A stretch of DNA of 64,000 bases, taken from NCBI RefSeq assembly GCF_006715395.1, contig NZ_VFNC01000002.1, forward strand, positions 3,162,001 to 3,226,000. Reading direction: 5' to 3'. Below the pieces are notes generated by a model. It searched no databases, was not told the DNA's origin, and saw only the letters and a list, made by a program, of their open reading frames with translations. Origin of the DNA: Streptomyces sp. SLBN-31 (GTDB lineage: Bacteria > Actinomycetota > Actinomycetes > Streptomycetales > Streptomycetaceae). A program made the translations under genes and the position numbers. How positions within the stretch are numbered: the first letter of the stretch is position 1; each line of letters begins with the position of its first letter. This document shows, piece after piece, positions 1 through 64,000 of the stretch.

Positions 1-1043
1 GTGAGTGACCAGCCGGCCGGTCCGCCGCGGAAGTCCTTGACGGTGACCGTCTGCAGCGCGCCGGTCGAGGCCCCGCCCTTGCCGAAGTCGACCGCCGAGA
101 GCGCGACGGAGTCCCCGGCCTGGGACATGGAGAGGGTCCCGGCCTTCACGGTGGTCGTCAGCTTCTGGCTGCCGGCCGGGACGGGGGTGTTGTCGGTGAC
201 GGTGTAGACGGCGGGCCCGGCGCCCAGGGCGTCGCTCCATGCGCTGCCCTCGTACGCCACGATCCCGGTCGTCGTCTTGTCGTTGACGGTGAGGGCGCCG
301 CTGATCTTCCCGTCGCTGCCGGCGGTGACGGTGGCCTTGTCCGCGGTCTGGCTGCTCCCGGAGCGTCCGGCGAGGGTCACCGCGGCGCCGGCGGTGAAGC
401 CGCTGCCGCTGACGGTGACGCTGTCACCGGGCGCGCCGGAGGCCTTGTCGAGCTGGATGGCCCGGTTGTTGACCGGGGTGGAGTCCGTGGCCGTGATCGT
501 CGCGGACGTCGGCGCGGGCGGGTTGGTCACCGTGCACGGGGTGTCCAGCTCCAGGATGTAGCTGGTGTGGATGTTGTAGTCGCCGGGCGAGAGGGTGATG
601 GAACCGGCGCTGGTGACCTTGAAGGTGCCGGTCATGGAGAACGACGGGAAGGCGCCGTTGCCCGGTACCGGATCGTTCTTCTTCGGACCCGCGACCGTGA
701 CGGCGCCCGTCTGCGCGCCCCCGAGGGTGACCTTGCCGGTGGGCGTCATGATGTCGGCCGGCAGGGCGATGGCGGTGGGGTTGCTGGCGGCGGGCTTGAC
801 GACCGTGTAGGTCACGGTGACCGTGTCGCCGACCTTCGGGCTGGGGTTGTCCACCGCGATGGCGGCCGTGGTGGTGCCGTCGATCGGCGGGATGCCCGCG
901 ACCGCGGGCGGGATGCAGTGCGTGGCGAAGTCCACGTTCGTGGCGGCGCCGGCCGGACAGGCCAGCGCGCCGCCCGCGGTGACCGCGAGCGCGGTCGCCC
1001 CGAGCAGAGACGCCCAGCGGCGTCTTCGGGTGATCGGACCCAT
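1..1043 (-). CDS. Secreted beta-sandwich protein, C-terminus cut by window edge
   Basis: The visible part is 347 codons; the 3' end lies beyond position 1. It starts MGPITRRRRW and continues with a hydrophobic core ending in GGALACPAGAA, a clear Sec signal peptide with cleavage near residue 33. The mature part is rich in Thr, Val, Ala and Gly and holds Ig/IPT-like segments such as GAPGDSVTVSGSGFTAG near residue 205, which suggests stacked beta-sandwich domains of a cell-surface or exported protein. There is no catalytic signature and no precise function can be assigned. The next gene upstream encodes a smaller exported protein of similar style in the same direction. Confidence 0.75.
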   Translation of the reverse strand, partial: MGPITRRRRWASLLGATALAVTAGGALACPAGAATNVDFATHCIPPAVAGIPPIDGTTTAAIAVDNPSPKVGDTVTVTYTVVKPAASNPTAIALPADIMTPTGKVTLGGAQTGAVTVAGPKKNDPVPGNGAFPSFSMTGTFKVTSAGSITLSPGDYNIHTSYILELDTPCTVTNPPAPTSATITATDSTPVNNRAIQLDKASGAPGDSVTVSGSGFTAGAAVTLAGRSGSSQTADKATVTAGSDGKISGALTVNDKTTTGIVAYEGSAWSDALGAGPAVYTVTDNTPVPAGSQKLTTTVKAGTLSMSQAGDSVALSAVDFGKGGASTGALQTVTVKDFRGGPAGWSL

Positions 1044-1195
1044 GGGAGTGCCCCCTTCTCTGTGCGCTCACTGGGGGCATTGATGTGTGGATCGCGTGAG
1101 AAGTCAATGGAGACGCCGAAATGAACTGATGAACCGTCAATTCCTGTGTGGCTCCCAGGAACTGACGGCCCATCGGTTGTGTGCGACGGCGACCG

Positions 1196-1675
1196 TCAGT
1201 CGAAGACGAAGGGCCCCGGGGACTGCGGACCGGTCGCGGTGCAGGTGATGGTGATGCCGAAGACGGTCATCTGCAACGAGCCGCCGTAGGCGTCCAGACT
1301 GTCACCGGAGGCGACGGTGCCCGAGAGGGGCCCGACGGTGACCGGGTCGCCGGCCGCCATGGCCGGGTTCTGTGTGCCGGTGAACGTGTCGGTGCCGCCG
1401 GTGGCGCTGTTCGCCATGGTGAGGGTGGAGGTGATCGAGTTCTCCGACAGGGCGATCGGAGCGGTGATCGCGGACGACGTGAGGGTGAGGGTGGCCGAGG
1501 TGCCGTCCTGGGTGGCCGTGAGCGTGGCCGCCCCGCCGCCGAAGGCGCCGCAGTCGGCGGTGATGGTCGCCGTGTCGGGGGTGACGGCGAGGGCGCTGGG
1601 CGCGAACGCGAGCGACGCGGCCGCGAGGGCCCCCGCCGCCATGGCCGCACCTGTTGTCAGTCGTTTGACTCTCAT
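1196..1675 (-). CDS. Small secreted protein (159 aa), unknown function
   Basis: The N-terminus MRVKRLTTGA is followed by an Ala-rich hydrophobic stretch ending SALA, a typical Sec signal peptide with cleavage near residue 30. The mature protein is about 130 residues, Thr/Ser/Gly rich, with alternating hydrophobic residues typical of an all-beta fold, and has only two cysteines (in TADCGAF and TITCTAT), which could form a disulfide. It precedes another exported beta-rich protein in the same direction with about 150 bp between them, so the two may be co-expressed. I do not recognise the family. Confidence 0.7.
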   Translation of the reverse strand: MRVKRLTTGAAMAAGALAAASLAFAPSALAVTPDTATITADCGAFGGGAATLTATQDGTSATLTLTSSAITAPIALSENSITSTLTMANSATGGTDTFTGTQNPAMAAGDPVTVGPLSGTVASGDSLDAYGGSLQMTVFGITITCTATGPQSPGPFVFD

Positions 1676-1865
1676 GGGGATCCGGCTCCCTTACTGCCAT
1701 GTGGGGATGGATGGGGAGAGGTCCGCGGCCGTCAGGGGCGGCGTGGTGCGGTACGCCGCGTGGGGGGTGGATCTGACGGTCCGTCGGAACTACCGGTTCC
1801 ATTGATGCCGGTGGGGCGAGCAGACGACAAGGACGAATTCCGGACGGTTCTGAAACGGCCGGTAT

Positions 1866-2219
1866 TCAACCCGCGACGAGGCTGGTCCGGACCGTTCCGT
1901 CGGGCCCGGCCAGCAGTACCGGCGTCCCGGCCCCGCCCAGCTCCGCCACCGCCGCCCGGTCCGCGTCCTGCACCGACTCGGCCTCGGTCACCACGGCCGC
2001 CGCCTCCAGCGACTTCGCCCCCGAGGCCACCGCCATCGCTACCGCGGTGCGCAGGGCACTCAGTTTCAGTGACGGAAGGTCGACGGTCCCGGCGACGTAC
2101 GTACGGCCGGTCTCGTCCCGTACGGCCGCCCCCTCGGGCACGCCGTTGCGGGCCCGCGCGGAACGGGCCAGGGTGACGATCTTGCGGTCCTCGGGGTCGA
2201 GCGCGCTGCTGTCGGTCAT
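1866..2219 (-). CDS. Cytidine-deaminase-like protein lacking zinc ligands
   Basis: A 117-residue protein whose length and general pattern (small, Ala-rich, helix after LPSLKLSALRTAVAMA) match the cytidine deaminase fold. It lies where cdd is found in Gram-positive phoH-ybeY-cdd-era clusters. The sequence contains no cysteine and no histidine, so the catalytic zinc site of true cytidine deaminases (a CAE/HAE motif and PCxxC) is absent. A deaminase activity is therefore unlikely. It may be a non-catalytic relic or a binding protein. The family assignment is inferred from context and length and is moderately secure. Confidence 0.6.
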   Translation of the reverse strand: MTDSSALDPEDRKIVTLARSARARNGVPEGAAVRDETGRTYVAGTVDLPSLKLSALRTAVAMAVASGAKSLEAAAVVTEAESVQDADRAAVAELGGAGTPVLLAGPDGTVRTSLVAG

Positions 2220-2256
2220 GAGCCGAGCATACGTAGCGCGTGCGCCGGGGGTGCGC

Positions 2257-2616
2257 TCAGGGACGGTCCAGCCGCAGCCGCTCGGCCCGCGGCAGACCGG
2301 CCACCACCAGGTCGTACGAGTCCTCGACGAGCTCGCGCACCAGCCGGTCCGGGAGATCGCCGTCGACCGTGACGGTGTTCCAGTGCCGCTTGTTCATGTG
2401 GTACCCGGGGATGATCAGGCCGGGATGGTCGGCGCGCAGCCGGACCGCGTCCTCGGGGTCGCACTTGAGGTTGACGGTCAGGGGGCTCGCGCCGAGGTTG
2501 CTGAGCGCGAACATCTTGCCCAGCACCTTGAAGACCGAGGTCTCCGGATTGAAGGGGAAGTCCTCCACCACCGCGTTGAAGGACAGGCAGAGGTCGCGCA
2601 GCTCCTCGGGGGTCAT
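2257..2616 (-). CDS. MmcQ/YjbR family protein
   Basis: A 119-residue protein starting [22 protein letters not shown]. The family shows an early helix followed by an FPF/GxEVFKV-like segment (here NPETSVFKVLGKMFAL), a CDPEDAVRLRADHPGLIIPGY block and a final HWNTVTVDGDLPDRLV block, all present in order. These proteins have a double-wing DNA-binding-like fold, but their physiological role is not well established. Its start overlaps the stop of the upstream CBS-domain protein gene by 4 bp, indicating translational coupling in the phoH-ybeY operon. Confidence 0.8.
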   Translation of the reverse strand: MTPEELRDLCLSFNAVVEDFPFNPETSVFKVLGKMFALSNLGASPLTVNLKCDPEDAVRLRADHPGLIIPGYHMNKRHWNTVTVDGDLPDRLVRELVEDSYDLVVAGLPRAERLRLDRP

Positions 2617-3917
2617 TCGTCCTTCTCCTCCTCGGGCCCTTCCGCCGGCGCCACCGGCTCCACCAGCACGGTCACGATCTTGTTCCGGCGGCCGGCCGCC
2701 GCCTCGGCCGTCAGGCGCAGTTCGCGGCCGTCCGGGAGTCCGACCGCGCTGGAGGCGCCCGCGATGGGCACCCGGCCCAGGGCCTTCGCCAGCAGGCCGC
2801 CGACGGTCTCCACGTCCTCGTCGTCGTACTCGTCGAGGCCGTACAGCTCGCCGAGGTCGGTGATGTCGAGCCGGGCGGTGACCCGGTAGCGGTCGTCGCC
2901 GAGGTCCTCGACCGGGGGCAGTTCGCGGTCGTACTCGTCGGTGATCTCGCCGACGATCTCCTCCAGGATGTCCTCGATGGTGACGATGCCGGCCGTGCCG
3001 CCGTACTCGTCGATGACGACGGCGACGTGGTTGCGCTCCTGCTGCATCTCGCGCAGCAGGTCACCGGCGTTCTTGGTGTCCGGGACGAAGGCGGCCGGGC
3101 GCATCGCCGTCGAGACCAGTTCGGACTCGGCGTCGCGGCTGATGTGCGTCTTGCGGACCAGGTCCTTCAGGTACACGATGCCGACGATGTCGTCCTCGCT
3201 CTCGCCGGTGACCGGGATGCGGGAGAAGCCGGACCGCAGGGCGAGGGTCAGGGCCTGGCGGATCGTCTTGTAGCGCTCAATGACGATCAGGTCGGTGCGC
3301 GGGACCATGACCTCCCGCACGAGCGTGTCGCCGAGCTCGAAGACCGAGTGCACCATGCGGCGCTCCTCGTCCTCGATCAGCGACTCCTTCTCCGCGAGGT
3401 CGACCAGCGCGCGCAGTTCGGCCTCGGAGGCGAAGGGGCCGCGGCGGAAGCCCTTGCCGGGGGTCAGCGCGTTGCCGATGAGGATCAGCAGGTTCGGGAT
3501 CGGACCCATGATCCTGGCCAGCGGCAGCAGTACGTACGCCGCCGCCGTCGCCGTGTTCAGCGGATGCTGGCGGCCGATGGTGCGCGGCGAGACACCGACG
3601 GCGACGTACGACACCAGGACCATGACGCCGATCGCGGCGAGCAGGGCGCGCGTGGTGCCGTTCACGGACTGCAGACAGGCGTACGTCACCAGGGCCGCGG
3701 CCGCCATCTCGCAGGCGACGCGGACCAGGAGGGCGACGTTCAGATAGCGGGTGGGGTCGGCCGCCACCTGCGCGAGCTTGGCGCTGCCGCGGCGGCCGGA
3801 GCGGACCGCCTCCTCGGCGCGGAAGCTGGAGACGCGGGCGAGGCCCGCCTCCGCACAGGCGGCGAGCCACGCGACGACGACCAGGGCGACGGCGCCCGCG
3901 ACGATCTGCCCACTCAT
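2613..3917 (-). CDS. CNNM/CBS-domain membrane protein (CorC/HlyC-like)
   Basis: The 434-residue protein begins [15 protein letters not shown]. The N-terminal half has several membrane segments (CNNM/DUF21 domain, about residues 1-190). Two CBS motifs follow (about 205-335, with [10 protein letters not shown] and YLKDLV...MRPAAFVPD) and then a CorC/HlyC transporter-associated domain (about 345-425). Such proteins are annotated as hemolysin-like but are linked to Mg2+/Co2+ transport; the substrate here is unproven. The ATG at 3917 overlaps the ybeY stop in an ATGA arrangement, which fixes the start. Confidence 0.9.
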
Positions 3918-4411
3918 GAGACGGTCGGGGCCGGGGACGGGCCGGTCAGGCCCTTCTCCGCGCGCCAGCCGTCCACGATGGCCGCCTGCAGGCCGAACAT
4001 CTCGGCCTTCTCGTCCGGTTCCTCGTGGTCGTAGCCGAGCAGGTGCAGCACGCCGTGGACGGTGAGCAACTGGAGCTCCTCGTCCATGGAGTGCTGCGTC
4101 GGCGCTTCCTCGCCCTGCTTCTTGGCGACCTCGGGGCACAGCACGATGTCGCCGAGGAGGCCCTGCGGGGGCTCGTCGTCGTCCTTCGACGGCGGACGCA
4201 GTTCGTCCATCGGGAAGGACATGACGTCCGTCGGCCCCGGCAGGTCCATCCACTGGATGTGCAACTGCTCCATGGCGTCGGCGTCCACCACGATCACCGA
4301 GAGCTCGGAGAGCGGGTGGATGCGCATCCGCGCGAGTGCGTAGCGGGCGATGTCGAGGATCGCCTGCTCGTCGACCTCGGTTCCGGACTCGTTGTTGACG
4401 TCGATCGACAT
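3914..4411 (-). CDS. ybeY: Endoribonuclease YbeY
   Basis: A 165-residue YbeY, the metal-dependent single-strand endoribonuclease that takes part in 16S rRNA 3'-end maturation and 70S quality control in the cytoplasm. The family zinc motif HGxLHLxGyDH is intact at residues 119-129 (H119, H123, H129). The upstream [10 protein letters not shown] block and GDIVLCPE are also typical. The gene lies 14 bp after the phoH-like gene and overlaps the CBS-protein gene, in the order phoH-ybeY-corC-like known from many bacteria. The start is the ATG of [10 protein letters not shown]. Confidence 0.97.
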
Positions 4412-4425
4412 GGCGCTGTGGTCTT

Positions 4426-5499
<1,074 letters not shown>

Positions 5500-5643
5500 G
5501 GGCCGGCTCTGTAGGCCTTGCTCGTCCTCCTAAGTACGGCACGCACGCCACACGGGCGGCCTGGCGGTTTCCAGGGTACGCCGGTGAACTGGCAACGCCG
5601 TAGGACTTTTCGGCGGCCCGCGTTCCGCGGCCGGGCGCGGTGT

Positions 5644-6774
5644 TCAGGCCGGCCGGAACCCGATGGTCGGCACCGCACGCCGCAGCGGCCACGGGCGGGC
5701 CGCCTCCTCCGGGATCAGGCGCTCCAGGAAGGCGTACCGGCGCAGGGCGGCGGGGTCCTGTCCCTCCACCGACTGCACCCTGCGCCACCAGGCCGCGATC
5801 TCCGACCAGCCCGGCGCCGACAGCGACCCGCCGAACTCCTGCACCGACAGGGCCGCGGTGAGGCCCGCGAAGGCCAGCCGGTCGGCGAGCGGCCAGCCCG
5901 CGAGGGTACCGGTGACGAAGCCGGCGACGAACACGTCCCCCGCGCCGGTGGGGTCCATGGCCTCCACGTCGATGGCGGGCACCTCGGCGCTCTCGCCGGT
6001 GCGCCGGTCGACGGCGTAGGCGCCCTCCGCGCCGAGGGTGACGACGGCGAGCGGCACGTGTTCGGTGAGGGCGTGGGCGGCGGCCCGGGGGCAGCCGGCG
6101 CCCGTGTACCGCATGGCCTCCTCGGCGTTCGGCAGGAAGGCCTCGCAGTGCTCCAGGTCGGCCAGTCCCGCCAGGTCCCAGGCGCCGGTGTCGTCCCAGC
6201 CGACGTCGCCGAAGACCCGGGTGCCGTGCGCGGCGGCCTGGGCGATCCAGGGCGCCCGCAGGCCCGGCGTGAGCGAGGCGACGGCGGCACGCGCGCGGGG
6301 CGGGCAGTCGGGTGCGGGCTCCTCGGGGGGCGGCTCGTGGCCGTGGGAGACCATAGTGCGCTCGCCCTCGTACGCCATGGAGACGGTGACCGGGGAGTGC
6401 CAGCCGGGGACGGTGCGGGAGGGCGAGAGGTCGATGCCCTCGCCCTGCTCCAGCGCGTCCCAGCAGTACTCGCCGTAGTGGTCGTCGCCGAAGGTGGCCG
6501 CGAGGGAGGTCCGCAGGCCGAGGCGGGCCAGCGCGGTGGCCATGTTGGCGACACCGCCGGGGCTCGACCCCATGCCGCGGGCCCAGGACTCGGTCCCGCG
6601 CACCGGGGCGGAGTCGAGCCCGGTGAAGATGATGTCCAGGAAGACCGTGCCGGTCAGATACACGTCCCACGGCGGTTCGTCCGGCGCGCGCAGGGCGGCC
6701 AGGGGATCGACCCGGGCCTGGCACTGCGGTCCCTCGGTGACGGGCGACGGTCCCTTTCCGTTGGGCGCGATCAC
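5644..6774 (-). CDS. PfkB-family carbohydrate/nucleoside kinase
   Basis: About 376 residues from a GTG at 6774, chosen because AGGGGAG stands 5 bp upstream; an ATG 45 bp further upstream is possible. The ribokinase/PfkB fold is shown by GGVANMATALARLGLR and the glycine-rich TFGDDHYGEY near the N-terminus, and by DPTGAGDVFVAGF near residue 290, which holds the anion hole and the catalytic base Asp. The enzyme phosphorylates a sugar or nucleoside with ATP; the substrate cannot be read from sequence. The neighbouring glucarate genes are on the same strand but about 100 bp away, so a link to that pathway is only a possibility. Confidence 0.85.
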   Translation of the reverse strand: MIAPNGKGPSPVTEGPQCQARVDPLAALRAPDEPPWDVYLTGTVFLDIIFTGLDSAPVRGTESWARGMGSSPGGVANMATALARLGLRTSLAATFGDDHYGEYCWDALEQGEGIDLSPSRTVPGWHSPVTVSMAYEGERTMVSHGHEPPPEEPAPDCPPRARAAVASLTPGLRAPWIAQAAAHGTRVFGDVGWDDTGAWDLAGLADLEHCEAFLPNAEEAMRYTGAGCPRAAAHALTEHVPLAVVTLGAEGAYAVDRRTGESAEVPAIDVEAMDPTGAGDVFVAGFVTGTLAGWPLADRLAFAGLTAALSVQEFGGSLSAPGWSEIAAWWRRVQSVEGQDPAALRRYAFLERLIPEEAARPWPLRRAVPTIGFRPA

Positions 6775-6876
6775 GGGCACTCCCCTGGCATGGTGCGGTT
6801 CAGGCCAAGTGTGCACCACATCACCCGTGACCGGCCGCCGCTCCCGCCCCGTCCGTCGCGTCCCGCCGGGGTCGGC

Positions 6877-8166
6877 CTACCAGCGCGGTACGGCCGGTGT
6901 CCGCCACCCGGGGTCGGCGACCCGCATCGCCGCCGCGTCGTCCCGGTCCCTCAGCGAACCGTCGTCGTCCAGCCACCGCCGGTGCAGGAACCGCAGCTTG
7001 TCGGGGTCGACCTCGACGCCGAGACCGGGGGCGTCGGAGACCCGCACGGCGCCGCCGTCGAACGTGAGGCGCTCGGTGAGCACGTCCTCCGACTGCCAGG
7101 GGTAGTGGGAGTCGCAGGCGTGGTGGAGGTTCGGGACGGTGGTGGCCACGTGGGTCATCGCGGCCAGGCTGATACCCAGGTGGGTGTTGGAGTGCATGGA
7201 GACGCCGACGCCGAACGTCCGGCAGATCGCGGCGAGTTGCTGGGTGTTGCGCAGGCCGCCCCAGTAGTGGTGGTCGGAGAGGACGACCTGGACGGCGTCC
7301 TTGGTGAACGCCTCCCGGATCTCGGCGAACGTCGTCACGCACATGTTGGTGGCGAGCGGCACGTCGGTGCCCGCGGAGACCTCGGCCATGGCGGCGGTGC
7401 CGAGCGCCGGGTCCTCCAGGTACTCCAGGACGTCCCCCAGTTCCTTCGCCACCTTCAGCGAAGTCTCCACCGACCAGGCTCCGTTGGGGTCCAGACGCAG
7501 GGGGTGGCCGGGGAAGGCCTCGGCCAGCGCGCGGACGGCGGCGATCTCCTCGTCCGGCGGGAAGACGCCGCCCTTGAGCTTGAACGAGGTGAACCCGTAC
7601 CGCTCCGTGAACCGCCGCGCCTGCTCCACGACTCCGGCCGGATCGACGGCGGCCCCCCAGTCGTCCTGCTCGCAGGCCACGCCCTCGGGATGGCCGGCCC
7701 ACTTGTAGAACAGGTAGGCGCTGTACTCGACGGCGTCCCGCACCTTGCCGCCGAGCAGGGCGTGCACGGGCAGTCCGAGCGCCTTGCCGAGGGCGTCCAG
7801 GCAGGCGACCTCGAAGCCGGAGACGACGGACAGCCGCAGCTTGTCGGCGCTCTGCACACCGCGCAGCCCGCCGACGTCGACCTGCCCGGAGACCCGGGCG
7901 TCGTCCACGGCGACCTCGTCGGCGACGGTGAACAGGCCGTTCAGGTCGCTGACCGGCCGGCCCACGAGTCGCTCCGCGAAGGGCCGCGCCAACTCCAGGT
8001 ACTTGGTGTCGCCGTAGGTCTCGCCGACCCCGGTGACCCCGTCCGCCGTGACCACCTCCACGATCAGCCGCGGGGTGTACGGCTGGTGCACGCCCTGGGT
8101 GTTGAGCAGCGGCGGGTCGGCGACCAGGATCGGGGTCAGCCGTACGTCGGTGATCGTGAGGTTCAC
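6877..8166 (-). CDS. gudD: Glucarate dehydratase (enolase superfamily)
   Basis: A 429-residue enolase-superfamily enzyme of the usual glucarate dehydratase size. The N-terminal capping domain (PPLLNTQGVHQPYTPR, VGETYGDTKYLE) resembles GudD. The barrel domain contains FKLKGGVFPP (KxK general base), LDPNGAWS (first metal ligand), EDPALGT, NMCVTT and DHHYWGG. It dehydrates D-glucarate to 5-dehydro-4-deoxyglucarate. The start overlaps the stop of the kdgD-type gene by 4 bp, so the two consecutive pathway steps are co-translated. The divergent IclR gene is the probable local regulator. Confidence 0.93.
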   Translation of the reverse strand: MNLTITDVRLTPILVADPPLLNTQGVHQPYTPRLIVEVVTADGVTGVGETYGDTKYLELARPFAERLVGRPVSDLNGLFTVADEVAVDDARVSGQVDVGGLRGVQSADKLRLSVVSGFEVACLDALGKALGLPVHALLGGKVRDAVEYSAYLFYKWAGHPEGVACEQDDWGAAVDPAGVVEQARRFTERYGFTSFKLKGGVFPPDEEIAAVRALAEAFPGHPLRLDPNGAWSVETSLKVAKELGDVLEYLEDPALGTAAMAEVSAGTDVPLATNMCVTTFAEIREAFTKDAVQVVLSDHHYWGGLRNTQQLAAICRTFGVGVSMHSNTHLGISLAAMTHVATTVPNLHHACDSHYPWQSEDVLTERLTFDGGAVRVSDAPGLGVEVDPDKLRFLHRRWLDDDGSLRDRDDAAAMRVADPGWRTPAVPRW

Positions 8167-9104
8167 AGGGTCGCTCCTACGAGGTCGAGTCCGGAGGCGA
8201 GCAGGGTCTTCAGGTCGGCGAGGTCGGCGGGTGAGGGGTCGGTGAGCGGGGCGCGGACGGGGCCGACGGGACGGCCGCGGAGCCGGGCCGCCGCCTTGAT
8301 CAGGGACACGGCGTATCCCGGTACGCGGTCACGGAGTTCGACGAGCGGGACGTAGAAGTCGCGAAGCAGCCGCTCCACGCCCTTGTCGTCGCCGGCGCGC
8401 AGGGCGGTGAAGAAGGCGTTCGCGATCTCGGGGGCGAAGGCGTGGACGGCGGAGGAGTAGGCGGGGACGCCGACGGTGGCGTAGGCGCGAGCCTGCATCT
8501 CGGCGGTGGCGGCGCCGTTGAAGAACAGGAAGCCCTCGGGGGCGGCCAGGGTGAGGCGCTGGAGGCGGTCGAGGTCGCCGTGGCCGTCCTTGAGGCCGAT
8601 GACGTTCGGGATGTCCGCGATCCGCCGCAACGCGGCCGGCGTGTAGGTCACCTGGCCGCGCTGGTAGGCGATGAGCGGGAGCCGGGTGCGGGCGGCGAGC
8701 GACTCCAGCTGCGCGACGAGGCCGTCCTGCGGGGCGGCGACGAGGTAGTGCGGGAGCACCAGCAGCGCGTCCGCGCCGGCCTCCTCGGCGATGCGGGCGA
8801 AGCGGGCGGCCTGCGCCCAGCCGTAGCCGACCCCGGCGACGACGGGCACGTTCCCGTCCGCCTCCTCGACGGCGACGGTCACGACCTGCCGGTACTCCTC
8901 CTCGTCCAGCGAGAAGAACTCGCCGGTGCCGCAGGCGGGGAAGACGGCGCCGGGCGCGGTGGCGAGCTGGGCCGCGAGATGGGCGCGGAAGCCGTCGGGG
9001 TCGAGGGAGCCGTCGTCGTGGAAGGAGGTGAGGGGGAAGGAGAGCACCCCGCTCCCCATGCCGTGCCGCAGCCTCCGCGCAGTCGTTTCCGTCTCGCCCG
9101 CCAC
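8163..9104 (-). CDS. kdgD: 5-dehydro-4-deoxyglucarate dehydratase
   Basis: A 313-residue member of the DHDPS/NAL class I aldolase family. From the chosen start, the Schiff-base lysine is K172 in VIGLKDGHGDL and the partner tyrosine is Y147 in PLIAYQRG. FPACGTGEFFSL near residue 56 is the family substrate loop, matching KDG dehydratases. The enzyme converts the GudD product to 2-oxoglutarate semialdehyde with loss of CO2 and water. The GTG at 9104 is chosen because GGGGAGA lies 5-6 bp upstream; earlier in-frame codons run into the operator region. Confidence 0.9.
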   Translation of the reverse strand: MAGETETTARRLRHGMGSGVLSFPLTSFHDDGSLDPDGFRAHLAAQLATAPGAVFPACGTGEFFSLDEEEYRQVVTVAVEEADGNVPVVAGVGYGWAQAARFARIAEEAGADALLVLPHYLVAAPQDGLVAQLESLAARTRLPLIAYQRGQVTYTPAALRRIADIPNVIGLKDGHGDLDRLQRLTLAAPEGFLFFNGAATAEMQARAYATVGVPAYSSAVHAFAPEIANAFFTALRAGDDKGVERLLRDFYVPLVELRDRVPGYAVSLIKAAARLRGRPVGPVRAPLTDPSPADLADLKTLLASGLDLVGATL

Positions 9105-9106
9105 GC

Positions 9107-9143
9107 TGTCTCCCCATATAGATGACATCCACGTATGGAGACA
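9107..9143. promoter_or_regulatory. Candidate IclR operator between kdgD and the regulator
   Basis: In the 100-bp divergent gap there is an inverted repeat, TGTCTCCCCATA at 9107-9118 and TATGGAGACA at 9134-9143, with a second small palindrome GATG-A-CATC (9121-9129) between the arms. The left arm overlaps the kdgD ribosome-binding site. The position fits an autoregulatory site controlling both directions. Binding is inferred. Confidence 0.5.
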
Positions 9144-9204
9144 GAGCCTAGATATGCGAACCGTCCTCGTCAACGGGCGTGCACCGGCCGACTACCATCG
9201 CCCC

Positions 9205-9990
9205 ATGTCGGAGACAGGCGGCGGCGTACGCGAGGTGAAGTCCGCGGCGCGGACGGTCGACCTGCTGGAACTCCTCGCCGCGCGCGGCGACCGGCCCGCG
9301 CGGCTGCAGGAGTTGGCCGAGGCGCTCCAGGTGCCGCGCAGCTCGATGTACGCCCTGCTGCAGACGCTGATCGGCCGCGGCTGGGTGCGCACGGACGTCA
9401 CCGGCTCCCTCTACGGCATCGGCATCCACGCCCTGCTCACCGGCACCAGTTATCTGGACTCCGACCCGCGCGTGCGGGCCGTGCGGCCCTACCTGGACGA
9501 GGCGTCGGAGGCGCTGGGCGAGACGATCCACCTGGGGCGCCTGGACGGCCGGGACGTGGCCTATCTGGCCACCCGCGAGTCGCACGAGTACCTGCGCACG
9601 ATCAGCCGGGTCGGCCGCCGCCTGCCGGCCCACGTGGGCGCACTGGGCAAGGCGCTGCTGGCCGAACGCCCCGACGAGGACCTGCCCGAGGGCCCCTACG
9701 AGGCCCTCACCCCCAACACCCTTACCACCCGGCGGTCGCTGGCCGCCGATCTCGCCGAGGTGCGCGCCCGCGGCTACGCCATCGACCGCGAGGAGGGCGT
9801 CCTCGGCATCGTCGGCTTCGGCTTCGCGCTGCGCTACGAGACACCGGCGCAGGACGCGGTCAGCTGCTCGGTGCCGGTGGCCCGGCTGACACCCGCGCAC
9901 GAGGAGCGGATCGTGGCGGTGATGCGGGAGATCAGGGCCAAGATCGAGGCGACCGCACCGGGCGCCGGAGGCTCGGCGCACTGGCGATGA
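9205..9990 (+). CDS. IclR-family transcriptional regulator of glucarate genes
   Basis: The 261-residue protein has an N-terminal winged helix (about residues 10-70; VKSAARTVDLLELLAARG and LQVPRSSMYALLQTLIGRGWV) and a C-terminal IclR effector domain (about 75-255; GETIHLGRLDGRDVAYLATRES, LPAHVGALGKALLA, SCSVPVARLTP). It is transcribed away from gudD-kdgD, and the gap holds an inverted repeat, so it probably responds to an intermediate such as glucarate or its dehydrated product. The ATG at 9205 gives the usual family length. Confidence 0.9.
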   Translation: MSETGGGVREVKSAARTVDLLELLAARGDRPARLQELAEALQVPRSSMYALLQTLIGRGWVRTDVTGSLYGIGIHALLTGTSYLDSDPRVRAVRPYLDEASEALGETIHLGRLDGRDVAYLATRESHEYLRTISRVGRRLPAHVGALGKALLAERPDEDLPEGPYEALTPNTLTTRRSLAADLAEVRARGYAIDREEGVLGIVGFGFALRYETPAQDAVSCSVPVARLTPAHEERIVAVMREIRAKIEATAPGAGGSAHWR

Positions 9991-10177
9991 GGCGCTGAGC
10001 GAGGGCAGTTTCTACCCCGCCTCCCACACCCCAAACACAACGTGCGCCACATCACACCCCCGCCCCTTCTTCCGCAACCGCGTGCTTGATACAACTTGCT
10101 CGCGCGTTCCTGTCCGTCGACGGCCTGCGCCCAACCCCCTTCTCGCACCGCTCCTTTCGCATGCCCTGGGAACGCCC

Positions 10178-11206
10178 GTGTTCGCCCCCCGCACCATCGC
10201 CTGGCCCCTCGTCGCCCTTTTCACGGCCGGGTACCTCGCTCCCTACCTGCTGCCCACCACCGTGGGCCGCCTGGACTCGGGACTGCCGCTGACCACCACC
10301 CAGGCGGGCGCGCTCGGCAGCGCGCTGCTGCTGAGCTCGGCGTCGGCCGGGTTCGTCCTGGCCTCGCGTGTGGAACGGATCGGCGCCCGCACCCTGGCCC
10401 GTATCGGCCTGACCCTGGCCGTCCTCGGCTACGGCACCGCCGCGCTGACCGGCAGCGTCCCGGCGGTCGTCGTCGGCGCCCTGATCGGCGGCATCGGCTC
10501 CGGCACGGCCACGACGGTCGCCGCGACGGGGATCGCCGCTCAGCTTGACCCCCACCGCACGACCACCCTCGGCCTGCTCGGCGTCTCCGCGCTCGCCGGC
10601 GCCGTCTATCTGACGGTCCCCCAGCTCGGCCCCGGCCACGGGCAGCCGCTGGCCGCGATCGCCCTCACCGCCCTGGCCGTCTGGCCGCTCACCGGCCGCC
10701 TCCCCGTCCGTACGGCGGCCGCGCACAGCCCCCTGGCCGGCACCCGCCTCCCCCACCGCCGCTCCGGAACGGTCCTCGCCGCCGCCATGCTCTGCTGGTC
10801 CCTCGCCCAGAACGCCCTGTGGGGCGTCAGCGGCCGGATCGGCCTGGCCCAGGCCCATCTGACGGAGGCCACCGTCGGCGCGGTCTTCGCGGTGGCGCTC
10901 GGCGCCGGGCTGCTGGGCGTGCTGTCATATGTCATCGGCCTCGCCGCGTCTTTGGACCCACGGGGGCGCTGGGCGGTGCTGGTGGGGTCGGCGTCCTCGC
11001 TGGGCACGGCGGCCGGCCCCCTGACGGGGAGTGTGCTGGCCGAGCGGGCCGGGTTCCCGGCGATGGGCGCGGTGCTGGCGGTCGGGCTGCTGGCGATCAC
11101 CGTCCCGATGACGCTGGTCGCGCTGGGTGCCGGACGACGCTCGCTGCCGGTCGTGGAGATCCCCGTGGAGACCGTGCGCGCCTACGACACCACTGCCGCC
11201 GCCTAG
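10178..11206 (+). CDS. MFS-type membrane protein
   Basis: About 342 residues from a GTG at 10178, which follows a weak GGGAA ribosome-binding site. There are about ten hydrophobic helices and the loop ASRVERIGARTLARIG after the second pair, in the position of the MFS inter-helix motif. It is shorter than the common 400-residue MFS length, mainly because the middle loop and last helices are compact. The substrate is unknown. Its stop codon overlaps the stop of the convergent deaminase gene by 2 bp, leaving no room for separate terminators. Confidence 0.7.
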   Translation: MFAPRTIAWPLVALFTAGYLAPYLLPTTVGRLDSGLPLTTTQAGALGSALLLSSASAGFVLASRVERIGARTLARIGLTLAVLGYGTAALTGSVPAVVVGALIGGIGSGTATTVAATGIAAQLDPHRTTTLGLLGVSALAGAVYLTVPQLGPGHGQPLAAIALTALAVWPLTGRLPVRTAAAHSPLAGTRLPHRRSGTVLAAAMLCWSLAQNALWGVSGRIGLAQAHLTEATVGAVFAVALGAGLLGVLSYVIGLAASLDPRGRWAVLVGSASSLGTAAGPLTGSVLAERAGFPAMGAVLAVGLLAITVPMTLVALGAGRRSLPVVEIPVETVRAYDTTAAA

Positions 11207-12192
11207 AACTCGTACGCCTCCACCTCGGCGAGGTACCGGGCCCGGCGCTCCTCGTCGTCCTCCAGGAAGGAGGCGAGGAAGGAGTTGCGGGCCAGCTCGC
11301 GCAGCCGGTCCCGGGACAGACCCAGAGCACGGTGCACGGCATCGAAGTTGTCGCCCGCGTAGCCGCCGAAGTAGGCCGGGTCGTCGGAGTTGACCGTGCA
11401 CATCAGGCCCGCGCCCAGCATGGCCGGGAGCGGGTGGTCGGCGAGGGTGTCGACCGTGCGGAGGCGGACGTTGGACAGCGGGCACAGGGTGAGCGGTATC
11501 CGCTCCCGCACCAGCCGGGCGACCAGCGCCGGGTCCTCCATGCAGCGCAGGCCGTGGTCGACGCGCTCGACGCCGAGCACGTCCAGCGCCTCGGTGATGT
11601 ACTGCGGCGGCCCCTCCTCGCCCGCGTGCGCGACGCGCCGCAGCCCGAGCGCGGCGGCGGCCTCGTACACCTCGCGGAACTTCACCGGCGGGTGGCCGAC
11701 CTCGGCCGAGTCCAGACCGACCCCGGTGATCCGGTCCAGGTACGGCTCGGCGGCCCGCAGGGTCTCCAGGGCCGACTCGGCGGACTCGTCGCGCAGGAAG
11801 CAGAGGATGAGCCGGGTCGATATGCCGTGCCTCGCCTCGCTGTTCCCCAGCGCCCGCCACAGCCCCTCCACCACCGTGCCCATGGCCACGCCCCGCGCCA
11901 GGTGGGCCTGCGGGTCGAAGAAGATCTCCGCGTGCCGCACGCCCTGCACGGCGGCCCGGGCGAGGTAGGCGTTCGCCAGGTCCTCGAAGTCCCGCTCGGT
12001 GCGCAGGACGGCCATGAGCTCGTAGTACAGGTTCAGGAAGGACTGGAGGTCGTCGAAGTCGTACGCCTTGCGCAGCGCGTCCGTGTCGGCGTACGGCAGC
12101 TCGACGCCGTTGCGGCCGGCCAGCTCGAAGGCCAGCTCAGGTTCCAGGGTGCCTTCGATGTGGAGGTGCAGTTCAGCTTTGGGGAGGGGCAT
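11203..12192 (-). CDS. Adenine deaminase-type enzyme of the adenosine deaminase family
   Basis: A 329-residue ADA-family amidohydrolase. Visible metal and catalytic residues are H9 and H11 in AELHLHIEGTLEPE, the catalytic Glu in HAGEEGPP, the Asp/His of RVDHGLRC and the DD of VNSDDPAYFGG. The combination HLHIEGTLEPEL, GVGLDSAEVGHPP and NSDDPAYFGGY is what I know from the bacterial adenine deaminases of this family rather than from classical adenosine deaminase. I therefore favour adenine to hypoxanthine, with adenosine as the alternative. It lies in line with rnz (gap about 20 bp). The ATG at 12192 starts directly at the conserved PLPKAELHLH. Confidence 0.85.
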   Translation of the reverse strand: MPLPKAELHLHIEGTLEPELAFELAGRNGVELPYADTDALRKAYDFDDLQSFLNLYYELMAVLRTERDFEDLANAYLARAAVQGVRHAEIFFDPQAHLARGVAMGTVVEGLWRALGNSEARHGISTRLILCFLRDESAESALETLRAAEPYLDRITGVGLDSAEVGHPPVKFREVYEAAAALGLRRVAHAGEEGPPQYITEALDVLGVERVDHGLRCMEDPALVARLVRERIPLTLCPLSNVRLRTVDTLADHPLPAMLGAGLMCTVNSDDPAYFGGYAGDNFDAVHRALGLSRDRLRELARNSFLASFLEDDEERRARYLAEVEAYEF

Positions 12193-12212
12193 CGCAGTAT
12201 CGTACGAGTGTT

Positions 12213-13118
12213 TTACCGACGTTTCGGAACCGGTACCCGGAGAAGATCGTGCGCCACGGTCAGCTCCCCCTCGAAGCCGGCCGCCCTCGCCTGCCGCTCG
12301 AACTCCTCGGGGTCGGTGTAGCGCTGGCTGAAGTGCGTCAGCACCAGATGCCGTACGCCCGCGTCCCGGGCCACCGTCGCCGCCTGGCCGGCGGTCAGAT
12401 GACCGTGCTCCACCGCGAGGTCGGTGTCCTCGTCGAGGAAGGTCGACTCGATGACGAGCAGGTCGCAGCCGTCGGCCAGCGCGTACACGCCCTCGCACAG
12501 GCGGGTGTCCATGACGAACGCGAACCGCTGGCCGCGGCGGACCTCGCTGACGTCGTCGAGCGAGACGCCGTCCAGCGAGCCCTCGCGCTGCAGCCGGCCC
12601 ACGTCCGGGCCCTTGACGCCGTGCGCGGCGAGACGGTCGGGCAGCATGCGGCGGCCGTCGGGCTCGGTGAGGCGGTAGCCGAAGGACTCCACGGGGTGGG
12701 AGAGCCGGTGGGCGTCCAGGGTGTACGACGGGGTGGTGGCCAGCGGGCCGTCGCGGTCCACCGGCGCCTCGGTGAGGCCGACGGTCTCGCGGTACGCCGT
12801 CGCGTACCGCAGACGGTCGAAGAAGCGCTGCCCGGACTTCGGGTAGTGGGCGGTGACCTCGTGCGGGACCTTGTCGAGGTTGATCCGCTGGATGACGCCG
12901 GCCAGCCCGAGGGAGTGGTCGCCGTGGAAGTGGGTGACGCAGATGCGGTTCAGGTCGTGCGCGGCGACCCCGGCGCGCAGCATCTGGCGCTGGGTGCCCT
13001 CGCCGGGGTCGAAGAGGATGCCCTCGCCGTCCCAGCGGAGCAGATAGCCGTTGTGGTTGCGGTGCCTGGTCGGGACCTGGCTGGCCGTGCCGAGGACCAC
13101 CAATTCGCGTACGGACAC
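12213..13118 (-). CDS. rnz: Ribonuclease Z
   Basis: A 301-residue metallo-beta-lactamase-fold endonuclease that matures the 3' end of tRNA. This matters here because the tRNA genes in the window carry no encoded CCA. The zinc motif HFHGDH is at residues 63-68. [11 protein letters not shown], the HL(S)HPVESFGYR block that binds the tRNA acceptor end, and LVIESTFLD and VLTHFSQRY in the C-terminal half are all present. Downstream is the ADA-family gene and 10 bp upstream the HIT gene, suggesting one transcript. Confidence 0.95.
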
Positions 13119-13128
13119 GGTGCGTCGG

Positions 13129-13482
13129 CTAGCCGGGGGGCCACTGCAGGCCGCGGCCGCCGAGGACGTGGGCGTGCGCGTGGAAGACGGTCTGGCCGGC
13201 GCCTGCGCCGGTGTTGAAGACGACGCGGTAGCTGTCGAGCTTCTCCTCGTCGGCGACGGACCGGGCCTCTCGGAGGACGTCGGCGGCGAGGGTCGGCTCG
13301 GCGGCGGCCAGCACGGCGGCGTTCTCGTAGTGCGCCTTGGGGATCACCAGGACGTGGGTGGGGGCCTGGGGGTTGATGTCCCTGAAAGCGATGGTGGTGT
13401 CGGTCTCCTGGACGATCGTCGCGGGGACGTGCCCTGCGATGATCTTGCAGAACAGGCAGTCGTCCTGCGGTTCCCCGGCCAT
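13129..13482 (-). CDS. HIT-family (histidine triad) nucleotide hydrolase
   Basis: A 117-residue HINT-type protein. The histidine triad HAHAH is at residues 101-105, with H103 as the likely nucleophile. [10 protein letters not shown] (C9, C12) at the N-terminus and [13 protein letters not shown] are typical. The family hydrolyses adenosine 5'-phosphoramidates or related nucleotides. The ATG at 13482 gives the standard HINT length; upstream in-frame sequence antisense to the tricorn gene is not coding. Confidence 0.93.
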
Positions 13483-13576
13483 ATCGGTTCCTCCAGGCGG
13501 TTGATCGTCTACGTGGGCATCGTATCGTCGCCGGGTGCGGGTGGTGCGTGGTTGATCGCGCCGTTCCCCGCGCCCC

Positions 13577-16500
13577 TCAGGTCGGCAGACCGGGCGGCGT
13601 TTTCGCCGGACGCTCCTCCAGGGCCTCCAGCGCCAGCCGGATCGCCTCGTCCAATTGCACGTCCCGGCCGGCCGCGTAGTCCTGCGGGCGCTGTACGACC
13701 TCCACGTCCGGGTCGACGCCGTGGTTCTCCACGCCCCACTCGTAGCCCTCCAGCCAGAACGCGTACTTCGGCTGGGTGACGAGCGTGCCGTCGACCAGGC
13801 GGTAGCGGCTGTCGATGCCGATGACCCCGCCCCAGGTGCGGGTGCCCACGACCGGGCCGATGCCGAGGGCCTTGATGGCCGCGTTGACGATGTCGCCGTC
13901 GGAGCCGGAGAACTCGTTGGCGACGGCGACGACGGGTCCCCGGGGGGCGTCCTCGGGGTAGCTGTAGGGGCGCAGGCCGCGGGGGAGGTCCCAGCCGACG
14001 ATCTTGCGGGCCAGTTTCTCGACGACGAGCTGGGAGGTGTGCCCGCCTCGGTTCTCGCGGACGTCGACGACCAGTCCCTCACGGGCGACCTCGATCCGCA
14101 GGTCGCGGTGGATCTGGGCCCAGCCGGGGGCCTGCATGTCGGGAACGTGCAGGTAGCCGAGGCGGCCGCCGGACTTCTCGTGGACGTAGGCGCGGCGGTC
14201 GCCGACCCAGGCGTGGTAGCGGAGGGGTTCCTCGTCGGCGACGGGGACGACCACGGCGTGGCGGGGGTCGCCGCCGCCGGAGGGCAGCACGGTGAGTTCG
14301 ACCGGCTTGCCCGCCGTGCCGACCAGGAGGGGGCCGGGCCCCGTCACCGGGTCGACCGGCCGGCCGGCCACCGCGACGATCGCGTCACCGGGGCGTACGG
14401 CGACGCCGGGCGCGGCGAGCGGGGAGCGCGCGTCGGGGTCGGAGGTCTCGGCGGGCAGGATCCGGTCGATGCGCCAACTGCCGTCCTCGTGACGGGAGAT
14501 GTCGGCGCCGAGGAGCCCCTGGCGCTCGCCGTGGCCGTGGCCGCCGCGCGGGGTGACGTAGGCGTGCGAGGTGCCGAGTTCACCCTGCACCTCCCAGAGG
14601 AGGTCGACCAGGTCCTCGTGGGTGGCGACCCGGTCGAGGACGGGGCGGTAGCGGTCGAGTACGCCGGCCCAGTCGACGCCGCCGAGGTCGGGACGCCAGA
14701 AGTTGTCCCGCATGAGCCGGCCGGTCTCGTCGTACATCTGGCGCCACTCGGCGGCCGGGTCGACGGTCTGGCGGATGCGGGAGAGGTCGACGGTGATGTT
14801 GGTGTCGCTCTCGTCGTCGTTCGAGGCCCGCCGGTCGCTGGGGACGACCTTGAGTTTGCCGTCGGTCCACAGCAGGACGCGCTTGCCGTCGCCGCTGACG
14901 GCGAAGTGGTCGGCGTCGGAGGCCAGGTGCTCGATGCGCTGCTGGGCCAGGTCGTAGCGTTCGAGCCGGCTCTCGGGGTCGGGGTCCTCCGGGTTGGCCC
15001 GGGAGGCGCCGAGGACACCGCGCACCGGGTGGCGCAGCCACAGCACGCCGTCCTTGGCGGCGCGCAGGGTGGAGTAGCGGGCGGCCTCGACCGGGAACGG
15101 CACGATCCGGTCGGCGAGGCCCTCGAGGTCGATACGGGTGCTGGGGGCGCCCTCGCTGTCCGGCGTCTCGTCCTTGTCCGGCGCCTCGAAGGGGCGGCCG
15201 TGACGCTGCGGGCCGAACGGGGACGGGGTGGTCGCCGCCAGGGTGATCAGGTGCGGGCGGGACCCGCCGACGAACGCCAGGTCGAAGACGTGCTCGTCGT
15301 AGACGGGGTCGAAGGAGCGCGCCGAGAGGAAGACGAGGTGCTTGCCGTCCAGGGTGAAGGTGGGCGAGTAGTCCCGGAAGCGGAGCGGGGTCGCCTCGGT
15401 GACCGACAGGTCGGTGGTGTTGGCCAGCCGGAGCTGGCGCAGCGGACGCGGGCCGGGGTGGGACCAGGCCAGCCAGCCGGAGTCGGGCGAGAAGACCAGG
15501 CCGCTCACGTCTCCGTCGGCGCTGCGGTCGACCTCGCGGACCTCGCCGCTGTCCCGCTCGACGAGCAGCACGCGGCCGTCGTGGGTGGCGACCGCGACCC
15601 GGCTGCCGTCGGGGGCGACGGCGAGGCCGAGGACCCGGCCGAGTTGTCCGGCGGCCAGCCGGCGCGGGGTGGCGCCGGGCGCGGTGCCGGTGGCGGGCGC
15701 GAACTCCAGGGCGTCGTCGCCCTCGGCGTCGGTCACCCAGACGACGTGCTCCTCGCCGTCGGCGCGGAAGGTGCGCGGCAGCCGGGCGCGTACGCCCGGT
15801 TCGGCGGCGAGGGCGCGGGCGGGGCCGGAGCGGTGGGTGACCCAGTGGACCGAGCCGCGGACGGCGACCGCGCTGCCGCGGGCGGTGTGGTCGGGGTGGG
15901 CGGAGCCGAACCAGCGGACGGTGTTCACCGGGAACGGCTGGAGGTCGACGCGGGGCCCGCCGAGCCGGACGTCGAGGCGGCGGGGCTCGGCGCCGTCGAG
16001 GTCGTCGAGGATCCACAGCTCACCGGCGGACATGTACACCAGCCGGCCGCCGTCACCGGCCAGGTGGCGGGCGTAGAAGCCGTCGGTGGGGGTGTGCCCG
16101 CGCAGATCGGAGCCGTCGGCGAGGGAGGAGTACACGGCGCCGACGCCCTCGTGGTCGGAGAGGAAGGCGATGCGGTCGCCGGCCCAGACGGGGCTCTCCA
16201 GATTGCCGTCCAGCTCCTCGTGCAGGCGTACGAACTCGCCGTCGCCCTCCCGGTCGATCCACAGCTTGCCCGCCGTACCGCCCCGGTAGCGCTTCCACCA
16301 GGCGGCCTCGCGGCCCATCGGCGCGGACAGCAGGACGGTGGCGGGGCCGAAGGCGACGTCGCCGACGGGGCCGTGCGGGAGGGTGGTTGCCGGGCCGCCG
16401 TCGAGCGGGACGGCGCGCGCCCAGCTGCGGCGCAGGCTCGCCTGGCCGTGGGTGCTGATGGCGAGGACGTGGCCGTCCGGGGTCCAGCCGCGCACCTGGG

Positions 16501-16777
16501 TGCGCGAACTCCCCCAGTGGGTGAGGCGTTTGGCGGGGCCGCCGTCGACGGGGGCGACGTGCACCTCGGGGGCGCCGTCGCGGGCGGAGGTCCAGGCCAC
16601 GGTGGCGCCGTCGGGCGAGATGCGCGGGTGGTCGACGGGGACGTTGTCGGCGCTGACCCGCCAGGCCCGGCCGCCGTCGAGGGGCGCGATCCACACGTCG
16701 TCCTCGGCGGTGAAGGCGATCAACTCGCCGTGCAGGTGCGGATACCGGAGATACGCGGAAGCTGCGAGCTGAGTCAC
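13577..16777 (-). CDS. Tricorn-type protease (S41 family)
   Basis: The 1066-residue cytoplasmic protease has WD/DPP-type beta-propeller repeats over about residues 1-640 (ISPDGATVAWTS, VAPDGSRVAVATHD, FSPDSGWLAWS), a linker, a PDZ domain (about 750-840) and a C-terminal S41 core. The catalytic pattern of Thermoplasma tricorn can be followed: S-H in LGTSHAYVTP, nucleophile S959 with D960 in FSGSDGDIVN, and a C-terminal Glu in VENHGVDPDVEV. The propellers gate peptide entry to a large homo-oligomer that cuts peptides from the proteasome. Start ATG of MTQLAASAYL. It is monocistronic in appearance. Confidence 0.92.
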   Translation of the reverse strand: MTQLAASAYLRYPHLHGELIAFTAEDDVWIAPLDGGRAWRVSADNVPVDHPRISPDGATVAWTSARDGAPEVHVAPVDGGPAKRLTHWGSSRTQVRGWTPDGHVLAISTHGQASLRRSWARAVPLDGGPATTLPHGPVGDVAFGPATVLLSAPMGREAAWWKRYRGGTAGKLWIDREGDGEFVRLHEELDGNLESPVWAGDRIAFLSDHEGVGAVYSSLADGSDLRGHTPTDGFYARHLAGDGGRLVYMSAGELWILDDLDGAEPRRLDVRLGGPRVDLQPFPVNTVRWFGSAHPDHTARGSAVAVRGSVHWVTHRSGPARALAAEPGVRARLPRTFRADGEEHVVWVTDAEGDDALEFAPATGTAPGATPRRLAAGQLGRVLGLAVAPDGSRVAVATHDGRVLLVERDSGEVREVDRSADGDVSGLVFSPDSGWLAWSHPGPRPLRQLRLANTTDLSVTEATPLRFRDYSPTFTLDGKHLVFLSARSFDPVYDEHVFDLAFVGGSRPHLITLAATTPSPFGPQRHGRPFEAPDKDETPDSEGAPSTRIDLEGLADRIVPFPVEAARYSTLRAAKDGVLWLRHPVRGVLGASRANPEDPDPESRLERYDLAQQRIEHLASDADHFAVSGDGKRVLLWTDGKLKVVPSDRRASNDDESDTNITVDLSRIRQTVDPAAEWRQMYDETGRLMRDNFWRPDLGGVDWAGVLDRYRPVLDRVATHEDLVDLLWEVQGELGTSHAYVTPRGGHGHGERQGLLGADISRHEDGSWRIDRILPAETSDPDARSPLAAPGVAVRPGDAIVAVAGRPVDPVTGPGPLLVGTAGKPVELTVLPSGGGDPRHAVVVPVADEEPLRYHAWVGDRRAYVHEKSGGRLGYLHVPDMQAPGWAQIHRDLRIEVAREGLVVDVRENRGGHTSQLVVEKLARKIVGWDLPRGLRPYSYPEDAPRGPVVAVANEFSGSDGDIVNAAIKALGIGPVVGTRTWGGVIGIDSRYRLVDGTLVTQPKYAFWLEGYEWGVENHGVDPDVEVVQRPQDYAAGRDVQLDEAIRLALEALEERPAKTPPGLPT

Positions 16778-16822
16778 CCGATCACTCTAGGCAGCCGCAC
16801 CGTCGCGGGACAGGGGTTTGGA

Positions 16823-17386
16823 TCACTTGCCCTGGACCGGCCAGCACTTCGGGTCGCCCTTGCACCAGATGGTCCGGGTGACGGTCACGGTGACCGTCGG
16901 GCCGGGCCGGTTGCCGCCCCCGGGGTTGTTGGCGATGGGCGACGGCGTGGAGGTGCAGTTGCCCAGTCCGCTGACGTGGAACCAGGTCTTGCCGCCGACC
17001 TTGGCGGTGAGATCGCCGCGCACACAGGCGCCGTCGACGGCGCGCGTGACCTTTCCGGTGACGGTGATCTCCTTGCCGTCCTTGGTCTGCCCCTGGCAGT
17101 CGACGTCGGCGACGGTGGTCTCGCTCGCCGAGGGCATCGAACTGCCGGAGGTGGAGTTCTTGTTGTTGTCGCCGTAGTTGGCCGTACAGCTGAGCCACTG
17201 GACGTTCACGTGCTGCCGCTTGAGCTCCGCCGTCGCCGTCTGGTCGGTCGTGTAGGCCACGGACGCGGCGCTGAGCCCGGCCGGATCACAGGCCACGACC
17301 CCGCCGAAGGCCAGCAGGGCAAACCCCGCCACAGCCGCCACCCGCCGTCCCCGCGGCCGCCGCCAGTTCCGCCTCAACGCCCCCAT
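16823..17386 (-). CDS. Putative lipoprotein/secreted protein, unknown function
   Basis: About 187 residues from the ATG at 17386. The N-terminus is strongly basic (MGALRRNWRRPRGRR), followed by a hydrophobic stretch ending FGGVVACDPAG. The Cys in GGVVAC could be a lipobox cysteine, though the -3 position is not ideal. The mature part carries six cysteines, including LSCTAN, VDCQG, GACVRG, GNCTST, WCKGDPKC, that could form disulfides, and a Pro/Gly/Thr-rich linker near residue 160. I do not recognise the family. Confidence 0.65.
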   Translation of the reverse strand: MGALRRNWRRPRGRRVAAVAGFALLAFGGVVACDPAGLSAASVAYTTDQTATAELKRQHVNVQWLSCTANYGDNNKNSTSGSSMPSASETTVADVDCQGQTKDGKEITVTGKVTRAVDGACVRGDLTAKVGGKTWFHVSGLGNCTSTPSPIANNPGGGNRPGPTVTVTVTRTIWCKGDPKCWPVQGK

Positions 17387-17492
17387 GGAGGGCAGCCTGC
17401 CACTGACAGCGGTCGCGCGGTAGAGCGCATACGGCCACGAAAGCGCCCCCCGCGCCCCGTTCCCCACGAGCGCAGGTCCTACCCGGCCGGTG

Positions 17493-18245
17493 TCACGACC
17501 AGCGGCCGGTGCGGCCGAGGAGCAGGGCGGTGGCCGCGGTGCCCGCCGTCGAGGTGCGCAGCACGCTGCGCCCGAGCCGGTACGCCTTCGCTCCCGCCTC
17601 CTCGAAGAGCGCCAACTCCTCCGGGGAGACGCCTCCTTCGGGCCCGACGACCAGCAGGATCTCGCCCTGGGCGGGCAGTTCGGCGGTCGCCAGCGGCTCG
17701 CTGCCGTAGTCCCGGTCCTCGTGCAGTACGGCGGCGAAGTCGGCTTTGGCGAGAAGTGCCGCAACCTGCTTGCTCGTCGCCGCGTCCGCGACCTCCGGGA
17801 AGCGCAGCCGACGGGACTGCTTGCCGGCCTCGCGGGCGGTGGCCCGCCACTTGGCGAGGGCCTTCAGTCCCCGCTCGCCCTTCCACTGGGTGATGCAACG
17901 GGCGGCCGACCAGGGGACGACGGCGTCCACGCCGGTCTCGGTCATCGTCTCGACCGCCAGTTCGCCGCGGTCGCCCTTGGGCAGGGCCTGGACGACGGTG
18001 ATCCGCGGGGACGGCTCGGGTTCCACCGGGAACTCGAAGGGCTCGACGACGAGACGGTCCTTGCCGAAGACGCTGAGGACGACTCCGGCCGCCCCGCGGC
18101 CCCTGCCGTCGGTCAGCACCACGTCCTCGCCGGCCTGCAGCCGCCGTACCGACACCGCGTGCCGCCCCTCGGGCCCCTCCACCTCCACGACCGAGCCGGG
18201 GCCGACGCCCTCCAGCGAGTCGACGACGAACACCGGCGCGGTCAT
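17493..18245 (-). CDS. rsmE: 16S rRNA m3U1498 methyltransferase RsmE
   Basis: The 250-residue enzyme has an N-terminal PUA-like domain (MTAPVFVVDSL, GRHAVSVRRLQAGEDV) and a C-terminal SPOUT trefoil-knot domain. The SAM-binding knot is seen in LLVVGPEGGVSPEEL and RLGRSVLRTSTAGTAAT, both signature blocks of RsmE, which methylates U1498 in the 30S decoding region. The ATG at 18245 overlaps the upstream gene's stop in an ATGA arrangement, fixing the start and indicating coupling. Confidence 0.95.
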   Translation of the reverse strand: MTAPVFVVDSLEGVGPGSVVEVEGPEGRHAVSVRRLQAGEDVVLTDGRGRGAAGVVLSVFGKDRLVVEPFEFPVEPEPSPRITVVQALPKGDRGELAVETMTETGVDAVVPWSAARCITQWKGERGLKALAKWRATAREAGKQSRRLRFPEVADAATSKQVAALLAKADFAAVLHEDRDYGSEPLATAELPAQGEILLVVGPEGGVSPEELALFEEAGAKAYRLGRSVLRTSTAGTAATALLLGRTGRWS

Positions 18246-19318
18246 CGCAGTCCTCCCTTGTCCGACAACGCTGTCCGGGCCGCGTCGAGTTCGGCGGCCA
18301 GGACCTCCACCAGCTGTCCGGCGGGCATCTCGCGCGCCATGCGGTGGCCCTGCCCGGCCCACAGCGCCATGCCCTGCGCGTCCCCGCCCGCGGCGGCCTT
18401 CTTGCGCAGCGGCGCGGTGAGGTGGTGGACGGCGGGGTAGGCGGCGGGGGCGTACGGGCCGTGCTCGCGCAGGAAGCGGTTGACCAGGCCGCGGGCGGGG
18501 CGGCCGGAGAAGGCGCGGGTCAGTTCCGTACGCACGAACAAGGGGTTGGTCAGGGCCTGCTTGTGGACAGCGGCCGCACCGGACTCGGGGGTGGCGAGGA
18601 ACGCGGTGCCGAGCTGGGCCGCGGTCGCGCCCGCCGCGAGGACGGCGGCGATCTGGCTGCCGCGCATGATGCCGCCGGCGGCGACGATCGGCAGGCCCAC
18701 GGTCTCGCGGACCTGCGCGACGAGGGAGAGCAGGCCGATGCCGGAGCCGTCGTTCTCGGGGAGGTCGCGGTGGCTGCCCTGGTGGCCGCCGGCCTCCACG
18801 CCCTGCGCGATCACCGCGTCGGCGCCGGCCCGCTCGACGGCGAGGGCCTCCTCGGCGGTGGTCGCGGTGACGAGGGTGTAGGTGCCGAGGCGGTGCAGCG
18901 AGTCGATGACCTCCTGGCTCGGCACGCCGAAGTGGAACGACACCACCGGCACCGGGTTGTCGAGCAGGACGGCGAGTTTGGCGTCGTAGCCGTCGTCCCG
19001 GCCGCTGTCGGGGTCGCCCAGCTCGGTCTCGTACCAGGCGGCCTCGCCGGCCAGCTGGTGGGCGTAGACCTCGACGGCGGACCGGTCGGTGTGGTCGGGC
19101 TGCGGCATGAAGAGGTTGACGCCGAAGGGGCGCTTGGTCAGTCCACGGAGCTGTTTGATCTCCTGGTACATGCCGTCGGCGGTCTTGTACCCGGCGGCCA
19201 GGAACCCCAGCCCTCCGGCCTCGGACACGGCCTGCGCGAGATGCGGTACGGAAACGCCACCCGCCATGGGGGCCTGCACGATCGGGTGTGGGAAGAGATC
19301 GGTCAGCGCGGAGGACAT
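18242..19318 (-). CDS. Nitronate monooxygenase (2-nitropropane dioxygenase family)
   Basis: A 358-residue FMN-dependent TIM-barrel enzyme. PIVQAPMAGGVSVPHLAQAVSEAG, GLGFLAAGYKT, FGVNLFMPQ, GADAVIAQGVEAGGHQGSH (catalytic His region) and VAAGGIMRGSQIAAVLAAGA, which binds the FMN phosphate, are visible in order. The family detoxifies alkyl nitronates such as propionate 3-nitronate. Coupling to rsmE is by a 4-bp stop/start overlap. The physiological substrate is not readable from sequence. Confidence 0.92.
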   Translation of the reverse strand: MSSALTDLFPHPIVQAPMAGGVSVPHLAQAVSEAGGLGFLAAGYKTADGMYQEIKQLRGLTKRPFGVNLFMPQPDHTDRSAVEVYAHQLAGEAAWYETELGDPDSGRDDGYDAKLAVLLDNPVPVVSFHFGVPSQEVIDSLHRLGTYTLVTATTAEEALAVERAGADAVIAQGVEAGGHQGSHRDLPENDGSGIGLLSLVAQVRETVGLPIVAAGGIMRGSQIAAVLAAGATAAQLGTAFLATPESGAAAVHKQALTNPLFVRTELTRAFSGRPARGLVNRFLREHGPYAPAAYPAVHHLTAPLRKKAAAGGDAQGMALWAGQGHRMAREMPAGQLVEVLAAELDAARTALSDKGGLR

Positions 19319-19455
19319 GCCCGCATGTTGTCACGTCCCCCGAACAAGTCCGAATCGGGCCGTCCCCTTGGCGCACGGGGCCGCATCACGGCTGGTCCGT
19401 CGCTACGAGACGGGGGCCGGCCCAGGGCTTCGCCGTGGCGCCGGCCCGCGCGATT

Positions 19456-19535
19456 CCAGCCCGTCCGGCGGTTGAGGACGAGGCCCGTTCAGGGCCGAAG
19501 CGGGGATCCGGGGGCCGCGGGCCCCCGGCCACGGC
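19456..19535. repeat. Dispersed intergenic repeat, copy A
   Basis: The block from CCAGCCCGTCCGG through GACGAGGCC, TTCAGGGCCGAAG and a G-run/C-run hairpin to CCCGG-CACGGCG is repeated in diverged form at 36519-36595. It lies between two minus-strand genes, downstream of the dnaJ stop. Members of this family are common between Streptomyces genes, often at 3' ends. Confidence 0.7.
19508..19528. terminator. Hairpin downstream of dnaJ
   Basis: A perfect 9-bp inverted repeat, CCGGGGGCC-GCG-GGCCCCCGG, lies 28 bp beyond the dnaJ stop on the minus strand and is part of the dispersed repeat. It probably acts as the hrcA-dnaJ terminator, although a U-tract is missing, as is usual in Streptomyces. Confidence 0.6.
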
Positions 19536-19555
19536 GAGCGACCCCCACCCCCGGC

Positions 19556-20692
19556 TCAGCGACCGTTGAACGCGTCCTTCAGCCGCGAGAACAGCCCCTG
19601 CTGCCCCGGTTGGAACTGCCCCTGCGGGCGCTCCTCGCCGCGCAGCTTGGCCAGCTCGCGCAGCAGCCGCTCCTGCTCGGGGTCGAGCTTGTTCGGGGTC
19701 TGGACCTCGACGTGGACGACGAGGTCGCCCCGGCCGCCGCCGCGCAGATGCGTGACGCCCCGGCCGTGCAGCGGGATCGACTGGCCGGACTGGGTGCCGG
19801 GCCGGATGTCGACCTCCTCCATGCCGTCCAGCGTCTCCAGCGGCACCTTGGTGCCGAGGGACGCCGCCGTCATCGGGATCGTCACCGTGCAGTGCAGATC
19901 GTCGCCGCGCCGTTGGAAGGTGGAGTGCGGCAGCTCGTGGATCTCGACGTACAGGTCACCGGCCGGGCCACCGCCCGGACCGACCTCGCCCTCGCCCGCG
20001 AGCTGGATGCGGGTGCCGTTGTCCACGCCGGCGGGGATCTTGACCGTCAGCGTGCGACGCGAGCGGATGCGGCCGTCGCCGGCGCACTCCGGGCACGGCG
20101 TCGGCACGACCGTGCCGAAGCCCTGGCACTGCGGGCAGGGCCGGGAGGTCATGACCTGGCCCAGGAAGGACCGGGTCACCTGCGAGACCTCACCGCGGCC
20201 GCGGCACATGTCGCACGTCTGCGCGGAGGTGCCGGGGGCCGCCCCCTCGCCGTTGCAGGTGTTGCAGACGATGGCCGTGTCGACCTGGATGTCCTTGGTC
20301 GTGCCGAAGGCCGCCTCGTCCAGCTCGATCTCCAGCCGGATCATCGCGTCCTGGCCGCGCCGGGTGCGCGAGCGAGGACCGCGCTGGGACGCCGTACCGA
20401 AGAAGGCGTCCATGATGTCCGAGAAGTTCCCGAAGCCGCCGGCGCCGAAGCCGCCCGCGCCACCGCCGCCCGCCTGTGAGAGCGGGTCGCCGCCGAGGTC
20501 GTAGACCTGCTTCTTCTGCGGGTCCGACAGCACCTCGTAGGCGGCGTTGATCTCCTTGAACCGCTCCTGGGTCTTCGGATCGGGGTTGACGTCCGGGTGC
20601 AGCTCGCGTGCGAGCCGCCGGAAGGCCTTCTTGATCTCTTCCTGCGACGCGTCGCGGCGCACGCCGAGAACGGCGTAGTAGTCCGTGGCCAC
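19556..20692 (-). CDS. dnaJ: Chaperone protein DnaJ (DnaJ2 type)
   Basis: The 378-residue co-chaperone contains a J domain (residues 1-70 with the HPD motif in LHPDVNPD), a Gly/Phe-rich linker ([16 protein letters not shown]), four CxxCxGxG zinc repeats ([32 protein letters not shown]) and the C-terminal substrate domain. It stimulates DnaK ATPase. It is the hrcA-linked copy, with a GTG start immediately after the hrcA TAA, so translation is coupled and heat induction goes through HrcA/CIRCE. Confidence 0.97.
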
Positions 20693-21709
20693 TTACGACT
20701 CCGCCAGGATCTGTCCGACGTACCGTGCCACTGCGCGTACCGCTCCCATCGTTCCCGGGTAATCCATGCGGGTCGGTCCGACCACGCCGAGCTTGGCGAC
20801 TGCCTCGCCGCCCGAACCGTAGCCGACCGAGACCACGGACGTGGAGTTGAGTCCCTCGTAGGCGTTCTCATGACCGATGCGTACGGTCATGCCCGAATCC
20901 CCGGCCTCGCCAAGCAACTTGAGGAGCACGACCTGCTCCTCCAGCGCCTCGAGCACGGGCCGGATGGTGAGGGGGAAGTCATGTCCGAAGCGGGTCAGAT
21001 TGGCGGTTCCGCCGATCATCAGCCGCTCCTCGTTCTCCTCGACGAGGGTTTCGAGGAGGGTGGAAAGCACTGTCGAGACGGTGCCCCGGTCCTCCACGTC
21101 GAAACCCTCGGGCAGGTCCTCGACCAGCCGCGGCACGTCCGTGAACCGGCGTCCCGCGACCCTGCTGTTCAGCCGCGCCCGCAGGTCCGCGAGCGAGGCC
21201 TCCCCGAAGGGCGCCGGGCAGTCGACCATCCGCTGCTCCACCCGCCCGGTGTCCGTGATCAGCACGAGCATCACGCGCGCGGGGGCGAGCGAGAGCAGCT
21301 CCACGTGCCGCACGGTCGAGCGGGTCAGCGACGGATACTGCACGACGGCGACCTGCCGCGTCAGCTGCGCGAGCAGCCGCACGGTGCGGGCCACCACGTC
21401 GTCCAGGTCGACGGCGCCGTCGAGGAAGTTCTGAATCGCGCGCCGCTCGGGCGCGGTCATCGGCTTGACGCCGGCGAGCTTGTCGACGAACAGGCGGTAG
21501 CCCTTGTCGGTCGGGATGCGCCCGGCGCTGGTGTGCGGCTGGGCGATGTACCCCTCGTCCTCCAGGGCCGCCATGTCGTTGCGGACCGTGGCCGGGGAAA
21601 CACCGAGGTTGTGCCGCTCGGTCAGGGCCTTGGACCCGACCGGCTCCTCCGTGCCGACATAGTCCTGGACGATGGCGCGCAGTACCTGGAGCCGTCGTTC
21701 ACTCAGCAT
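20693..21709 (-). CDS. hrcA: Heat-inducible repressor HrcA
   Basis: The 338-residue repressor has an N-terminal winged helix ([19 protein letters not shown]...[18 protein letters not shown]) and the HrcA dimerisation/GAF-like region ([48 protein letters not shown]). HrcA binds CIRCE and represses groE and dnaJ-type genes. The CIRCE copy 38 bp upstream shows autoregulation. The ATG at 21709 gives the normal family length and begins the HTH. Confidence 0.97.
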
Positions 21710-21746
21710 CGCGCACACCTCCAGATGTCGTCCCCTGTTGCCTGGC

Positions 21747-21773
21747 CTGGCACTCTGTCCGTCCGAGTGCCAG
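21747..21773. promoter_or_regulatory. CIRCE operator
   Basis: A perfect 9-bp inverted repeat with a 9-bp spacer, CTGGCACTC-N9-GAGTGCCAG, matching the CIRCE consensus TTAGCACTC-N9-GAGTGCTAA at the central positions of both arms. It is placed just upstream of hrcA. A further CAGCACTC half-site overlaps its right end. Confidence 0.95.
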
Positions 21774-21859
21774 CACTCCCCGGCCCAGTGTACGGCGGTC
21801 GGGTACCACCAGGGCAAGGTCGGTCCCGCCCCACCGGCTCCTGCGGCTAGCGTCGCCGT

Positions 21860-22591
21860 ATGACGGTGACTTGGGAAGAGCTCGGGTGGGAGCGGCTGGC
21901 GGCCGGGGTCGGGCGGTGCCGGCTGCCCGGCTGGGACTGCACGGCGGGGCTGGTCGTCGGGGACGGCGCGGCCCTGGTGATCGACGCGGGGTCGAGCCTC
22001 GCGCAGGGCGCGCTGCTGCGTTCGCAGGCCGTGGAACTGGCCGGTCAGCGTGTGACCCATCTCGCGCTGACCCACCCGCATTTCGACCATGTTCTCGGTG
22101 CGGCGGCGTTCGCGGGCGCGGAGGTGTACGGCGCGGTGGGCATGGACGCGCTGCTCGGCGCCCGGCACGCGCGCGAGGCGCTGCGCGAGGACGCGGTGCG
22201 CAACGGGCTGGACGCGCGCGTGGCCGACGAGGCGGTGGACTCCCTGGCCCCGCCCCGGCATCACGTCTCCGGCGAGTGGACCCTGGACCTGGGCGGCGAC
22301 CGGCAGGTGCTGCTGGCGAACGTGGGGCCCGGCCACACAGCCCGCGACCTCGCCGTCCTGGTGCCCGGCTCCCCCGAGGTCGTCTTCTGCGGCGACCTGG
22401 TCGAGGAGTCCGGCGAGCCGCAGGCGGGTCCCGACGCCGTACCGTCCCACTGGCCCGCTGCCCTCGACCGCCTGCTCGACCTGGGAGGCGAGGACGCGTT
22501 GTACGTGCCCGGTCACGGAGCGGTGGTGGACGCGGGGTTCGTCCGGGCGCAGCGGGACGCGCTGGCAGCGCGTTTCGGCGTGTCGCGGTGA
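21860..22591 (+). CDS. Metallo-beta-lactamase-fold hydrolase
   Basis: A 243-residue protein with the zinc motif HPHFDH at residues 72-77, [13 protein letters not shown] with the third His, FCGDLVE and VPGHG near the C-terminus, all in the standard order. This puts it in the glyoxalase II/beta-lactamase superfamily, but no subfamily signature identifies a substrate. It is transcribed away from hrcA with about 85 bp between the CIRCE element and its start, and is followed after 31 bp by the DUF3097 gene. Confidence 0.85.
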
Positions 22592-22622
22592 TCGTCGGGA
22601 CGCTTCTCCTATCGTCGTTCGA

Positions 22623-23432
22623 ATGCGCCAGTACTCTCCGGACCTGACCCCGCCGTGGAAGAAGCCCAAGCCCGTCGCCGAGGTCCCGGCGGAGCCCGGT
22701 CTGGTGGTCGAGGAGGCGGGGACCGGTTTCTGCGGCGCGGTGATCCGCTGCGAGGCGGGCACGGTGACCCTGGAGGACCGCTTCGGCAAGCACCGGGTGT
22801 TCCCGATGGAGCCGCGCGGGTTCCTGCTGGAGGGCCGCGTGGTGACGCTCGTCCGTCCGGCGGGCGGCGCTCCGGTACGGCCCACGCGGACGGCGTCCGG
22901 CTCGGTCGCCGTCCCCGGCGCACGCGCGCGCGTGGCCCGCGCCGGGCGGATCTACGTCGAGGGCCGGCACGACGCCGAGCTGGTGGAGAAGGTCTGGGGC
23001 GACGACCTGCGGATCGAGGGCGTCGTCGTGGAGTACCTGGAGGGCGTGGACGACCTGCCGTCGATCGTGGCCGAGTTCGCGCCGGGACCGGACGCCCGGC
23101 TGGGCGTCCTGGTGGACCACCTGGTGCCGGGCACGAAGGAGTGGCGGATCGCCCAGCAGGTGAGCAGCGAGCACGCGCTGGTCGTCGGGCACCCCTACAT
23201 CGACATCTGGGAGGCGGTGAAGCCGTCGTCCCTGGGCATCGAGGCGTGGCCGCGCGTCCCGCACGGCCAGGACTGGAAGACGGGGGTGTGCCGGGCGCTG
23301 GGCTGGCCGTCGGAGAACACGGGTGCCGTGTGGCAGGCGATCCTGAAGCGGGTGGGCTCCTACAAGGACCTGGAGCCGGAGCTGCTGGGCCGCGTGGAGG
23401 AACTGATCGACTTCGTCACCGCTCCGCAGTGA
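22623..23432 (+). CDS. DUF3097 family protein
   Basis: A 269-residue actinobacterial protein of the DUF3097 family. Typical features are the N-terminal [17 protein letters not shown], the Gly-rich [17 protein letters not shown] and [18 protein letters not shown], and a Toprim-like core [21 protein letters not shown] with acidic LEGVDDL and [13 protein letters not shown]. The Toprim-like pattern suggests a nucleic-acid or phosphoryl-transfer role, but the function is unknown. The ATG at 22623 is the conserved family start. Confidence 0.85.
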
Positions 23433-23444
23433 CCCGGGCGGCGG

Positions 23445-24686
23445 TCAGTCGACCAGGTCCCTGACCACCGCGTCCGCCAGCAGCCGCCCCCGCAGGGTCA
23501 GCGCGGCCCGGCCCTCCTCGTACGTGCCCTGCCGCAGCAGTCCGTCGGTCAGGGCCCGGCGCGCCGCCGCGAGCCCTGCCGGCCTCAGCAGCTCCAGGGG
23601 CGCGCCGTCGCGCAGGCGCAGCTCCAGCAGGACGCGCTCCACCCGCCGGTCCTCCTCCGACAGCACCTCGCGGCCGGCCCCCGGGGACCTGCCCGCCGCC
23701 AGGGCCGCCGCGTAGGCGCCGGGGTGCTTCACGTTCCACCAGCGCACCCCGCCGACGTGCGAGTGCGCCCCGGGGCCCGCGCCCCACCAGTCGGCGCCGC
23801 GCCAGTACAGCTCGTTGTGCAGGCAGCGGGCGCCGTCAGCGGTCGCCCAGTTGGAGACCTCGTACCAGTCGAAGCCCGCGCCCGACAGGACGTCCTCGGC
23901 GATCAGGTACCGGTCCGCGTGGACGTCGTCGTCGGTCATCGGGATCTCGCCCCGCCGGATCCGGCGGGCCAGCTGCGTGCCCTCCTCGACGATCAGGGCG
24001 TACGCCGACACGTGGTCCGGGCCGGCGCCGATCGCCGCCTGGAGCGAGGCCCGCCAGTCGTCGTCCGACTCGCCCGGGGTGCCGTAGATCAGGTCCAGGT
24101 TGACGTGCTCGAAGCCCGCGGCCCTGGCCTCCGCGACGCACGCCTCGGGGCGGCCGGGTGTGTGGGTGCGGTCCAGGACCTTCAGCACGTGCTGCCGCGC
24201 GCTCTGCATGCCGAAGGAGATCCGGTTGAAGCCGCCCTCGCGGAGGGCGGCCAGGTAGGCGGGGCCGACCGACTCGGGGTTGGCCTCCGTGGTGACCTCG
24301 GCGTCCGCCGCCAGTCCGAACTCGTCGCGGATCGCGCCGAGCATCCGTACGAGGTCGTCCGCGGCCAGCAGCGTCGGGGTGCCGCCGCCGACGAAGACCG
24401 TGCGGACCTGCCGCGGGTCGTCGCCCAGGACCTTGCGGGCCAGGCGGATCTCGTCGATCAGGGTGTCCGCGTAGTTGTCGCGGGAGGCCAGGACACCGCC
24501 GGTGCCGCGCAGCTCGGTGGCGGTGTAGGTGTTGAAGTCGCAGTAGCCGCAGCGGGTCGCGCAGTACGGGACGTGCAGATAGAAGCCGAGGGGGCGGGTG
24601 GCGGCCCCGGCGAGTGCGGACGCGGGCAGTGCGCCGTCGGCGGGGACCGGCTCGCCGTCGGGGAGTGCGGAAGGCATGCCTTCCAT
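23445..24686 (-). CDS. hemW: Heme chaperone HemW (radical SAM)
   Basis: The 413-residue protein has the radical SAM cluster motif C42-x3-C46-x2-C49 (YCATRCGYCDF). The residue after the motif is Phe-containing rather than the fourth Cys of coproporphyrinogen dehydrogenase HemN, which marks it as HemW, a heme-binding chaperone rather than the HemN enzyme. FVGGGTPTLL, TTEANPESV and ISFGMQSA (SAM binding) follow, with a C-terminal HemN_C domain. The second Met (MPSALPDG, 24677) is an equally possible start. Confidence 0.93.
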   Translation of the reverse strand: MEGMPSALPDGEPVPADGALPASALAGAATRPLGFYLHVPYCATRCGYCDFNTYTATELRGTGGVLASRDNYADTLIDEIRLARKVLGDDPRQVRTVFVGGGTPTLLAADDLVRMLGAIRDEFGLAADAEVTTEANPESVGPAYLAALREGGFNRISFGMQSARQHVLKVLDRTHTPGRPEACVAEARAAGFEHVNLDLIYGTPGESDDDWRASLQAAIGAGPDHVSAYALIVEEGTQLARRIRRGEIPMTDDDVHADRYLIAEDVLSGAGFDWYEVSNWATADGARCLHNELYWRGADWWGAGPGAHSHVGGVRWWNVKHPGAYAAALAAGRSPGAGREVLSEEDRRVERVLLELRLRDGAPLELLRPAGLAAARRALTDGLLRQGTYEEGRAALTLRGRLLADAVVRDLVD

Positions 24687-24708
24687 TGTCCCGTACCGCC
24701 GCGGCTGC

Positions 24709-26625
24709 TCACTCCGCCTGCAGCACCAGCAGCGCCAGGTCGTCCTCGGGCGGCCGTCCGCCGAACTCGTGCACCAGGCGTCTGATGCGCTCCGCGATCA
24801 GCTGGGCGCTCAGGCCCGCGCAGCCGGCCAGGGCGGAGGCGAGGCCGTCGGCGTCGTCGAACTGGGCGGAGCCGGAGCGGCGCTCGGTGACGCCGTCGGT
24901 GACGCACAGGAGGCTGTCGCCGGGGCGCAGCGCGAAGCTCTCGCTGCTGTACGTCTCGTCCTCGACGACGCCGAGGAGGGTCTGCGGCCGGGCGGCCGTA
25001 CGGACGTCCCCGTCGGCTCCGAGCAGCAGCGGCAGCGGGTGGCCGGCGGAGGCGAGGGTGCAGCGGACGCCGCCGTCGAAGGGCGTCAGCTCGCCGTAGA
25101 GGAGGGACAGGAAGCGGGTCTGCGGGCCGTCGGCGGGGCCGACCGGCTGGACCAGGGCACGGGCCGCCGCGTCCGCGGCCTCGGTCGCGTCGTCGAGGAG
25201 GAGCCGGTTGAGGCGGTCGAGGACGCCGGCGACGCCGTATCCCTCGCGGGCCAGCAGCCGCAGCCAGGGGCGGGCGAGGCCGATGACGACGGCGGCCTCC
25301 GGCCCCTTGCCCTGGACGTCCCCGACGGCGAAGGCCCAGCGGCCGTCGCCGGCCGGGAAGAGGTCGTAGAAGTCGCCGCTGGGGCCGCCCTTGTCGCACG
25401 GCTCGTAGACGAGGGCGCTGCGCACGCCGGGGATCTCGGCGACGGCGGCGGGCAGCAGGCCGCGCTGCAGGACCTTGCTGATGGTGGCCTGGCGGGCGTA
25501 CTGGCGGGCCGCGCCGATGGCCAGCGCCACGCGGCGGCTCAGGTCCTCGACGAGCCCGGTGACCTCGTCGGGGAAGCGCAGCAGTCCGGCGCGGCCGATG
25601 ACCAGGGTGCCGAGCGGGCGGCCGCCGGCGATCAGGCGGTAGGCGAGCGCCGCGCCGTGGGCGTCGCGCGGGTCGAGCGCCCCGGCCGGCCAGGGGTGGG
25701 CGACGGGCCCCGACTGCAGGGCTCCGGGCGGGAGCGGCGGGTCCTTCTCCAGGACCCGGCGCAGCTCCTCGATGCGGTTCTCGCTGCCGTGCCAGACCCG
25801 GGCCAGCCGCGGCCCGGTGCCGGCGCCTCCGTGCGGCGGCGGACCGGGGTCGAGCGTCTCCCAGCGGCCCATCACCTCGTCCTCCAGCCATACGGCGCAC
25901 CAGTCGGCGAGCCGCGGCACGATCAGCTGGCCGGTGAGGGCGGCGACCAGGTTCTCGTCGAGCTGCCCGGCGAGCAGGTCGGAGGCCTCGGCGAGGAAGG
26001 ACAGGGCGCCCCGGTTGAGCCAGTCCGAGTCGCGGTCGGCCTGCTGCGGCTCGGGGGCGAGGAATTCTGTGACGTCGAGGCCGTACTCCACCGCGCCGCC
26101 CGCGCCCTCGTCGGCGCTCGCGCCCTCCTCGGCCGGCAGCCGCGCCCACACGGTCTTGGCGCCCCTGCTGTAGGTGACGCCCCAGGACTCGGCGAGCTCG
26201 GCGACCAGGCGCAGTCCGCGGCCGTACTCGTGCGACCCGAGCGAGGGTTCGGTGTCCGTGCCGCGGGGCGGCCGGGAGGGGTGCTGGTCGCGGACCTCGA
26301 CGAGGAGGGTGCCGGCCGTCTCCTCCAGCCGGCAGATCACGTGGACGTCGGTGCCGGCGTGCACGACGGCGTTGGTGACGAGCTCGCTGACGACGAGCAG
26401 CGCGTCCTCGGCGAGCCGGCCGGCGAGGCGGTCGGCGCCGGGCAGTTCGGCCTCCGTCCACTGGGCGAAGGCGGCGCGCAGGAGCGCGCGGGCGGATGCG
26501 GGCGCGACCGAGCTCCCGGGCAGGGTGGCGTGCGCCCGCGCGCCCGCGTGTTCGCGCGCCTCCTCGTGCGCGGGCACGTCGAGGGCACGGGCAGCGGTCT
26601 TCCGTTGGATCGGAACGGCCCCCAT
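24709..26625 (-). CDS. RsbW-like ATPase / GAF / PP2C phosphatase fusion (OsaC-like)
   Basis: The 638-residue cytoplasmic protein joins three modules. Residues 40-160 form an anti-sigma-type HATPase ([20 protein letters not shown]-box, [13 protein letters not shown]2). Residues about 185-390 are a GAF-like sensor. Residues about 400-638 are a SpoIIE/RsbU PP2C phosphatase with metal-binding [33 protein letters not shown] and [10 protein letters not shown]. This is the architecture of OsaC, which modulates sigma-B in S. coelicolor. It is divergent from the hybrid kinase with a 102-bp gap. GGGGAG 6 bp before the ATG supports the start. Confidence 0.85.
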
Positions 26626-26727
26626 GTCCAGCTCCCCGAGCAGTTCGGACGAATACGCCTCGGTCGATGCGGACAGAGTGACAGACTGACCACGCCCATA
26701 AGCGCCGAGTTACCGAAGTGGGCCGCC

Positions 26728-29700
26728 ATGAGTGAGAACAGTGCTATGCGTACGCTCGAAGACGGACAGAAACCGGAACAAGTCCGAGCATCGGAGCTGC
26801 GCCCGCTGCTCGCGGCGATGACGGCGGCCCGGGACGGCGACTTCACGAAAGTGCCCGAGACGGGGCACGGCATGGTGGCCGAACTGACCGCCGTCTTCAA
26901 CCAGATCGCCGACCGGAACATGCACTTCAACCGGGAGGTGCAGCGGGTCAAGCGGGAGCTGGTGCGGCACGGGCGGCTCGACGAGCGGCTGTCGGCGAGC
27001 CCGGGACAGGGTGCCTGGGCCGCCCGGGTCACCGACGTCAACCAGCTGCTGGACGCCCTGGTGGCCCCGGCGGCGAACGCGACCCGGGTGCTGGACGCGG
27101 TGGCCGGGGGAGATCTGACGCAGCGGGTCGACCTGCACGACGGCAACCGCCAGCTCAGGGGTGACCTGCGGCGGCTGGGCCGGGCCGTGAACAAGATGGT
27201 CGACCAGCTGTCGCTGTTCACCGGCGAGGTGACCCGGGTCGCGCGCGAGGTGGGCACCGAAGGGCGGCTCGGCGGGCGGGCCAAGGTACAGGGTCTGTCC
27301 GGGAGTTGGCGGGACGTGACCGAGGCGGTCAACACGATGGCGGCCCGGCTGACCGCTCAGGTGCGGGACATCGCCCTGGTGACGACGGCGGTGGCGCGCG
27401 GCGACCTGACCCGTACGGTGACGGTCGAGGCGACCGGCGAGCTGCTGGAACTGAAGCTCACCGTGAACACGATGGTGGACCAGCTCTCCGCGTTCGCCGA
27501 CGAGGTCACCCGCGTCGCCCGCGAAGTGGGCACGGAGGGCCAGCTGGGCGGCCGGGCCCAGGTGCGCGGGGTATCCGGGGTCTGGAAGGACCTCACCGAC
27601 AACGTCAACTTCATGGCGTCGAACCTCACTTCGCAGGTCCGCAACATCGCCCAGGTGACGACCGCCGTGGCCAACGGCGACCTGTCGCAGAAGATCACCG
27701 TGGACGCGAAGGGCGAGATCCTGGAGCTGAAGTCGACGATCAACACCATGGTCGACCAGCTCTCCGCCTTCGCCGACGAGGTCACCCGCGTCGCCCGCGA
27801 GGTCGGCACCGAGGGCAACCTCGGCGGCCGTGCGCAGGTGCGGGGCGTCTCGGGCGTCTGGAAGGACCTCACCGACAACGTCAACTTCATGGCGGACAAT
27901 CTGACTTCGCAGGTGCGCAACATCGCCCTGGTGTCGACGGCCGTCGCGCAGGGCGACCTCGGCAAGAAGATCACGGTGGAGGCGAAGGGCGAGATCCTGG
28001 AGCTGAAGTCGACGATCAACACGATGGTGGACCAGCTCTCCGCCTTCGCCGACGAGGTCACCCGCGTCGCCCGCGAGGTCGGCACCGAGGGCAACCTCGG
28101 CGGCCAGGCGCAGGTGCGGGGCGTCTCGGGCGTCTGGAAGGACCTCACCGACAACGTCAACTTCATGGCGCTGAACCTGACTTCGCAGGTCCGCAACATC
28201 GCCCAGGTGACGACCGCCGTCGCCAACGGCGACCTGTCGAAGAAGATCACCGTCGACGCGCGCGGAGAGATCCTGGAGCTGAAGGACACCGTCAACACGA
28301 TGGTGGAGCAGCTGCGCGCCTTCGCCGACGAGGTGACCCGTGTGGCCCGCGAGGTCGGCACGGACGGCCGGCTGGGCGGGCGCGCCCAGGTGCTGGGGGT
28401 GTCCGGCGTCTGGCGGGATCTGACCGACAACGTCAACTACATGGCGGACAACCTGACTTCGCAGGTGCGCAACATCGCCCAGGTGACGACCGCGGTGGCC
28501 AACGGCGACCTGTCGAAGAAGATCGACGTGGACGCGCGCGGAGAGATCCTGGAGCTGAAGACCGCCATCAACACCATGGTCGACACGCTCTCCTCCTTCT
28601 CCTCGGAGGTCACCCGCGTCGCCCGCGAGGTCGGCTCGGAGGGCCAACTCGGCGGCCAGGCACGGGTGGAGGGCGTGTACGGCACCTGGAAGCGCCTGAC
28701 GACCAACGTGAACGAACTGGCGTCGAACCTGACCACCCAGGTCCGCGCGATCGCCGAGGTGGCCTCCGCGGTGGCCCAGGGCGACATGTCCCGCTCGATC
28801 ACCGTGGAGACCCAGGGCGAGGTCGCCGAGCTCAAGGACAACATCAACCTGATGGTGGCCAACCTCCGCGAGACGACCCGCGCCAAGGACTGGCTGGAGT
28901 CCAACCTGGCCCGCCTCGCGGCCCTGATGCAGGGCCACCGGGACCTGATGGAGGTCGCCGACCTGATCCTGCGGGAGCTGACGCCGCTGGTGAACGCCCA
29001 GTACGGGGCGTTCTTCCTGGCCGACCCGGACGAGGACGGAGCCTCGATCCGCACCACCGTCCCCGCGAAGGGGCTGGCGTTCATCGCGGGATACGGCTCG
29101 GCGCAGGGGGCGACCGTCGAGACCGGTGGCCTGCCGGTGCACGGCCTGGTCAGGCAGGCGGCCCGGGAGAAGAAGCGGATCCTGGTCGAGGAGGCCCCGC
29201 CGGACTACATCAAGATCAACAGCGGTCTCGGCGAGGCGGCCCCGACCAGCGTCGTGATCATCCCGATCCTCTTCGAGGACAAGCTCCTCGGCGTGATCGA
29301 ACTCGCCTCGTTCTCCCGCTTCTCCGACGTCCACCTGGCGTTCTTCGACCAGTTCGTGAACACCATCGGCGTCGCGATCAACACCATCATCGCCAACTCC
29401 CGCACCGAGTCCCTGCTCGGCCAGTCGCAGCGGCTGGCGATGCAGTTGCAGGAACGCTCCGACGAACTGCAGAAGCAGCAGGCCGAGTTGCAGCGCTCGA
29501 ACGCCGAACTGGAGGAGAAGGCGGCCCTACTGGCCACCAGCTCGCAGTACAAGTCGGAGTTCCTGGCGAACATGTCGCACGAGCTGCGGACGCCGCTGAA
29601 CTCCCTGCTGATCCTGGCCCGCCTGCTGTCGGACAACCCCGACGGTCATCTCTCGGACCAGGAGGTGCAGTTCGCGTCGACGATCCACCGCTCCGGCTCC

Positions 29701-30900
29701 GACCTGCTGCAACTGATCAACGACATCCTGGACCTGTCGAAGATCGAGGCCGGCCGGATGGACGTACGCCCGAAGAAGCTCCCGCTGATCAAGCTCCTCG
29801 ACTACGTGCACGCCACCTTCCGCCCGCTCACCCTGGACCGCGGGCTCGCCTTCGAGGTGGCGGTCGGCGAGGACGTGCCGCGCGAGATGTACTCGGACGA
29901 GCAGCGCCTGCAGCAGATCCTGCGCAACCTGCTCTCCAACGCGATCAAGTTCACCGCGAACGGCCGGGTGGAGCTGCGGGTCAACAGGGTGCAGGACCCC
30001 GAGCACCGAGGGGGGTCCCCCCGCTCGAGCGAAGCCGAGAGTGGGGGAGTCCAGGGCAGCGACCAGGTGATCGCCTTCGCCGTCTCCGACACCGGTATCG
30101 GCATCGCACCGGAGAAACTCCCGGTGATCTTCGAGGCGTTCCAGCAGGCCGACGGCACCACCAACCGCAAGTACGGCGGCACCGGCCTCGGCCTGTCCAT
30201 CAGCCGGGAGATCGCGGGCCTGCTGGGCGGCCGCATCGTCGCCGAGAGCGAACCGGGCAAGGGCTCCACCTTCACGCTCTACGTCCCCGTCGTCAGCCCG
30301 GGCCACCCGGCCACCGGACCGGTCGCCGAGGACCGCCCGCTGCCGGTGCCCGAGCAGCTGTCGGCCGAGCCGTACACGGCCACGCACGACGTGGACGACT
30401 CCTGGCCGGCCCCCACCAAGCTGGAGGCCTGGAAGTCGGGCCGGGCCGGTCAGGTCCTGCCGGGACGGCGGGTGCTGATCGTCGACGACGACATCCGCAA
30501 CGTCTTCGCCCTCACCCATGTCCTCGGCCGCGTCGGCATGCCGGTGCTGTACGCAGAGAACGGCCGCGAGGGCATCGAGACCCTGGAACGCAACCCGGAC
30601 GTCGAACTCGTCCTGATGGACATCATGATGCCGGAGATGGACGGCTACGAGACGATCTCCGCCATCCGCCGCGCCCCGCGCTGGACCGGCCTGCCGATCG
30701 TCGCGCTCACCGCGAAGGCGATGCCCGGCGACCGCGAGAAGTCCATCGCGCGGGGCGCGAACGACTACGTACCCAAGCCGGTGGACGTCGACCAGTTGCT
30801 TACCGTCGTCTGCGGCCTGCTGGATCCGGAGGGCGCGGGGGCCGCGGAACAGACGGACGTCGAGGAGGCGGCGGCGACACCGACGCCCGAAACCGAATGA
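26728..30900 (+). CDS. Multi-HAMP hybrid histidine kinase (OsaA-like)
   Basis: A 1390-residue soluble kinase with no membrane segment. Residues about 118-720 are tandem HAMP units of 92 residues. A GAF domain (about 723-890) and a coiled coil (892-940) lead to HisKA with H951 in NMSHELRTP. HATPase_c follows with N-box N1071, DTGIGI at 1121 and GGTGLGLS near 1150, then a receiver domain with phosphoacceptor D1298 in [12 protein letters not shown]. Residues about 1092-1110 of the ATPase domain are encoded by a palindromic intergenic-type repeat. The layout matches OsaA, whose partner is the downstream response regulator. The ATG lacks a strong ribosome-binding site. Confidence 0.88.
27082..28893 (+). 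repeat. 276-bp tandem HAMP-coding repeats
   Basis: Units recur at exactly 276-bp spacing, for example the CAGGT-CGC-A/G-ATCGCC block near 27358, 27634, 27910, 28186, 28462 and 28738. Each encodes 92 residues with [13 protein letters not shown] and [10 protein letters not shown] motifs. The three central copies are almost identical at the DNA level, so gain or loss of units by recombination is possible. Confidence 0.85.
30009..30052. repeat. Palindromic Streptomyces repeat inside the kinase gene
   Basis: Around CCCCCCGCTCGAGCGAAG the sequence matches, with a few changes, the intergenic element at 58221-58259 (CCCCCGCTCGAACGGAG). Both have a C-run, CGCTCGA, a CGAGAG block and a closing G-run (30017-30022 with 30043-30047). 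Here it is read through in frame as a Ser/Gly/Glu-rich insert of the HATPase domain. Confidence 0.8.
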
Positions 30901-30912
30901 GGCACAGTCACC

Positions 30913-31467
30913 ATGAGGCTTGAGGCACCGACCTACGAGCGCGCCAGCATCCTCCTCGTCGACGACATGGAGGACAACCTGATCGCACTGGAGGCCGTCC
31001 TGGGGTCCCTCAACGAGCCGCTCGTACGGGCCCGTTCCGGCGAGGAGGCGATGAAGGCGCTGCTGCGGCAACAGTTCGCCCTGGTCCTGCTCGACGTCCG
31101 GATGCCGGGCATGGACGGCTTCGAGACGGCCGCCAACATCAAACGGCTCGACCAGACCAAGGACGTCCCGATCATCTTCCTGACCGGCGCCGACGACGAC
31201 TCCGGCTACGCCTTCCGAGGCTACGCCACCGGGGCGGCGGACTACCTGACCAAGCCGTTCGACCCCTGGGTGCTACGGGCCAAGGTCAGCGTCTTCCTGG
31301 ACCTGCACCGCAAGAACCAGCAACTGGAGCGGCTGCACGGAGAACTCGGCCACCGGCTGGCGGAGTTGGAGGAGCAGTTCACCGGAGAGCAGCCCCCGGA
31401 CCTGGAACGCCTGCACGCCCAGGTCCGGGACTTGCGCCGCCTGCTACCCCCCGGCCACCCGCTGTGA
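30913..31467 (+). CDS. Response regulator with C-terminal coiled coil (OsaB-like)
   Basis: The 184-residue protein has one receiver domain (about 10-125) with acidic pocket VDDMEDN, phosphoacceptor D61 in LLDVRMPGMDGFE and the Lys of YLTKPFD. No DNA-binding domain follows; instead residues about 130-180 form a heptad-rich coiled coil (NQQLERLHGELGHRLAELEEQF, LERLHAQVRDLRRLL). OsaB of S. coelicolor has this unusual layout and is needed for osmoadaptation. It starts 12 bp after the kinase stop with GAGG upstream, so it is co-transcribed with its probable kinase. Confidence 0.88.
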   Translation: MRLEAPTYERASILLVDDMEDNLIALEAVLGSLNEPLVRARSGEEAMKALLRQQFALVLLDVRMPGMDGFETAANIKRLDQTKDVPIIFLTGADDDSGYAFRGYATGAADYLTKPFDPWVLRAKVSVFLDLHRKNQQLERLHGELGHRLAELEEQFTGEQPPDLERLHAQVRDLRRLLPPGHPL

Positions 31468-31480
31468 CGGGCCCCGAGGC

Positions 31481-31616
31481 CCACGCCTCGCGACCAGGGG
31501 ACGCGAATCCCTACGCCTCGCGGGTCCCCGCATACAACGCCTACGCCTCGCGGGCACCCACGTACACCACCTACGCCTCGCGTGTGCCCGCGTACATCTC
31601 GTCGATCAGGTGCTTG
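31481..31616. repeat. Decaying 30-bp repeats of the acyl-CoA ligase 3' end
   Basis: CTACGCCTCGCG-type units begin at 31481 (as CCACGCCTCGCG), 31511, 31541 and 31571, exactly 30 bp apart. The unit at 31571 extends to a 46-bp match with only one mismatch to 31705-31750, the last codons and stop of the adjacent ligase gene. The three outer units are progressively diverged. Confidence 0.9.
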
Positions 31617-31627
31617 GCTGCATCACC

Positions 31628-31645
31628 GCGGGGGACGACCCCCGC
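31628..31645 (-). terminator. Hairpin after the acyl-CoA ligase gene
   Basis: GCGGGGG-ACGA-CCCCCGC is a perfect 7-bp stem with a 4-nt loop, 60 bp beyond the ligase stop on the minus strand. It lies in the 88-bp spacer between the true gene end and the duplicated copy of that end. It probably terminates the ligase transcript. Confidence 0.6.
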
Positions 31646-31704
31646 ACCCCCAGCAGAGGGCGCGGGCGCCGCCGACTCCCACGACACACCCGCGCGGCAC
31701 GGTC

Positions 31705-33579
31705 CTACGCCTCGCGCGTGCCCGCGTACATCTCGTCGATCAGGTGCTTGTACTCGCGTTCCACCACCGGTCGCTTCAGTTTCAGGCTCGGGGTGATCTC
31801 GCCGTGCTCGACGTCGAGGTCGCGCGGCAGGAGCCGGAACTTCTTGATGGTCTGCCACTTCTGCAGGCCCGCGTTGAGTTCCTTGACGTAGCCCTCGACC
31901 ATGGCGACCGTGGCCGGCGCGGCGACGACGTCGGCGTAGGACCTGCCCTCCAGGCCGTTCTCCTTGGCCCACTCCAGGATGGACGGCTCGTCCAGCGCGA
32001 TCAGCGCCGTGCAGAAGTTCCGGTCGGCCCCGTGCACCAGGATGTTGGACACGTACGGGCACACCGCCTTGAACTGTCCCTCGACCTCGGCGGGCGCGAT
32101 GTACTTGCCGCCGGAGGTCTTGATGAGGTCCTTCTTGCGGTCGGTGATGCGCAGGTAACCGTCGGGCGAGAGCTCGCCGATGTCGCCGGTGTGGAACCAG
32201 CCGTCGGGCTCCAGCACCTCGGCGGTCTTCTCGGGCAGCCCGTTGTAGCCCTGCATGATGCCGGGGCTGCGCAGCAGGATCTCGCCGTCGTCCGCGATGC
32301 GCACCTCGGTGCCGGGCAGCGGCTTGCCGACCGTGCCGGTGCGGTAGGCCTCGCCGGGGTTGACGAAGGAGGCCGCCGAGGACTCGGTGAGGCCGTAGCC
32401 CTCCAGGATGTGGATGCCGGCGCCGGAGAAGAAGTAGCCGATCTCGGGCGCGAGCGCCGCCGAACCGGAGACGCAGGCCCGCAGGTTTCCGCCGAACGCC
32501 TCCCGGATCTTGGCGTACACCAGCGCGTCGGCCGCCTTGTGCTTCGCACCGAGCGCGAACGGCACCGACGCCGTCCCGGTACGGCGGAAGTTGTCCTGGG
32601 CGACCTTCGCGTACTCGCGGGCGACCTCCGCGGCCCACTGGAAGATCTTGTACTTGGCACCGCCGCCCGCACGGGCCTTCGCGGCGACCCCGTTGTAGAC
32701 CTTCTCGAAGATCCGCGGCACGGCTGCCATGTACGTTGGCTGCACGACCGGCAAGTTCTCGATGATCTTGTCGACGCGGCCGTCCACCGCGGTGACGTGA
32801 CCGACCTCGATCTGCCCGGAGGTGAGCACCTTGCCGAAGACGTGCGCGAGCGGCAGCCACAGGTACTGCACGTCCTCGCTGCTGACCAGCCCGGTCGCGG
32901 CGATCGCCTTCGCCATGTACGACCAGCTGTCGTGCGCGAGCCGCACACCCTTGGGGCGACCGGTGGTGCCGGAGGTGTAGATCAGCGTCGCGAGCTGGTC
33001 CTTGGTGATCGAACCGACCCGCTCCCTGATCAGGTCGGGGTCCTTCTCCAGCCGGGCGGCGCCCCGGGCCTCCAGCTCGGCGAGGGTCAGGATCCAGTCA
33101 CCGGTCTCCACACCCGCCGCGTCGATCACGACGACGTGCGTGAGGGCGGGCAGCTCGGCGCGCTTCTCCACGGCCTTGGCGAGCTGGGCCGCGTCCTCGG
33201 CGATCAGCACCCGGCTCTCGGAGTCCGACAGGATGAACGCCGACTCGTCGGCGTTGGTCTGCGGGTACACCGTGGTGGTCGCCGCGCCGGCACACATGAT
33301 GCCGAGGTCGGCGAGGAGCCACTCGACCCGCGTGGAGGCGGCGAGCGCCACACGCTGCTCGGGCTGGACGCCCAGCTCGATGAGGCCGGCGGCCATCGCG
33401 TACACCCGCTCGGCCGCCTCGGCCCAGGTCAACGACTTCCACTCGTCCGGGCCCTGGCCCGCGGCCGGCGGCACGGGATAGCGGTAGGCCTCGGCGTCCG
33501 GGGTGGCCGCGGCGCGCTCCAGGAAGAGGTTCGCCACGCTCGGCGGACGGTTCTCGATCAGTGTCTGTGTGTCGCTCAC
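31705..33579 (-). CDS. Long-chain fatty-acid-CoA ligase (AMP-binding)
   Basis: A 624-residue ANL-superfamily enzyme. The P-loop-like A3 motif is YTSGTTGRPKG near residue 210, A5 is GYGLTESSA, the ATP ribose motif is WFHTGDIGELSPDG and the hinge/lysine region TDRKKDLIKTSGGKYIAP. VFGKVLTSGQ and the C-terminal LKLKRPVVEREYKHLIDEMYAG are typical of FadD15-like actinobacterial ligases. It activates fatty acids to acyl-CoA via acyl-AMP. Its last 14 codons are duplicated just downstream, outside the frame. The promoter region holds a palindrome. Confidence 0.93.
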   Translation of the reverse strand: MSDTQTLIENRPPSVANLFLERAAATPDAEAYRYPVPPAAGQGPDEWKSLTWAEAAERVYAMAAGLIELGVQPEQRVALAASTRVEWLLADLGIMCAGAATTTVYPQTNADESAFILSDSESRVLIAEDAAQLAKAVEKRAELPALTHVVVIDAAGVETGDWILTLAELEARGAARLEKDPDLIRERVGSITKDQLATLIYTSGTTGRPKGVRLAHDSWSYMAKAIAATGLVSSEDVQYLWLPLAHVFGKVLTSGQIEVGHVTAVDGRVDKIIENLPVVQPTYMAAVPRIFEKVYNGVAAKARAGGGAKYKIFQWAAEVAREYAKVAQDNFRRTGTASVPFALGAKHKAADALVYAKIREAFGGNLRACVSGSAALAPEIGYFFSGAGIHILEGYGLTESSAASFVNPGEAYRTGTVGKPLPGTEVRIADDGEILLRSPGIMQGYNGLPEKTAEVLEPDGWFHTGDIGELSPDGYLRITDRKKDLIKTSGGKYIAPAEVEGQFKAVCPYVSNILVHGADRNFCTALIALDEPSILEWAKENGLEGRSYADVVAAPATVAMVEGYVKELNAGLQKWQTIKKFRLLPRDLDVEHGEITPSLKLKRPVVEREYKHLIDEMYAGTREA

Positions 33580-33675
33580 GACATCCTCCGGGGCCCGCGA
33601 CTGTGCGGCTGGCTCAAAAGCGGCGGTATTGACTGCGGCGGTCTGACTACGGCTGGCTCGCTCGCGGGCCGTTGT

Positions 33676-33690
33676 TTAACTCGCGAGTAA
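33676..33690. promoter_or_regulatory. Candidate repressor operator upstream of the acyl-CoA ligase
   Basis: A palindrome with a perfect ACTCGCGAGT core (33679-33688) inside TTAACTCGCGAGTAA, about 97 bp upstream of the ligase start in an AT-richer patch. Its size suits a TetR-type regulator of fatty-acid genes. The regulator is not in this window. Confidence 0.5.
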
Positions 33691-33784
33691 CCATCGAGCA
33701 GAGATCAGGGTAGAGCCCGACCGGCCGGTTCGTAAGGGGCGACGGCCTGTCACTTCCTACAGAGAGCGACCCTACGCACGCGTA

Positions 33785-33816
33785 GGGGCCCGTCACGCTT
33801 TCGCACGACGGGCCCC
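33785..33816 (-). terminator. lepA terminator
   Basis: GGGGCCCGTC (33785-33794) and GACGGGCCCC (33807-33816) form a perfect 10-bp stem with a 12-nt loop, about 40 bp beyond the lepA stop. There is no U-tract, typical for Streptomyces. Confidence 0.75.
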
Positions 33817-33858
33817 CGTTGTGCCCGGTTTGCGGACGTGAGCCTCGGTTACCCGAGG

Positions 33859-35727
33859 TTACTTCTTGCTCTTGGCCGACCCCGCGCTGTCATCGCTGCT
33901 CAGCACGGCGATGAAGGCCTCCTGCGGAACCTCCACGGAACCCACCATCTTCATCCGCTTCTTGCCCTCCTTCTGCTTCTCCAGCAGCTTCCGCTTACGG
34001 GAGATGTCACCGCCGTAGCACTTGGCGAGGACGTCCTTGCGGATGGCGCGGATGGTCTCGCGGGCGATGACCCGGGAGCCGATGGCGGCCTGGATGGGCA
34101 CCTCGAAGGCCTGCCGCGGGATGAGTTCGCGCAGCTTGGCGACGAGCCGCACACCGTAGGCGTAGGCGGCGTCCTTGTGCGTGATCGCGGAGAAGGCGTC
34201 CACCTTGTCGCCGTGCAGCAGGATGTCGACCTTGACCAGGCTGGAGGTCTGCTCGCCCGTGGGCTCGTAGTCCAGCGAGGCGTAACCGCGGGTCTTCGAC
34301 TTCAGCTGGTCGAAGAAGTCGAAGACGATCTCCGCGAGCGGCAGCGTGTAGCGGATCTCCACGCGGTCCTCGGACAGGTAGTCCATGCCGAGGAGGGTGC
34401 CGCGCCGGGTCTGGCACAGCTCCATGATCGAACCGATGAACTCGGTCGGCGCGAGGATCGTGGCCCGTACGACGGGCTCGTACACCTCGTTGATCTTCCC
34501 CTCGGGGAACTCGCTCGGGTTGGTGACGGTGTGCTCGCTGCCGTCCTCCATCACGACCCGGTAGACCACGTTCGGCGCGGTCGCGATGAGATCGAGCCCG
34601 AACTCGCGCTCCAGCCGCTCCCGGATCACGTCCAGGTGCAGCAGGCCCAGGAAGCCGACGCGGAAGCCGAAGCCCAGCGCGGCCGAGGTCTCCGGCTCGT
34701 AGACGAGCGCGGCGTCGTTCAGCTGGAGCTTGTCGAGGGCCTCGCGCAGCTCCGGGTAGTCGGAACCGTCCAGCGGATACAGCCCCGAGAAGACCATGGG
34801 CTTGGGGTCCTTGTAGCCGCCGAGCGCCTCGGTGGCCCCCTTCTGCTGGCTGGTGACGGTGTCACCGACCTTGGACTGCCGCACGTCCTTCACACCGGTG
34901 ATGAGGTAGCCCACCTCGCCCACGCCGAGGCCGTCCGCGGCCAGCATCTCCGGCGAGTTCGTCCCGATCTCCAGCAGCTCGTGGGTGGCGCCGGTCGACA
35001 TCATCTTGATGCGCTCGCGCTTGTTGAGCTGGCCGTCGATGACACGGACGTACGTCACGACGCCGCGGTAGGAGTCGTAGACCGAGTCGAAGATCATCGC
35101 GCGGGCGGGGGCGTCCGCGACGCCGACCGGCGCCGGGATCTCCCTGACCACCTTGTCGAGCAGCGCGTCTACGCCGACACCGGTCTTGGCGGAGACCCTG
35201 AGCACGTCGGCGGGGTCGCAGCCGACCAGGTTGGCCAGCTCCTCGGCGAACTTCTCGGGCTGCGCGGCCGGCAGGTCGATCTTGTTGAGCACGGGGATGA
35301 TCGTGAGGTCGTTCTCCATCGCCAGGTAGAGGTTGGCGAGGGTCTGCGCCTCGATGCCCTGAGCGGCGTCGACGAGGAGGATGGTCCCCTCGCAGGCGGC
35401 GAGCGACCGCGAGACCTCGTAGGTGAAGTCGACGTGCCCCGGGGTGTCGATCATGTTGAGGATGTGCGTGTTGCTCTTGTCGTGGGTCGGGGCCCACGGC
35501 AACCGCACCGCCTGGGACTTGATCGTGATGCCGCGCTCGCGCTCGATGTCCATGCGGTCGAGGTACTGGGCACGCATCTGGCGCTGCTCGACGACGCCGG
35601 TCAGCTGGAGCATCCGGTCGGCGAGCGTGGACTTGCCGTGGTCGATGTGCGCGATGATGCAGAAATTGCGGATCAGAGCCGGGTCGGTACGGCTCGGCTC
35701 GGGCACATTGTTAGGGGTCGCGGGCAC
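33859..35727 (-). CDS. lepA: Elongation factor 4 (LepA)
   Basis: The 622-residue translational GTPase has G1 AHIDHGKST (residues 26-34), G2 with [10 protein letters not shown]3 DTPGHVDF, G4 NKIDLP and G5 SAKTG, followed by domains II, III and V. The LepA-specific C-terminal domain ends with [18 protein letters not shown]4 back-translocates or remodels stalled ribosomes. The GTG at 35727 is chosen because AGGA stands about 6 bp upstream and the protein then has the usual length; an ATG 60 bp upstream is possible. It is divergent from rpsT, an arrangement common in actinobacteria. Confidence 0.97.
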
Positions 35728-35816
35728 GCAGGGTCCTGTCTCTTGAGGCGCCTTATGCCTCGGGTCGGATCGATACGTAGGCTCCATGGTCCCACGGCGG
35801 GCGACCGGGGACCGTT

Positions 35817-35846
35817 TTGGGCCGTCGGCCGGGCCACTGGTAGCCT
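35817..35846 (+). promoter_or_regulatory. Candidate rpsT promoter
   Basis: TTGGGC (35817-35822) and TAGCCT (35841-35846) are separated by 18 bp, a reasonable housekeeping-sigma promoter. It would leave a leader of about 95 nt before rpsT that contains the short stem GCCTC...GAGGC. Confidence 0.45.
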
Positions 35847-35949
35847 GGGTGGCTGTGCCTCATGCCCTCTCAGCGCGAGGCGCACCTCAGAAAATCACCT
35901 GGCCCGGGTCCCGTGCGGTCCCGTGCCTGAACCTGAAAAGGCTCAATCA

Positions 35950-36216
35950 GTGGCGAACATCAAGTCCCAGATCAAGCGGATCAAGACCAACGAGAAGGCC
36001 CGGCTGCGCAACAAGGCCGTCAAGTCCTCCCTGAAGACCGCGATCCGCAAGGCCCGTGAGGCCGCTGCCGCGGGTGACGTCGAGAAGGCCACCGAGTACC
36101 AGCGCGCTGCCGCGCGTCAGCTCGACAAGGCCGTCTCGAAGGGCGTCATCCACAAGAACCAGGCCGCCAACAAGAAGTCGGCGCTCGCTTCCAAGGTCGC
36201 GTCCCTCAAGGGCTGA
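35950..36216 (+). CDS. rpsT: 30S ribosomal protein S20
   Basis: An 88-residue, Lys/Arg/Ala-rich helical protein starting [20 protein letters not shown] after the initiator, with [14 protein letters not shown] and [18 protein letters not shown], the standard S20 blocks. It binds 16S rRNA early in 30S assembly. The GTG at 35950 has AAAGG 8 bp upstream. It is the only plus-strand gene between lepA and leuS and is followed by two hairpins. Confidence 0.97.
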
Positions 36217-36240
36217 CACCTTCCTTTGATCTGACCGCCG

Positions 36241-36262
36241 GAGGGACCCAGAGCGGGCCCTC
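36241..36262 (+). terminator. rpsT terminator
   Basis: GAGGGACC (36241-36248) and GGGCCCTC (36255-36262) pair with one mismatch around a 6-nt loop, starting 25 bp after the rpsT stop. Confidence 0.65.
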
Positions 36263-36288
36263 TCTCATCCGCTCCCGTCCGGCACCCA

Positions 36289-36330
36289 GAGCCTGTACGC
36301 GGCCTGCGTTCGCCACGCGGGTACAGGCTC
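36289..36330. terminator. Second hairpin after rpsT
   Basis: Perfect 10-bp arms GAGCCTGTAC and GTACAGGCTC enclose 22 nt that can also pair partly (CGCGG...CACGCG). It may be a back-up terminator or an RNA-stability element. Confidence 0.55.
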
Positions 36331-36447
36331 GCCATCTCGAACCGAGGACCCCGGTCCCCGCCCTTCCCCAGGGTGGGACGGGGTCTTTGTTCGTTGCGGG
36401 CGGAGGGGGCGGGGTCTTCGTCTTTCTGGGAGGGGCAGGACCAGGTG

Positions 36448-36510
36448 GTGCCGGTCGTGCCGGTCGTGCCGGTCGTGCCGGTCGTGCCGGTCGTGCCGGT
36501 CGTGCCGGTC
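36448..36510. repeat. Seven tandem copies of a 9-bp unit
   Basis: GTGCCGGTC is repeated seven times without interruption. It lies in non-coding DNA directly before the dispersed repeat copy B. Copy number probably varies between strains by slippage. Confidence 0.95.
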
Positions 36511-36518
36511 GGCACATC

Positions 36519-36595
36519 CCAGCCCGTCCGGCTTTGATGACGAGGCCCCTTCAGGGCCGAAGGTGGGCCTGGGGGCAGAACCCCCGGCAACGGCG
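36519..36595. repeat. Dispersed intergenic repeat, copy B
   Basis: CCAGCCCGTCCGG, GACGAGGCC, TTCAGGGCCGAAG, a GGGGG-CAGAA-CCCCC hairpin (36571-36585) and CGGCG follow in the same order as in 19456-19535. It lies just beyond the 3' end of holA on the minus strand, so it may serve as its terminator. Confidence 0.7.
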
Positions 36596-36630
36596 CCCAG
36601 CCCCCGGCAAGGGCACCGAAAAACGCGACC

Positions 36631-37620
36631 TCACCCCCTCCCTCGCGACCGCGCAGCCCGCGCGATCGTCACCACGGCCTTTTCCAGCGCGTACTCGGGA
36701 TCGTCCCCCCCGCCCTTCACTCCCGCGTCCGCCTCCGCCACCGCCCGCAGGGCGACGGCGACCCCGTCCGGCGTCCACCCCCGCATCTGCTGCCGCACCC
36801 GGTCGATCTTCCACGGCGGCATCCCCAGCTCCCGCGCCAGGTCCGCCGGCCGCCCCCCACGCGCCGACGACAGCTTGCCGATCGCCCGCACTCCCTGCGC
36901 CAGCGCACTGGTGATCAACACCGGCGCCACCCCGGTGGCCAGCGACCACCGCAGCGCCTCCAGCGCCTCCGCCGCCCGCCCCTCGACGGCCCGGTCGGCG
37001 ACGGTGAAGCTCGACGCCTCCGCCCGGCCGGTGTAGTACCGCCCCACGACCGCCTCGTCGATGGTCCCCTCGACGTCGGCGACCAGCTGGGACACCGCCG
37101 AGGCCAGCTCCCGCAGATCGCTCCCGACGGAATCGACGAGCGCCTGACAGGCCTCGGGTGTCGCGGACCTCCCGGCCGTCCGGAACTCCCCGCGCACGAA
37201 GGCCAGCCGATCCGCCGGCTTGGTCATCTTCGGACAGGCGACCTCCCGTGCCCCGACCTTCCGGGCGGCGTCGAGAAGCCCCTTGCCCTTGGCTCCGCCC
37301 GCGTGCAGCAGCACCAGGGTGATCTCCTCGGCCGGCGCCCCGAGGTAGGCCTTCACGTCCTTGACCGTGTCGGCCGAGAGATCCTGCGCGTTGCGTACGA
37401 CCACGACCTTGCGCTCCGCGAAGAGCGACGGGCTGGTCAGCTCGGCGAGTGTGCCGGGCTGCAACTGGTCCGGGCTCAGGTCACGGACGTCCGTGTCGGC
37501 GTCGGCGGCCCTGGCGGCGGCCACCACCTCCTGCACGGCCCGGTCGAGCAGCAGGTCCTCCTGGCCCACGGCAAGCGTCACCGGGGCGAGAGGGTCGTCA
37601 TTCGCAGTCTTCTTGGCCAT
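36631..37620 (-). CDS. holA: DNA polymerase III delta subunit
   Basis: A 329-residue clamp-loader delta subunit, which opens the beta sliding clamp. The AAA+-like N-terminal domain begins with VTLAVGQEDLLLDRAVQEVV. LFAERKVVVVRNAQ, VLLHAGGAKGKGLLDAARK, LRELASAVSQLV and the C-terminal helical domain (PWKIDRVRQQMRGWTPDGV) are typical. No Walker A lysine is needed in delta. The ATG at 37620 (AKKTANDDP) is chosen over two in-frame codons upstream because it gives the family length; none has a good ribosome-binding site. It is part of the comEA-comEC-holA cluster common in Gram-positives. Confidence 0.92.
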   Translation of the reverse strand: MAKKTANDDPLAPVTLAVGQEDLLLDRAVQEVVAAARAADADTDVRDLSPDQLQPGTLAELTSPSLFAERKVVVVRNAQDLSADTVKDVKAYLGAPAEEITLVLLHAGGAKGKGLLDAARKVGAREVACPKMTKPADRLAFVRGEFRTAGRSATPEACQALVDSVGSDLRELASAVSQLVADVEGTIDEAVVGRYYTGRAEASSFTVADRAVEGRAAEALEALRWSLATGVAPVLITSALAQGVRAIGKLSSARGGRPADLARELGMPPWKIDRVRQQMRGWTPDGVAVALRAVAEADAGVKGGGDDPEYALEKAVVTIARAARSRGRG

Positions 37621-37698
37621 CGCGCCAAGCATGGCACGCACCACTGACAACACCCCCTCACAGGTCCGCCCCACGGCCGAGGCCAAGGCTCGGGGAGG

Positions 37699-37944
37699 CT
37701 ACGGCTCCTCCCGCCACCCCTCCCACTCCCCCGCGAACGCGTCCAGCTCCCCGGGGTCCAGCCGTCCCTCCTCGTCCCGCAGGACGAGCAGCCACTGCGC
37801 GTCCTCGGCGTCGTCCTCACCGGCCAGCGCGTCCCGCACGAGCTGCGGCTCCTCCCTGACCCCGAACCGCTCCCCCAACGCCTCGGCCGCCTCCTCGGCG
37901 GCGTCCCGGTCGGGCAGCACCAGCACATGTCTCACATCGCTCAC
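37699..37944 (-). CDS. Small acidic hypothetical protein (81 aa)
   Basis: From the GTG at 37944 it encodes SDVRHVLVLPDRDAAEEAA and continues as an 81-residue, Glu/Asp-rich single domain with a beta-strand start and helix (a ferredoxin-like alpha/beta pattern is possible). It lies between the N-acetyltransferase and holA in the same direction, with gaps of 29 and 78 bp. I do not recognise the family; codon bias supports that it is real. Confidence 0.6.
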   Translation of the reverse strand: MSDVRHVLVLPDRDAAEEAAEALGERFGVREEPQLVRDALAGEDDAEDAQWLLVLRDEEGRLDPGELDAFAGEWEGWREEP

Positions 37945-37973
37945 CCGCCCATTCTCGGCCACCCGACCGGACC

Positions 37974-38771
37974 TCAGTCCTCACGCACAACCGGCACACG
38001 ACCCAGCTCGATCCCGAACGTCTCCCGGTACACCGCGAGCACCTCCTCGTCCGTGCCCAACTCGCGCTCGTCGCGCCGCCCGTCGCCTCCGGTCACCTTC
38101 AACGTGCGCCCGCCGAGGGTGATCCGCCCTCCGTCCTCCGTCACCCTGGAGCACACCAGTGACCGCACGAAGTGGGAGGCCGGCGAAGTGCTGTGCCACC
38201 ACGCCCCGGCCACGAAGTCACCGAGCTCACGCGGCCGCGTCTCCAGCCGGTACTGCGGTTCACCGTTCATGACGACGTCCAGATCCGGCCCCCTCTCCAC
38301 GATCCGGAACACCCCACCGGGATCCTCCTGCTCACCCCTCTCCCCGAACGCCAGCGGGAAGTGACTGAACGCCCCGAACCCGACGTCGGCCAGCCACTCG
38401 CTCCCGTCCACCGTCCGTACCCCCAGCGCGAGATGGTCGTACGGGATCCCCAGCCGCCCCTCGCCCCCGTGCACCCGCGCCGCGAGCAGCGTGACCTCGA
38501 ACCCCAGCGCGCCCAGCAACGCCGCGAAGGCCCCGTTGAGTTCGTAGCAGAAGCCGCCCCGCCGCGCGCCGACCACCTTGTCCCACAGCCGTTCCTCCTC
38601 CAGCACGATCTCCTCGCCCAGGTGGACGGAGAGGTTCTCGAAGGGCACGGTCCGCAGATGGCGCAGTTGGAGTGCGCGCAGCGCGGCGGCCGTGGCGGTG
38701 GCGTCGGCGGGGGGCTCCGGGTGCTCCACTCCCAGCCGGCGGAGGTAGGCATCGACCTGTGAGGCATTCAT
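37974..38771 (-). CDS. Arylamine N-acetyltransferase
   Basis: A 265-residue NAT with the full Cys-His-Asp triad: C75 in RRGGFCYELN, H113 in GIPYDHLALGV and D129 in WLADVGFG. VPFENLSVHLGE is the usual N-terminal block. NATs transfer acetyl from acetyl-CoA to arylamines and hydrazines, and relatives make amide bonds in antibiotic pathways. Here it is 4 bp after comEC, an apparent insertion in the conserved comEC-holA pair, so its role is probably general. The start is ATG. Confidence 0.93.
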   Translation of the reverse strand: MNASQVDAYLRRLGVEHPEPPADATATAAALRALQLRHLRTVPFENLSVHLGEEIVLEEERLWDKVVGARRGGFCYELNGAFAALLGALGFEVTLLAARVHGGEGRLGIPYDHLALGVRTVDGSEWLADVGFGAFSHFPLAFGERGEQEDPGGVFRIVERGPDLDVVMNGEPQYRLETRPRELGDFVAGAWWHSTSPASHFVRSLVCSRVTEDGGRITLGGRTLKVTGGDGRRDERELGTDEEVLAVYRETFGIELGRVPVVRED

Positions 38772-38775
38772 GCCC

Positions 38776-41526
38776 TCAGTCTCGCGCCACGCTCAGCCGC
38801 CCGCCCGTGTCCGCGACGGCGAGCGCCCCGTCCCGGTCGGTGCGCAGCACCACGGCGCCCAGTGCCCGCAGCGCCGCCACGGTTCCGGGGGCGGGATGCC
38901 CGTACGGGTTGTCCTCCCCGCAGCTGATCAACGCGACCCGCGGCGCCACCCGACGTATCAGTTCCGGGTCCTGGTAGGCGGAACCGTGATGGGCGACCTT
39001 CAGGACGTCCACGCCGCCCAGCAGCGCACCCTGGGGGGACCTCAACAGGGCCTGCTGGGCCGGCGGTTCGAGATCCCCGAGGAGGAGCAGCCGCAGACCC
39101 GCCGAGCGGACGAGCATGGCCACGCTGGCGTCGTTCGGCCCGTCCTCCTCCGGTGCCACTTCCGCCGGGGGCCACAGCACCTGCCAGGACAGCGCGCCGG
39201 TGCGCCGCTGTTCCCCGGCGACCGCACGGGTGACCGGAATGTGCCGCGCCGCCGCCTGCCCGCGCACTAACGCGACCTGGTCCGCGGGCTCCTCAAGGCC
39301 CGTCGTCTCGATCGCCCCGACGGAACGCCCCCGCAGCACTCCGGCCAGTCCGGCCACATGATCGGCGTGGAAGTGGGTGAGCACGACGAGCGGAATCCTC
39401 GTGATCCCCAGCTCGCGCAGGCAGTGGTCGACGAGCTCGGGGTCCGGCCCGGCGTCCACGACCACCCCGCTGCCCGGCCCTGCCGCGAGTACGGTCGCAT
39501 CGCCCTGACCCACATCGCACACCGCGAACCGCCAGCCCGGCGGCGGCCACCCCGTGATCACCCTGGTCAGCGGCGGAGGCTGCACGACCACCAGCACGAG
39601 CAGTGTCAGGCAGGCCCCGCACAGCCAGGGATGCCGGAGCAGCCGTCGGCCGATCAGCAGCACGGCCACCGTGACCAGGGCGAGCAACAGCGCCCCCGCC
39701 CAACTTCCCGGCCAGTCCACTCCCCCGCCCGGCAACGCCGCCCCGGTCCGGGCGATCTCCGCGATCCACCCCGCCGGCCAACCCGCCACCCACGCGAGCA
39801 TCTTGGCCACCGGCAACACCACCGGCGCCGTCGCCAGCGCCGCGAAGCCCAGGACCGTGGCCGGCGCCACCGCGACCTCCGCCAGCAGGTTGCACGGCAC
39901 CGCCACCAGGCTCACCCGCGCCGACAGCACGGCGACGACCGGCGCGCACAGCGCCTGCGCCGCGGCCGCCGCGGCGAGCCCTTCGGCCAGCCGTGGCGGA
40001 ACCCGGTGCCGCCGCAGCGCCTCGCTCCACCGCGGTGCGAGCGTGAGCAGCGCGCCGGTTGCCAGCACCGAGAGCAGGAAGCCGTAACTGCGGGCCAGCC
40101 AGGGGTCGTAGAGCACCAGCAGCAGTACCGCCGTCGCCAGCGCCGGGATCAGGGATCTGCGGCGCCCGGTCGCCAGGGACAGGAGCACCACCACCCCGCA
40201 GGCCGCGGCTCGCAGCACGCTCGGATCCGGTCTGCATACGACCACGAACCCGAGGGTGAGGGCCCCGCCGAGCACCGCGGTCGCCCGCAGCGGGATGCCC
40301 AGCCGGGGTGCGAGCCCCCGCCGCTCCACCAGTTGCGCCATGCCTGGCGGCCCGATGAGCAGGGCGAGGATGATCGTGAGGTTGCTCCCGGACACGGCGA
40401 GGGTGTGCGCCAGGTCGGTCTCCTTGAACGCCTCGTCCAGCTCCGGTGTGATGCGCGAGGTGTCCCCGACGACCAGGCCGGGCAGCAGCGCCCGCGCGTT
40501 CGCCGGTAACCCGTCGGTCGCCTCCCGCAGCCCGGCCCGTAACCGGCCCGCGAAGCTCTGCGCTCCCGAAGGTCCGCCCACCACCTCCGGCGCGGCCCTC
40601 CCCCGCACCCGCAGCACCCCCGCGACCCGGTCCCCGCCCAGCAGCGGTGGAGCCATCCGCGCCTCGACACGCACCCGTGTGGAGGGCAGCAACTCCAGCC
40701 AGGGCGACCGCGACCGGTCCCCGGAGGCGGGCCCCACGCCGCCGGGCGCCCCCGCGGCGACGATCACCAGCACCGGCGTCCGCGTCACCACCGCCGCCCC
40801 GTCGCCCTCCCACACCTGTCGCACCTCGCCCTCCACCAGGACGGAGGTCGGGGCGGCGTGATCCCCTCTGATCCGGGGCCGGGTCAGCCGTGGATCGGAG
40901 GTCACCTCGACCTCGGCGGTCACCATGGCGTACCGCCGGGCCAGCTCGGGCACGGGCCCGCGTCGCACATCGGCTCCGTGCAGCCCGGCGGACACGGCGG
41001 CCGCGGCGACGCAGAGCAGCACGGCGGCGACCGAGACCCGCGGCCACGCCCCCTTCACGGCCGGCCCGGCGCGCACTCTCCCCCGTCGCGCCCCCAGCAG
41101 TAGCACCGCCGCGCTCAGACAGCCGACGGCTGCACCCGCGACCCACCCGGGGCTCGCGTCCAGCATGAGCGCCGCCGTCACCCAGACCGCGAGCGCGGGC
41201 GGCACGAGCCGCAGATCCGTCGGCCCCTCCTGCCGAGGGTGAGCGGCTCCGAGGCGCTTCCCGGAGGTGCTGTGGACGGCTGGGCGGTGAGGGTGGCGGT
41301 CGCGAGGTGGGGCGTCGTCCGGGCGGACGGTGCGGCGGTCGTGCCGAGGGCCATCGTCCGGGCGGTCACTGCGGCGGTCGGCCCGAGGGACATCCTCCGG
41401 GCGTTCAGCACGGCGGCCGCGCGGAGGAACCTCCGCCGTGCGGTCAGTGCGGCCATCACCCGGCCCAAGCTCGTCCGGCCGATCAGCGCGACCATCATGC
41501 TGCGCGAACTCGCTCCGGCGCCTCAT
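38776..41526 (-). CDS. comEC: ComEC/Rec2 family membrane protein
   Basis: The 916-residue protein starts at an ATG overlapping the comEA stop (ATGA). Residues 1-80 are an unusual Arg/Asp/Pro-rich repeat segment. Then come the ComEC OB-like extracellular domain (ARRYAMVTAEVEV), the Competence membrane domain with about ten helices (ETDLAHTLAVSGSNLTII signature), and a metallo-beta-lactamase-like domain with HFHADH at 718-723 and KVAHHGSAYQD. In competent bacteria ComEC forms the DNA channel; Streptomyces competence is not established, so the role here is open. Confidence 0.92.
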   Translation of the reverse strand: MRRRSEFAQHDGRADRPDELGPGDGRTDRTAEVPPRGRRAERPEDVPRADRRSDRPDDGPRHDRRTVRPDDAPPRDRHPHRPAVHSTSGKRLGAAHPRQEGPTDLRLVPPALAVWVTAALMLDASPGWVAGAAVGCLSAAVLLLGARRGRVRAGPAVKGAWPRVSVAAVLLCVAAAAVSAGLHGADVRRGPVPELARRYAMVTAEVEVTSDPRLTRPRIRGDHAAPTSVLVEGEVRQVWEGDGAAVVTRTPVLVIVAAGAPGGVGPASGDRSRSPWLELLPSTRVRVEARMAPPLLGGDRVAGVLRVRGRAAPEVVGGPSGAQSFAGRLRAGLREATDGLPANARALLPGLVVGDTSRITPELDEAFKETDLAHTLAVSGSNLTIILALLIGPPGMAQLVERRGLAPRLGIPLRATAVLGGALTLGFVVVCRPDPSVLRAAACGVVVLLSLATGRRRSLIPALATAVLLLVLYDPWLARSYGFLLSVLATGALLTLAPRWSEALRRHRVPPRLAEGLAAAAAAQALCAPVVAVLSARVSLVAVPCNLLAEVAVAPATVLGFAALATAPVVLPVAKMLAWVAGWPAGWIAEIARTGAALPGGGVDWPGSWAGALLLALVTVAVLLIGRRLLRHPWLCGACLTLLVLVVVQPPPLTRVITGWPPPGWRFAVCDVGQGDATVLAAGPGSGVVVDAGPDPELVDHCLRELGITRIPLVVLTHFHADHVAGLAGVLRGRSVGAIETTGLEEPADQVALVRGQAAARHIPVTRAVAGEQRRTGALSWQVLWPPAEVAPEEDGPNDASVAMLVRSAGLRLLLLGDLEPPAQQALLRSPQGALLGGVDVLKVAHHGSAYQDPELIRRVAPRVALISCGEDNPYGHPAPGTVAALRALGAVVLRTDRDGALAVADTGGRLSVARD
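41272..41505 (-). repeat. 39-bp tandem repeats encoding the comEC N-terminus
   Basis: Degenerate units starting near 41274, 41313, 41352, 41391, 41430 and 41469 share a TCGTCCGGGCGG core at 39-bp spacing. Each encodes about 13 residues of the type RPDDGPRHDRRT. The period is a multiple of three, so changes in copy number keep the frame. Confidence 0.8.
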
Positions 41527-42665
41527 GGCCGTACGAGATTTCGTAGATCGGCGAACCGGCGGTCGCCGATGCCGTTGACCTCGCGCAGCTCGTCCACCGT
41601 GCGGAAACCGCCGTGCCGCGTGCGGTAGTCGACGATGTGCTGGGCCAGCACGGGGCCGACCCCGGGGAGGGTGTCGAGTTGTTCCGCGGTCGCCGTGTTG
41701 AGGGAGACCGGGGCCACGGGTGCCGCGCCCGCCGGGCCTCCCGCTGCCACGCCGACCGGTCCGGGTGCCGGGGCGGCGGGACCCCCGACGACGACCTGCT
41801 CCCCGTCCACGAGGAAACGTGCCCGGTTGAGTCCCCGAAGGTCGGTGCCGGGCCGTACGCCACCGGCGGCCCGCAGCGCGTCGGTGACCCGTGAGCCGGG
41901 TGGCAGGCGATGGATGCCGGGCCTGCGGACCTTGCCGCTGACGTCCACGACGATCTCGGCCCCGCCCCCGGTCGCCCCCGCAGGGGCCGGGGTCCGGCCC
42001 GAAGTCCCCGGCCCGGGCTCCGCACTTGCCTTCTCCGCGCCGAACGGCACCGCCGCCCGCACCACTTCGGGCGCCCGCACGGACTGTGTCCGTCCGGCCC
42101 AGAAGTGCTGCACGGCGAGGACGGCGGCGACGACGAGCAGCACCGAGAGCGCCACGACGCCGCGCCGCTCCAGCCCACACCTGGTCTGAAGCCACAGCGG
42201 CATCCGCTCCCGGACGGCCAGCCCGGCGCGCGCCCGCCACGCCTCCCCGGCCCGTCGAGGCTCCGGTTCCCCGATCTCACCCTCTGCCGACACAAGGTCC
42301 TGCACGTCCGCTGCCGGCACGAAGTCCTGCACGTCCGGAGCCGATACGAGATCCCGCACGCCTGGTTCCGAGACAAGGCCCGCCACGTCCCCTACCGAGA
42401 CACCCAGGTCCTGCTCGTCGCCCTCCTCCAGCGGCGCAGCCGGCGGCCCCGCCCCCGACTCCCGCCCGTCAGGCGTCCGCTCGGGGAACAACAGCTGGGC
42501 ACGCCGCCGGAGTTCCACCGACGCCTGCCTGCGCCCGGCTCGGCCGCGCACCGGCGCCCGGCGGTGCCGGACCCGGCCGTCGGAGGCGGGAGCGCGCCCC
42601 GGTCCACTGGTCGCTGTCGCTGTGCGTGTACGTGATCGAAGTGCCATGCGACGAGGATGGGACAT
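41523..42665 (-). CDS. comEA: ComEA family DNA-binding protein
   Basis: The 380-residue protein has a long Arg-rich and then acidic cytoplasmic N-terminus with a repeated DVQD(F/L)V motif (about 100-128), one membrane helix (about 169-188), an SLBB domain (about 235-295, VSGKVRRPGIHRLPPGSRV) and a double helix-hairpin-helix DNA-binding domain (about 322-380, LNTATAEQLDTLPGVGPVLA). ComEA binds incoming DNA for ComEC. GAGG lies 6 bp before the ATG at 42665; a Met six codons later is the alternative. Confidence 0.93.
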   Translation of the reverse strand: MSHPRRMALRSRTRTATATSGPGRAPASDGRVRHRRAPVRGRAGRRQASVELRRRAQLLFPERTPDGRESGAGPPAAPLEEGDEQDLGVSVGDVAGLVSEPGVRDLVSAPDVQDFVPAADVQDLVSAEGEIGEPEPRRAGEAWRARAGLAVRERMPLWLQTRCGLERRGVVALSVLLVVAAVLAVQHFWAGRTQSVRAPEVVRAAVPFGAEKASAEPGPGTSGRTPAPAGATGGGAEIVVDVSGKVRRPGIHRLPPGSRVTDALRAAGGVRPGTDLRGLNRARFLVDGEQVVVGGPAAPAPGPVGVAAGGPAGAAPVAPVSLNTATAEQLDTLPGVGPVLAQHIVDYRTRHGGFRTVDELREVNGIGDRRFADLRNLVRP

Positions 42666-42785
42666 CCACCACCCTCGCGATGATCTTGCTCAATTCCCGT
42701 GGAAAAACGCCCGGTTGTGGATATCTCCACCACCCACACGAGTGAGCAGCCCTCTCAGCGCCCCTTCACCGCGGCTCACCGCCCC

Positions 42786-43631
42786 TCACCGCGGCGAGAC
42801 CACAACCCCCAGCAGACCGGGCCCGGTGTGTGCCCCGATCACCGCTCCGACCTCGCTCACATGCAGGTCGCCCACCGAAGGCACCCGGGCCCGCAGCCGG
42901 TCCGCAAGGGCCGACGCCCGCTCGGGGGCGGCGAGATGGTGGACAGCGATGTCGACCTCCGCGCTGCCGGCGCGGTCGGCGGCGATCTCCTCGAGGCGGG
43001 CGATCGCCCTCGACGCCGTCCGCACCTTCTCCAGCAGCTCGATCCGGCCGCCGTCCAGCTGCAGCAGGGGCTTGACGGCGAGGGCCGAACCCAGCAGCGC
43101 CTGCGCGGCGCCGATCCGGCCGCCGCGGCGCAGATAGTCGAGGGTGTCGACGTAGAAGTAGGCGGACGTGCCCGCCGCCCGTTTCTCGGCGGCGGTGACG
43201 GCCTCGTCCACCGTGCCGCCGGCCTCCGCCGCCTCCGCCGCTGCGAGGGCGCAGAACCCGAGGGCCATCGCGACCGTCCCGGTGTCCACCACCCGCACCG
43301 GCACGGGCGCCTCGCGCGCCGCGAGGACCGCCGCGTCGTAGGTGCCCGACAGTTCGGCGGAGAGGTGCAGGGAGACGATGCCGCAGGCGCCGGACTCGGC
43401 GACCCTGCGGTAGGTGTCGGCGAAGAGCCGGGGGCTGGGCCGTGAGGTGGTGACGGGGCGTCGCCTCTGCAGGGCCTGGGCCAGGGAACGGGTCGAGATC
43501 TCGGTGCCCTCGTCCAGGGCCTGGTCGCCGAGGACCACGGTCAGGGGAACCGCTGTGATGCCGTGGCGCTCCATCGTCCGGGGCGGCAGGTAGGCCGTTG
43601 AATCGGTGACGATCGCGACATGGCGGGACAT
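42786..43631 (-). CDS. DegV family fatty-acid-binding protein
   Basis: The 281-residue protein contains the DegV hallmarks: VTDSTAYLPP at the N-terminus, TSRPSPRLFADTYRRV, IVSLHLSAELSGTYDAA, VRVVDTGTVAMALGF, YLRRGGRIGAAQALLGSALAVKPLL and a terminal IGAHTGPGLLGVVV. DegV/FakB proteins bind a fatty acid and present it to a kinase, so it may take part in phospholipid synthesis. It is the gene upstream of comEA, 120 bp away. Confidence 0.93.
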   Translation of the reverse strand: MSRHVAIVTDSTAYLPPRTMERHGITAVPLTVVLGDQALDEGTEISTRSLAQALQRRRPVTTSRPSPRLFADTYRRVAESGACGIVSLHLSAELSGTYDAAVLAAREAPVPVRVVDTGTVAMALGFCALAAAEAAEAGGTVDEAVTAAEKRAAGTSAYFYVDTLDYLRRGGRIGAAQALLGSALAVKPLLQLDGGRIELLEKVRTASRAIARLEEIAADRAGSAEVDIAVHHLAAPERASALADRLRARVPSVGDLHVSEVGAVIGAHTGPGLLGVVVSPR

Positions 43632-43703
43632 GAGCTGGAGGTTACCTGGCGTAGCGGTCGGAGGGCAGCCCGGCCCCTCCCACCTGGTCCGTCCTTGACC
43701 GGA

Positions 43704-44435
43704 TCAAGTGGTGCTCTCGGGACGGGGTTTCTTCTGCCACGGGTAGGTGGGGCGCTGTGCGGGCGGGTCGATGGCGGCCCTCGTGGGCTCCTCGGCCGGG
43801 CCGGACCGGGGCGTCTCCGGCAACGTCTGCCCAGCGGCCCCGCCTTCGGCCGCGGGGGCTTCGGGCCACGGCGGCGGGGCGACGGACGGCTCGTCCTTCG
43901 TCCAGTGCCGCAGGGCGCCGGCCTCGACGTCTATCTGCGCGCTCAGCGTGTCCAGGTCGTCGTCGGCGAAGCGGCGGGCCCGGTCGCGGGCCGCCCAGCG
44001 CAGGGAGTCGGCCGACTGCGTGATGCGCTCGGCACGGGCGCGCAGATCGGGCAGCCGCTGGGCGAGCGCGGCGCGGTCGGGGTCGGACTCCAGGCGCTTG
44101 AGCTCGCCGTCCAGTTCGTGTCCGTGTGCGCTCAGGCGCTGGAAGAGCGCCAGGGACTCCTTGAGTGACTCATCCTCGGGCGCGCCCGCCTCCAGCGCGT
44201 CCTGCGTGGCCCGCATGGAGGTGCGCAGCTTCAGGCGCAGCTGGGCGACGTCGCTCACCGGGCCCGGCACGAACGTCTTGGCGCGCAGCGTGTGGTCCTC
44301 GACCGTGCGCCGGGCCTGGTCGATGGTGCGATCGACACCGCGCTTGGCGGCGCCCACCGCCTTCACCGCCGCGTAGGTGCCCAGCACCAGGAAGAGGACG
44401 AAGAGCAGGACGAACACCGCGATCACTGCTTCCAC
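43704..44435 (-). CDS. Membrane-anchored coiled-coil protein, unknown function
   Basis: The 243-residue protein starts at a GTG preceded by GGAGGAGGAG. One N-terminal membrane helix (VIAVFVLLFVLFLVLGTYAA) is followed by a long helical, charged region with heptad-like spacing (about 30-170) and a Pro/Glu-rich tail. It resembles uncharacterised Streptomyces proteins next to leuS. No enzyme motif is seen. It lies downstream of leuS behind a hairpin, so it may have its own promoter. Confidence 0.75.
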   Translation of the reverse strand: MEAVIAVFVLLFVLFLVLGTYAAVKAVGAAKRGVDRTIDQARRTVEDHTLRAKTFVPGPVSDVAQLRLKLRTSMRATQDALEAGAPEDESLKESLALFQRLSAHGHELDGELKRLESDPDRAALAQRLPDLRARAERITQSADSLRWAARDRARRFADDDLDTLSAQIDVEAGALRHWTKDEPSVAPPPWPEAPAAEGGAAGQTLPETPRSGPAEEPTRAAIDPPAQRPTYPWQKKPRPESTT

Positions 44436-44492
44436 CGTGCTCCTCCTCCGGCCCGCGCGGCCTTGTCCGCGTCTTCCTTCACCGTAAACGAG

Positions 44493-44535
44493 ACGGGCAG
44501 GCCCCGAGTTCCGGAGGAACCCCGAACCTGCCCGT
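44493..44535 (-). terminator. leuS terminator
   Basis: ACGGGCAGG (44493-44501) pairs with CCTGCCCGT (44527-44535), and an inner GTTCC-GGA-GGAAC stem (44508-44520) extends the structure. It begins about 31 bp after the leuS stop. Confidence 0.75.
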
Positions 44536-44566
44536 AGGGGACTACCCCGAGGCGCGGCTGCCAGAC

Positions 44567-47449
<2,883 letters not shown>

Positions 47450-47503
47450 GATCCTTAAGCTCCATCGATCGTCTCTGCCAGCGGCTTCGTCGTTCCGGAA
47501 ACG

Positions 47504-47528
47504 AAAAATCCCCTCGCACAGGAGGGGA
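47504..47528 (-). terminator. Attenuator terminator in the leuS leader
   Basis: On the minus strand a 7-bp stem (47522-47528 with 47509-47515, CCCCTC/GAGGGG core) with a 6-nt loop is followed by a run of five T. It ends 54 bp before the leuS start. A U-tract is unusual for Streptomyces terminators, which supports a regulated attenuator. Confidence 0.85.
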
Positions 47529-47541
47529 CGCCGCGCCGATT

Positions 47542-47568
47542 CCGACCAGGCGGTTCGCCGGTGGTCGG
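47542..47568 (-). promoter_or_regulatory. Upstream hairpin of the leuS attenuator
   Basis: CCGACCA (47542-47548) and TGGTCGG (47562-47568) form a perfect 7-bp stem that begins 6 bp after the leader-peptide stop. It would be covered by a ribosome finishing the leader and could act as the pause or anti-terminator partner. Confidence 0.7.
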
Positions 47569-47574
47569 GACTGA

Positions 47575-47613
47575 TCAGCGCGGCTCGCTAAGCAGAAGGC
47601 GTACGGCACGCAT
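47575..47613 (-). CDS. leuS leader peptide (12 aa, LLL)
   Basis: ATG-CGT-GCC-GTA-CGC-CTT-CTG-CTT-AGC-GAG-CCG-CGC-TGA encodes [12 protein letters not shown], with three consecutive leucine codons. It precedes a hairpin and an intrinsic terminator upstream of leuS. This is the arrangement of ribosome-mediated attenuation: when charged tRNA-Leu is scarce, a ribosome stalled at the Leu codons should change RNA folding and permit read-through into leuS. A -10-like TACCCT ends 6 bp before the ATG, so the leader may be translated from a leaderless 5' end. Confidence 0.85.
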
Positions 47614-47619
47614 GGCGTT

Positions 47620-47625
47620 AGGGTA
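47620..47625 (-). promoter_or_regulatory. -10-like element for the leuS leader transcript
   Basis: TACCCT on the minus strand, 6 bp before the leader ATG. A start point at the usual distance would coincide with the ATG. No clear -35 is visible. Confidence 0.45.
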
Positions 47626-47796
47626 CCGCAGCGCTTGAGCAGGATGCGACGCGCTTGCGTATGCATCCTTGGCACCGGGCCACCCCTCCCGGCGACAACT
47701 GAATCAAGGACGCGGCTTACTTCGCGTAACACCCATTACCCGGACATCACAACAATCGCAACGTCTCCTGATAACAACGCAATAACTCAAACCTCG

Positions 47797-47808
47797 TACC
47801 GATCGGTA
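47797..47808. promoter_or_regulatory. Palindrome upstream of the cytochrome operon
   Basis: TACCGATCGGTA is a perfect 12-bp palindrome, 60 bp upstream of the cytochrome gene in an AT-richer stretch (47700-47830). It could be an operator. The rest of the gap between the leuS leader and this gene holds no gene that I can support. Confidence 0.45.
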
Positions 47809-47868
47809 TGGCGCCACTTAAAGTTCGGCAGCGGGACCGCTTTCCCGAAACTGCTCGGAGTTGCCCCC

Positions 47869-49188
47869 ATGAACCCTCGTCGTAGTAACACTTCGCTCCC
47901 CAGGCCGGGCCGGTCGGCCTACGGGGTGGCGACGGCTGTCGTCCTGCTGCTCATACCCGTCGTCGTGCTGCTCGGAGGCGGCTGGCTGCAGCAGTTCTTG
48001 AACTTCGGTGCGGGCGTCCTGTCGCTCGTCTGCCTCACCTGCTCGTGCATCTGGGGACTGGTCGCCCAGGACCGGCTGCTGCTCAACATCCGCCAGCGGA
48101 TCGTGGCGCAGGCCATCCACCGGGTGACGGCGGTGGGCTCGATCGCCTTCCTGGTCGTGCACATCGGGATCAAGCTCGCACTGGATCACGCCGACTGGAT
48201 CGCGGCCCTGATCCCCTTCGGCTGGGTGCTGACGGGCAGCGGTGGCGCCAACCCGGGCAGCGCGACCCTCATCGGCATGGGCTCCCTGGCCGCGTACCTC
48301 ATGATCTTCGTCGGCATCACCGGCGCCCTGCGCAACCAGTTCGCCTCCCCGGCGCCCGTCGCGGCGCGCTGGCGCGCGATGCACATGCTGGCCTACCCGG
48401 CGCTGTGCTTCGCGGTGATCCACGGCCTGTTCGCGGGCCGCCCGGCGAAGCCGTTCTTCATGATCTCCTACGAGCTGTGCCTGGTCGGGATGATCGCGGC
48501 ACTGGGCCTGCGGGCCGCGCCGCGTCCGGTCAAGCGCAAGATCGCCGACCGTCTCGCCGTACTGCTGGGAAATGACCCGATGGCGGCCCGCGACGAGCTC
48601 GAGGCCAGCCGCGCCCGTCTCTCCGACACCGGCTCCCTCCCCGGCTACGAGGCCGCCCGGGGACCGAAGCCGTCCCCCGCGCAGCCGGCGGCGACCCCGG
48701 GGGCCGCGTTCTACGACACCGCCGCCTCCCGCGCCATGACCCCGGAGCCCTCCAACGGCTTCGCCGCCGCCTATCGCGCGGTCACGCCTCAGCAGCCCCT
48801 GCAGCAGCCCTTCACGGTCGACCAGACCGCACGCATGGACCTGCCCATGGAGATGCAGGCCACCGCGGCCGTCCCGCGGGTCGACGGCAGCACCTCGGGC
48901 AGCTGGCCGGTTCCCTCGCCCCCGCCGGTCGGCGAGGCGCCCCCGTCGGCGTACGACCCCCTGCAGGACACCGGCTTCAACAACATCCCGACCTACGGCA
49001 GCACGGGCACCGCCGCGTACCGGAACAGTGATGTGTACGACACCGGTGAGACGAACACCGGCTACGGCGCGTACAACCAGAACGACACGTACAACAGCGG
49101 TCCCGCCAATCAAGCAAGGCCCGGTGAGTCCTTCGACGCATCGGGCTCGGGCGAACCTTGGAACACGCCTTCCGGAGGCTATAGGTGA
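47869..49188 (+). CDS. Membrane cytochrome b/ferric-reductase-like protein
   Basis: The 439-residue protein has five or six membrane helices in residues about 15-235 with histidines placed for heme (AIHRVTAVGS, FLVVHIGIKLALDH, MHMLAYPALCFAVIHGLF), as in cytochrome b561/ferric-reductase-like transmembrane domains. A long hydrophilic C-terminal tail (about 240-439) is rich in Pro, Gly, Tyr, Thr and Asn. Its stop overlaps the start of the NuoF-like gene (GTGA). Together they may form a membrane electron-transfer complex. GGAG lies 8 bp before the ATG. Confidence 0.8.
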   Translation: MNPRRSNTSLPRPGRSAYGVATAVVLLLIPVVVLLGGGWLQQFLNFGAGVLSLVCLTCSCIWGLVAQDRLLLNIRQRIVAQAIHRVTAVGSIAFLVVHIGIKLALDHADWIAALIPFGWVLTGSGGANPGSATLIGMGSLAAYLMIFVGITGALRNQFASPAPVAARWRAMHMLAYPALCFAVIHGLFAGRPAKPFFMISYELCLVGMIAALGLRAAPRPVKRKIADRLAVLLGNDPMAARDELEASRARLSDTGSLPGYEAARGPKPSPAQPAATPGAAFYDTAASRAMTPEPSNGFAAAYRAVTPQQPLQQPFTVDQTARMDLPMEMQATAAVPRVDGSTSGSWPVPSPPPVGEAPPSAYDPLQDTGFNNIPTYGSTGTAAYRNSDVYDTGETNTGYGAYNQNDTYNSGPANQARPGESFDASGSGEPWNTPSGGYR

Positions 49189-50801
49189 ACGAGGCCCTGC
49201 CCGACGTCCCAGAAGTCCGCGTGGTCGGTCTTCCTCAGCTCACGTCGGGCTTCGACCTTGTGGAACGACTCGACCTGTCCATGCACCTGAAGGTGCACGG
49301 ACCGCTCGAACCCCTCGGTGGCGAGCAACTGGCCAAACTCTCCGAGGACATCAACCTGAAGGGCCGCGGCGGCGCGGGCTTCCCCTTCCACAAGAAGCTG
49401 CGCTCGGTCGCCGAGGCGGCGATCAAGCGCGGTGTACGGCCGGTCGTGGTCGTCAACGGCAGCGAGGACGAACCGGCCTGCCGCAAGGACACGGTGCTGA
49501 TCAACCGTGCCCCGCACCTGATCCTCGACGGCGCGCTGCTGTGCGCCGAGGCCCTGGGTGCCCGCACGCTCGTGGTGGGGGTCACCCGTGAGTCGACGCA
49601 GCGCTCCATGGAGGCGGCCCTCGCCGAACGCGGCCTGAGCAACGGACGCCGCTCGGCCCTGAAGGCCTTCGTCCAGCGCAACCCGGTCCGCATGGTCACC
49701 GGCGCCGCGGCGTCGCTGATCCGCTCCGTCGACGGCGGCCCGGCGATCCCGCCCGGCCGCAAGGTCAGCGCCTCGCAGAACGGCGTCGGCGGAGCACCCA
49801 CGCTGCTGTCGAACGCCGAGACGTTCGCCCAGCTGGCGATCGCCGCCCGCATCGGGCCGGAGCGCTACGGCAACACCGGCCTGTACGACGAGCCGGGCAC
49901 CGTCATGCTCACCGTCTCCGGCGCGGTCGCCCGCCCCATGGTGATCGAGGTCCCCACGGGCGTGCCGCTGCGCTACGTCCTGCAGCTCGCCGGCGCCCCG
50001 CAGGTCCCGCAGGGCGTGCTGACCGGCGGCTACCACGGCAAGTGGATCGACGCGGCGACCGTCAACGAGGCGATCATCTCCCGCAACAACCTGGACGCGG
50101 TGGGCGGTGCGCTGGGCGCCGGCGCGATCCTGCCGATCAGTCAGGAGACGTGCCCGCTGGGCGAGTCGCTGCGCGTGGCGCAGTGGCTGGCCGAGGAGAG
50201 CGCCGGCCAGTGCGGCCCCTGCTACCTCGGCCTGCCCGCCGCCGCGCGCGGCATGGAGGACATCATCAACGGCGGCGGACCGGCCGCGTTGGAGGCCCTC
50301 AAGCAGGTCGCCAAGAACGTCAAGCGCCGTGGCGCGTGCTCGCACCCGGATGGCTCGGCGATGTTCCTGGAGTCGACCATCAAGGCGTTCACCGACGACC
50401 TCGCCGCCCACGTCCTCGGAAACGGCTGCGGACGGCCAGTGGAGGGCGTTCTTCCGCTCTTCGAGGGGGGCAGGGCGCCCACGGGCATCCCCGGCGGCGC
50501 GGAGGCGCCCGAGCAGAGCGGAGCCAGCAGGCAGAAGATCTACGTCGACTGGACGCTGTGCCGCGGCCACGGCCTGTGCGCGGACATCCTCCCGGAGGTC
50601 TTCGAACTCGGCGCCGACGGCTTCCCGACCGTCGCCCAGGCCCAGGTGCCGCGCTACGCGGAGGCCAAGGCGGTGCGCGCGGTGCGCCGCTGCCCCGCGC
50701 TGGCCCTGCGCATCGAGGAGGAGGCTCCTCGGGACCGCGCACCGTCGCGGAACCTGCCGGTCCTCTCCCAGGGCCGTGGACGGCGCGCCCTGGGCCGCTG
50801 A
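49185..50801 (+). CDS. NuoF-like flavoprotein fused to a ferredoxin domain
   Basis: The 538-residue protein has the NuoF NADH/FMN fold: GRGGAGFPFHKK near residue 60 (NADH binding), NGSEDEPACRKDTVL (FMN) and the SLBB domain around 240-300. The Fe-S domain has C343 and C346 (QCGPC) and C385 (GACSHPDG), but A340 replaces the first Cys of the usual ESCGxCxPC. A C-terminal ferredoxin (about 450-510) has C459-x5-C465 and C503, a [3Fe-4S]/[4Fe-4S] pattern. It should pass electrons from NAD(P)H to the coupled membrane cytochrome. It ends at a strong terminator. Confidence 0.85.
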   Translation: MNEALPDVPEVRVVGLPQLTSGFDLVERLDLSMHLKVHGPLEPLGGEQLAKLSEDINLKGRGGAGFPFHKKLRSVAEAAIKRGVRPVVVVNGSEDEPACRKDTVLINRAPHLILDGALLCAEALGARTLVVGVTRESTQRSMEAALAERGLSNGRRSALKAFVQRNPVRMVTGAAASLIRSVDGGPAIPPGRKVSASQNGVGGAPTLLSNAETFAQLAIAARIGPERYGNTGLYDEPGTVMLTVSGAVARPMVIEVPTGVPLRYVLQLAGAPQVPQGVLTGGYHGKWIDAATVNEAIISRNNLDAVGGALGAGAILPISQETCPLGESLRVAQWLAEESAGQCGPCYLGLPAAARGMEDIINGGGPAALEALKQVAKNVKRRGACSHPDGSAMFLESTIKAFTDDLAAHVLGNGCGRPVEGVLPLFEGGRAPTGIPGGAEAPEQSGASRQKIYVDWTLCRGHGLCADILPEVFELGADGFPTVAQAQVPRYAEAKAVRAVRRCPALALRIEEEAPRDRAPSRNLPVLSQGRGRRALGR

Positions 50802-50813
50802 GGCACACGTCAC

Positions 50814-50846
50814 GAAGGGCCGCCCGGACCGACCGGGCGGCCCTTC
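50814..50846 (+). terminator. Terminator of the cytochrome/NuoF-like operon
   Basis: A perfect 14-bp stem (GAAGGGCCGCCCGG with CCGGGCGGCCCTTC) with a 5-nt loop, followed by GGCGTTTTCG, 12 bp after the stop. Confidence 0.9.
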
Positions 50847-50892
50847 GGCGTTTTCGAACTGCCCCGGCCCGGGCGGGATTCACGGGAAACGA

Positions 50893-50929
50893 AAGATCCC
50901 GCCGGATCGATACGATCCGGCGGGATCTT
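50893..50929 (-). terminator. Terminator of tRNA-Ala copy 1
   Basis: A perfect 16-bp stem, AAGATCCCGCCGGATC with its reverse complement, around GATAC. It starts 4 bp beyond the tRNA 3' end on the minus strand and is followed by a short T-rich stretch. Confidence 0.9.
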
Positions 50930-50933
50930 GCTG

Positions 50934-51006
50934 TGGAGCTAAGGAGAATTGAACTCCTGACCTCCTGCATGCCATGCAGGCGCTCTACCAACTGAGCTAT
51001 AGCCCC
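50934..51006 (-). tRNA. tRNA-Ala (GGC), copy 1
   Basis: The 73-nt minus-strand gene begins GGGGCTATAGCTCAGTTGG. The acceptor stem GGGGCTA/TAGCTCC, D-loop AGTTGG, anticodon stem CCTGC/GCAGG with loop ATGGCAT (anticodon GGC) and T-arm GTTCAATTC are all present, with discriminator A and no encoded CCA. It is identical to the copy at 54181-54253. A perfect hairpin follows directly. Confidence 0.97.
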
Positions 51007-51120
51007 TTGCTGTGTCGCCCCGGTTTCCCTGGCGGCGACGCCAACATTACACGGTCGACGGGGTGGAACACCAAATCGTTTCCCGCGGCCCGCTCGCGAC
51101 GGAGCGCGCCGACGGGGCCC

Positions 51121-51354
51121 TCAGGCCGTCACGAACGAGTAGAACCGCTTGAGGGTGCAGTGCTCCTCCAGAAGGCGGCCGTAGATCGGCTCGCCCTCCA
51201 GTTCACGGTACGTCTCGATCGGGTCGCCTTTTATGATCAGCGCCCGCGCGCACTCCTCGCACCAGTACTGGTAGTCGGGGTTGACCGGTTCCATGTCGCG
51301 GACGATCGGCGTACCGCTGCCGCACCAGTCGCACTTTCGCCTGTGTGCACCCAT
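51121..51354 (-). CDS. Small zinc-ribbon protein (77 aa)
   Basis: A 77-residue protein with two CxxC knuckles, KCDWCGSG (C8, C11) and WCEECAR, about 20 residues apart, which is a zinc-ribbon arrangement. The second half is acidic and helical (ALIIKGDPIETYRELEGE). It starts 3 bp after the stop of another tiny zinc-ribbon gene. The partner and function are unknown; a role in nucleic-acid or protein binding is possible. Confidence 0.7.
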   Translation of the reverse strand: MGAHRRKCDWCGSGTPIVRDMEPVNPDYQYWCEECARALIIKGDPIETYRELEGEPIYGRLLEEHCTLKRFYSFVTA

Positions 51355-51357
51355 CGA

Positions 51358-51531
51358 TCAGCTCCAGCTGTGGCCGCAGGCCGTGCACACGTAGGAGATT
51401 CCGCCGTTGTCGCCGAGAACCTGGGCGACATGGGCGGAACCGCAGGAAGGGCAGCTCAGGCGGGTGACCGTGTCCCGTTTCGACGCCGCTTCGAGGAGGT
51501 GGCCGACCTCCTCGAGGATGCTCGCAGGCAT
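51358..51531 (-). CDS. Small zinc-ribbon protein (57 aa)
   Basis: A 57-residue protein starting MPASILEEVGHLLEAASKRD, followed by CPSCGSAHVAQVL and CTACGHSWS, two CxxC knuckles of a zinc ribbon similar to those in transcription-factor-type ribbons. GGGAGG lies 8 bp before the ATG. It is separated from the next zinc-ribbon gene by 3 bp, so the two are probably made together. The function is not known. Confidence 0.7.
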   Translation of the reverse strand: MPASILEEVGHLLEAASKRDTVTRLSCPSCGSAHVAQVLGDNGGISYVCTACGHSWS

Positions 51532-51600
51532 CACTGCTCCCTCCCGTCGGGCCGCGCCCCCTTCCGGCCGTTTGATTCTGCCACGGCCGGGCCGATACGG

Positions 51601-53070
51601 TCAGCGACGCCTCAGTACCAGTCCGGACACGGCACCCACCGCGGCCGTCGCGGCCAGCGCGAACATGCACGCCAGAAGCGCCTTCGCAGAGGTATACGCC
51701 TCCGGGGCCCCAAGTGACTCAAGCCGGTTCAGGAACAGTGTGCCGAACGCGGCGACTCCGGTCAGCTGTCCGAGCTGCGCGACCGTGGCGAGCAGCCCGC
51801 TGGCGTCGGCCGCGTCCTCGGGGCGTACGGCGGCCAGGGCCCCGGTGAGGGTCGGGCTGAAGCCGAGCGCGAGCCCCGCCCCCACGCCCGCGTAGGCGAC
51901 GTACAGCCACGCTCCGCCGTCGCCACCGCCCTTCAGGACCAGACCGACAACGGCCACGGCCAGCGCCGTCAGCACGAACCCGGCGGGGCTCAGATGCCGC
52001 TGCCAGGACGCCGGCCAACGGCGCCAGGTCAGCCCGACCAGGCCGAACACGACCGCCGTGGGCGCGAAGGCGAGACCGGCACGCAGGGCGCTGTAGCCGA
52101 GGCCGCCCTGGATGTGCAGGGTGAGTGCGAACAGGAAGCCGCCGTTGACGGCCATGACCGCCAGGATGCGGAACACGGCCAGGCCCATGCCGGGCAGCCG
52201 CAGGACGCGCGGGGCGATGAGCGGGGCGCCGCCGCGGCGGGCGAGCCGGGACTCGTAGGCGCAGAACAGTGCGAACAGGAGCACGGAGGCGGCCAGCGAC
52301 GTCCACGACCACAGCGGCCAGTCCTCCTCCTGGCCGAGCACCAGCGGCACCGTGAGCAACGACACGGCCGCGCCGAGCAGCAGCAGTCCCGGCAGGTCGA
52401 GGCCGCGGGTCCGCTCGCGTTCCGCCGCGTCCCGGGCCGGCAGCACGCGGCCGCCGAGGGCCAGGAGGGCGAGGCCCACCGGCACGTTCACCAGGAACAC
52501 CGGCCGCCAGCTCGTGCCGAACAGGTCGGTGTCGACCAGGACTCCGCTCACCACCTGCCCGGCCGCGGCGCCGACCGCGATGACCGCCGAGTAGGCGCCG
52601 AGCGCCCTGGCCCGGGCCTCCCCGGCGAAGTTGCGCTGGATGAGACTGAGCACCTGCGGGATCATCACGGCCGAGCCGGCGCCCTGCACCAGCCGGAAGA
52701 CGATGAGTTGGGCGGCGCCCTGGGCCAGCCCGCAGGCCAGCGAGGCCGTGGTGAACAGGGCGAGCCCCGCGAGGTGGACGCGGCCGTGTCCGAACCGGTC
52801 GCCGAGGCGGGCGCCGGTGATCAGCAGCACCGAGTAGGTGATGGTGTAGCCGGCGATCACGAGCTGCAGATCGGCGCCGGAGGCGTGGAGTTCTCCGCCG
52901 ATGGTCGGGGCCGCGACGTTCACGATGAACACGTCGAGGACGGCCATGAACTGGGCGGCGAGCACGAGCGCCAGCAGCGGCCCGGGCCGGTTGTCAGTGG
53001 CGGGTGCTTCACTTTTCGCAGGACCTGGAACGGGCGTCGAACCCGTCCCGGTCTCGGATGTGGTCGTCAT
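51601..53070 (-). CDS. MFS exporter of the DHA2 (14-helix) type
   Basis: The 489-residue transporter has about 14 membrane helices. Family motifs are ALVLAAQFMAVLDVFIVNVAAPTI (motif D1 in helix 1), GARLGDRFGHGRVHLAG (motif A) and RLVQGAGSAVMIPQ (motif B). DHA2 proteins are proton-driven multidrug exporters, often controlled by an adjacent regulator, here the divergent XRE gene 133 bp away. The ATG at 53070 gives the normal length, though its ribosome-binding site is weak. Confidence 0.88.
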   Translation of the reverse strand: MTTTSETGTGSTPVPGPAKSEAPATDNRPGPLLALVLAAQFMAVLDVFIVNVAAPTIGGELHASGADLQLVIAGYTITYSVLLITGARLGDRFGHGRVHLAGLALFTTASLACGLAQGAAQLIVFRLVQGAGSAVMIPQVLSLIQRNFAGEARARALGAYSAVIAVGAAAGQVVSGVLVDTDLFGTSWRPVFLVNVPVGLALLALGGRVLPARDAAERERTRGLDLPGLLLLGAAVSLLTVPLVLGQEEDWPLWSWTSLAASVLLFALFCAYESRLARRGGAPLIAPRVLRLPGMGLAVFRILAVMAVNGGFLFALTLHIQGGLGYSALRAGLAFAPTAVVFGLVGLTWRRWPASWQRHLSPAGFVLTALAVAVVGLVLKGGGDGGAWLYVAYAGVGAGLALGFSPTLTGALAAVRPEDAADASGLLATVAQLGQLTGVAAFGTLFLNRLESLGAPEAYTSAKALLACMFALAATAAVGAVSGLVLRRR

Positions 53071-53118
53071 GCCGTCGAGCCTGACGACGCGCCGGTACGG
53101 GTGCCGAGAGCCCGCCGA

Positions 53119-53135
53119 TGCTGGTACTGACAGCA
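53119..53135. promoter_or_regulatory. Candidate operator between exporter and XRE regulator
   Basis: TGCTG-GTACTGA-CAGCA, an inverted repeat in the 133-bp divergent gap, well placed to control both genes. Inference only. Confidence 0.4.
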
Positions 53136-53203
53136 CCTGGCACCGGACAACTCCGGCATCGAGGATGGTCGTACGACGGGGACGTGACGTGGGGGACGTG
53201 GCG

Positions 53204-54112
53204 ATGACGACGACACAGCGACGGCGGCCCGAACTGGCCGCGTTCCTGCGAGGCAGGCGGGCCCGGGTGACACCGGCGGACGTGGGCATGCCGCCGGGTT
53301 TCCGGCGCCGCACACCGGGGTTGCGGCGCGAGGAGGTCGCCCAGCTCTCGGGCGTCGGCGTGACCTGGTACACATGGCTGGAGCAGGGCCGCCCGATCAA
53401 CGCCTCCGCGCAGGTCCTGGACGCGGTGGCGCGCACCCTGCGGCTCGATCCGCCGGAGCGCGAGCATCTGTACCGCCTGGCCGAGGTGCCCTTCGAGCCG
53501 GACCCGGAACGGATGACCCAGACCGTCGGCCCCGAGGTGCAGGGCATCATCGACGCCCTCGATCCGATGCCCGCGGTGGTCTACAACTCGCGGTACGACG
53601 TCCTCGCCACGAACCCGGCCTACCGCGACCTGTTCACGGTGCCGCAGGCGCACGGCCTCACGGTCCCCAACGTGCTGTGGACGCTGTTCACGGTGTCCGA
53701 GGAGGCCTGCCCCGTGGTGCACCGGGAGCGGGAGCTGCCGGTGATGGTGGCGACGCTGCGGTCCCACTACGGCAGGCATGTGGGCGAGCCGGCCTGGGAG
53801 GGGTTCGTGCGCCGACTGTCGGCGGCCAGCCCGTACTTCGCCGAGCTGTGGGCGAGCGGCGAGGTCATACAGCCGGGCCGTCGGGTCAAGACGTTCCGTC
53901 ACCAGGCCGTGGGCGAGGTGCGGATGAACTCGCAGTCGCTGTCGGTCGACGGCATGCCGGAGTGCCGCATCGTGGTCTACACGCCGGCGGACGACATGAG
54001 CCGGGCGAGGATCGCATTGCTGCGGCAGCACAGGGAGCCGCTGTGGCCGCCCACCGAGGAGGGGGTGCACGAGATCATCCGGGTGTGGCAAACGGAAAAT
54101 CCCGCCTCCTGA
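53204..54112 (+). CDS. XRE-family regulator with MmyB-like ligand domain
   Basis: The 302-residue regulator has an N-terminal helix-turn-helix (about 5-80: ELAAFLRGRRARV, PGLRREEVAQLSGVGVTWYTWLEQGR) and a C-terminal MmyB-type ligand-binding domain (about 110-295: PAVVYNSRYDVLATNPAYRDLF, FVRRLSAASPYFAELWAS, VKTFRHQAVGEV), related to PAS folds that bind fatty acids or small metabolites. It is divergent from the DHA2 exporter, its probable target. GGGGGA is 8 bp before the ATG. Its last codons overlap a hairpin used by the downstream tRNA. Confidence 0.9.
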   Translation: MTTTQRRRPELAAFLRGRRARVTPADVGMPPGFRRRTPGLRREEVAQLSGVGVTWYTWLEQGRPINASAQVLDAVARTLRLDPPEREHLYRLAEVPFEPDPERMTQTVGPEVQGIIDALDPMPAVVYNSRYDVLATNPAYRDLFTVPQAHGLTVPNVLWTLFTVSEEACPVVHRERELPVMVATLRSHYGRHVGEPAWEGFVRRLSAASPYFAELWASGEVIQPGRRVKTFRHQAVGEVRMNSQSLSVDGMPECRIVVYTPADDMSRARIALLRQHREPLWPPTEEGVHEIIRVWQTENPAS

Positions 54113-54124
54113 AGGAGACGGGAT
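54099..54124. terminator. Terminator between XRE gene end and tRNA-Ala copy 2
   Basis: ATCCCG and CGGGAT arms plus an inner CTCCT-GA-AGGAG stem form a hairpin; on the minus strand it is followed by TTTT. It covers the XRE stop codon and can stop both transcripts. Confidence 0.75.
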
Positions 54125-54180
54125 CCTCGTCCACCGATCTTTGACAACTCCAGAGAGTGCCGATCAGCCTCACCTATGTG

Positions 54181-54253
54181 TGGAGCTAAGGAGAATTGAA
54201 CTCCTGACCTCCTGCATGCCATGCAGGCGCTCTACCAACTGAGCTATAGCCCC
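54181..54253 (-). tRNA. tRNA-Ala (GGC), copy 2
   Basis: The 73 nt are identical to the gene at 50934-51006, with anticodon GGC, discriminator A and no encoded CCA. Identity to the first copy stops within 2-3 bp outside the tRNA on both sides. It lies just after the phosphatase gene on the same strand. Confidence 0.97.
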
Positions 54254-54324
54254 GTGTTCTTCCCCGCCGGGCGGGGCGAACAAGAAGAACTTTAGCCTGC
54301 GACCTGCCGGAAAGTGAAATCCGC

Positions 54325-54996
54325 TCAGTCGTCGTCGCCCAGCACCGGCTCCGGCAGCGTGCCGGCGTTGTGCTCCAGCAGGCGCCAGCCGCGGGCGCCC
54401 TCGCCGAGGACGGACCAACAGCAGTTGGAGAGGCCACCGAGGCTCTCCCAGTGGTGGGCCTCCAGACCGAGGAGACGGCCGATGGTGGTGCGGATCGTGC
54501 CGCCGTGGCTGACCACGACGAGCGTCCCCTCGTCGGGCAGCTTGTCGGCGTGCCGCAACACGACCGGGGCGGCGCGCTCGGCCACCTCGGCCTCCAGCTC
54601 GCCACCCCCGCGCCGCACCGCCTCGCCGCGTTTCCAGGCCGCGTACTCCTCGCCGTACCGCTCGATGATCTCCTCGTGCGTCAGCCCCTGCCAGACGCCC
54701 GCGTAGGTCTCGCGCAGTCCCTCGTCGTGGGCGATCTCCAGGCCGGTGAGCGCGGCCAGCTCGGCGGCCGTGTTGGCGGCGCGCTGGAGGTCGGAGGCGA
54801 CGATCGCGTCGGGCTTGAGGGCGACGAGCAGCCGGGCGGCGCGGCGGGCCTGGGCCACGCCGGCCTCGGTGAGCGGGACGTCCGTGGTGCCCTGGAAGCG
54901 GCGCTCCACGTTCCAGGACGTCTGGCCGTGGCGCCACAGGATGATGCGGCGCCCCCGGCCGGTCCGACCCGCGGAGACCTCGCCGGTGGCGCTCAT
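54325..54996 (-). CDS. Histidine phosphatase (phosphoglycerate mutase-like)
   Basis: A 223-residue protein with the phosphatase signature IILWRHGQTSWN (catalytic His in RHG), the SDLQRAANTAA and LRETYAGVWQGLTHEEI blocks and the second catalytic His in VVSHGGTIR. It is a broad-specificity phosphatase of the branch often annotated as phosphoglycerate mutase; its position after rsfS is conserved in actinobacteria, but the substrate is uncertain. The ATG at 54996 shares one base with the rsfS stop (TGATG); GTG codons at 54999 and 55002 are alternatives. Confidence 0.9.
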   Translation of the reverse strand: MSATGEVSAGRTGRGRRIILWRHGQTSWNVERRFQGTTDVPLTEAGVAQARRAARLLVALKPDAIVASDLQRAANTAAELAALTGLEIAHDEGLRETYAGVWQGLTHEEIIERYGEEYAAWKRGEAVRRGGGELEAEVAERAAPVVLRHADKLPDEGTLVVVSHGGTIRTTIGRLLGLEAHHWESLGGLSNCCWSVLGEGARGWRLLEHNAGTLPEPVLGDDD

Positions 54997-55439
54997 CACC
55001 ACTCACCGCCCAGGTCGGCGGCCTCCTCGGCGGCCTGCAGCTTGGCGTGCTCCGCGGCCTTGCCGCGGGTGGCCTTGGCGTCGGCGGGCAGCTCCAGCTC
55101 GGGGCAGTCCTTCCACAGCCGCTCGAGGGCGTAGAAGACGCGCTCCTCGCTGTGCTGGACGTGGACGACGATGTCGACGTAGTCGAGCAGGACCCAGCGG
55201 GCTTCGCGGTCGCCCTCGCGGCGCACCGGCTTGGCGCCGAGCTCCTTCTGCAGCCGCTCCTCGATCTCGTCGACGATCGACTTGACCTGGCGGTCGTTGG
55301 GGGCGGAGGCCAGCAGGAAGGCGTCCGTGATCGACAGCACGTCGCTGACGTCGTAGGCGATGATGTCGTGCGCGAGCTTGTCGGCGGCCGCCTGGGCGGC
55401 GGTGTGGATGAGCTCGAGAGATCGGTCAGTGGCGGTCAC
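54996..55439 (-). CDS. rsfS: Ribosome silencing factor RsfS
   Basis: A 147-residue RsfS/Iojap protein, which binds L14 on the 50S subunit and blocks subunit joining when nutrients are low. The family blocks ITDAFLLASAPNDRQVKSIVDEIEE, REGDREARWVLLDYVDIVVHV and RVFYALERLWKD are complete. It belongs to the conserved nadD-lytR-rsfS group and is coupled to the downstream phosphatase by overlap. The start is GTG. Confidence 0.96.
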   Translation of the reverse strand: MTATDRSLELIHTAAQAAADKLAHDIIAYDVSDVLSITDAFLLASAPNDRQVKSIVDEIEERLQKELGAKPVRREGDREARWVLLDYVDIVVHVQHSEERVFYALERLWKDCPELELPADAKATRGKAAEHAKLQAAEEAADLGGEW

Positions 55440-55499
55440 TACATGGCTTTCGGTCGGCGGTCATTTGGCATCAAGGGTCTCACGGACCGCCGGGAGCAC

Positions 55500-55525
55500 C
55501 CCACGTGATTAAGGGATCACATGGG
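55500..55525. terminator. Inverted repeat between the LytR-type gene and rsfS
   Basis: CCCACGTGAT and ATCACATGGG form 10-bp arms with one mismatch around TAAGGG, about 40 bp after the LytR-type stop. It is a probable terminator, though it could also be an operator for rsfS. Confidence 0.5.
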
Positions 55526-55562
55526 GCGTCCGCCCGTGCCACCTGCCGTTTCCCGCGGGTTC

Positions 55563-57248
55563 CTAGGACGAGGACGGCTTGTAGTCCTGGCCGAGGGTCA
55601 CCGAGACGTCCGCGTTCGAGGCGGTCTTGCCCTTGACGACGGAGCCGGTGGGCAGGCCGAGGGTCTTGGCGACCTCGGTGGCGTTCTGTTTGTCGGCGGC
55701 GTCCGCGTAGACGACCTTGGAGGTGGCCGTGGGGGTGGCGGTGCCGCCGCCCAGGAAGGTGAAGCCGCCGTTGAGGAGGACCACGCGGGCCTTCTCGGTG
55801 TCGTCCTTCACACCGCTGGCGTTCGCGACGGAGACGCGGACGGCGGAGCCCTGGTCGGGGCTCTTGGCGGTGCCGCCGAGGACGTCCTTGACCACACTGG
55901 CGGCGGCCTGCGCGCTGAGCGTGCCGTCGCCCTGGACGGGCAGCAGGGCGGTCTTGTAGTCGCCGCCCTTGGCGAGGTCGGCGAGCTTGGCGAGGAAGGT
56001 GCCGAGATCCTTGTCCGTGAGGGACGGGTCGAGGATCTGCGCCAGCGTCTGCACGGTGGTGGTGGCCGCCGTCGGGTCGGAGGACATCTTGCGCAGGACG
56101 CCCTGCATGACCTGGCCGAACCGCTCCAGCTGGGCGTTCTGGGCCTCGCCGGAGGCGCGGTAGGTGGCGTAGGCGACGGCCATCTTGCCGCTGAGGGTCT
56201 GGCCCGAGCCCTTGTGGACGAGGGGGGCGGTGCCCTTCTTCTTGGCGTCCGGGTCGGGCACGTCCGCGTTGGTGTCGACCTCGATGTTGCCGACGAGGTC
56301 GACGAGGTTCTGCAGGTAGGGGGTGTCCAGCCGCCAGGTGCCCTCGATGTTGGTGCCGAGGACGGTGTCGAGGGCGTCGCGGGTGCCGGAGGAGCCGTCC
56401 TCGTCGACCGACTTGGCGAGGGTGGTGGAGGTGCCGTCCTCGTCCGTGACGGCCAGGGAGTTGGGCAGCAGGACGGTGGTGCCCTGCTTGGTGGTGGTGT
56501 TGTCGACGAGCAGCGCCGTGGCGGTGCCGCCCTTCTTGGTGTTGTGCAGGTGGACGACGATCACGTCGCGGTTCTGGGCGCCCGCGGCCGTCGCCGTGCC
56601 GGTCTTGGAGTGCGAGGTGGACAGGCCGGGCAGCTTCCCGGCGTACCAGAGGTAGCCGACGCCGCCGACCGCGACCAGCGCCAGGACGACCACGAAGGCG
56701 ACGAGCCGGCTGCGGGCGCGGCGCTTGGCCTCCTCGCGGCGCTCGGTGCGGTTCTCGGTGAAGTTCAGCCAGTCGATGACGTCTTCGGGGTCGCCGTCGG
56801 CCTCCTCGACGAAGGCGAACTGCTCGGTGCGGTAGTCCCGTTCGGGCCGGGAGGGAGGTGCGGTGTCCTCGGCCGGCGAGGCCTGCTGCGGGATGTACGC
56901 GGTCTGCTCGGCGACCCGGGGCTGCTGACCGCCGGCCGCGGCCTGCCCGTAGGGGTCGTACGGCTGGGCCGGCGCACCGCCCTGGGGGCCGCCGGTGGCG
57001 TAGGGGTCGTAGGAGGGCACGGCCTGCTGCCGACCGGTGCCGTACTGGTCGTAAGGCGGCGCCTGCTGCGCGCCCGTCGCGTACGGGTCGTAGCCGTAGC
57101 CCTGCTGCGCGTACGGGTCGTACTGCTGCTGGGACGCCTGCTGCGGGGCGACCTGCCGGTACACGGGCCGGCCGTACTCGTCGTAGCCGACGAGTTCGTA
57201 CTGGTCGCCCTGGTCGCCGCCGTGGCCCGCGTCGTATCGGTCGTTCAC
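55563..57248 (-). CDS. LytR-CpsA-Psr-related membrane protein with LytR_C domain
   Basis: A 561-residue protein. Residues 1-130 are a low-complexity Tyr/Gln/Pro/Gly region with repeated YDPYA and YDQYG-type units. A membrane helix lies near 178-201, then an extracellular LCP-related domain (about 220-450) and a LytR_C domain (about 470-555). In the LCP part the usual IPRDS catalytic block reads LLPNSLAV, so the pyrophosphate-binding Arg is missing and wall-polymer ligase activity is doubtful. It lies 17 bp after nadD. The GTG at 57248 has GAGGGG upstream. Confidence 0.8.
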   Translation of the reverse strand: MNDRYDAGHGGDQGDQYELVGYDEYGRPVYRQVAPQQASQQQYDPYAQQGYGYDPYATGAQQAPPYDQYGTGRQQAVPSYDPYATGGPQGGAPAQPYDPYGQAAAGGQQPRVAEQTAYIPQQASPAEDTAPPSRPERDYRTEQFAFVEEADGDPEDVIDWLNFTENRTERREEAKRRARSRLVAFVVVLALVAVGGVGYLWYAGKLPGLSTSHSKTGTATAAGAQNRDVIVVHLHNTKKGGTATALLVDNTTTKQGTTVLLPNSLAVTDEDGTSTTLAKSVDEDGSSGTRDALDTVLGTNIEGTWRLDTPYLQNLVDLVGNIEVDTNADVPDPDAKKKGTAPLVHKGSGQTLSGKMAVAYATYRASGEAQNAQLERFGQVMQGVLRKMSSDPTAATTTVQTLAQILDPSLTDKDLGTFLAKLADLAKGGDYKTALLPVQGDGTLSAQAAASVVKDVLGGTAKSPDQGSAVRVSVANASGVKDDTEKARVVLLNGGFTFLGGGTATPTATSKVVYADAADKQNATEVAKTLGLPTGSVVKGKTASNADVSVTLGQDYKPSSS

Positions 57249-57265
57249 CGGTAGCCCCTCTCGGC

Positions 57266-57949
57266 TCACTCGCCGCGGTACAGCTCGCGCTTGTGGATAT
57301 AGCGCACGACTCCGTCCGGCACCATGTACCAGATGGGGTCTCCCTTGGCGACTCTCGCACGGCAGTCCGTGGAGGAGATGGCCAGTGCGGGAACCTCCAC
57401 CAGAGAAACACCGCCCTCGGGCAGGCCGTGGTCGGTCAGATGGTGGCCGGGGCGGGTGCAGCCGATGAAGTGCGCGAGGGAGAACAGTTCCTCCGAGTCG
57501 CGCCAGGTGAGGATCTGACCCAGGGCGTCGGCGCCGGTGATGAAGAAGAGGTCGGTGTCCGGGTTGAGCGCGCGCAGGTCGCGCAGGGTGTCCACGGTGT
57601 AGGTGGGGCCGCCGCGGTCGATGTCGATGCGGCTCACCGAGAACTGCGGGTTCTCGGCGGTCGCGATGACCGTCATCAGGTAGCGGTCCTCGGCCGGGGA
57701 GACATGGCGGTGGGTCTTCTGCCACGGCTGGCCGGTGGGTACGAACACCACCTCGTCCAGGTGGAACTGCGCGGCGACCTCGCTGGCCGCCACGAGGTGC
57801 CCGTGGTGGATCGGGTCGAACGTTCCGCCCATGACGCCGAGGCGGCGCTTGCCGGGGTTCGACGGGCCGTTCACCGGGCGGGTCTCGGTGCCGCTCGCGC
57901 GGCGGGCCGTGGTGCCCCTCGCGATGTCCGTCGCCGGACCGGTAGGCAT
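57266..57949 (-). CDS. nadD: Nicotinate-nucleotide adenylyltransferase
   Basis: The enzyme of about 227 residues makes deamido-NAD from nicotinate mononucleotide and ATP. The nucleotidyltransferase motif [11 protein letters not shown] is at residues 41-51 and the C-terminal [10 protein letters not shown] (ISxTxxR) motif near 190; [13 protein letters not shown] is also typical. The first 35 residues are an unstructured extension, so the true start could lie later. The ATG at 57949 is preferred over 57964 because GGAG is 8 bp upstream. Confidence 0.95.
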
Positions 57950-58044
57950 GTCCTGCTCTCCCATGCGTGCAGACCCTACCGGCCCGGCCTGAGCGCTCCG
58001 TTCGACGGATGCCCGGGTTGTCCCGGTACCGGGCGGTGCGGGAT

Positions 58045-58200
58045 TCAGCGGTCGCGGTTGAAGCGGGTGGTGATCCACAGCAGGAGCAGCAGGACGACAA
58101 GGGCGCCGCCGCCGGTGATCGCGGGGTTGAGGCTCTCGTGGTTGCCGCCCTCGGCTTCGGCGAGGGTGACCAGGTGGGCAGCGGTGGTGTGGAGGCTCAT
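58045..58200 (-). CDS. Tiny single-pass membrane protein (51 aa)
   Basis: It encodes [19 protein letters not shown], a short polar part, and one hydrophobic helix [16 protein letters not shown] ending in RFNRDR. The orientation should be N-out/C-in by the positive-inside rule. It is on the same strand as nadD, 95 bp upstream, with Streptomyces-like codon use. No function is known. It resembles in size and layout the next small gene at 58345, suggesting two membrane microproteins side by side. Confidence 0.6.
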
Positions 58201-58220
58201 CTTCGGCAGGACCTATCGTC

Positions 58221-58259
58221 GGGGTTCCCCCGCTCGAACGGAGTCGAGAGACGGGGGAG
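58221..58259. repeat. Palindromic Streptomyces repeat, intergenic copy
   Basis: GGGGTTCCCCCGCTCGAACG followed by GAGTCGAGAG and GGGGGAG. The C-run and G-run pair, with a CTCGA...CGAG inner stem. It is closely related to the element at 30009-30052 inside the hybrid kinase gene. It sits between two tiny membrane-protein genes, where such elements are usually found. Confidence 0.8.
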
Positions 58260-58344
58260 GGCGGGATAAGACGTCGGCCCATGGTAAGCGGGGGCCGTGT
58301 CGGCGATCACGCCGACTCCGCCGTCGGGGAACCCTGGGCGGCCC

Positions 58345-58506
58345 TCAGTCGTCTTTCCGCTTGTAGCCCCGCAGCAGGAACCACCCGGTGAACGCACAAC
58401 CCAGGATCATCACCACCAGCACGACCCGGAGCAGGTAGCCCGATCCCTGGTGCTGGGGGGCGCTGGCGGCCGCGGCGAGCCAGGCGGCTGCTGGGATGTG
58501 CTCCAT
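58345..58506 (-). CDS. Tiny single-pass membrane protein (53 aa)
   Basis: It begins MEHIPAAAWLAAAASAPQ, then a membrane helix (LLRVVLVVMILGCAFTGWFLL) and a basic tail RGYKRKDD, giving a C-in topology. GGAGAG 9 bp before the ATG at 58506 supports this start over an earlier Met. The function is unknown. Confidence 0.65.
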   Translation of the reverse strand: MEHIPAAAWLAAAASAPQHQGSGYLLRVVLVVMILGCAFTGWFLLRGYKRKDD

Positions 58507-58634
58507 GGTGCGGGACTCTCCTTCGGTGTGGTGCCCGTCCACGGTAACTCCGCCTAGGCTGGGCCTTGCTTCGGGGGCGCAAAGGGCCGCACAAGGGTCC
58601 GCAAAGGGCCACTCACACGCACATGGGGGAAGAC

Positions 58635-59747
58635 ATGTCCGACGACGGCCACGAGCACAACGGGCACGAGCACGTACCGAGCAGGCAGCGCCGGCGCTTC
58701 CCGGGGATCTCCTCGCGTGCGTACGAGCACCCGGCCGACCGCAGCGCGCTCGTGGCGCTGCGCAAGCTGAGCGGGTTCGACACGGTCTTCAAGGCCCTCA
58801 GCGGCCTGCTGCCCGAGCGCAGCCTGCGGCTGCTGTTCCTCTCGGACTCGGTGCGGGTGTCCGACGAGCAGTTCGCCCACCTCAACGACATGCTGCGGGA
58901 CGCCTGTTACATCCTGGACCTGGAGAAGGTCCCGCCGATGTACGTCAACCAGGACCCGCAGCCGAACGCGATGTGCATCGGCCTGGACGAGCCGATCATC
59001 GTCGTCACCACCGGGCTCGTCGAGCTGCTCGACGAGGAGGAGATGCGGGCGGTCATCGGCCACGAGGTGGGCCACGCCCTGTCCGGGCACTCGGTGTACC
59101 GCACGATCCTGCTGTTCCTGACGAACCTGGCGATCCGGGTCGCCTGGATCCCGCTGGGCACGCTCGCGATCATGGCGATCGTGACGGCGCTGCGCGAGTG
59201 GTTCCGCAAGTCGGAGCTGTCGGCCGACCGGGCGGGGCTGCTGGTCGGGCAGGACCTGCGGGCGTCGATGCGCGGCCTGATGAAGATCGCGGGCGGCAAC
59301 CACCTGCACGAGATGAACGTGGACGCGTTCCTGAAGCAGGCCGAGGAGTACGAGTCGGGCGGCGACCTGCGCGACTCGGTGCTGAAGATCCTGAACCTGC
59401 TGCCGCGCTCCCACCCCTTCACCACCCTCCGGGCGGCGGAGCTGAAGAAGTGGTCCGAGAGCCGGGACTACCAGCGGATCATGGACGGCCACTACCCGCG
59501 GCGCAGCGAGGACAAGGACACCTCGGTCTCGGACTCGTTCCGTGAGTCGGCGGCCAGCTACGCCGGCAATGTGAAGAGCTCCAAGGACCCGCTGATGAAG
59601 CTCGTCAGCGACATCGCCGGCGGGGCCGGGGGCCTCGGCGGCCGGGTGCGGCGCGGCTTCGACGGTTTCACGAGCTCGGCACCGGGCGAGGAGCGGCCGC
59701 CGCGGGACGAGCCGCCCACGGACGCTCCGCCGCGCACCGAGGACTGA
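58635..59747 (+). CDS. M48-family zinc metalloprotease
   Basis: The 370-residue protease has the zinc motif H143-E-V-G-H147 (IGHEVGHALSGH), with third ligand E194 and D198 in SELSADRAG, and a membrane segment (about 158-180). The N-terminus is His-rich (DDGHEHNGHEHV). M48 enzymes of the HtpX type handle misfolded membrane proteins, but this branch is actinobacterial and less studied. The tail (about 330-370) is disordered. The ATG at 58635 has GGGGGA just upstream; another Met four codons earlier is possible. Confidence 0.88.
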   Translation: MSDDGHEHNGHEHVPSRQRRRFPGISSRAYEHPADRSALVALRKLSGFDTVFKALSGLLPERSLRLLFLSDSVRVSDEQFAHLNDMLRDACYILDLEKVPPMYVNQDPQPNAMCIGLDEPIIVVTTGLVELLDEEEMRAVIGHEVGHALSGHSVYRTILLFLTNLAIRVAWIPLGTLAIMAIVTALREWFRKSELSADRAGLLVGQDLRASMRGLMKIAGGNHLHEMNVDAFLKQAEEYESGGDLRDSVLKILNLLPRSHPFTTLRAAELKKWSESRDYQRIMDGHYPRRSEDKDTSVSDSFRESAASYAGNVKSSKDPLMKLVSDIAGGAGGLGGRVRRGFDGFTSSAPGEERPPRDEPPTDAPPRTED

Positions 59748-59772
59748 CCGGCGCCGGGCACCCCGCGCCCTG

Positions 59773-60843
59773 TCACACCTTCGGCTGCGCCCCGGCGGCC
59801 AGCGTCCCGCACAGCGCCGTGGTGCCGCCCGTCGCGTACGGGTCGGTGCCCGCGGGGCCGCCCGACCTGGCCGTCTGGCCGGCCAGCAGCGGGTGGAAGT
59901 GGTTGGTGGAGTCCTCGGCGCAGGACAGCGGGCCGGCCTGGACGTAGGAGACGACGAGCTGTGCCTGGTGCAGGCGCAGGTCGTCGCGGTCGAAGCGGAA
60001 GTGCAGCTCGCGCCGGACGGTGAACAGGGAGGCCGGGGCGTTCGCGGCGGAGCCGGTCGGCTTCAGCGCGTACACGAAGGTGTGGTCCGCGCTGACCTCC
60101 AGGGTGGCGGAGTCGGTCTCGGCGGCCTCCATGGAGCCCTGGACGCGGATCCTGCGGTCCGCGAGTTCGGCGCGGGTCTGGTCGAAGCGAACCAGCCAAC
60201 CGGTGGGCTGATGGCGCCCGTCGGCGGTCGGGCGGGCGAAACTCTGGTCGAACTGGTCGAGTTGGGCGCCGTCGAGCATGACGCGCACGGCGCGCACGTC
60301 CTGACTGCCGATCACCTCGGGGTAGAGCGAGGAGCGGACGATGTAGTCCTTGGCCGTGGTCAGGGCGGCCACCACCTGGCTGTCGGAGAAGTGCGCGGTG
60401 CGCCGGGCGGCGGGAAGCGGTATGCCCTCGGCGCCGATGCGGAACTGCGCGGCGGGGCTGTGCTCGTACAGGTACTCGGCGTCGGCCTTCCCGGGCACCT
60501 TGCCCTGTGGGGTGAGCGGGATGACGGTCATCCGCAGGGGTTCGACGGGCCGGCGGGCGACGGAGGCCTGGTAGGGGTGGCGTACGCCCATGTAGATCGC
60601 CGTGCCGAAGGCGACGGCGATCAGCAGGACCAGGATCAGTGCCTGCCGGGACAGGCCCCGGTGCAGGGGCGGGCGGCGGCGTACGGCGGGGGCGTGGTCG
60701 GCCATGCGCTCGTGCGCCGAGTACTCCTGGAGGCGGGCAGCGCGGACGAACGACTCGTCGAAGACGACGGATCGGTACTCGTCCTCTGCACCTCCGGGGC
60801 CGCCCTCGGGTGTCCCCTCAGGTGGGTCTCCAGGCCCGCCCAT
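59773..60843 (-). CDS. Membrane-anchored extracytoplasmic protein A, unknown function
   Basis: The 356-residue protein has a Gly/Pro/Glu-rich N-terminus, a VVFDESFVRAARLQEYSAHER motif near residue 27, a basic stretch, one membrane helix (QALILVLLIAVAFGTAIYM, about 68-86) and a large extracytoplasmic domain (about 95-356) with two cysteines (SCAED, ALCGT). The pre-membrane motif recurs in the upstream neighbour, so the pair are related at their cytoplasmic ends and may share a partner. The family is not recognised. Confidence 0.75.
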   Translation of the reverse strand: MGGPGDPPEGTPEGGPGGAEDEYRSVVFDESFVRAARLQEYSAHERMADHAPAVRRRPPLHRGLSRQALILVLLIAVAFGTAIYMGVRHPYQASVARRPVEPLRMTVIPLTPQGKVPGKADAEYLYEHSPAAQFRIGAEGIPLPAARRTAHFSDSQVVAALTTAKDYIVRSSLYPEVIGSQDVRAVRVMLDGAQLDQFDQSFARPTADGRHQPTGWLVRFDQTRAELADRRIRVQGSMEAAETDSATLEVSADHTFVYALKPTGSAANAPASLFTVRRELHFRFDRDDLRLHQAQLVVSYVQAGPLSCAEDSTNHFHPLLAGQTARSGGPAGTDPYATGGTTALCGTLAAGAQPKV

Positions 60844-60956
60844 ACATTCAGGGTAGGTCTCCGGACGCTCCGGTAAACGCCCTGGTACACGACAAGTTCT
60901 GACAGGTTCTCACCAGGACCGGAGCCGTGCGTGGCCGGATCGCCAGGGGCCCCCGC

Positions 60957-61592
60957 TCAGGGGGTGCGCGGGATGACCGGTATGGCCGGCTGGGAGGTCT
61001 CGGCGGAGGCGGAGGGCGGAGGCGCGCTGCCCTGCTCCAGGCCGGTCGACGCGGGCGGTGGAACCTGGTCCCGGCTGCTGGAGGAAGCGCCCCGGTAGAC
61101 GGCCGTGAAGGCCAGCGCGACCATGCCGATCCCCATGACGAGGGCGAGCATCCAGGCGACCGGGCGGTGCCAGCGGACCTGCTTGCCGTAGGGGCCGGAG
61201 GTGCCGTAGCGGCCCTCGAGGACGTCGGTGTCGTCCAGGTCGTCGAGCTCTGGATCATGGCCGAATCCGGAGGGTCGGTATCCCTCCTCGTACCGCTCGC
61301 CCCGTCCGTGGGCCCGGCGGGCCTCCGCCTCGGAGGCCTCGGCTCTCGCCTGGGCTGCGGCCAGGAGGCGCTCGACGGCGGTCGGCTCGTGCACCACGGC
61401 CGCCCGTACGAAGGCCTCGTCGAAGACCACGGAGGCGAACTCTTCGTCCGACACCCCGCGGTCGTGGTCGTCGTCGGGCTCCCAGCCGTCAGGGAACGGC
61501 GTGCCCCCCACGTCCTCCGGCACGGATCCAGAGTAGACCTGGGGGGTCAATTTGGGCAGACGGTATGGAAATTCATCCGCTGTGTGAGACAC
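60957..61592 (-). CDS. Membrane-anchored protein B, shares VVFDExFVRAA motif
   Basis: About 211 residues from a GTG at 61592; a GTG at 61523 is also possible and would place the shared motif at the same depth as in protein A. It has an acidic N-terminus, SVVFDEAFVRAAVVHEP, an Ala/Glu-rich helix, an acidic Asp-rich linker, one membrane helix (VAWMLALVMGIGMVALAF) and a short Ser/Pro-rich outer tail. The outer part is only about 50 residues, so the cytoplasmic part may be the functional one. Function unknown. Confidence 0.7.
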   Translation of the reverse strand: MSHTADEFPYRLPKLTPQVYSGSVPEDVGGTPFPDGWEPDDDHDRGVSDEEFASVVFDEAFVRAAVVHEPTAVERLLAAAQARAEASEAEARRAHGRGERYEEGYRPSGFGHDPELDDLDDTDVLEGRYGTSGPYGKQVRWHRPVAWMLALVMGIGMVALAFTAVYRGASSSSRDQVPPPASTGLEQGSAPPPSASAETSQPAIPVIPRTP

Positions 61593-61661
61593 CTCTCGCG
61601 GGCAGGGGCGCATGCGGGGCGCATCTGCCCGATGCATATGCGCCCCGTCGCGGGCCCGGTC

Positions 61662-62948
61662 TCAGCGGCGGATGTGGCCGTCCCCGGTGACGATGTACTT
61701 GGTGCTCGTCAGCTCCGGCAGGCCCATCGGGCCGCGCGCGTGCAGCTTCTGCGTGGAGATGCCGATCTCCGCGCCGAAGCCGAACTGGCCGCCGTCGGTG
61801 AATCGGGTGGAGGCGTTCACGGCGACGGTGGTGGAGTCGACCAGCTGGGTGAAGCGGCGGGCGGCCTGCTGGGAGGTGGTGACGATCGCCTCGGTGTGAC
61901 CGGACGACCACAGCCGGATGTGCTCGACGGCCTTGTCGAGGGAGTCGACGACGGCGGCTGCGATGTCGTAGGAGAGGTACTCGGTGTCCCAGTCGTCCGG
62001 GGTGGCCTCGACGACGGTCGCCTTGGTGTCCTCGGCGTACTTCAGCACCCGCGGGTCGGCGTGCACGGTGACGCCGGCCTCCGCGAGGGCGTCCAGCGCG
62101 CGCGGCAGGAACTCGGGGGCGATGTCCCGGTGGACCAGGAGGGTCTCGGCGGCGTTGCAGACGCTGGGCCGCTGGGCCTTGGAGTTGATCAGGATGTCGA
62201 CGGCCATGTCGAGGTCGGCCTGCGCGTCGACGTAGACGTGGCAGTTGCCCGTGCCGGTCTCGATGACAGGGACGGTGGACTCGTTCACCACGGTCTGGAT
62301 CAGCGAGGCGCCGCCGCGCGGGATCAGGACGTCGACCAGGCCGCGGGCCCGCATCAGCTCGCGCACGCTCTCGCGGCTCTCGCCGGGCACCAGCTGGACG
62401 GCGTCGGCGGGCAGCCCCGCCCCGCCCACGGCGTCGCGCAGCACGCGCACCAGGGCGGTGTTCGACTCGTACGCGGAGGCGGAGCCGCGCAGCAGCACCG
62501 CGTTGCCGGACTTCAGGCACAGGGCCGCGGCGTCCACGGTGACGTTCGGGCGGGCCTCGTAGATGATGCCGACCACGCCGAGCGGGACGCGGACCTGGCG
62601 CAGGTCGATGCCGTTGGGCAGGGTCGAGCCGCGGACGACCTCGCCGACCGGGTCGGGCAGGGCGACGACGTCCCGCACGTCGGAGGCGATGGCGCGCACC
62701 CGCTCCGGGGTGAGCGTGAGCCGGTCGACGATGGCCTCGCTGGTGCCGGCCTCGCGGGCCTTGGCCACGTCCTTGGCGTTGGCCTCGACGATCTCGCTCG
62801 TACGGACCTCCAGCGCGTCCGCGATGGCGGCGAGCGCGTCGTCCTTGACCGCGCGCGGCAGCGGGGCGAGGTCGGCGGCGGCGGCCTTGGCGCGGTACGC
62901 GGCCTGGGCGACCGGGGACATGGAGTCGTACGGCGAGAGCGTGGTCAT
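61662..62948 (-). CDS. proA: Glutamate-5-semialdehyde dehydrogenase
   Basis: The 428-residue enzyme reduces gamma-glutamyl phosphate to the semialdehyde in proline synthesis. The catalytic C264 is in [54 protein letters not shown] and the C-terminal [11 protein letters not shown] are all family blocks. With proB it forms the proline pathway pair, separated here by one 142-residue gene. The ATG at 62948 is preferred by length, although only pyrimidine-rich sequence precedes it. Confidence 0.97.
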
Positions 62949-63009
62949 GAGGGAAGGGTAGTGCGCCGGACCGGGCCTTTCACCGCTCGTCCCACACCCC
63001 GAGACGGTG

Positions 63010-63438
63010 TCAAAAGGGGTGAACTCCGACAGGGGTCGCCGGTGGCGGCCCGTACCCCTCCGCGAGGCGCTGGTGGTAGGTCTCGCGGTCGATGACCTCC
63101 AGGCCGACGATCTCCCACGGCGGCAGCTTGGCGGTCTGGCGGTGCTCGCCCCACAGGCGCAGGGCGACGGCGGCCGCATCGTGCAGGTCGCGTGCCTCCT
63201 CCCAGTAGCGGATCTCCGCGTGGTCGTTGGCATACCTGCTGGTCAGCAGAAAGGGGTGGTCGTGGGCGAGCTGTTCGAGGGCGCGCCGGACCTCGTGCAG
63301 CGGGGCGGCCTGACCGGAGACGCTGAGGGTGACGTGCCACAGCCGGGGCAGGTCGGCCGGCTCCTCGTAGGACTCGCCGGCCGTGACGCTGGTCAGACCA
63401 CCGCGGGACGCCGCCGCCCCAGGGCGTACTCGTCTCAC
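63010..63438 (-). CDS. Hypothetical protein between proB and proA (142 aa)
   Basis: The GTG at 63438 is preceded by AAAGGAGG at ideal spacing, the best ribosome-binding site in this part of the window. The 142-residue protein has [13 protein letters not shown], a helix [39 protein letters not shown] and [16 protein letters not shown], an alternating beta/alpha pattern that suggests a compact ferredoxin-like fold. I know this gene only as a conserved actinobacterial protein of unknown function between proB and proA. Confidence 0.75.
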
Positions 63439-63523
63439 GACGGCCTCCTTTGCGCGGCATCGAGCGGTGCTCGTGCGGAACGGGTCCCTGAGTCAAAGTT
63501 GAGCAGGCCGCAAGGGCTCATGG

Positions 63524-63577
63524 GGCGGTTTTGCGGAACGTCCACCTCAGGGCGGGCCGTTTTGCGGGTCGTTCACC
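63524..63577. repeat. Two 23-bp direct repeats upstream of the proB-proA spacer gene
   Basis: GGCGGTTTTGCGG-AA-CGTCCACC (63524-63546) and GGCCGTTTTGCGG-GT-CGTTCACC (63555-63577) are 31 bp apart, three helical turns. They lie in the 185-bp gap after proB, in promoter position for the downstream genes. Confidence 0.6.
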
Positions 63578-63623
63578 CTGTTTTCGGCGGCGGAACGCCC
63601 TGGCCGGGCCTGCGGTGGGCGCG

Positions 63624-64000
63624 TCAGGGACGAAGGATCACCAGGTCGTCACGGTGGACGACCTCGCGTTCGTAGGCCGGGCCCAGTTCGCGCGCCAGCT
63701 CCCGCGTCGAACGCCCGAGCAGCTGGGGGATCTCCTTGGCGTCGAAGTTGACGAGCCCGCGGGCCACCGCGCGCCCCTCGCCGTCGCGCAGCTCGACCGG
63801 GTCGCCGGCGACGAAATCGCCCTCCACGCCGGCGATGCCGGCCGGCAGCAGCGACTTGCGCCGCTCGACGACCGCCCGTACCGCCCCCTCGTCCAGGGTC
63901 AGGTGACCTTGCGGGGTGGAGGCGTGCTGCAGCCACAGCAGGCGGTCGGCGTAGCGCTTGCCGGTGACGTGGAACCAGGTCCCGGTGTCCCCGCCGGACA
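63624..64000 (-). CDS. proB: Glutamate 5-kinase, C-terminal part
   Basis: Only the last 125 codons are inside the window; the N-terminal kinase domain lies beyond 64000. The visible part is the end of the kinase domain (GTWFHVTGKRYADRLLWL) and the C-terminal PUA domain (KSLLPAGIAGVEGDFVAGDPVELRD, VARGLVNFDAKEIPQLLG). The protein phosphorylates glutamate in the first step of proline synthesis and supplies ProA. The PUA domain is typical of longer bacterial ProB. Confidence 0.95.
   Translation of the reverse strand, partial: SGGDTGTWFHVTGKRYADRLLWLQHASTPQGHLTLDEGAVRAVVERRKSLLPAGIAGVEGDFVAGDPVELRDGEGRAVARGLVNFDAKEIPQLLGRSTRELARELGPAYEREVVHRDDLVILRP

Follow-up and report, generated by a model that had tools for sequence, protein, structure and literature searches.

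Among the systems closest to the one analysed here, leuL of Escherichia coli acts through competing hairpins, carries a ribosome-binding site for its leader and controls biosynthesis, and in these respects it differs from the leuS leader described below. The likeness lies in adjacent starvation-sensitive Leu codons in the leader, placed before robust structural genes (leuABCD; passages of PMC3783181). Furthermore, codon-dependent attenuation has been shown by experiment for ilvB1 of Mycobacterium tuberculosis, where, according to the passages of PMC13236596 on this leader, an upstream ORF with branched-chain codons is accompanied by a terminator, and the antiterminator is kept from forming when a ribosome covers the stop codon; that system differs in controlling biosynthesis and in being described with two mutually exclusive structures. 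Another similar arrangement is the LEU element before actinobacterial leuA, which also has a leaderless, Leu-rich leader (PMC1262725; LeuL1 in passages of PMC8079986) but lacks a typical terminator; it has been proposed to form a pseudoknot and to base-pair with the ribosome-binding site of leuA (PMC1262725).

Attenuators before leuS itself are already in print. They were predicted in 2005 in Streptomyces avermitilis and Streptomyces coelicolor, likewise with a Leu-codon leader ORF and a terminator before leuS, and were classed as classical (PMC1262725), antiterminator and terminator hairpins being predicted for these two leaders in the part of that report that deals with them. In 2021, leuL2 was described before leuS in Streptomyces lividans TK24 as a leaderless transcript followed by a hairpin and a uridine stretch (passages of PMC8079986). 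The element studied here lies in a window of 64,000 nucleotides (the whole stretch of DNA analysed) from Streptomyces sp. SLBN-31, and its 12-residue leader peptide is identical to LeuL2 as given in PMC8079986, the only open-licence PMC paper in which the peptide string was found; a search of the same collection for leuS attenuators returned nothing beyond these two reports, the leuS matches shown for PMC3896937 being an author's name. The element is therefore known already, and it is quite likely the very attenuator published for Streptomyces. In contrast to the classical assignment of PMC1262725, a conserved helix was found here that does not compete with the terminator for bases. The passages on leuL2 in PMC8079986 describe neither this helix at the stop codon nor a class-wide spread. 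The present analysis, which is computational throughout, adds the spread across the class, the absence of base competition and a split in codon use between leader and gene.

All the features of the element are located on the minus strand, upstream of leuS (44567..47449), which encodes a leucyl-tRNA synthetase of 960 aa and was identified by the 80 best tblastn matches, covering the protein. The leader ORF (47575..47613), of 39 bases and 12 residues, was read as leaderless on the basis of the ORF itself and its identity to LeuL2. Its ATG at 47613 stands 6 nt downstream of a −10-like box, TACCCT (47620..47625), and the putative regulatory codons CTT CTG CTT (47590..47598) were assigned from the leader reading and their conservation. 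No two-box sigma-70 promoter was found by scanning the 601-base region, a clear −35 box being absent. The stop codon of the leader lies within the 5′ arm (GCCGCGCTGA, 47575..47584) of a 10-bp helix, hereafter P1, this arm covarying with the 3′ arm (TCGGCGCGGC, 47530..47539), whose position adjoining the terminator was established from the spacing across loci. P1 encloses a variable and dispensable inner stem-loop (47542..47568), formed by CCGACCA (47568-47562) and TGGTCGG (47548-47542). P1 ends one base before the stem of an intrinsic terminator, TCCCCTC-CTGTGC-GAGGGGA plus five T (47504..47528; arms 47528-47522 and 47515-47509, TTTTT at 47508-47504), which was detected by scanning and folding and has a covarying stem. 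The folding z-score of the element was −4.36, with one out of 200 shuffles being equally stable, and three terminator-like sites were counted in the 601-base region vs. 0.7 expected from shuffles. A search with the covariance model found a single copy of the element in its own genome. No Rfam family, T-box included, matched the window at the gathering cut-off except for two tRNAs, and none matched positions 47450-47700 at E up to 5. Both of the latter are tRNA-Ala genes that share the anticodon GGC and lie on the minus strand, some 3.2 kb apart (50933-51006 and 54180-54253).

On rereading the sequence, the positions given in the original prediction for the 12-codon leader with CTT-CTG-CTT and for the terminator with five T before leuS proved correct, and the TACCCT box was present 6 bases before the leader ATG. 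The 7-bp hairpin that it had placed between leader and terminator exists as the inner stem of P1, but it is not the main helix and is absent, for instance, from loci L048 and L049. The pairing scheme of the prediction, which does not mention the enclosing P1, was not supported.

A total of 81 leuS loci were first examined, namely the window and the best 80 of at least 585 stretches confirmed by tblastn, a set that favours Streptomyces, and the leader appeared in 70 of them. The remaining 11 loci belonged to four Bifidobacterium, to metagenome-assembled genomes (MAGs) of Aeriscardovia, Mycolicibacterium and Acidimicrobiaceae, and to four planctomycete MAGs; in all of these the leader was absent both by sequence pattern and by covariance model (E up to 1). 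The model, built from 16 sequences, matched 173 out of 394 genomes sampled evenly across the class (E up to 0.1), representing 72 of 137 genera, and 39 of the matching genomes were from the same genus as the window, its own genome not being counted. The other 221 showed no match under strict large-set filters, which miss weak matches. In the phylum set, 22 of 396 genomes matched (E up to 0.01), of which 17 fell in the class and four in one family outside it, the last being a doubtful partial match. Moreover, leuS was found downstream on the same strand in 110 of the 112 stretches fetched from outside the genus (27 families); one exception (L143) reaches the edge of its contig and the other (L234) precedes a citramalate-synthase-like gene. 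Four loci before cimA-like genes or leuA (L179, L181, L182 and L234) and two partial matches (L180 and G415) were left out of the counts. One genome (G209) carried two copies of the element (L120 and L121), each before a different leuS-like gene, the proteins having 42% and 76% identity to the LeuS of the window over the matched part.

To describe what is conserved, a parser was run on 181 loci (70 plus 111), yielding 175 structures, one of which was a misparse (L215) and was dropped; six loci were not parsed (L050, L147, L163, L166, L220 and L231). All 173 loci that have a leader start in frame carried a TAnnnT motif ahead of it, at 6 nt in 142 and at 7 nt in 31, compared with 2.3% in shuffled upstream sequence, a difference slightly flattered because every start in frame counts for the scan, whereas the control is confined to the closest one. 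This spacing is indirect evidence for the leaderless layout that had been predicted, and a leaderless transcript is reported for the identical S. lividans leader in passages of PMC8079986. Leu was encoded at the first, second and third positions of the run in 158, 171 and 173 of 173 loci, respectively, and the third codon, which begins 8 nt upstream of P1, was CTT in 165 and CTC in eight. In a single locus (L162, 701-792) the Leu run was replaced by QQQRL, P1 and the terminator being kept.

The stop codon was found inside the P1 arm in 146 of the 175 structures, just 5′ of it in 15 and elsewhere in 14, the misparse included. The distance from P1 to the terminator was 0-2 nt in 166 out of 174 loci, although the parser imposed no limit on spacing (0 in 45, 1 in 88, 2 in 33, 3 in three, 4 in two, −1 in two and −64 in one), and the P1 loop varied from 8 to 78 nt. 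For 79 sequences, aligned by fitting them to the structure under test, 17 of the 23 base pairs changed on both sides; such both-side changes filled 164 cells vs. 34.6 in shuffles, and the signal was lost when partners were slid. The base of P1, GCCGC, was conserved in 166 of 174 loci, including all 15 with the stop just before P1, where it is noncoding except for its first base. Downstream of the T-run a further stretch, CATGTC or CATTTC and often then CGG, was conserved (about 47503-47494 in the window); its ATG was considered as a start of leuS and rejected, since it shares the reading frame of the gene in 13 of 59 loci. The original prediction had proposed to check the Leu codons and stems in relatives; there the Leu codons were kept and P1 and the terminator covaried, and neither of the outcomes it had named as counting against it (unconserved Leu codons or stems, and a transcript start 3′ of the terminator) was found.

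CUU and CUC are read by one tRNA, with anticodon GAG. CTT made up 2.0% of the Leu codons (24 of 1184) in the 32 ORFs of the window, whereas at the last regulatory position of the leaders it is almost invariant. On the other hand, leuS of the window uses CTG for all of its 74 leucines, its Val, Pro, Ala, Gly, Arg, Thr and Ser codons being mixed. Across 36 leader-bearing leuS genes, hand-picked from 69 before any codon was counted, CTG accounted for 2632 of 2708 Leu codons (97%) vs. 788 of 1411 (56%) in 70 flanking ORFs, these being open frames of high GC3, some of them perhaps not genes. The weakest bias among the 36 was found in L035 (58 CTG, 18 CTC) and L049 (61 and 10). Within the genome of the window, the proportion of CTG over whole open frames was 72/104 in ileS, 43/72 in valS, 53/99 in rpoB, 18/42 in ilvB and 36/41 in leuA. 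Six leuS genes without the leader showed mixed Leu codons, in other lineages and base compositions. In other families, 110 incomplete leuS genes together had 1049 CTG out of 1297, with family values of 0.44-0.93. According to passages of PMC3783181, leucine starvation in E. coli slows CUU, CUC and CUA but not CUG. Leaders are where sensitive codons should occur under selective charging theory (passages of PMC1183508). The use of CUU and CUC in the leader vs. CUG in leuS fits sensing of the tRNA that reads CUU and CUC.

Taken from sequence, the element would with high probability be a leucine-sensing attenuator of leuS, and the signal sensed would most likely be the charging of tRNA-Leu, in particular of the isoacceptor reading CUU/CUC. 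The ribosome would begin on the 5′-terminal AUG of the leader. With ample Leu-tRNA it would reach the stop codon inside the 5′ arm of P1 and cover this arm, so that P1 would be blocked, the terminator would form and transcription would end. With scarce Leu-tRNA it would stall within the Leu run; P1 would then be unobstructed with the stall at the first codon and largely so at the second, and the polymerase would read on into leuS, P1 at the base of the terminator keeping the stem from completing in the RNA exit channel. If real, such a switch would keep leucyl-tRNA synthetase in step with the available leucine, in Streptomyces as well as in many further actinomycetes. That the locus had been read as a leucine attenuator of leuS appears correct for the most part, and is partly supported by the present results.

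The ribosome states were modelled by masked folding of 111 nonredundant elements, in which the bases covered by the ribosome were blocked. For a Leu codon in the A site, the ribosome footprint was taken to reach 12 nt beyond the base with which that codon begins; for the stop codon, the block extended one base beyond the P1 arm. P1 pairing was 0.97, 0.76 and 0.33 with the ribosome at the first, second and third Leu codon, respectively, and 0.00 at the stop, while terminator pairing stayed at 0.93-0.96 whatever the position. These values would fit the placement expected of a stalling ribosome for the first two codons and the stop but not for the third, where a stall would cover half of P1. Moreover, the ribosome can switch P1 and yet the terminator is predicted to form regardless, so that an effect of P1 is not explained by base pairing. 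Since P1 has no base in common with the terminator, it would act by abutment; the spacing of 0-2 nt, together with the conservation of G-C pairs where P1 is closed, suggests that P1 could hinder the terminator from its base. The chances that P1 is an antiterminating helix are about evenly balanced, and it is somewhat doubtful that abutment on the terminator is how it acts, this being the least supported step. Equally tentative is the broader proposal of an actinomycete attenuator design in which antitermination works by abutment, not strand competition, and the charging of the CUU/CUC-reading tRNA-Leu is sensed. Several findings speak against the attenuator model as a whole: the best-conserved codon is the third, at which P1 pairing is low; the leader of L162 lacks the Leu run; more than half of the sampled class genomes gave no match; and the purging of other Leu codons from leuS is weaker in other families. 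In addition, codon changes in the ilvB leader of S. coelicolor were reportedly without effect (PMC1262725).

That the best-conserved Leu codon is the third, situated 8 nt upstream of P1, would be accounted for if the sensor were the same but P1 played the opposite role, favouring termination by holding its own 3′ arm. A stall at that codon would cover the lower part of P1 and free the 3′ arm as an antiterminator, its GCGCGG pairing with the terminator loop CUGUGC and enclosing CCCCUC; in folding, such a hairpin emerged when P1 was blocked and the 3′ arm of the terminator was not yet made. Expected arm-loop pairs exceeded those of shuffled loops in 84 of 112 elements (3.94 vs. 3.08). However, shuffling the loops left the arm-loop energy no worse (native value lower in 56 of 112), loops taken from other families performed as well as an element's own (56 of 109), and the hairpin was nearly missing in families f3, f12 and f47, so the pairing was rejected as a family-wide feature. 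A ribosome at the stop codon would block P1 too, and the stop codon would then be badly placed. This opposite role for P1 is considered unlikely.

A classical attenuator, with a competing antiterminator that escaped detection here because it uses, for example, invariant bases or a pseudoknot, has in its favour the two hairpins stated for the Streptomyces leuS leaders in passages of PMC1262725, and invariant bases are indeed unable to covary. Two features of such attenuators are present, namely a leader ORF with cognate codons and an intrinsic terminator between leader and gene, while a mutually exclusive antiterminator was not found in the folding and covariation tests. The pairing of the P1 5′ arm with the terminator 3′ arm was slightly better than shuffled (mean −8.0 vs. 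−7.4 kcal/mol; lower in 74 of 112), but the terminators themselves averaged −13.5 kcal/mol and the pairing was stronger than its own terminator stem in one of 112 elements, for which it was discarded. Furthermore, no column pair outside P1 and its neighbouring positions indicated a competing helix in the covariation analysis, in which the terminator columns were out of register (the terminator is covered by the structure-fitted alignment), and the terminator remained paired in all ribosome states. A hidden competitor of this kind is thus judged improbable. Another candidate, in which the Leu codons pair with the 3′ arm of the terminator, was common, yet its energy was lower than shuffled in only 54 of 112 elements, the shuffles preserving base composition only, and it was not retained. 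A leader that does not sense leucine, its terminator being constitutive and its leaderless mini-ORF, though translated, setting basal leuS expression or answering general translation stress, has in its favour the locus that has lost the Leu run and kept the rest; it is nevertheless very unlikely, given a third-position Leu codon fixed in every one of the 173 leaders, before the cognate synthetase, and a codon purge in leuS that is specific to Leu. The approximately 175 parsed elements provide a frame for considering leaderless attenuation, control of termination without base competition, and the shaping of leader (CUU) and gene (CUG) by isoacceptors.

Comparable arrangements were observed before other genes. 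The leuA LEU elements of L181 and L182 matched the leuS model weakly through CTTAGC-GCCGCGG, and the leaders of these two genes may go back to a common ancestor. In the genome of the window, the ilvB leader, reading MRTRILVLGKRVG up to its stop, equals the IlvL peptide of S. lividans; its last Leu codon stands 8 nt before a P1-like stem. The cimA leader of the same genome (L235) has two Ile codons, the last of them 11 nt before a comparable stem. Both stems lie 1 nt before a terminator and were read by eye, the minimum-energy folds of longer stretches being different. A search of open-licence PMC papers for an Ile leader of the cimA type found no relevant title. The codon-to-helix distance of 8 nt was also seen before cimA at two loci from other genomes (L179 and L234), whose Ile-codon leaders, MFYGLLIIGRRAG (L179, about 1500-1620) and MPSQVLIIVRRAG (L234), each read to its stop, precede citramalate-synthase-like genes. 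In these two leaders and in L235, a stem was located at the stop codon with a terminator adjoining it.
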